Virus record (IMG/VR): IMGVR_UViG_3300037189_001491 | Coordinates: 1 to 25,347 of that record | DNA length: 25,347 nt | Origin: a virus | Direction: 5' to 3' (one strand) | Shown here: positions 1 through 25,347 of the stretch, in pieces | Numbering within the stretch: position 1 is the first letter of the stretch | Layout: each line of letters opens with the position of its first letter | The notes under the pieces: model-generated | Databases searched by the model: none | What the model saw: only the letters and a program-made list of their open reading frames with translations | Told to the model about the DNA's origin: nothing | Translations under genes and position numbers: made by a program

Positions 1-325
1 AAGGTGTTATAACTAAGATTAGTTGGATAGAAGTGTTAAACTAATCCAACTAAATATATCATGACGGAGGTTGGCATCCTCCATTGACCTTTACAAAACT
101 TCAAGTCTTAGATGGCTAGAAAGCGGTATTATTCCGTAAGAGAAATACGTGATGATACTACCAACGAAACACTAATGATTTTGCATTTCCAGTAAAGGGG
201 AAATGGATGGAAGATACTTCGTTATTCTATTGTGTATCTTCTTATAGCAATGTAGACAGATGGTGCTGAAACGCATCTATACACTCGTCTATATTAGCCA
301 AGATCATTATATCTAAGAGGATACA
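1..325. ncRNA. non-coding stretch rich in hairpins; candidate structured RNA
   Basis: No open frame of useful length occurs here; the ATGs at 61 and near 154 stop within about eight codons. Reading the + strand there are six local stem-loops: 19-28 with 44-53 (10 bp perfect), 66-70 with 78-82 (5 G/C-rich bp, 7-nt loop), 126-133 with 151-158 enclosing 135-138 with 146-149 (12 bp including wobbles), 184-190 with 199-205 (7 bp, 8-nt loop), 210-217 with 234-241 (8 bp), and 253-262 with 274-278 plus 287-291 (10 bp, one bulge). This is a dense run of folding elements for a compact phage genome. It could be a stable phage RNA or a long structured leader for the lysin gene. No tRNA is recognisable. 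The left end may also hold the tail of an upstream transcript. Confidence 0.4.
316..321 (+). promoter_or_regulatory. ribosome binding site of the SleB-like lysin
   Basis: AGAGGA lies four bases before the ATG at 326 and supports that start. Confidence 0.6.
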
Positions 326-907
326 ATGGTTCTTTTTAAAAAAACAGAAACCTTCCCTAATTTAACTAGAGGAGAAGGTTTTGTGGTAGGATTGATCTTT
401 GCGATCATTATAGCAATGTTTATTCCAACCAAGACGGTAACCAAATATATTATGGTACCTGAAGTCAAAGTAATTGAGAAGGTTGTTGAAAAGCCGGTAA
501 TTGTCAAGAAGCCTGTATATGTCAGCGCACATGATAAACGCCAAATCCAATGCCTGGCAGAGAATGCTTATTTCGAAGCAGGCAATCAATCAACAAAAGG
601 TAAAGTAGCCGTAACTAATGTTGTTATGAACCGAGTCAAGGATGAAAGATTTCCTAAATCGGCTTGTGCTGTTGTTCACCAGAAGTCACGTGGCGTTTGC
701 CAGTTCTCCTGGGTATGTGAAGGCAACAAGCGTATTCGTAACATGGCTATGTACGCTGAATCGAAGCGAGTCGCCGAGAATGTCTACCTAGGTAATACAA
801 GAGATGTGACAAAAGGCGCAAAATTCTATCATGCTAATTATGTAAATCCTAACTGGGGTATGCGACGTGTGACCCAAATTGGGGCACATATTTTTTATAG
901 AGGATGA
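326..907 (+). CDS. SleB-type cell-wall hydrolase with N-terminal membrane anchor (probable endolysin)
   Basis: A 193-residue protein. Residues about 74-193 match the SleB/CwlJ cell-wall hydrolase pattern (Hydrolase_2 family): the LAENAYFEAG motif at 78-86 with candidate catalytic glutamates E79 and E84, the GVCQFSW motif at 123-129, and YHANYVNPNW at 168-177. Family members cleave the glycan backbone of peptidoglycan. Residues about 16-34 form one hydrophobic segment behind a basic N-terminus, followed by a Val/Lys/Pro-rich linker (44-66). This suggests a signal anchor that places the enzyme in the periplasm, so it may be a host-lysis endolysin of the signal-arrest type. It overlaps no neighbour, and gp33 starts three bases after its stop using a ribosome site inside its last codons, so the two are probably co-translated. 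Lysis is inferred; a virion role cannot be excluded. Confidence 0.82.
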   Translation: MVLFKKTETFPNLTRGEGFVVGLIFAIIIAMFIPTKTVTKYIMVPEVKVIEKVVEKPVIVKKPVYVSAHDKRQIQCLAENAYFEAGNQSTKGKVAVTNVVMNRVKDERFPKSACAVVHQKSRGVCQFSWVCEGNKRIRNMAMYAESKRVAENVYLGNTRDVTKGAKFYHANYVNPNWGMRRVTQIGAHIFYRG

Positions 908-910
908 ATT

Positions 911-1156
911 ATGAATGAAGATCTGAAGCTTACTAAGATTATTGATAATGATAAATTCTATAAAGATGTAGATACGCTTGTAAAAAAGCACAATTTACCT
1001 TATATGGATGCTATAGTATATTTTTGTGAAAAGAATGGAATAGAAATTGAAACAGCAGCTGCTTTAATTAAAAGTAACTTCAGAATCAAAGCTCATGTAC
1101 AATCAGAGGGCGAGGCATTAAATTATCTACCGAAGACATCTAAACTTCCAATTTAA
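911..1156 (+). CDS. 33: gp33-like late promoter coactivator
   Basis: A small 81-residue protein. The middle (residues about 30-60, containing YMDAIVYFCEKNGIEIE) follows the T4 gp33 pattern of a Tyr-x-x-Ala helix, an acidic FxExNxI stretch and a later QSE motif, and it ends in a short hydrophobic tail (KLPI). In T4, gp33 bridges the gp45 sliding clamp and host RNA polymerase carrying gp55, which activates late transcription. The T4 protein is longer (112 residues), mainly at the N-terminus. Position supports the call: T4 also places 33 immediately before 59 and 32. GAGG at 900-903 lies seven bases before the ATG. The last codons form the 5' arm of the hairpin at 1109-1170. The call rests on pattern recall plus gene order. 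Confidence 0.72.
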   Translation: MNEDLKLTKIIDNDKFYKDVDTLVKKHNLPYMDAIVYFCEKNGIEIETAAALIKSNFRIKAHVQSEGEALNYLPKTSKLPI

Positions 1157-1170
1157 TGCCTCGCCTTTTT
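1109..1170 (+). terminator. long hairpin with T-run between gp33 and gp59
   Basis: Bases 1109-1124 and 1150-1165 are a perfect 16-bp inverted repeat (arm GGCGAGGCATTAAATT), with a 25-base loop and TTTTT directly after at 1166-1170. The stem can grow by wobble pairs between 1105-1108 and the T-run. It looks like an intrinsic terminator with an unusually large loop. The 5' arm is coding for the end of gp33, and the 3' arm covers its stop codon. It would reduce read-through into gp59 and gp32, or protect the 3' end of the gp33 message. Confidence 0.6.
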
Positions 1171-1173
1171 AAC

Positions 1174-1178
1174 GGAGG
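1174..1178 (+). promoter_or_regulatory. ribosome binding site that fixes the gp59 start
   Basis: GGAGG lies four bases before the ATG at 1183. The upstream in-frame ATG at 1156 overlaps the gp33 stop, sits inside the 3' arm of a stable hairpin and has no such site, so 1183 is preferred. Confidence 0.7.
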
Positions 1179-1182
1179 TCTT

Positions 1183-1767
1183 ATGTCGCCGTTTGAATCT
1201 TATAAAATGTTTCTGGCAATTAAAATGCACTTTACTACACCTGGTTATGATTATATAAAATATCAGGGTAAAGTAGGTGCAAAGATTGAGTCATTTGAAC
1301 GTCGAAGAGATAAGTTTCAGTTTGCCAAACTAGCTAAGAAGAAAGATCCATTGTACTTCTTAGTATCTAATTTTGTTTATGACAGTCCAACTTGGATTGG
1401 GGATCTTCTTACAGAAGAAGCAGAAAATAATTTTGCAGAGTGGCAGAAAAAACAACAGTCTCTGACATATATACTAACAAACGAAATAAATATGCTAGAC
1501 GATGACTTCGTCTCTTATTTTAAAGTAAAAGATGGTCAGCATCCATTACTTTTAAATATGTACAAGCAGAAGAAATTGTCAATTGAAACATTAATTGTTT
1601 TGAATGACATATTGACTTTTTTCCCTATCTGGGATAAAAAGTTAAATGACACTATTATCTGGCCTAGTATCAGAGACAAGTGTCTAAAATACCGTCAGTT
1701 TATACATTATGATAAGGCTAAACTTAAACAAGTAGTTAAGTCTATGATGACGGAAAGTGTATTATGA
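1183..1767 (+). CDS. 59: gp59-like loader of the gp41 replicative helicase
   Basis: From the preferred start the protein has 194 residues (T4 gp59: 217). The order of landmarks follows T4 gp59: an N-terminal SYKMFLAIKMHF helix, YDYIKYQGK, the basic ERRRDKFQFAKLAKK stretch, then LVSNFV and a WIGDL motif. T4 gp59 binds forked DNA and gp32-coated single strands and loads the gp41 helicase for recombination-dependent replication. A longer form from 1156 would add nine residues (MPRLFNGGL), but the ribosome site and the hairpin argue against it. It lies directly upstream of gp32, its physical partner, as in T4. Confidence 0.85.
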   Translation: MSPFESYKMFLAIKMHFTTPGYDYIKYQGKVGAKIESFERRRDKFQFAKLAKKKDPLYFLVSNFVYDSPTWIGDLLTEEAENNFAEWQKKQQSLTYILTNEINMLDDDFVSYFKVKDGQHPLLLNMYKQKKLSIETLIVLNDILTFFPIWDKKLNDTIIWPSIRDKCLKYRQFIHYDKAKLKQVVKSMMTESVL

Positions 1768-1821
1768 TATTACGTAATACAAATCATACAACGCAACATT
1801 TCGAATATACGGAGAATACAT
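1768..1821 (+). promoter_or_regulatory. gp32 leader with palindrome; possible autoregulatory site
   Basis: The 54-base gap holds a 12-bp palindrome, TATTACGTAATA, at 1768-1779. GTATTA at 1759-1764 can also pair with TAATAC at 1775-1780. An A/T-rich unstructured stretch follows, and GGAG at 1811-1814 precedes the ATG at 1822. In T4, gp32 represses its own translation by binding an A/T-rich leader nucleated by a 5' pseudoknot. The layout here is compatible, but no pseudoknot was demonstrated. Confidence 0.3.
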
Positions 1822-2733
1822 ATGTCTTTTAATGATCTAAAGCGCTCTTCAGCGGCAAGTTTTGAAAAGCTCACTAAGGAGCTTTCTAAGCTAAACACCA
1901 ACAACAACTTTGACAAGTCAGCAGACGATCGTATGTGGAAGCCCACTGTCGATAAGGCTGGTAACGGCTATGCTGTTATTCGCTTTCTGCCTGCGCCGGC
2001 TAATGAAGATGTACCTTTTGTACGTATCTTCAGCCATGGCTTTCAGGGTCCTGGTGGCTGGTATATTGAGAACTCACTGACCACTATTGGTCAGCAAGAT
2101 CCGATTGCAGAACATAACAGTAAACTATGGAACTCAGGCAACGATGCGGATAAGGAAACTGCCCGTAAGCAAAAGCGTCGCCTGAACTACTATAGCAACA
2201 TCTATGTTGTGAAGGATCCTGGCAATCCGGAGAACGAAGGTAAGGTATTCATTTTTAAGTATGGTAAGAAGATCTTTGACAAGATTAATGATCTAATGAA
2301 CCCATCATTTGAAGATGAAAAGCCAGTTAATCCTTTTGATCTATGGACAGGTGCAAACTTTAAACTGAAGATTCGTAAGTTTGAAGGATATCCAAACTAT
2401 GACAAGTCGGAGTTTGATAGTCCGGCTCCACTACTTGATGATGATGACGAGCTTGAAGCAGTCTACAAGCAAGAACATTCACTTCAGGAACTAATTGACA
2501 AGAAGAATTTCAAGACCTATGCGGAACTTGAAACACGTCTGAACAAGGCTCTTGGTCTTGTCGGTGGAACAGCACGTACAGAATCTAAGTCTAACTTTGA
2601 TGATGACGACGATGTTCCTTTCGAGAAGTCGGAACCACAGTTCAAGTCAAAGCCTGCTCCTGCGCCTAAGGCTCAGGAAGATGACGACGATGAAGATTTT
2701 GAATTCTTTAAGAAACTGGCTGAAGAAGACTAA
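1822..2733 (+). CDS. 32: gp32-like single-stranded DNA-binding protein
   Basis: A 303-residue protein. Near the N-terminus KRSS (7-10) matches the LAST motif used for cooperative binding. The OB-fold core shows GNGYAVIRFLPAP (47-59), FSHGF (70-74), WYIENS (80-85), SNIYVVKDP (125-133), NEGKVFIFKYGKKIFDKI (138-155) and GANFKLKIRK (177-186). The C-terminus is acidic, with DDDD tracts at about 260-264 and 287-290, as needed for contacts with partner replication proteins. T4 gp32 holds a zinc ion with one His and three Cys. H72 is present here, but the protein has no cysteine, so the zinc site is lost. To my recollection marine T4-like gp32 proteins share this loss. It coats ssDNA in replication, recombination and repair. 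Confidence 0.95.
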   Translation: MSFNDLKRSSAASFEKLTKELSKLNTNNNFDKSADDRMWKPTVDKAGNGYAVIRFLPAPANEDVPFVRIFSHGFQGPGGWYIENSLTTIGQQDPIAEHNSKLWNSGNDADKETARKQKRRLNYYSNIYVVKDPGNPENEGKVFIFKYGKKIFDKINDLMNPSFEDEKPVNPFDLWTGANFKLKIRKFEGYPNYDKSEFDSPAPLLDDDDELEAVYKQEHSLQELIDKKNFKTYAELETRLNKALGLVGGTARTESKSNFDDDDDVPFEKSEPQFKSKPAPAPKAQEDDDDEDFEFFKKLAEED

Positions 2734-2752
2734 GTCTAACTATATGTCAAGG

Positions 2753-2782
2753 AAAAGAGGGGGCTTTGGTCCCCTCTTTTTT
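2753..2782. terminator. bidirectional intrinsic terminator between gp32 and the leftward operon
   Basis: AAAAGAGGGG at 2753-2762 pairs with CCCCTCTTTT at 2771-2780 around an 8-base loop. T-runs follow the stem on both strands (TTTTTT at 2777-2782 on +, TTTT opposite 2753-2756 on -). It lies 19 bases after the gp32 stop and 2 bases after the stop of the leftward gene at 2785, so one hairpin serves two converging transcripts. Confidence 0.9.
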
Positions 2783-2784
2783 GC

Positions 2785-5085
2785 TTAGTGAAGGCCATCC
2801 ACACCCATAACATATTTCATAAACCAATTTGGTTCCCATGAAGATTTCTTTTTAGGAGCTGGAGGTGTCTTAGGTCTTTGAGCAAGCGCTTGAGCACGGG
2901 CATTAGGATCTGCTGAAACTATGCCTCCGCCAGGATTATAAGGCATATTTGGTATATTTGGTTTTTTATTTGGTTGTAACAACGGAGCCATTAAGGTTTT
3001 TAACCATATAGGTTCACTGTTTGTTAGGTCGGGATTACCGGCAACAATCCACTTATTCCTCTTTAGGAATTCTAGAGGATCGATTTGCGTACCCCAGCCC
3101 CCTCCTCCTTTTCTTATCTCAAAATGTAGATGAGCACCAGTAGATTTACCATCTCTTGCATCACCAGTATCTCCACCAGAAAGCCCTATCAGATCACCTT
3201 TTTTAACGGCTTGTTCTTTTTGTACGTTGAGTTTGGATAGGTGTCCGTATGTAAAGTAAAGCCCTTCTCCTGCTTTTATTTGTACAGCAAGACCTTGTCC
3301 TCCATGTCCATCACCGCCTGGGCTTACTTTAGCGTACTCAATAATACCATCGGAAGCAGCGTACAGAGGTGTACCTGTAGGTACGCTTACGTCTACACCA
3401 AGATGTTTTTCCCAACTACCGTTGAGCATTCTGAAACCGTAACCACTAGTTATATTGCTGCCACTAACTTTGCCCCCGGTCATATTTGTAAACCCGGACG
3501 CAGTAATTAAACCACTATTAATTAAATTACGACCAGCATTTATTTCATTGACATTGATATTATTAGAAGATAACACACTCAATATACTAGACGCATAAGC
3601 TGGGTTAGGATTATATCCGTTCTTTACTAGAGCTTCAATTGCTTGCTGAGGAGTTAAGCCTTCTGGAATATTTTTATTCCATTTTTTAACATGTGCAGCA
3701 ATGGCATCGTCAATAGAGTTGTATTTTACATACATCTGCATCTGACCTGTGCCGTTATCACGTGCTACTACGTGAGGCTGACTCTCTACAGCATGTTGAC
3801 CAAACGGATTGTTAGACCCTGCAGGCATACGAGAACCATAACCAGATTCCCAAGCCCACTGAGCAGCAGTTATCTCCGGATATGGATCTCCTAACGCTAT
3901 TGCGCGATCCATTATATCTTTAAAATCATCACGTATATTGCCACTAGGCGTATAGTTACCTGTAACGTTACGTGTAAAGAAGTCTTTAGCACTCTGGAAG
4001 GCATTACCTAACCATGTTGTAAAGCTAGATAGCATACTAGACTGCTGCTGCCTAGCTCCGCCTGTAATAGCTTCTGATCCTGGAGCATTAGGTCTAATAA
4101 CCTTTACAGCATTAGCAGCATTCTTTACTAGCTGTTTAGATACTTTATCTTGTTTAGGTTCTTCTTTTTTAGGACGTATTCTTTTTTCGGCTTCTTCTTT
4201 TTTCTTAGTAAGATCCGCATTAGTACCAGTTATTTGTTTATCTGTAGTAGTCCCTGGCTTAGTATTTTTCTTTAGCCATTCTCTAGCTTTGTCAGAAGCA
4301 CCACCTCTGTTATTAGGCCCATAAGCGTCCCGAACCATTTTATAATAGAAAAGTGGATCGCCTTCTTGTGCTTTGTTTATATCTGCGTTACTGTAGTTCT
4401 TACCATCAATCTTCCAACCTGCTGTAAAGCCTTGTTCGTTATAGATAGGCTCCATACCATAACGTTTCAGACCGTTTGCCTGTTGCTGTTCTTCGCCTTG
4501 TGTAGATTTCATAAAAGAATCTAAACCGTAGACCATAGCAACTGTAGTAAGAGTCGCGAGACCAGCGAAGACAGCAGCTGTTAATGCTCCAGCACTAAGC
4601 ACTTCTCCCGCGGCCAGATCTACTAAATCGGTTATATCCGGACCGCCGTCGCCCCCTCCACTTAAATCTAGCTGTCCTAATTTTTCAGCTAGTGTATTGG
4701 TCTTCTCTGTTAAGGCGTTTAGATTTTCTGTAAACTCTGCAAAACTAAAAGATGTTAACCCGGAATTACTTTCAGCAGAACCTCCCGTGTTCTGCTCCAT
4801 GTAGGCTTCTTTTCTAGCAGACTCGAAAGAAGTTCTTTTAGCATCTTGTATTTTAATAAAGTTAGACGTATACGTCAGAACTTTATTAAATTCGTTTTCT
4901 ATATCAGTTAATGTATTTGAAATAGATGTATATGTCTGTTTGAGTGTGACAACTACAGGCTCTTCTGTTTTATCTTCAGAGGAACGTGTCCTTGTTTTTA
5001 CTTTATTAAGACGGATGATATTTACGATTTCTTGAATAGAATCGTCTTCAAGACCTTCAAAAATAACTTTATATTTGCTATCCAT
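2785..5085 (-). CDS. tail-interior protein with GH73-like glucosaminidase and M23 peptidase domains
   Basis: A 766-residue protein with four parts. The helical, coiled-coil-prone N-terminus is residues 1-140. A hydrophobic segment (about 163-187) follows a Gly/Asp loop. Residues about 385-510 look like a GH73/FlgJ-type muramidase: WAWESGYG gives the likely catalytic E413, followed by NNPFGQHA at 425-432. Residues about 540-672 form an M23 (LytM) zinc endopeptidase: HLGVD supplies H561 and D565, YGHL supplies H615, and AHLHFE supplies H652 and H654, so every expected metal and catalytic position is present. A basic, Pro-rich tail ends the protein. It is last in the leftward operon, after gp26/gp51 and the 562-residue protein, which fits a tape-measure or tape-measure-associated protein that opens the cell wall at infection. 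It could instead be a hub lysin. Domains are firm; the structural role is inferred. Confidence 0.85.
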   Translation of the reverse strand: MDSKYKVIFEGLEDDSIQEIVNIIRLNKVKTRTRSSEDKTEEPVVVTLKQTYTSISNTLTDIENEFNKVLTYTSNFIKIQDAKRTSFESARKEAYMEQNTGGSAESNSGLTSFSFAEFTENLNALTEKTNTLAEKLGQLDLSGGGDGGPDITDLVDLAAGEVLSAGALTAAVFAGLATLTTVAMVYGLDSFMKSTQGEEQQQANGLKRYGMEPIYNEQGFTAGWKIDGKNYSNADINKAQEGDPLFYYKMVRDAYGPNNRGGASDKAREWLKKNTKPGTTTDKQITGTNADLTKKKEEAEKRIRPKKEEPKQDKVSKQLVKNAANAVKVIRPNAPGSEAITGGARQQQSSMLSSFTTWLGNAFQSAKDFFTRNVTGNYTPSGNIRDDFKDIMDRAIALGDPYPEITAAQWAWESGYGSRMPAGSNNPFGQHAVESQPHVVARDNGTGQMQMYVKYNSIDDAIAAHVKKWNKNIPEGLTPQQAIEALVKNGYNPNPAYASSILSVLSSNNINVNEINAGRNLINSGLITASGFTNMTGGKVSGSNITSGYGFRMLNGSWEKHLGVDVSVPTGTPLYAASDGIIEYAKVSPGGDGHGGQGLAVQIKAGEGLYFTYGHLSKLNVQKEQAVKKGDLIGLSGGDTGDARDGKSTGAHLHFEIRKGGGGWGTQIDPLEFLKRNKWIVAGNPDLTNSEPIWLKTLMAPLLQPNKKPNIPNMPYNPGGGIVSADPNARAQALAQRPKTPPAPKKKSSWEPNWFMKYVMGVDGLH

Positions 5086-5096
5086 TGCCTATTACC

Positions 5097-6785
5097 TCAA
5101 TAATACAATACAGAAATATTGAAATCGCTCATAGGATAGTTTGGATCCGGAACATCTCCCATTCCAACAAAGCCAGGTCTGTTAGTAGGTATAAAGGAAG
5201 GCACTCTAGGTCTACCGGCCATATCTAAATTAGGCATATACGGTTCTTGCATTGCCGCAGTCTGAGCAATCTGAGCTTTTGTAATATCCGAACCAGGTGT
5301 GTTTGGATTTGATATTTGCATTCCGTTAATTTCTGGGGATGCCGCTGCAGAGGAGGTACCTGAACTAGCTGCCGACGCAACCGGTTTACTTTCTGATGTA
5401 GCATCTTGTCTAGTTTTACCTCCAGCATTATTATTTTCAGCAGGAGTACTGGTACTAGAAGGTGCTCCAGTGTTAGTTGTTTGTGCAGGTGTTGGAGTTG
5501 GAGTCGGTGCTGACTTAGCACTCTTTGGTGCAGGTGCGGGTTGTGTTAGAGAAGGTTTACTTGGTACTCTAAATACATCTGATAATAAACTAGTGGCAGA
5601 GGTAGAAACTATGTCAGATATACCTTTAAGTCTAGGATCACTATCTGCCTTATCTGGTGTTGTATTATATACCTTAGCGTATAAGTCTCTGGATATAGCA
5701 GCCACTAGAGAAGGAATTGCTTTAAGAGGACCCTCCATACCTGAACTAGCGTTAATACCAGCACCACTAATATCTCCACTAACAATATGCTCAGCAGCAA
5801 CTGTAGGATTAACACCCGGTGTGAGTATATCAGTAGCGCTTAAATTATTTTTATTAATAGTTTTAGCAAGCATATCCCGTGCCATTTGAGTAATAGCATC
5901 GTTTTGTGTTGTCTGCTTTCTAGAACCTATTTTATCTCCTGATATGGTCTCGCCAATTTCTTTACTTACAGTAGACTCAGGTACAGTATTATCTTTAGAT
6001 TCAGTATTATTGACTGCCTTTTGTGCAGAGGCTAAAGCGTATGGAGCGGCAGCTGCAAGAGTACCCGCAGTTAATACACCTCCAACCTTTAATGCTGTTA
6101 TAGCACCTTTGATGTATTTTCCATATCTGCTAGGTCTTTGTGGGCCGTTAGGACCTACAGCATCATTATTTTGATGGGGAAGATCTGTTATGCCAGATCC
6201 ACCTTGACCGGATATTAATTGTTCAACTACATCAGTTAATTCTGTAAAGGCTTCTGTTAGACTTACAAGAGCATCGTTAGCTGGTTGAATTTCCATGCCC
6301 TGAAATTCATCAGTAGACATCTGTGAAGCATCTTTAGCTTCCAACGTGTTTTCTTTGAAGGTACGCTTTGCCTGTTGTATTTCAGCTACTAGAAGTTCCT
6401 GTTGTTTTTTAGTCAACAGACCCATACTGCGCACAACCTTTAAAATAGATTTTAACTGTTGGTCAATGTCGGTTAAAGAAGGATCTTTAATTTTGTTTAC
6501 AGTATCTGGTGTATCTAAAGAAGGTAGATCTGCATTTCCTCCAGATTGCGAACCTTCCTTTAAGGCTGCGCCAACTGCACCAAAATTGTCAGTAAATTTA
6601 CCACCCAGGTCCATACCGAACCCAATGCTAAAAGAAGAGTCGAACTTACCTTTAATGTTTCTGCGATAAAACTTACGAGCACGCACCATTGCTCTTTTAC
6701 CTAAACGAGAGGTTCTCGTGGCAATAGATCTGCCTCCACGAAGTGCGGTACCTGCTAAACCTGCTAATTTACCATATATACCCAA
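5097..6785 (-). CDS. putative tape measure / baseplate hub core protein (gp29 position)
   Basis: A 562-residue protein with no catalytic motif seen. The N-terminus is very basic (residues 15-48, many Arg/Lys) and is followed by a Gly-rich patch. Helical, coiled-coil-like sequence covers about 104-192. A hydrophobic segment lies at about 227-254, and a low-complexity Pro/Ser/Thr/Ala region at about 405-485 includes a TPTPTP run. Tape measure proteins are typically helical with one or more hydrophobic segments. The gene lies 6 bases after the frameshifted gp26/gp51 reading frame, exactly where the tape measure gene follows G/GT in lambda-type tails, and its length is close to T4 gp29 (590). No gp29 sequence match could be seen, so the call rests on position and composition. 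Confidence 0.5.
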   Translation of the reverse strand: MGIYGKLAGLAGTALRGGRSIATRTSRLGKRAMVRARKFYRRNIKGKFDSSFSIGFGMDLGGKFTDNFGAVGAALKEGSQSGGNADLPSLDTPDTVNKIKDPSLTDIDQQLKSILKVVRSMGLLTKKQQELLVAEIQQAKRTFKENTLEAKDASQMSTDEFQGMEIQPANDALVSLTEAFTELTDVVEQLISGQGGSGITDLPHQNNDAVGPNGPQRPSRYGKYIKGAITALKVGGVLTAGTLAAAAPYALASAQKAVNNTESKDNTVPESTVSKEIGETISGDKIGSRKQTTQNDAITQMARDMLAKTINKNNLSATDILTPGVNPTVAAEHIVSGDISGAGINASSGMEGPLKAIPSLVAAISRDLYAKVYNTTPDKADSDPRLKGISDIVSTSATSLLSDVFRVPSKPSLTQPAPAPKSAKSAPTPTPTPAQTTNTGAPSSTSTPAENNNAGGKTRQDATSESKPVASAASSGTSSAAASPEINGMQISNPNTPGSDITKAQIAQTAAMQEPYMPNLDMAGRPRVPSFIPTNRPGFVGMGDVPDPNYPMSDFNISVLYY

Positions 6786-6791
6786 CGAGTA

Positions 6792-7669
6792 TTACCTTTT
6801 CTCTAACGCTTCTTTTTCTTTTTCTAAAAATGCCATTAACATTTCCACATATATTTCACGTTCAAAAGGCATCAAGTTTTCAATTTCAGATATAGAATAT
6901 TTGTGATGCTGAGCTAACGAAAATACTGTCTGGTAGTAATTCGCTAATGTATTATAACTCAGCCCCAGGTAAAAAAATCACTGAGCGTAGTTAGCTCAAT
7001 TACTCGGTTATTACCTAGTGAATTAGTATATTCGATCTTGTAGTACATCTTTGGAATACTACTAAAGAAATCTCGAATCTTATTGAATGTATTGATATCT
7101 AGACTGTCAAGAAATTCATTGACTTCTTCAACTGTCTGTTCTTCAATTGGATATACTGTTTCTACATCAAACACAGACTCAATACATGAACGTACTAGAT
7201 ACTCTACAAGATCAGTAGGAGTTGCGTTTTCAGGTGCTTTATTAAGAATGCTTACAGAAGGATACTTCATCTTAATACCTAAGGCATCGTTAATTTCAAT
7301 AATATTAGAAACCTTGTTATCCTGAAGCATTTCTACTTCTTCAAGATCAATGCTAAAGTCATACACCTTATCATCTTCGATATCCCGATAAGAAACATCG
7401 ATAACGTTATTAACAGAACGTGCTCTTAATTTAAGAAACAAGTATTCTAGATCAAATGTTGCTAGTGTATCAACATCGAATTTATCATCTTGAATACAAT
7501 TCTGTAGTACTTGCTTAATAGCCAGTACAATGTCTTTCTCAGAACCGGATTGCTGTGCAATAAGAAGAATCTTTTCTTCTCTAACAACAAAGGGTCTAAA
7601 CTTATATGACTTTCCTGTTGAAGGAACTGTCAAATCAAATAGTGGTTTGTCTATTTTAGGTAATGTCAT
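6792..7669 (-). CDS. gp26-gp51-like fusion made by -1 ribosomal frameshift
   Basis: After decoding residue 233 of gp26 at the T7 run (6971-6977) a -1 slip opens a frame of 59 more codons, YLGLSYNTLANYYQ onward, ending at TAA 6794-6792, for a 292-residue product. The -1 frame has a TGA immediately before the run and no ATG until codon 34 of the extension, with no ribosome site for an independent start. The extension is protein-like: a helical block with QHHKYSISEIENLMPFERE and a Lys/Glu-rich end, reminiscent of the small gp51-annotated proteins of marine T4-like phages and of the T half of lambda gpGT. As in lambda, it lies between the main chaperone and the tape measure candidate. The fusion is inferred from sequence, without protein data. 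Confidence 0.72.
6908..6963 (-). promoter_or_regulatory. nested stem-loop stimulating frameshifting
   Basis: Reading the - strand, GCTGAG (6963-6958) pairs with CTCAGC (6913-6908), TAGCG (6946-6942) with CGTTA (6919-6915), and TACT with AGTA inside these. The outer stem starts seven bases after the slippery run, the usual spacer length for -1 frameshift stimulators. Confidence 0.55.
6959..7669 (-). CDS. 26: gp26-like baseplate hub subunit / tail assembly chaperone
   Basis: A 236-residue protein matching the T4 base plate protein pattern (T4_baseplate family, T4 gp26): an N-terminal PLFDLTVPSTGKSYKFRPF strand pair, an EEKILLIA helix, then LRARSV and the DVSYRD strand. The C-terminal half is acidic and helical (EEQTVEEVNEFLDSLD). 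T4 gp26 (208 residues) acts in assembly of the central hub. The zero-frame product ends three codons after a run of seven T, where a -1 slip continues into a gp51-like frame. AAAGGA about 10-15 bases upstream is the likely ribosome site. A gp54-like gene precedes it and the tape measure candidate follows, the order expected of a tail-tube assembly module. Confidence 0.8.
   Translation of the reverse strand: MTLPKIDKPLFDLTVPSTGKSYKFRPFVVREEKILLIAQQSGSEKDIVLAIKQVLQNCIQDDKFDVDTLATFDLEYLFLKLRARSVNNVIDVSYRDIEDDKVYDFSIDLEEVEMLQDNKVSNIIEINDALGIKMKYPSVSILNKAPENATPTDLVEYLVRSCIESVFDVETVYPIEEQTVEEVNEFLDSLDINTFNKIRDFFSSIPKMYYKIEYTNSLGNNRVIELTTLSDFFTWG
6971..6977 (-). promoter_or_regulatory. slippery heptamer T-TTT-TTT for -1 frameshifting
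   Basis: In the gp26 frame the bases read GAT TTT TTT ACC TGG GGC TGA. Both TTT codons can re-pair one base back without mismatch. The stop follows three codons later. Confidence 0.75.
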
Positions 7670-7683
7670 TATTAATACATCCT

Positions 7684-7755
7684 TTAGTATATTGCTGGAA
7701 GGTTAGTTCCTGGAATTCTTGGTTCGTTGTCGATTATTCCGCCGGGAGAAGCAAT
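7684..7755 (-). other. in-frame open extension after the TGA of the gp54-like gene
   Basis: Directly beyond the TGA at 7758-7756 the same frame stays open for 23 codons to TAA 7686-7684. It encodes a Pro/Gly-rich peptide beginning IASPGGIIDNEPRIPG and ending LPAIY. There is no start codon of its own. It could be a stop-readthrough tail, the decayed end of a formerly longer protein, or chance. The gp26 ribosome site follows its last codon. Confidence 0.3.
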
Positions 7756-8364
7756 TCAGCTTATAGGTTTAGTTTTCACATCTCCCGTATATGTTATTTT
7801 AAAATCTGTGTAATTAAACTGAATAGGTAATCTGATAATTTCTGATTCGGATCCCCAGTTTAAATCTATAGATGGTAGAAATTTAGGATAGGCTCTAAAC
7901 ATTGTTACTGATAAAACTTTTTTGCCAGATTCTGGATCTTGCGTTGTGTCGTATACGTCTATAGTTATATCCGCATTGTAATAGTCCTTATAACCTACTT
8001 CATAAGATTGCTTGGTCTGACCCAAGGATTCAAAGCCTACAATACTATTAACCCACTTATAAAAGAATTCGTATACTTTGCCTTCTGCGTCTAGAATGAA
8101 TACTAGATTAACATCGTCAAACGTAACACCATATGGAACACCTTCCATTGGTCCATAACCTAGTCTAATACCTACATTATCTGCTGTAGCAAATGCCATG
8201 CCAGGCAACTGTGCTTGTTCACAACGTATAGTTATTTGATCCGCCTTTGCAAGCCCCGGATCATTTTTTAAATATTTAGGTATAGTGATAGAAGCTAAGA
8301 ATCTATTAGATCTCATAACTCCCTTAGTAGAAATCTCTGAGTTAAACTTCTCAATATTAAACAT
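7756..8364 (-). CDS. 54: tail-tube-fold baseplate protein, probably gp54-like
   Basis: A 202-residue protein. The N-terminus (MFNIEKFNSEI followed by GVMRSNRFLASI) runs parallel to T4 gp54 (MYSLEEFNNQA, then an RNNMF motif). The QAQLPGMAFATAD loop is typical of tube-type beta-barrels, and the FFYKWVN helix and a C-terminal FNYTDFKITYTGD strand also fit the tail tube fold shared by gp19, gp48 and gp54. In T4, gp54 (320 residues) sits on the hub with gp48 and starts tube polymerisation. The protein is shorter here, so it could instead be another tube-fold protein. The ATG lies 2 bases after the stop of the preceding gene. An in-frame open stretch follows its TGA. Confidence 0.6.
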   Translation of the reverse strand: MFNIEKFNSEISTKGVMRSNRFLASITIPKYLKNDPGLAKADQITIRCEQAQLPGMAFATADNVGIRLGYGPMEGVPYGVTFDDVNLVFILDAEGKVYEFFYKWVNSIVGFESLGQTKQSYEVGYKDYYNADITIDVYDTTQDPESGKKVLSVTMFRAYPKFLPSIDLNWGSESEIIRLPIQFNYTDFKITYTGDVKTKPIS

Positions 8365-8366
8365 GT

Positions 8367-8957
8367 TTAACCTATAACCTTTTTGCTGTTAGCCCATACC
8401 TGAGTCTTAGATGCCTTAGTAAATCGTTCAGTAGGCAGAAATAAAGCTATATCCCATTCTGATGGATAAACATAATAGAATTGTGTTTGTACGTGATTTA
8501 TAAGATACTGTTTAACACAAGGTTTAAAATATTCAAACTGTGAAGCACCGTTTAAAGCATCATAACTTAATTTTAATTTAGTAGATTCATCATATCTAGT
8601 ATTGTTTTTTAAATCATATAATGCGTCCATTAGTATAGCACGATATGTTAGAGGCAGGTAGTGTAAGTTAATACCCCAGAATCTACCACGCTCTACTTTA
8701 AAGGGAAATATTAAAGGAAATCTATCATAGAATGGCAGAGTATCTTTATGCTTAGGATCGTACACATACATGTACATATTACCAGGCTTTAATGTATTAG
8801 TTAATCTCTGAGTATCATCTTTCATTAACTTCTGTTCACTAACACTACCATAACTAGAAGCAGCATCTCTATACCATTTACGTGCGCTATCTGTACGTGA
8901 AGGAATCTGCCCTGCACGAACACCTTTTGTTAGAATAGTATCAAATACACCAGCCAT
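8367..8957 (-). CDS. unidentified virion-region protein
   Basis: A 196-residue protein I cannot assign to a T4 gene. Seen in it: an N-terminal helical part (about 1-55); then MYMYVYDPKH and LPFYDRFPLIFPF at about 61-86, where a Tyr/Pro-rich strand pair begins; FWGINLHYLPLTYRAILMDALY (about 93-114); a KPCVKQYL segment; and WDIALFLPTERF near the C-terminus. The mix of beta strands with a conserved-looking YLP turn suggests a compact structural or DNA-interacting protein. It lies between gp4 and the gp54-like gene in the leftward operon, so a role in head completion, DNA packaging ends or baseplate is possible. No membrane segment or catalytic motif was seen. Confidence 0.75.
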   Translation of the reverse strand: MAGVFDTILTKGVRAGQIPSRTDSARKWYRDAASSYGSVSEQKLMKDDTQRLTNTLKPGNMYMYVYDPKHKDTLPFYDRFPLIFPFKVERGRFWGINLHYLPLTYRAILMDALYDLKNNTRYDESTKLKLSYDALNGASQFEYFKPCVKQYLINHVQTQFYYVYPSEWDIALFLPTERFTKASKTQVWANSKKVIG

Positions 8958-8973
8958 TAAACAATAAATTCCT

Positions 8974-9414
8974 TTAAAAAGTAAGTCCGAGATCTTTTTC
9001 AGTTATGATCTGAAACTTCCAACCTCTATCTTCACAATACGCTTCTGCGTTTTTCCATTTGGCAGAATTAATACCCCATGTCTGCACTTCTGTTATATAA
9101 CGCCTATTAGGTTTATTTTGTACTGTAGGCGGCTTAGTTTGTGCAAACGGTTTAACTTCAATTATTACATTTTCAATAGTACCGTCTGGATTTCTTTTCT
9201 TCATATAAAAATCAGGAAAGTATCTATGTCGTCTGTTATCTATTGGACTTATGTAAGGTATAATAATTTCTTCTGAGGACCATTCGAGTATATCAGGATG
9301 TGAATCGAACTTCTGCATAACCATTAGTTCCCACCTACTACGATAAATAATCTTAGTTGGATCTCCTCTATACTTCTGAGGATTCTTTGGTTTGAATGTT
9401 CCTTTATATGCCAT
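8974..9414 (-). CDS. 4: gp4-like head completion protein with TnsA/PD-(D/E)XK nuclease fold
   Basis: A 146-residue protein closely following T4 gp4 (about 150 residues): a KGTFKPKNPQKY N-terminus, YRSRWELMVMQKFD with E29, the EWSSEEIIIPYISP block, HRYFPDFYM with D68, IIEVKPFAQTKPP with E86 and K88, and WKNAEAYCEDRGWKFQIITEKDLGL at the end. E29, D68 and E86-x-K88 fit the active-site pattern of TnsA-type endonucleases. In T4, gp4 is needed to finish the filled head before tail joining. It is the first gene of the leftward operon, transcribed from the bidirectional promoter at 9470-9485. Identity is strong; whether it cuts DNA is unknown. Confidence 0.9.
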   Translation of the reverse strand: MAYKGTFKPKNPQKYRGDPTKIIYRSRWELMVMQKFDSHPDILEWSSEEIIIPYISPIDNRRHRYFPDFYMKKRNPDGTIENVIIEVKPFAQTKPPTVQNKPNRRYITEVQTWGINSAKWKNAEAYCEDRGWKFQIITEKDLGLTF

Positions 9415-9430
9415 ATTTCTCTGAGTTTGT

Positions 9431-9438
9431 TATAAATA
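9431..9438 (+). promoter_or_regulatory. possible second late promoter box
   Basis: TATAAATA in the divergent gap, 65 bases before the ATG at 9504. It may be an extra rightward promoter or chance in AT-rich DNA. Confidence 0.35.
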
Positions 9439-9469
9439 TAATAGTAAGAATTCTGCGTTAGAATACGAG

Positions 9470-9485
9470 TATAAATATATTTATA
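9470..9485. promoter_or_regulatory. palindromic bidirectional T4-type late promoter
   Basis: TATAAATATATTTATA is a perfect 16-bp palindrome made of the late-promoter box TATAAATA on each strand. Its centre lies between divergent genes: gp4 leftward from 9414 and the 132-residue gene rightward from 9504. In T4 this box is the -10 element read by the gp55 sigma factor and activated by gp33 with the gp45 clamp. The left box should drive the rightward transcript, starting near 9484, and the right box the leftward one. Confidence 0.75.
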
Positions 9486-9503
9486 CCACCTAAGGACACG
9501 TAA

Positions 9504-9902
9504 ATGGCATCTAATAACCCTGCTGATTATGTCAAAAGTACTAATCAATCTCCCATCGATAGATTAGTTACGTCAGCTATTTCTAACTCTGTATCTGGAA
9601 GTTCTTCCAACGCAAAACAGGTAGCACAACCTGTTGCAGAGAACTATTTAAACATAGGTCTTTCATATAGTAGTGTAGAGGCTTTTGCAGCATTACAAAC
9701 TGATAAACTATTATCAGGTGCTTCCGATGCATACTATGCGTTCGCGGGTAAATCTACTTCTAGAACAGGTGCTTCTGATATAGCTCATCTACGTAGAAAT
9801 AGACTATCCACTACACAAGAATATCTATCTAAAATCAACCCATCCACTAAGATTGCAGGAAATCGTAATAGTGGTGAAGTTGAAATTCTAACGGTGGTAT
9901 AA
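9504..9902 (+). CDS. hypothetical protein at the head of the baseplate operon
   Basis: A 132-residue protein with no recognised family. The N-terminal half is Ser/Asn-rich and probably disordered (about 1-45). Residues about 48-80 are Ala/Ser/Tyr-rich (YSSVEAFAALQTDKL), and a basic patch (HLRRNRLSTTQEYL) lies at about 95-108. No signal peptide, membrane span or catalytic motif is seen. It is the first gene behind the bidirectional late promoter and ends one base before gp48, so it is likely co-expressed with, and may act beside, tube-cap and baseplate proteins. AAGGA at 9492-9496 precedes the ATG. Confidence 0.75.
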   Translation: MASNNPADYVKSTNQSPIDRLVTSAISNSVSGSSSNAKQVAQPVAENYLNIGLSYSSVEAFAALQTDKLLSGASDAYYAFAGKSTSRTGASDIAHLRRNRLSTTQEYLSKINPSTKIAGNRNSGEVEILTVV

Positions 9903-9903
9903 C

Positions 9904-10905
9904 ATGGCTGAAAATGCACTTCCTCAACCAGCCGATGATCAAAAAGCTAGTAATAACGCACCTCCGGCTCCAGAAAGTATTAACGGTTCTCTGTTAGGTA
10001 AATACTACTCCAGATTATCTATCGGACAATATAAGAGGCCTAGTCCGTTTACAGTAAGCGAATACAACGTTGTTACTATTATTAATTTACCCCTACCTAC
10101 AGAACTTTCAGACTCGACGACAGTAGGTTATGCAGGATCGGATTTCGAATCTGTTGGGGATCTTGCTAACCTAGACTTAGGCGGCGCCGCAGAATCGTTT
10201 GCTTTACGTAACGGTACCTCACTTGCTGGTAATATCGCTGGAAAAATACTTGAGAACAACCCTGTGGGTAAAGCAATTACAGGTGCTATAGACATGGCAG
10301 GAAGCAGTAAAATTATACCTTCAGCATTACAACAAGCTTCTGGTATTGCTCCTAACCCAAATCCGACTGTAGTATTTCAAGGCTCTTCACTTAGAGATTT
10401 CTCACTAACGTGGATGTTTTCACCTAAGGATCCAAAAGAAAGTGCTAACCTACAAAGGGTTATTAAGTTACTTAAAGCCGCTGCGCTCCCGGAAAATACA
10501 TTTTCAAATTCTGGCGCTATTCTAAACTATCCTAGAATAGTTCAGCTCAATTTCTTTCCATGGGATATGCAAAAAATTTCTTCGGACATAAACAACCAAT
10601 GGGGATGGACAGAAGAAAGTATTATTAAAATTAAAAAATGCATGATGCAATCAGTTAATGTTAACTATGCTCCGAGTAATGTACCCGCATTTTTTAAAGA
10701 AGATGCGGAAACTAAAACTAAGTATCGTCCTGTAGCTGTTTCTATATCTATTAATTTTAAAGAAATCGAATACATGTTGTCTGGAGATTGGGAAGGCAAA
10801 TTTGCAGATACGACACTACTTGGAACAGTTGCTGAAGAAGTTACGAGTGCAGTTACTAATACCATTGTAGACACGGCGAAGTTATTGGCCAAGTACCTGT
10901 TGTAA
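9904..10905 (+). CDS. 48: gp48-like baseplate tail-tube cap protein
   Basis: A 333-residue protein (T4 gp48: 364). The N-terminus is Pro/Ala/Asn-rich and is followed by a YYSRLSIGQYKRPSPF strand region. A central Gly/Ala-rich helical part spans about 80-140. The tube-fold signature VFQGSSLRDFSLTWMFSPKD starts near residue 158 and continues with KESANLQRVIKLLK. The C-terminal VNVNYAPSNVPAFF and VAVSISINFKEIEYM strands are typical of tube-cap proteins. T4 gp48 completes the hub and, with gp54, nucleates tube assembly; here the two genes lie on opposite sides of a shared bidirectional promoter. The start is one base after the previous stop. The family call rests on the tube-fold signature plus position before gp53. 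Confidence 0.7.
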   Translation: MAENALPQPADDQKASNNAPPAPESINGSLLGKYYSRLSIGQYKRPSPFTVSEYNVVTIINLPLPTELSDSTTVGYAGSDFESVGDLANLDLGGAAESFALRNGTSLAGNIAGKILENNPVGKAITGAIDMAGSSKIIPSALQQASGIAPNPNPTVVFQGSSLRDFSLTWMFSPKDPKESANLQRVIKLLKAAALPENTFSNSGAILNYPRIVQLNFFPWDMQKISSDINNQWGWTEESIIKIKKCMMQSVNVNYAPSNVPAFFKEDAETKTKYRPVAVSISINFKEIEYMLSGDWEGKFADTTLLGTVAEEVTSAVTNTIVDTAKLLAKYLL

Positions 10906-10939
10906 TCGGTCAAAAATAGCATCCGTCTAAACATTTTCA

Positions 10940-10947
10940 TATAAGTA
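10940..10947 (+). promoter_or_regulatory. weak late-promoter-like box before gp53
   Basis: TATAAGTA, one mismatch from the late box, in the 54-base gap before gp53. It is close to the ATG at 10960 and would leave a very short leader, so it is only a candidate. Confidence 0.2.
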
Positions 10948-10959
10948 AGAAACGAGAAC

Positions 10960-11805
10960 ATGAACTATTTTAACAAGATACCAACTATAACATATAATGG
11001 TGTTCCTGCTAAGAATCTGCTTGCCAGAGCAAAGTTCTCTGATAGAGTCAAACGCGAACGTACACTATTCTTGCCATATACTATGAAAGAAACGGATAGA
11101 CCAGATCTATTATCATATGACTATTATGATGATTCTGGTTATGAATGGCTAGTGCATTTTTCTAATAATGTTATAGATCCTTATTATGATATGGCTATAA
11201 CAGAAGACGATCTATATGGACATATATTATCTAAATATGGATCTATTGAAAAGGCTGCTAGAGGTGTTGCCTTTTATCGTAATAACTGGTCAGACTATGC
11301 TGAAGAGAGATTGTCTCCGTCACAATATGAAACTCTACCTGGTAACTATAAAAAATATTATGTTCCTGTTTTAAATAACGATTATGCCGTACACTCTTAT
11401 AGACGCAAACAATTTGATGATACTAGATCAACTAATAGAATCGTAACTATGTCTATTACTAATATTACAGGTACTTTCATTTTAGGCGAAGAGATTCAAG
11501 TTAACGGTACTAATTATGGTTTCTGTACAAATAATGGAACTACTCAAATAAGTGTACAGCATGTAACTGGTTCCTTTGCTATAGGCAATATTATTACTGG
11601 TGTCGATTCTGGTGTTACAGCAACAGTATATGCAGTTGCAGCTCCTGTTTATAATATACCCTTAGACGAAACAATGTTCTGGACCGGTGTATCTTTCTTT
11701 GATTACGAACAAGAGCTAAACGAAATTAAGAAAGAGATTTCGTTAATCGATGCATCGTATAAGAAACAAGTTGAGTCAGAAATAAAGAGGCTAATGAATA
11801 CATAA
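10960..11805 (+). CDS. 53: gp53-like baseplate wedge protein with inserted beta repeats
   Basis: A 281-residue protein (T4 gp53: 196). Residues 1-150 follow gp53: FSDRVKRERTLFLPYTMKETDRPDLLSYDYY, then YEWLVHFSNNVIDPYYDM, corresponding to the T4 stretch ending NDNYDPYYGW, then LYGHILSKYGS. The C-terminal YEQELNEIKKEISLIDASY helix also fits. Between these, residues about 164-228 are an insertion holding two copies of a small strand motif (TGTFILGEEI at 170-179 and TGSFAIGNII at 203-212). T4 gp53 is a wedge protein that joins wedges to the hub. Its stop and the gp27 start overlap as TAATG. Confidence 0.82.
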   Translation: MNYFNKIPTITYNGVPAKNLLARAKFSDRVKRERTLFLPYTMKETDRPDLLSYDYYDDSGYEWLVHFSNNVIDPYYDMAITEDDLYGHILSKYGSIEKAARGVAFYRNNWSDYAEERLSPSQYETLPGNYKKYYVPVLNNDYAVHSYRRKQFDDTRSTNRIVTMSITNITGTFILGEEIQVNGTNYGFCTNNGTTQISVQHVTGSFAIGNIITGVDSGVTATVYAVAAPVYNIPLDETMFWTGVSFFDYEQELNEIKKEISLIDASYKKQVESEIKRLMNT

Positions 11806-13199
11806 TGTCTTTTAATCTTAAAAGTTTCTTACGTGGAGTAGGTCAAGATATTCTAGCTAATGTAGAGAAGAACATCTACAAACGTGTCGATGAGAGTATG
11901 CAGTCTAATAAAGGCGGCGATATACGTGACAATATCCCTGGGGATATCAATATACAAGAAATCGTATTACATAGCACAACTGGCGACAAGACATATAACT
12001 TAATTAACCAGGCAAAACGAATAGACATATACGAGTCTATGTTTTCTCCTATTATATTTGCAGATTTTCTCATTGCCGACGCATCTAACATGCGTGCTAA
12101 CTTTGGCTTAAAGGGTGAAGAGTTTATCACTATTAAATATAACACACCTGGTGCTGTAGGTAAAGAGTGTTTCTATTATTTACGTGTGAATGAGCTAGCA
12201 GATGAAATGCCTGTAGGCGCTACTAATAAAGTAGTAACATATACACTTAGGTGTTCTTCAGCAGAATATCTTAATAACTTCCCTATTCAAGCTATACCGG
12301 TTAGAGATAGGAATTATAGCGATGTTGTCCGTGAAATATTAGAGAAGTACATACACACACCTAAGACTATTACAATCGAGCCTACGGTTGGATTAGATAC
12401 ACAGATAGATCTGATCTCTATGGAGCGTCCTTTTGTTGCTATAGATCATCTTAAACACTATTCTTTTTCTGGCGTCTATAAAACACACTCATACACATTC
12501 TTTGAAAACAAGAATGGATTTAATTTTGTTACAATAGAAAAATTAATGGATGATGGTGCTAAAACAATAGATCAAAATCTATCAGACAAAGAGTTCTTTA
12601 CTGATACTATACGTAAAGAAGATATTAGAGACGTTAATGTTCGTAACATTATCGCATATAATAAATTAGTTAACGGTGGCACGGTTAATCAAACACTAGC
12701 TGGCGGTCTTAACAATGTGGGTGTTAATTATGATTGGTCTAAAGGCTCTTTAGACGAAGTAACGACTACACACGGCAATCTATTAAATAATGTAAAACTA
12801 GCAGAGAATCCAGTAGGTTCTACTGTATCGCCTAGTTTTCAAAATAGTTATGGAGCATCACCTGGCACAATTATGTCAGTCATTCCTACTATGGATAGTA
12901 AAAATCCATATTCTATTGCTCAGAAAATTGGTATTTTAAAACAGTATATAGAAGTGTTAGCTAAACATATTGTACAAATATATGTATATGGGGATTCGGA
13001 TATTACTGTAGGCGATATGATTAAGTGTAATTTTGCAGATGTAACTTCGTTCGACAATACTTCAGGTCTCGATAGAATAGACACAGGAAAGTATCTAGTA
13101 TCTAAAGTTAGACATTGCATTTTAAATCAGGATCGTCCGCAGTATAATATGTCGCTTGAACTTATTAGAGGCTCGACACCTTCAGGAGAAATATGGTAA
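11805..13199 (+). CDS. 27: gp27-like baseplate hub protein
   Basis: A 464-residue protein. The tube-like beta-barrel half is visible as IQEIVLHSTTGDKTYNLINQ, IDIYESMFSPIIFADFLI (about 74-91) and a GEEFITIKY strand, then YSDVVREILEKYI (about 171-183), the usual helix of gpD/gp27-type hubs. A C-terminal barrel follows (VYGDSDITVGDMIKCNF, KYLVSKVRHCI). Hub proteins of this fold form the trimer that links tube to spike. T4 gp27 has 391 residues with low sequence similarity, so the call rests on fold pattern and its place before the spike. It overlaps its downstream neighbour by seven bases. Confidence 0.75.
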   Translation: MSFNLKSFLRGVGQDILANVEKNIYKRVDESMQSNKGGDIRDNIPGDINIQEIVLHSTTGDKTYNLINQAKRIDIYESMFSPIIFADFLIADASNMRANFGLKGEEFITIKYNTPGAVGKECFYYLRVNELADEMPVGATNKVVTYTLRCSSAEYLNNFPIQAIPVRDRNYSDVVREILEKYIHTPKTITIEPTVGLDTQIDLISMERPFVAIDHLKHYSFSGVYKTHSYTFFENKNGFNFVTIEKLMDDGAKTIDQNLSDKEFFTDTIRKEDIRDVNVRNIIAYNKLVNGGTVNQTLAGGLNNVGVNYDWSKGSLDEVTTTHGNLLNNVKLAENPVGSTVSPSFQNSYGASPGTIMSVIPTMDSKNPYSIAQKIGILKQYIEVLAKHIVQIYVYGDSDITVGDMIKCNFADVTSFDNTSGLDRIDTGKYLVSKVRHCILNQDRPQYNMSLELIRGSTPSGEIW

Positions 13200-14125
13200 T
13201 GGGTATAGCTCAACAAATGGGACGTGAAGGTTTTCACTGGTTCGTTGGTATTGTTAAAAAGATTGACGGCGATCCAAAGAAACTCGGTAGAGTTAAAATA
13301 CAAATTATCGGGCAACATCTTAATGATGTTGATCCAGATATTTTACCATGGGCTTCATTTATGATGCCTACTACTAGTGCTTCTTTGGGTGGTGTAGGCG
13401 ATACTCCTAGTGTCTCTATTAATACTCATGTTGTAGGTTTCTGGGTGGATGGATACAATAAACAGCAGCCAGTTATTTTTGGCACACACTTATTTAATCC
13501 AGACGATGACGATGGATCTTCTAAGCACTCTCTTTCACTGCTAGCTCGTGGTGAAAATATTATTAAAAAAGAAAAGATAGGATCCGTAGAACCAGATTCT
13601 CCTTACCAGGCAGAGTACCCACACAATCGTGTTATTACTACTAAGTCGGGTCACGTAATTGAACTAGACGACACTGAAGGAGCCGAACGCATACACATCT
13701 ATCATAGAAAAGGTGCGTATATTGAAATTGACAAAGACGGCAAATTAGTTGTTAAGACACCTACGGATAGTTTTGATATTACTGGCGGTATAAAGACTAT
13801 CTCTGTTACTGGAGATTGTAGATTAGAAGTAGGCGGCAATTTAAACGCTACTGTTAATAAAGGTGTGCAGATTGCGGCAGAGGAAGATATTGTTTTGGCT
13901 ACACGCGGTGCTATTGAACTAATGGGTAAAAAGGGTATTAGGCAATCTTCAGCAGGAAGTATTACAGCTACTAGCAAGACTGGTTTCTCTGTTACGTCTG
14001 GTAGTTTCTCTACAGCGGGTAAAGCAACTATAGGCAATGCTGCAAAAGGTACTGGACGTTTTATTTCTAACGGCAATACGCTAGTATTTGAAGATGGTAT
14101 TTGTGTAGATATTATAAAGGCGTAA
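13193..14125 (+). CDS. 5: gp5-like spike protein without a lysozyme domain
   Basis: A 310-residue protein. Residues about 15-105 form an OB-fold domain (WFVGIVKKIDGDPKKLGRVK, then GFWVDGYNKQQPVIFGT), the base of contractile-tail spikes. A short linker is followed by RVITTKSGHVIELDDTEGAERIHIYH and IEIDKDGKLVVKT (about 146-190), the start of a VgrG/gp5-type triple beta-helix. Repeating short strands with Gly/Asn turns continue to the C-terminus. T4 gp5 (575 residues) carries a lysozyme between these parts; here the two join directly. ATG at 13193 (AGGAG four bases upstream) or 13199 (overlapping the gp27 stop) could be the start; they differ by two residues. Confidence 0.85.
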   Translation: MVMGIAQQMGREGFHWFVGIVKKIDGDPKKLGRVKIQIIGQHLNDVDPDILPWASFMMPTTSASLGGVGDTPSVSINTHVVGFWVDGYNKQQPVIFGTHLFNPDDDDGSSKHSLSLLARGENIIKKEKIGSVEPDSPYQAEYPHNRVITTKSGHVIELDDTEGAERIHIYHRKGAYIEIDKDGKLVVKTPTDSFDITGGIKTISVTGDCRLEVGGNLNATVNKGVQIAAEEDIVLATRGAIELMGKKGIRQSSAGSITATSKTGFSVTSGSFSTAGKATIGNAAKGTGRFISNGNTLVFEDGICVDIIKA

Positions 14126-14129
14126 AGAG

Positions 14130-15599
14130 ATGGCAGACGATATAATCCAAATCAATCACATCTTGTCTGATAGTATTCTAAACGCACCACCTATTGAGGT
14201 AAATACACAAGTAGACCTGGCAAAACTTATGATGCCTCCTGTTGTTAGTGATGCAGGTTGCCGTGCTAAGTTAGAAAAAAGAATCGATAAGGAGTCTGAA
14301 CTAGATTCCATTGTTGCTTTTGTTAAAAGTGCTACTGAAAAAATTAGTAACGCTACAGAGTGTTCTGAATTACAGCGTGAAGCTAAGAAAGCTCTAAGTA
14401 AAATAGGTATTGAAATAGACAATATTAAAGATTCTATTCAGCATCAGTTAGATAGTATTTTACCTCTTGCTAGCGTTCCTCTTAATCCGTTTAAACTACC
14501 TAAGTACATTAAGAAAGCAACCGTAGGGCGTATTCTACCGGATCTTCAAGCTGCGCTCAGAGAAATTAAAAAAGTTTTACAGCTGATAAATGCACTTAAT
14601 GATTTAATTAAAGTAGTAAAGCAGATCGAACCTAAATTAAAAGCATGTGCTATTAGTACTCGAAATCTGGTAAAGAACTTTGCTTTAGATGAACTCGATA
14701 AAGTATACGACCGAGCTATTACAAAGATTGCACAAGAAATATCCGATGCTATCTGTGATGGACTTGAAGAAGTTGGATTGAATGTTGTTGACGTTATTAA
14801 TGCTGTAAAAACAATAGAAGATACTATAGGAGATTTCAAAAATATTAAAACTTCAGCTGAGAGTTTCCTTACATCTGCAGGTAATCTAGTAGGAGGTCAT
14901 CAGGCAGCATTACAAGATCTAACAGGTATTCCACCAGCTATTAATACGTCTTCTACTGCTGCTTTCTTAGAGAGTGTTAGTAGTAATACGGCTACGCAAT
15001 ATTTCCAGGATATCTCAGCAGTATTCAAACAACCTCCACCAGACCTCGTTACAATTCCTACTATTACAGGGAATCCGATTGTAGGTTCTGTACTGTTATG
15101 CTCTAATGGAACCTGGTCCTCTAATGGAGTTACTAACAACGCGGCTTTCCAATACGAAGCACAGTGGTATAGAGGAGGACTTGAAATTAAAGGTGCGAAT
15201 ACTTTCTCATACACCCCCGTTATCGAAGATTTAGAGCAGACACTGCATTGTGTTATTATTGCAGGCAATCACTTAAATGCAGAAATAGCTCAGTCAGCGG
15301 ATACTGCGCCTGTAACATATGGTGTACCTGAAGCTAATAAGCCTGTTATTACTGGCACTGCGGCTAATAATCAGCTACTCACTTGTTCGACAGGTACATG
15401 GACAGGGGTAACACCTATGTTGTACTATTACGAATGGTACCGCAGCGATTCAACTATTGTTCAGACTAATTCTTCCAATAACACATACAAATGTGTATCC
15501 GCTGATATTGGAGGCACAATTAAATGTAAGGTAACTGTAAGCACTTCTAAATACGTATTAGCAGCAAACTCTAACGCAACCGCAACTGTAACAATCTAA
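14130..15599 (+). CDS. helical baseplate-region protein with two C-terminal Ig-like domains
   Basis: A 489-residue protein of unknown function. Residues about 40-300 are strongly helical with coiled-coil-like heptads (for example LQAALREIKKVLQLINALND at 139-158). Two Ig-like beta-sandwich repeats follow, about 308-396 and 403-489. Each opens with a PxITG strand, then LxC-x2-GTW, a YxxxWYR strand and a C-terminal Cys-containing strand. C324/C374 and C419/C466 are spaced like core disulphide partners. Such Ig-like domains are common on exposed surfaces of phage virions and can bind carbohydrate weakly. It lies between the spike gene and gp25 in one operon, so it is probably a baseplate or spike-associated protein displaying the Ig pair outward. 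Confidence 0.75.
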   Translation: MADDIIQINHILSDSILNAPPIEVNTQVDLAKLMMPPVVSDAGCRAKLEKRIDKESELDSIVAFVKSATEKISNATECSELQREAKKALSKIGIEIDNIKDSIQHQLDSILPLASVPLNPFKLPKYIKKATVGRILPDLQAALREIKKVLQLINALNDLIKVVKQIEPKLKACAISTRNLVKNFALDELDKVYDRAITKIAQEISDAICDGLEEVGLNVVDVINAVKTIEDTIGDFKNIKTSAESFLTSAGNLVGGHQAALQDLTGIPPAINTSSTAAFLESVSSNTATQYFQDISAVFKQPPPDLVTIPTITGNPIVGSVLLCSNGTWSSNGVTNNAAFQYEAQWYRGGLEIKGANTFSYTPVIEDLEQTLHCVIIAGNHLNAEIAQSADTAPVTYGVPEANKPVITGTAANNQLLTCSTGTWTGVTPMLYYYEWYRSDSTIVQTNSSNNTYKCVSADIGGTIKCKVTVSTSKYVLAANSNATATVTI

Positions 15600-15610
15600 A
15601 GAGAAAACAA

Positions 15611-16036
15611 ATGTCAGTTTCAAGAGCAGATAGATTTACACAGCAAGATAGAAAGACACAAATCTATAGTGACTTTTTATCTAATCTTAATCCACACCCT
15701 GTTGCGAAAGACATCGTAAAATACGTTAACGAGCAAGCAGTTGCTAAATCCATTCGCAACCTAATGCTAACTAATCGTCGGGAAAGATTTTTTCAGCCAG
15801 ATCTAGGTTCTAATATTAGGAGTCTACTGTTCGAGCCAATGGGCTCAGACACAGCGCAACTTATTATATCCTTCATTCGTCAGACCCTAGAAAATTATGA
15901 GCCGAGAGCTAAAATATTAAATATACAGGCAGTACCAGATTACGACAACAATTTGTATCAGGTCAAGGTCGTTTTTATGGTTATAAATAAACAAGAACCC
16001 GTAACTGTCGATGTTACCTTAGATAGAGTAAGATAA
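15611..16036 (+). CDS. 25: gp25-like baseplate wedge protein
   Basis: A 141-residue protein of the GPW/gp25 family (T4 gp25: 132). It shows DIVKYVNEQAVAKSIRNLMLTNRRERFFQPDLGSN in sequence (residues about 34-68), the LLFEPM turn (72-77), the conserved YEPRAKI motif at 96-102, and alternating C-terminal strands. Family proteins form the inner wedge and interact with sheath and gp6 through the EPR motif. Its stop overlaps the gp6 start by one base. Confidence 0.93.
   Translation: MSVSRADRFTQQDRKTQIYSDFLSNLNPHPVAKDIVKYVNEQAVAKSIRNLMLTNRRERFFQPDLGSNIRSLLFEPMGSDTAQLIISFIRQTLENYEPRAKILNIQAVPDYDNNLYQVKVVFMVINKQEPVTVDVTLDRVR
15982..15989 (+). promoter_or_regulatory. possible internal late promoter box
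   Basis: TATAAATA inside the end of gp25, 46 bases upstream of the gp6 ATG. It encodes part of the protein (codons for VINK), so chance is a serious alternative. Confidence 0.25.
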
Positions 16037-17808
16037 TGGCTGCAAATTCAAGTATCATCCTTACTAACCTGGACTTTGATACCTTAAAAAATACATTCAA
16101 AGCATATCTTAAATCTCAAGACAGATTTAACGATTATGACTTTGAAGGATCTAATATGAATGTATTACTTGACATTCTGTCATATAATACGTATCATAAC
16201 GCCTTCTATCTAAATATGATAGGCAACGAGATGTTCTTGGACTCTGCACAGTTAAGAGACTCTGTTGTATCACATGCTAAAGAATTAAACTATACACCTC
16301 GTTCATTTACATCTGCTGTTGCTAATGTAAACCTTACTATCGTTTCTTCAAATCCTCTGAAGAGATCTATTGTTATCCCTAAAGGCACTACCTTTACATC
16401 TAACTTCGCATCTACAACATATACTTTTTCTACTGCTGAAACCGTTGTTGTATCAGATTTTACATTAAATTCTGCAGGTACACAGGTTACCTTTATAGGA
16501 AATAACGTTAGTCTATACGAGGGTTATTTCTTAAGCGATACCTTTACATACAATATTGCTTCGCCGCCAAGAATGACTATTTCTAATAGAAACGTAGATA
16601 TTTCTAGTATCGCAGTTACAGTTATCGAAGATGTAGGTGCTACTTCACTTACATATACACGAGCTACTTCTTTGTTCGATCTAACTAGCACTTCTCAAGT
16701 ATTCTTTGTACAAGGTGGAGAAGGCAATAGTTACGAAATTATCTTTGGAGATGGCGTTACAGGCAGACGTCCAAAAGACAACTCTATTATTAATATCGAA
16801 TACCGTGTATCTAACGGTGAACTACCAAACGGTTGTAATACCTTTAAACCAGATTCACAGTTAGATGGGGAATCTAATGTCTCTGTTTATGTTAACACTG
16901 TAGCAGCTGGAGGCTCTATTTCTGAGAGCACGGAATCTATTAAGTATAATGCGCCTAGACATTTTACTACACAAGAGCGAGCTATTACTACTGAGGATTA
17001 TGAAACACTACTCAAGTTAAACTTTCCAGAGATTAATGCAGTTACTGCTTATGGTGGCGAGAACCTAAATCCTCCTCAGTTTGGTAAGGTGTTTGTTGCT
17101 GTAGATCTAAACGAAGTAGACTATGTTCCAACAGTTAAAAGAGACGAGTATTATCGTTTCTTAAAACCACGCTCTCCTGTTTCTATTGATCCTGTCTTTG
17201 TAGACCCAGAGTATACTTATCTAGGTGTTACATCAACAATTCGTTATAACGTTAATGTAACTAGACTTACCCTAGACGATGTTAAAACTATTACAACTTC
17301 GGCTATCACCAAATACGCACAAGACAATCTCAATAATTTTAACAGAATTCTCCGTTACTCTAAATTAATACACGCGATTGATAACTCTCAGCAGTCTATT
17401 ATTTCTAACGAGACAGAAATTTCTGTTATTAAAAAACTTAACCCTGAGTTGGGCAAGTTCTTAACTTTTGACGTATCTTATAATATACCTTTAAATAGCT
17501 TAATAAGCTCATGTATTTCTTCGTCATTTATTATGTACAAAGGCATTAAGGCATATATCGAAGATGATGCTAAAGGTAATTTAGTGGTTATTTCTGCTAT
17601 CACAAATGCAGTTATAGATACTGTTGGTAAAGTTAATTATGATACTGGTCTATTGCAGTTCTCTAACTTTAAGATAGATAGTTATTTCAACAATAGTATT
17701 AAGTTCTCTGCTATACCTCGTTACAAAGACATTTCGACTATCAATAATGTCATATTAAATATTGTAGAAGAAGATATTAAAATCACTGTAGAACCTGTTA
17801 GGTCATAA
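16036..17808 (+). CDS. 6: gp6-like baseplate wedge protein (baseplate J family)
   Basis: A 590-residue protein (T4 gp6: 660). The N-terminus shows the gp6/gpJ pattern: LDFDTLKNTFKAYL, then FEGSNMNVLLDILSYNTYHNAFYLNMIGNEMFLDSA (about 35-70). A central beta region contains FGDGVTGRRPKDNSIINIEY (about 238-257). The conserved FTTQERAITTEDYETLLK segment follows at about 312-329, then FGKVFVAVD. Gp6 dimers form the ring that holds the baseplate wedges together and drive the hexagon-to-star change on infection. It sits between gp25 and the gp7-position gene, as expected for a wedge operon. Confidence 0.93.
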   Translation: MAANSSIILTNLDFDTLKNTFKAYLKSQDRFNDYDFEGSNMNVLLDILSYNTYHNAFYLNMIGNEMFLDSAQLRDSVVSHAKELNYTPRSFTSAVANVNLTIVSSNPLKRSIVIPKGTTFTSNFASTTYTFSTAETVVVSDFTLNSAGTQVTFIGNNVSLYEGYFLSDTFTYNIASPPRMTISNRNVDISSIAVTVIEDVGATSLTYTRATSLFDLTSTSQVFFVQGGEGNSYEIIFGDGVTGRRPKDNSIINIEYRVSNGELPNGCNTFKPDSQLDGESNVSVYVNTVAAGGSISESTESIKYNAPRHFTTQERAITTEDYETLLKLNFPEINAVTAYGGENLNPPQFGKVFVAVDLNEVDYVPTVKRDEYYRFLKPRSPVSIDPVFVDPEYTYLGVTSTIRYNVNVTRLTLDDVKTITTSAITKYAQDNLNNFNRILRYSKLIHAIDNSQQSIISNETEISVIKKLNPELGKFLTFDVSYNIPLNSLISSCISSSFIMYKGIKAYIEDDAKGNLVVISAITNAVIDTVGKVNYDTGLLQFSNFKIDSYFNNSIKFSAIPRYKDISTINNVILNIVEEDIKITVEPVRS

Positions 17809-17811
17809 TAA

Positions 17812-20800
17812 ATGAGAAATATTGAACAGAAGATTTCTCCGTTAATTTCAAACATGTTTCCATCTTTCTATCAGGAAGAGGGACAGAACTTTATCACCTT
17901 TATTGAAGCCTATTATGAATGGCTCGAGCAGAACTTTCAGTTAATAGATCTAATCGATAACACCGGTTTTAATGTAGGTCAGACTATTCAACAAGGCACT
18001 GTTACTGGACAGATTATTGCATTCGTTGATAAAAGTTTACTCGTTAATGTAACAGGCCTAGAAACATTCAAATGTTTTAATGTTTGCTCAGAATTTATAC
18101 CTATCTCATCTACAGATAGTGCTGGAGTTACATATAGTACATATATTACAAAGGGTGGTACCACTAAGAGACTAGGACCTATATTCTTTTCTCGCAACTT
18201 GCCTAATATTAGAGATATTGATAAAACTATTGATTTGTTTGTTGTACAGTTTAAAGAAAAGTATCTTAAGAATATCGAGTTTGATATTCAGTCTAACCAA
18301 CAACTGCTAGTTAAGAATTCGTTAGATCTTTATCGTTCTAAGGGTACAGAGAGATCTATAGACCTATTCTTTAGATTGGTCTATGGTGTTAGTGCTCAAA
18401 CACTATATCCCGGTGACGATTTGTTTCGCCTATCTGATGCTGAATGGTACAAGCCCCAATACATAGAGATCAATAGTAGTTCTGTAGATAGAGCTATCTC
18501 TCTTGTAGGTAAACAAATCTCTGGTGTTACCTCCGGTGCCACCGCGTTTGTTGAACGATACGTTAAGAGATATATTAAAAATAGTATTTCTCATATTCTA
18601 TATGTTTCTTCTGTCAAAGGCACATTTTCTGTTAATGAAATTTTAAAAAGTAGTGCTGGACTATTCGCTGACTCTCCTAGAGTTATAGGTTCTTTATCTG
18701 AAACTCGTATATTGAATAAATCAGAATACTTTAGTGTAGGCGATGTTGTTGATCTAACTTCTGTAACTGGATCTGGAGCACTCGGCAGAGTGTCTTCAGT
18801 AGAACCTGGTACTGGTAAGGTATATTTCTCCATAATTGATTCTGGCTATGGTTATACTGTTAATTCGATCGATTCCGATCAATACCACTCTCAAACAAAA
18901 ACCTCAGATAAGTTTCTAACTCTTTCGAATATAAATGTTGGACCTTATGTGTCTAATGTCGTTATTAATAACGGAGGAACAGGATATACCAACACAGATC
19001 TTATCCAGTTTACAAGTCTATATAATAAAGCTACAGCTAAAATCATAACAGACTCCGCAGGGACTATAAAGAAAACAGTAGTAACTAACAAAGGCAGTGG
19101 TTTCTTTCCTTCAGTTCGAAACGAAATAACTATCACGAATTCTACCGGAGGTCCCTCGAGTGGGACTACAGCCGCAGTTCTCCCCGTTCTTAAATATCCA
19201 GAAAACTACTTTCAATTATTAGAGCCTGTAGTACAAACTATTTACACAGTTCCTTATCCAGGTACTTTAAATAGTAAATTTACTCTCGGTTCTCAGATCT
19301 ATGTAAATGATGATATATTAAACTATAAAATCGTAGGTATAGATTCTGTAAACAACACTATTAAAGTATTTGCTTATAGTAAAAATATACCGATTAATTA
19401 CGGCGACAATATTAAACTAGTATCGGATCCAGCTCAGACTTTTAGAGTTAGCGGACCTGCTACCGCCAACACAACTCTAGGAGAAGTCATTTATATTTCC
19501 AATTCGGGTATTATTAAACTAGGTATACCTGTAGGTAATATTACAGATTTTAGTGTAGGCGGATTCGTATATCAATTAGATGATACTAATAATATTGTTG
19601 GAAGCGGAATTATTTCTAATAATAGAGATCTTAAATTAGATGGCGGATATATTGATATCACTAATATTAGTGGAATATTTTTTAAAAATAAAAACTTATA
19701 TGTAAAAGATACAATTACATATGCCGAGTTCCAAGATATTACTTTAGAAATTGCTGTAGCAAACACACAAGGTACATTCTTAGATACAAACCTACCAGGC
19801 TTATACTCTAATACTTCAGGTATTGTTGCAGATATTAATTTTGCATCTGTAGGTTCCGGAGCCGCTTTTAAGATTGGCGCGTTAACAGATACAGAAACAG
19901 TTAGCCTTAATGTAGATCAATTAGCTAATACATCTTTATTAAATAACTATATCAATAGCGGAACTTATGGATTTACTAAAGATCCCTCTGCAGGATTAAA
20001 TACGATTATTTTTAAAGCCTTAGAATTTAAAGATTTTAACATAGGCTCTATTAATACATTAACAGGCATTAATCCAGGTACTAACTATACTAAAGATCCG
20101 GTCACATATACATATCAACCCTATATCACTGGTTATCAGCGCAAAGACTATATCATGTCTATTCAAGACGGGACTAGTTCATTTGTAGCAGGAGAGCTTG
20201 TCACTCAGCAAGTTGAAAAATCTTATTTAAAATTGACTGTTGCTAATACTTCGCCATTCCAAAAGAATGAAAAACTTATCATATCTAACACAAGCAGCTA
20301 TACAGCTAATGGTACATTGTTGTCTATAGATACCGCTAATAATACATTAACTGTTAGCAAGTTAACTAGAAGTATTACAACCCCTACTACTATACAGAGA
20401 TATATCGCTACAGGTACAACTTCTATTCTAAGTAGTAATGCGTACACATCTAATACAATTGCTAAAGGTATTATCAAAGGATTTTCGAATAGAGAAATTT
20501 ATGTAAAGAGAATACAGTTTGAAAATGAGTTTGTAACCAATTCTCTTATATACGGCGAACAGACTGGATCTACTGCTAAATTAATAAATATTGCACCAGA
20601 TGATACTACGCGACCTATCGGTCTCAACGCAAATATTTTAGCAGATGCTATAACCGCGGATGGTACAGTAACGGGTATTCAAGTTATCGATTCCGGCTTT
20701 GGTTACAGAACTGATCAAGAATTAACATATGTGTCCTCTGATGGTTTGCGTTCTGGTACTGCAACTGCAATAGACGCAGGGGTAGGTGTTGGAACTGGTT

Positions 20801-21132
20801 ATTATAGAACGTCTAAAGGTTTTGTGAGTGATGTATCTAAAGTACATGACGGCGACTATTATCAAGAGTACTCATATGATATTACCTCTAGAATACCTTT
20901 AGATAAGTATTCTGAAATGTTTAAGAAAGTTATGCACACCGCAGGCACTAGATTCTTTGGCAATGTATTAATAGACACGGTTGCTAAACTAGTACCGGAT
21001 GCTGTTGATGGTTATATTAGCTTAGCTAATACTGAAGTAGAAATTGCTAACTCTTCAGCATTCGTTATTCAGGATCGTTATGTTGTTGATATCGCTGATC
21101 GTAAGAAGGTTAATATAGAAATCCGTGATTAA
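17812..21132 (+). CDS. 7: large baseplate wedge protein at the gp7 position
   Basis: A 1106-residue protein (T4 gp7: 1032). The N-terminus, ISPLISNMFPSFYQEEGQNF then IEAYYEWLEQ (residues 8-40), and the SKGTERSIDLFFRLVYG segment at 176-192 look like wedge-core helices. The long middle is built of beta repeats with Gly-rich turns: DSGYGYT at 343-349, NNGGTGYT at 386-393 and NKGSGFF at 426-432. Near the C-terminus DSGFGYR (about 959) is followed by GDYYQEYSYDI (about 1013) and a KYSEMFKKVMHTAGTRFFG block. It lies between gp6 and gp8, where T4 gp7 lies, and its size agrees. Direct similarity to T4 gp7 cannot be claimed, so the symbol is positional. Confidence 0.65.
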   Translation: MRNIEQKISPLISNMFPSFYQEEGQNFITFIEAYYEWLEQNFQLIDLIDNTGFNVGQTIQQGTVTGQIIAFVDKSLLVNVTGLETFKCFNVCSEFIPISSTDSAGVTYSTYITKGGTTKRLGPIFFSRNLPNIRDIDKTIDLFVVQFKEKYLKNIEFDIQSNQQLLVKNSLDLYRSKGTERSIDLFFRLVYGVSAQTLYPGDDLFRLSDAEWYKPQYIEINSSSVDRAISLVGKQISGVTSGATAFVERYVKRYIKNSISHILYVSSVKGTFSVNEILKSSAGLFADSPRVIGSLSETRILNKSEYFSVGDVVDLTSVTGSGALGRVSSVEPGTGKVYFSIIDSGYGYTVNSIDSDQYHSQTKTSDKFLTLSNINVGPYVSNVVINNGGTGYTNTDLIQFTSLYNKATAKIITDSAGTIKKTVVTNKGSGFFPSVRNEITITNSTGGPSSGTTAAVLPVLKYPENYFQLLEPVVQTIYTVPYPGTLNSKFTLGSQIYVNDDILNYKIVGIDSVNNTIKVFAYSKNIPINYGDNIKLVSDPAQTFRVSGPATANTTLGEVIYISNSGIIKLGIPVGNITDFSVGGFVYQLDDTNNIVGSGIISNNRDLKLDGGYIDITNISGIFFKNKNLYVKDTITYAEFQDITLEIAVANTQGTFLDTNLPGLYSNTSGIVADINFASVGSGAAFKIGALTDTETVSLNVDQLANTSLLNNYINSGTYGFTKDPSAGLNTIIFKALEFKDFNIGSINTLTGINPGTNYTKDPVTYTYQPYITGYQRKDYIMSIQDGTSSFVAGELVTQQVEKSYLKLTVANTSPFQKNEKLIISNTSSYTANGTLLSIDTANNTLTVSKLTRSITTPTTIQRYIATGTTSILSSNAYTSNTIAKGIIKGFSNREIYVKRIQFENEFVTNSLIYGEQTGSTAKLINIAPDDTTRPIGLNANILADAITADGTVTGIQVIDSGFGYRTDQELTYVSSDGLRSGTATAIDAGVGVGTGYYRTSKGFVSDVSKVHDGDYYQEYSYDITSRIPLDKYSEMFKKVMHTAGTRFFGNVLIDTVAKLVPDAVDGYISLANTEVEIANSSAFVIQDRYVVDIADRKKVNIEIRD

Positions 21133-21139
21133 TAATCAC

Positions 21140-21147
21140 TATAAATA
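21140..21147 (+). promoter_or_regulatory. late promoter before gp8
   Basis: TATAAATA in the 41-base gap between the gp7-position gene and gp8. The first 12 bases (TATAAATATATT) are identical to those of the divergent promoter at 9470. Transcription would begin near 21154, 20 bases before the ATG. Confidence 0.6.
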
Positions 21148-21173
21148 TATTAAAATAGGAACACCCATAAGTT

Positions 21174-23228
21174 ATGAGCACATACTACACAGTTACTAAT
21201 AAGCTAAAGGTAGAAACTGCTGAATCGTTCTTGCGTTCAGTGCAGAGTAATTCTTCTTACTATATTTTTGCAGCAAAGCACACTCCGTACTCTGGCGGCG
21301 ATTTGAACGTTCCTAACCCTTTAGATAATGTTAAAACAGAATTGGATATCTATAACGATATGCTTTTTGGAAAGCGTATTAAGCAAGATGATATCTACAT
21401 GATGGCTAAACGTTATACCTGGTCGTCTGGTACAGTATATACTATGTATGATGATAGTGTCGATTTAAGAGATGAGAAATTCTATGTCACTGTTAAAGTA
21501 GGCACTGATTATAACATCTATAAATGCTTATCTAATAATAATGGAGCGCCTTCGACACAAGAGCCTTTCGGATATGATGTCACACCTACAGAATATCTAC
21601 AAGATGGCTATGTGTGGAAATATATGTATTCGGTAACCGAATATTATATGCGCAGATTCGGCACAGCTGCATTTATCCCTATTATTCCAAATCCAGTTGT
21701 TACTGCAGCAGCTATCCCTGGCACTATCGATGTTATTAAACTAGAAACACAGGGTTACGGTTATGATAATTATACCTCTGGAGCGTTTCCGCAATATAGT
21801 GATATCGCAATCAACAATAATGTTCTTCAATATGGTCTAGACTATAGTGCTTCTAGTAGAGGTGGTTTCTATAAAGATTGTATGTTGATGGTCACAGAGC
21901 CGCAGAGTCCTGCTTATGGCGAACATAAGATTATCACAGATTACTATATTAATACTGATGGAAAAAAGGTCGTTGTCTTAGATTCGCCTTTCTTAAACAC
22001 AGTAAGACCAGGTGATACATACGAAATTTATCCTAATGTTTTTGTCTACGATATAAGTGGAACAAGCACAGATACCTGCTATGCTAGAGCTATTATTTCT
22101 CCTGCTGCTGGTAATTCTATTTCTAGAATAGAAGTTATTAAGCCCGGAGTTGGCTATACCAACGTTATCACTAAAATCAAAACAGATAGCACAGTTAATG
22201 TAACCATTCCAGCACAGGTAAGAGCAATCGCAGTTCCTGCTGGAGGGCATGGCTCTAATCTCACTAATGAAATTAACGGTCATTATGTAGGAATTTCTCA
22301 GAGCTTTACAGGCGATAATACACCACTAATCGCCAGTAATGATTTCCGTACAATCGGCATACTAAAAGATCCCAGATTTGCAAACGTAAATATTCGTATC
22401 GACACTACTACTATACAAGGTTCGTTTATTAAGGGTGAAGATATTCATCGTTATAAACCTGTTAGAGTTTTTGGCAATGTAGAAATACAACAAGATTCTA
22501 CTGTTATAGGTACCAATACTAAATTTACAAGTTGGTTTAGATATAATGATCGAGTTATTATTAATAATGGTTCTTCGAATATTTTAAGTAATATTAGTGA
22601 TATCTATAGCGACACATCAATGAAAATTGCAGATGTTCCTTCTTTTACAGCAGCTAATTGCTCTATATATCTAATCGAAAGTACTCGTTTTGGTACACTA
22701 AAAAAGATAAATCCGACCTCTTTTGATCTAACGAATGTAGAGGCAATCGGTTTTGATGCAAGCCAGGCACTATTAGGAACATCTTCTTTTAGTACAGTAA
22801 AGGTTTCCAATACCGTACCATATGTTACTGTAAATGGCCGTGACGCTGAATCTTTCACATCGTTTAATCAGCTCTCTACTTTTGTAGGGCAAGCAACATC
22901 TCCTAATTTGTTTCAAGAAGATGAACTGATCCAGCAGGACATGGATACTACATATGAAGATTCTGAGTTAATACCATCCGCTAGGTTCCACTCGATTACA
23001 ACAAGCGTCAATGGTTTGGAAGATCGGGTATATGTAACTAATGTAAGCAATAAATTTAATCTTGGTTCAATACGTGGCACTATAAGTGATGCCTACTTCA
23101 CGCCACAGTATAAATATGATGGAGAACTTATTAAAGATAGCGGAGAGATTTTCTATATTGAAAATCTATCGCCTATCACACGTAATACCGATCAAACAGA
23201 GACCATAAAAATCATATTGGAGTTTTGA
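21174..23228 (+). CDS. 8: gp8-like baseplate wedge protein, enlarged
   Basis: A 684-residue protein, about twice T4 gp8 (334). The N-terminal part shows the gp8 pattern: YYTVTNKLKVETAESFLRSV, then FGKRIKQDDIYMMAKRYTW (about 62-83), then YNIYKCLSNN and DGYVWKYMYSV. The ending, SGEIFYIENLSPITRNTDQTETIKIIL, closely follows the T4 gp8 end (GEMIYMENRPPI, then DQTEEINILF). Between them are extra beta segments, including QGYGYD (about 191) and PGVGYT (about 323) turns and a QGSFIKGEDI strand motif (about 417). Gp8 dimers join gp7 and gp10 in the wedge. It has its own late promoter box upstream. Confidence 0.88.
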   Translation: MSTYYTVTNKLKVETAESFLRSVQSNSSYYIFAAKHTPYSGGDLNVPNPLDNVKTELDIYNDMLFGKRIKQDDIYMMAKRYTWSSGTVYTMYDDSVDLRDEKFYVTVKVGTDYNIYKCLSNNNGAPSTQEPFGYDVTPTEYLQDGYVWKYMYSVTEYYMRRFGTAAFIPIIPNPVVTAAAIPGTIDVIKLETQGYGYDNYTSGAFPQYSDIAINNNVLQYGLDYSASSRGGFYKDCMLMVTEPQSPAYGEHKIITDYYINTDGKKVVVLDSPFLNTVRPGDTYEIYPNVFVYDISGTSTDTCYARAIISPAAGNSISRIEVIKPGVGYTNVITKIKTDSTVNVTIPAQVRAIAVPAGGHGSNLTNEINGHYVGISQSFTGDNTPLIASNDFRTIGILKDPRFANVNIRIDTTTIQGSFIKGEDIHRYKPVRVFGNVEIQQDSTVIGTNTKFTSWFRYNDRVIINNGSSNILSNISDIYSDTSMKIADVPSFTAANCSIYLIESTRFGTLKKINPTSFDLTNVEAIGFDASQALLGTSSFSTVKVSNTVPYVTVNGRDAESFTSFNQLSTFVGQATSPNLFQEDELIQQDMDTTYEDSELIPSARFHSITTSVNGLEDRVYVTNVSNKFNLGSIRGTISDAYFTPQYKYDGELIKDSGEIFYIENLSPITRNTDQTETIKIILEF

Positions 23229-23233
23229 GTTAA

Positions 23234-25347
23234 ATGTCAATTCAGACAGATCTGAGCACTTCGCCATACTTTGACGACTATAACGAACAAAAAGATTTCT
23301 ACAAGATTCTTTTTCGTCCAGGTGTTGCGGTTCAGGCACGGGAACTAAATCAGCTTCAGACTCTTCTTCAGAAGCAGATCGAGCGATTCGGAAATAATAT
23401 CTTCAAGCAAGGTACTATTATTGACGGCTGTAGCATCGCTTATCATTCTGATATGAAATATGTTAAGATTCGTGATATTCAGACAGATTCTGTGCCTGTT
23501 AATGTAGAATCTTATAAGGGGTATAGAATAAAAAATAGCAATAATATCACGCCTTTAGAAGCGTCTATCATTGAAACTGCTATAGGTTTTGAATCTACTA
23601 GACCAGATCTTAATACTCTATTCGTAAGATATATAAACTCCGGCACTAAGACAGGCGGTCCTGCTGAAGGTCAGTCTACTTTTGAACCTAACGAAATCCT
23701 AACAGTCTATAGTCCAGATAATAAAATTGAAAAGATTAATATTAATGAAAAATCTTCTGGTTTTTCATCTACTGATAGTGTTGTCGTTCTAAGCGCTATT
23801 GCTGTACAAAATACAACAGGAGGCACAGCTTTTGCCAACAATTTCTCTGTTGGTAATTATCTATCAGATGGTACAGCAAACGTACAGATTACAGGCATAG
23901 ACACAGTTTCGGTGCCTAATACTGTAGTGCTGAAAATTACACCTAGAGCAGTGGACCTGAAAGCAGCAGATTATTCTAAGTGGGCGTTATCTGTAGGCAA
24001 TACAGTGAGAGCACCTACTTCCAGTCCTGCTATAATTGTTAATCAGATAGGTTCCGGGGCTTCTGCTACGTTAACCACATCTGCGCTGGGTAGAGTCGAA
24101 AACATTAATGTTGTTAATTCCGGTTCTGGTTACACAGTATTACCTAACATTTCTATCGTTTCCCCTAGTGCTTCAGTAAACCAGATTCAGTTATTCTCAG
24201 CCACCGCACAGAATTACTTGACTAATATCACTGTTGCTAGTGAACAGTTTACACCAATAGGTAATACATATGCTATCACAGTTAGCGAAGGTATTATTTA
24301 CCAGAAGGGGTATTTCTCTCGTGTAAAAGAAAACCTAGTTATTGTAGAAAAATACAATAATATGCCAGATCTAAAATCTGTAGGTTTCGAAACTGTTGAA
24401 ACTATTATTACATCTAATGATGATGATTCCTTGTTGGATAACGCAACCGGTGCACCTAACTATACCGCACCAGGCGCTAACCGCCTACAACTAATGCCTA
24501 ATCTAGTTGTTCTTGACAAAGCAGAGGCAGATAGAAGATCCGACTGGCTTTATATCATAGAATTTAATAACGGTCAACCATATAAGCAAAACACACAAAC
24601 TGTTTATAATAAGATCGGCAATTATGTTGCACAGCGTCAATATGAAACAGCGGGCAACTTTGTATTAAACCCATTTTTACTTAATACAAAGAACGCTAGT
24701 TCATTTGTTGATGAAGCTACCAAGTTTAATATTGTGATCGATCCTGGCACGGGGTATATTAATGGCACCCGTGTAGAAACTCTTAATAACTACGAACAGT
24801 CTGTTAATAAGGGTACAGATACACAGAAGGTAGAAAACGGCAATATCTCTATTAACTTTGGTAATTATGTTTACGTTAAAGAATACGCTGGTAATTTTAA
24901 CTTTAAAACAGGTGCCACCGTATACCTATATCCGACTGCGGGAACATATCTTACTTCTAAAGCAGGATCTGCGATAAGTGCTACCGGGTTGGGCTCTTAT
25001 GTAGGTAGAGCCCGTATTAGATCTGTAATTTATGATTCTGGCGTTCCAGGTTCTCCAGATTGTGTTTATCGTCTATATCTGTTTGATATCAACATGAACG
25101 CTGGCAAGAACTTCTCGGATGTAAAATCTATTTTCTACGATCAGGATACATACGCTATATGCGATGTTGTTCTAGAGAATGGCGTGGCAAATATTAAGGA
25201 TAATCAACTTTCAAGCCTTATCTATTATGCAGGTAATCCGGCTGTAGCTAATGTATCAGCTGTTTCTTATAATTATCGCACAGTTAACAATTATACAGTA
25301 TCTACAGGCGGTGTTATTACTATTGCGTTAGCTTCATCTGGTAGCGA
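23234..25347 (+). CDS. DUF4815-type virion structural protein (3' end beyond window)
   Basis: The frame opens at ATG 23234 and stays open to the window edge (704 codons), so the protein is incomplete. The N-terminus, STSPYFDDYNEQKDFYKILFRPG followed by AVQARELNQLQTLLQKQIERFGNNIFKQG (residues 9-63), is the DUF4815 signature found in tail and baseplate proteins of marine T4-like phages. Further on are an NSGSGYT turn (about 294), a SEGIIYQKGYF strand (about 354), and DPGTGYINGTRVE (about 504). It follows gp8 by five bases in the wedge operon. A role in the outer wedge or as an adaptor for fibres is likely by position, but none is demonstrated for the family here. Confidence 0.85.
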   Translation, partial: MSIQTDLSTSPYFDDYNEQKDFYKILFRPGVAVQARELNQLQTLLQKQIERFGNNIFKQGTIIDGCSIAYHSDMKYVKIRDIQTDSVPVNVESYKGYRIKNSNNITPLEASIIETAIGFESTRPDLNTLFVRYINSGTKTGGPAEGQSTFEPNEILTVYSPDNKIEKININEKSSGFSSTDSVVVLSAIAVQNTTGGTAFANNFSVGNYLSDGTANVQITGIDTVSVPNTVVLKITPRAVDLKAADYSKWALSVGNTVRAPTSSPAIIVNQIGSGASATLTTSALGRVENINVVNSGSGYTVLPNISIVSPSASVNQIQLFSATAQNYLTNITVASEQFTPIGNTYAITVSEGIIYQKGYFSRVKENLVIVEKYNNMPDLKSVGFETVETIITSNDDDSLLDNATGAPNYTAPGANRLQLMPNLVVLDKAEADRRSDWLYIIEFNNGQPYKQNTQTVYNKIGNYVAQRQYETAGNFVLNPFLLNTKNASSFVDEATKFNIVIDPGTGYINGTRVETLNNYEQSVNKGTDTQKVENGNISINFGNYVYVKEYAGNFNFKTGATVYLYPTAGTYLTSKAGSAISATGLGSYVGRARIRSVIYDSGVPGSPDCVYRLYLFDINMNAGKNFSDVKSIFYDQDTYAICDVVLENGVANIKDNQLSSLIYYAGNPAVANVSAVSYNYRTVNNYTVSTGGVITIALASSGS

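Follow-up and report, generated by a model that had tools for sequence, protein, structure and literature searches.

The stretch analysed here (the window) comprises the 25,347 bases of an IMG/VR record of an uncultured virus and carries T4-like tail genes; the features of interest, all on the minus strand, are collected in Table 1. The gene for gp26 is flanked upstream by the tail tube gene (phrog_45) and downstream, beyond the extension in the −1 frame, by a gene of tape-measure size. The original prediction had likened the succession of chaperone, frameshift extension and tape measure candidate to that of lambda; the order holds, whereas the identity of the last gene is argued for by position and size alone, and we refer to it as a tape measure candidate. 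Comparison of its product with the T4 gp29 profile gave no significant match (hhalign probability 0.2%), and no family match was found either. It apparently starts with TTG at 6785, and TTG or GTG is seen there in several relatives too. The protein encoded directly after it, with its M23 peptidase and glucosaminidase domains, is likely to be a tail-borne cell-wall enzyme, and the gp4-like head closure protein encoded further upstream carries a TnsA-like nuclease N-domain (PF08722, E 2e-23).

Table 1. Features of the window around the gp26 gene.
Feature	Position	Strand	Basis or remark
gp4-like head closure protein	8974-9414	minus	
DNA end protector	8367-8957	minus	
Tail tube protein	7756-8364	minus	phrog_45 tail tube E 6.6e-30, PF23849 E 2e-18; directly upstream of the chaperone gene
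gp26, zero frame, predicted short-form tail assembly chaperone, 236 aa	6959-7669	minus	PF12322 and phrog_150, AF2 fold
Slippery heptamer T TTT TTT (zero frame GAT TTT TTT ACC)	6971-6977	minus	conserved heptamer, codon statistics
−1 frame extension, 59 codons, gp51 C-terminal (T-like) domain	6795-6971	minus	phrog_634, pN/pS; stop TAA 6794-6792
Hairpin after the slip site, outer stem 6963-6955/6916-6908 (9 bp in the window) and inner helix	6908-6963	minus	pairing, covariation
Tape measure candidate, 562 aa, TTG start	5097-6785	minus	position and length only; directly downstream of the extension
766-aa M23 peptidase/glucosaminidase protein	2785-5085	minus	domain matches

The 3′ end of gp26 reads AGT GAT TTT TTT ACC TGG GGC TGA, with the stop codon at 6961-6959, and the run of seven T that had been put forward as permitting a −1 slip is correct to the base. 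The −1 frame is closed by a TGA at 6980-6978, immediately 5′ of the run; after the run it is open for 59 codons, from TAC at 6971-6969 through AGG to the terminating TAA. The first ATG of this frame is at codon 34 and there is a TTG at codon 33, with no ATG, GTG or TTG earlier; the coordinates given previously for the upstream TGA, the open codons and the first ATG all hold. The predicted fusion would be of ∼292 aa, made up of 233 gp26 residues, through the second Phe, and 59 extension residues, and its predicted junction peptide contains ...LSDFFYLGLSYNT.... Among the 20 genes of the window, gp26 is the only one with an X XXY YYZ heptamer within its last 11 codons, and in-frame T TTT TTN occurs only twice in 7,418 codons.

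Relatives were gathered from IMG/VR and from records of sequenced phages. Outside the T4 type, 269 loci have both parts, and clustering at 85% reduces these to 107 non-redundant lineages. The extension lies in the −1 frame relative to gp26 in all 269 loci, and T TTT TTN is present at the end of gp26 in 105 of the 107 lineages (71 TTTTTTC, 33 TTTTTTT and 1 TTTTTTG), such that alignment of the relatives, proposed originally as a check, finds both the T run and the two frames conserved. The codon that precedes the Phe pair specifies D, S, N, A, T, G or H, but its third base is T in 105/105, and the first Phe codon is TTT in every one of these lineages; measured against the genes' own codon use, and with shared ancestry ignored, the invariant third-position T and the invariant TTT have log10 P values of −26.1 and −24.8, respectively. 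Other Phe-Phe pairs in the same genes show T TTT in just 3/105, being mostly TTC TTT. T4-type phages provide a natural control on sequence grounds: their gp26 genes end, where readable, in GAG TTC TTT or similar, with no T TTT TTN, and there the gp51 domain and extension lie in one frame. Two aberrant loci were seen: in one (L071:3640-3680), a change of frame ahead of the slip site, itself intact, cuts gp26 short by some ten codons, reflecting either a sequencing error or a broken gene; in another (L200:1980-1990), an in-frame stop interrupts gp26 at position ∼166, and the remainder of the gene is intact, as is its slip site.

Structure 5-9 nt downstream of the heptamer, as is expected of −1 frameshift sites, is present. 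The stem originally drawn with 6963-6958 paired to 6913-6908, beginning 7 nt past the T run, is real (MFE −18.3 kcal/mol, z −3.1, with 0/200 shuffles as low), although the sequences of the clade better fit a somewhat different drawing, in which the outer stem measures at most 10 bp and the inner helix at most 7 bp. In this arrangement, 85.8% of the cells are paired, versus 27-41% in slid controls, and compensatory changes occur at six pairs, giving a covariation score that 0/500 shuffles reach; some close relatives (e.g. L021 and L026) lack the hairpin. In the S-PM2 clade, nearly the same place is occupied by a hairpin of another kind, of 14 bp, which also shows a compensatory C-G to U-A change. 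Across the 105 lineages, a 50-nt folding scan peaks at a mean z of −1.63 at 4 nt past the heptamer, against values of ∼0 to −0.8 away from the site, and with 66-nt windows the mean z is −2.3. Additionally, a Shine-Dalgarno-like GAGG or GGAG lies upstream of the heptamer in 48/105 lineages, in 44 of them starting 13-15 nt before it, versus 4.7% of control windows; the Glu at this element is encoded by GAG in 38/54 cases, compared with 31% elsewhere (P 2e-9). In Escherichia coli dnaX, the A AAA AAG heptamer is likewise preceded, by ∼10 nt, by a Shine-Dalgarno-like element and followed by a hairpin. Many of the lineages match this geometry, whereas GAGG/GGAG upstream of the heptamer is absent in the window and its clade; such an upstream stimulator is optional, and not defining, for −1 programmed frameshifting.

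By profile matches, the gp26 of the window belongs with PF12322 T4_baseplate (E 4e-54) and phrog_150 (E 1e-57), and the extension matches phrog_634, ‘baseplate hub assembly catalyst’ (gp51; E 2.5e-24), as well as the C-terminal end of phrog_150. PF12322 is matched by both T4 gp26 (E 5e-63) and T4 gp51 (E 4e-52), whereas the phrog_634 part is reached by gp51 only; thus, gp51 is a gp26-like protein with the extension added, and gp26 the form that lacks it. Matched directly against each other as profiles, the window family and T4 gp51 give E 2.7e-7, in line with this. These matches identify T4 gp26 as the short form and T4 gp51 as the long form, encoded by separate paralogous genes, an arrangement shared by close relatives of T4. 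Accordingly, the two T4 proteins, both hub assembly chaperones, are homologous to the window short form and to the domain plus extension, respectively, but in T4 they are encoded by two divergently transcribed genes with no slip site. In a tree, T4-type gp26 and gp51 are placed together by a branch of weak support (84/55), which is compatible with, although not proof of, a single gp26/gp51 duplication.

The AF2 model of the window gp26 has a pLDDT of 88. Its N-terminal domain (residues 1-95) superposes on 3FGX (Z 7.9, rmsd 3.8, 86 aligned), on the tail assembly chaperone (TAC) of HK97 (2OB9; Z 7.0, rmsd 4.0, 84 aligned) and on YqbN (3KLU; Z 6.6, rmsd 4.3, 85 aligned), a TAC-type protein; a fold match with Z below 8 may reflect a common arrangement and is insufficient alone. 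The next entry among a thousand candidates has a Z of only 2.8, and the presence of both the HK97 chaperone and YqbN in the top rows is hard to put down to chance. The modelled N-terminal domain therefore has a TAC-like fold. A model of a T4-type gp51 (pLDDT 90) presents the extension as three helices (residues 207-248); a fold search of the PDB with it gave no clear match, the best being VIA (Z 3.6), and no solved structure matches T4 gp51 by sequence. Taken together with the paralogy of T4 gp26 and gp51, the TAC-like domain suggests that the window locus is the G/GT system of a T4-like phage. The locus would share with lambda a −1 slip near the gene end, short and long forms from one gene and a TAC-like N-domain, and its chaperone gene lies beside the tape measure candidate as that of lambda lies beside the tape measure gene. 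It differs in its heptamer, that of lambda being G GGA AAG, and in belonging to a contractile-tailed T4-like phage; no match to TAC families was seen by sequence.

The reading that we favour, with a probability of about 0.93, is that one gene yields two chaperones because some ribosomes slip back one base at the seven Ts; comparative evidence supports the −1 programmed frameshift, from a gp26 chaperone into a gp51-like tail by the logic of lambda G/GT, that was originally predicted. Most ribosomes would read gp26 to its TGA and produce the 236-aa short form, equivalent to lambda gpG. In a fraction of them, the P- and A-site tRNA-Phe on TTT TTT would slip together one base back, presumably aided by the hairpin starting 7 nt downstream, and the slipped ribosomes would then decode the 59 codons of the −1 frame to give the long form of ∼292 aa, equivalent to gpGT. 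The two forms would share their N-domain, as they would in T4, by way of the −1 frame here and of two genes there. In lambda, the chaperones gpG and gpGT, a short and a long form, come from one gene via a −1 slip near its end (Xu, Hendrix and Duda 2004, as presented by Atkins et al. 2016, PMC5009743); gpG attaches to the tape measure protein, and gpGT connects that protein to tail tube subunits (PMC5009743). By analogy, the abundant short form may coat the tape measure protein; tail tube subunits may be recruited by the extension of the rarer long form, and both forms would be gone before the tail is completed. The chaperone gene comes right after the tail tube gene, a position that fits such a link between the long form and tail tube subunits. 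We infer the slipping itself, its rate and the binding partners.

The extension could instead be a separate small gene (gp51) that is translated by coupled re-initiation at or near the gp26 stop, the T run serving only to encode the conserved Phe-Phe. Indeed, GenBank lists the extension as its own CDS in every inspected annotated record that calls it, TAATG or TGATG overlaps occur in Cr30, D486, PG216 and Atu_ph04, and two Ackermannviridae keep the frame and have a TAATG where the heptamer is missing. Moreover, in 48/105 lineages the extension frame has an ATG, GTG or TTG between −8 and +8 nt relative to the gp26 stop, so that some of them could use re-initiation alongside, or in place of, slipping. 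However, ATG is absent from the extension frame upstream of the slip and from the first 15 extension codons in 61/105 lineages, and ATG, GTG and TTG are all absent there in 41/105; conservation of Phe-Phe cannot explain the invariant third-position T and TTT; in T4 gp51, furthermore, the extension is fused to a gp26-like domain, and a separate long gp51 that is a full gp26 paralogue plus extension fits the G/GT reading. In the window, the first start is at codon 33, and codons 3-33 nevertheless show conservation at the protein level: among 21 sequences of the clade, this segment, which precedes the window ATG, has a pN/pS of 0.17 (bootstrap 95% 0.10-0.26), whereas the other two frames of the same DNA have values of 1.4 and 1.7 and are closed by stops in every sequence. 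Judged by these substitutions, translation is already under way in the extension ahead of its first start codon, and the extension is under purifying selection. For the window, the lack of starts and the pN/pS values lead us to reject a separate small gene, which we consider very unlikely.

It is hardly credible that RNA polymerase slippage on the T run joins the frames in place of ribosomal slipping. The homopolymer of seven T in the window would suit it, but most lineages have only six (TTTTTTC), which is short for known polymerase slippage, and the zero-frame X XXY YYZ phase, the hairpin at a fixed distance and the GAGG element typify slipping by the ribosome. A homopolymer indel in the assembly that splits one intact gene might be suspected of any metagenome contig with a T7 run; all independent contigs and finished isolate genomes show the same arrangement, and the T run is kept both in the finished genomes of phage isolates and in independent contigs whose gp26 identity is 50-71%. 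A sequencing error, which the original prediction had named as a hazard, is therefore excluded for practical purposes, and its likelihood is next to negligible. The other finding that would have told against ribosomal slipping, namely a separate ATG-started gp51 or an unconserved T run in relatives, was encountered only in the two Ackermannviridae.

These are Vibrio phages 1.244.A (L094:1880-1930) and D510 (L095:1745-1795), in which gp26 and the −1 frame extension are kept and T TTT TTN is missing. Their gp26 genes end in CTT TTT CGC TAATG and CTT TTC AAG TAATG, respectively, and coupled re-initiation has perhaps replaced slipping here. A search of IMG/VR with Ackermannviridae gp26 found no relatives, so the exception rests on two phages. 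A wider scheme can be offered tentatively, at somewhat short of even odds. Ancestrally, the T4 superfamily would have made its long chaperone by frameshifting, the process being adjusted by hairpins particular to each clade and, in roughly one lineage out of two, by a dnaX-like Shine-Dalgarno element. Two replacements would have followed: in the T4 lineage, the gene would have been duplicated and its slip site lost, and in the Ackermannviridae the TAATG stop-start overlap would have taken over.

A 2016 review described G-T frameshifting as conserved in long-tailed phages ‘except T4’ (PMC5009743). The tail assembly chaperones of T4-like phages have since been identified by Vladimirov, Gautam and Davidson (2022, Virology 566:9-15). 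Citing papers credit them with two findings, namely that short-form TAC genes of T4-like phages carry poly-T −1 slip sites and that some of these phages have one short and one long TAC gene (PMC10885494, PMC12846349). As far as these citing papers describe them, the genes and the mechanism are the same as those of the window. Given that credit, the central claim is already published, as is the link drawn in the original prediction between T4-type gp26/gp51 and the frameshifting tail chaperones, which our data support. The window locus is thus a well-supported further example of a frameshifted T4-like chaperone, of a kind already known; new at most are the window clade, the quantified conservation, the hairpins, the upstream element and the two Ackermannviridae with TAATG, and it may be that the stimulators and the Ackermannviridae replacement have so far gone unreported.

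Annotation lags behind, since the joined frameshift gene is shown in none of the annotated phage records inspected (L084-L105): the extension appears as its own small CDS with varying starts, or is uncalled, as in Cronobacter S13 (L092) and Agrobacterium Atu_ph04 (L101). In 2010, the gp51 of cyanophages and marine vibriophages was described as missing ∼200 N-terminal residues, with frameshifting unmentioned (PMC3037559). With the present reading, hundreds of T4-like genomes could be annotated by one rule, under which the short ‘gp51’ of cyanophages and marine vibriophages would be the second half of a frameshifted gp26 and not a shortened gene. It would also place T4 gp26 and gp51, whose part in hub assembly was long obscure, in the G/GT scheme, and a single frameshifting gene should replace both of them in T4.
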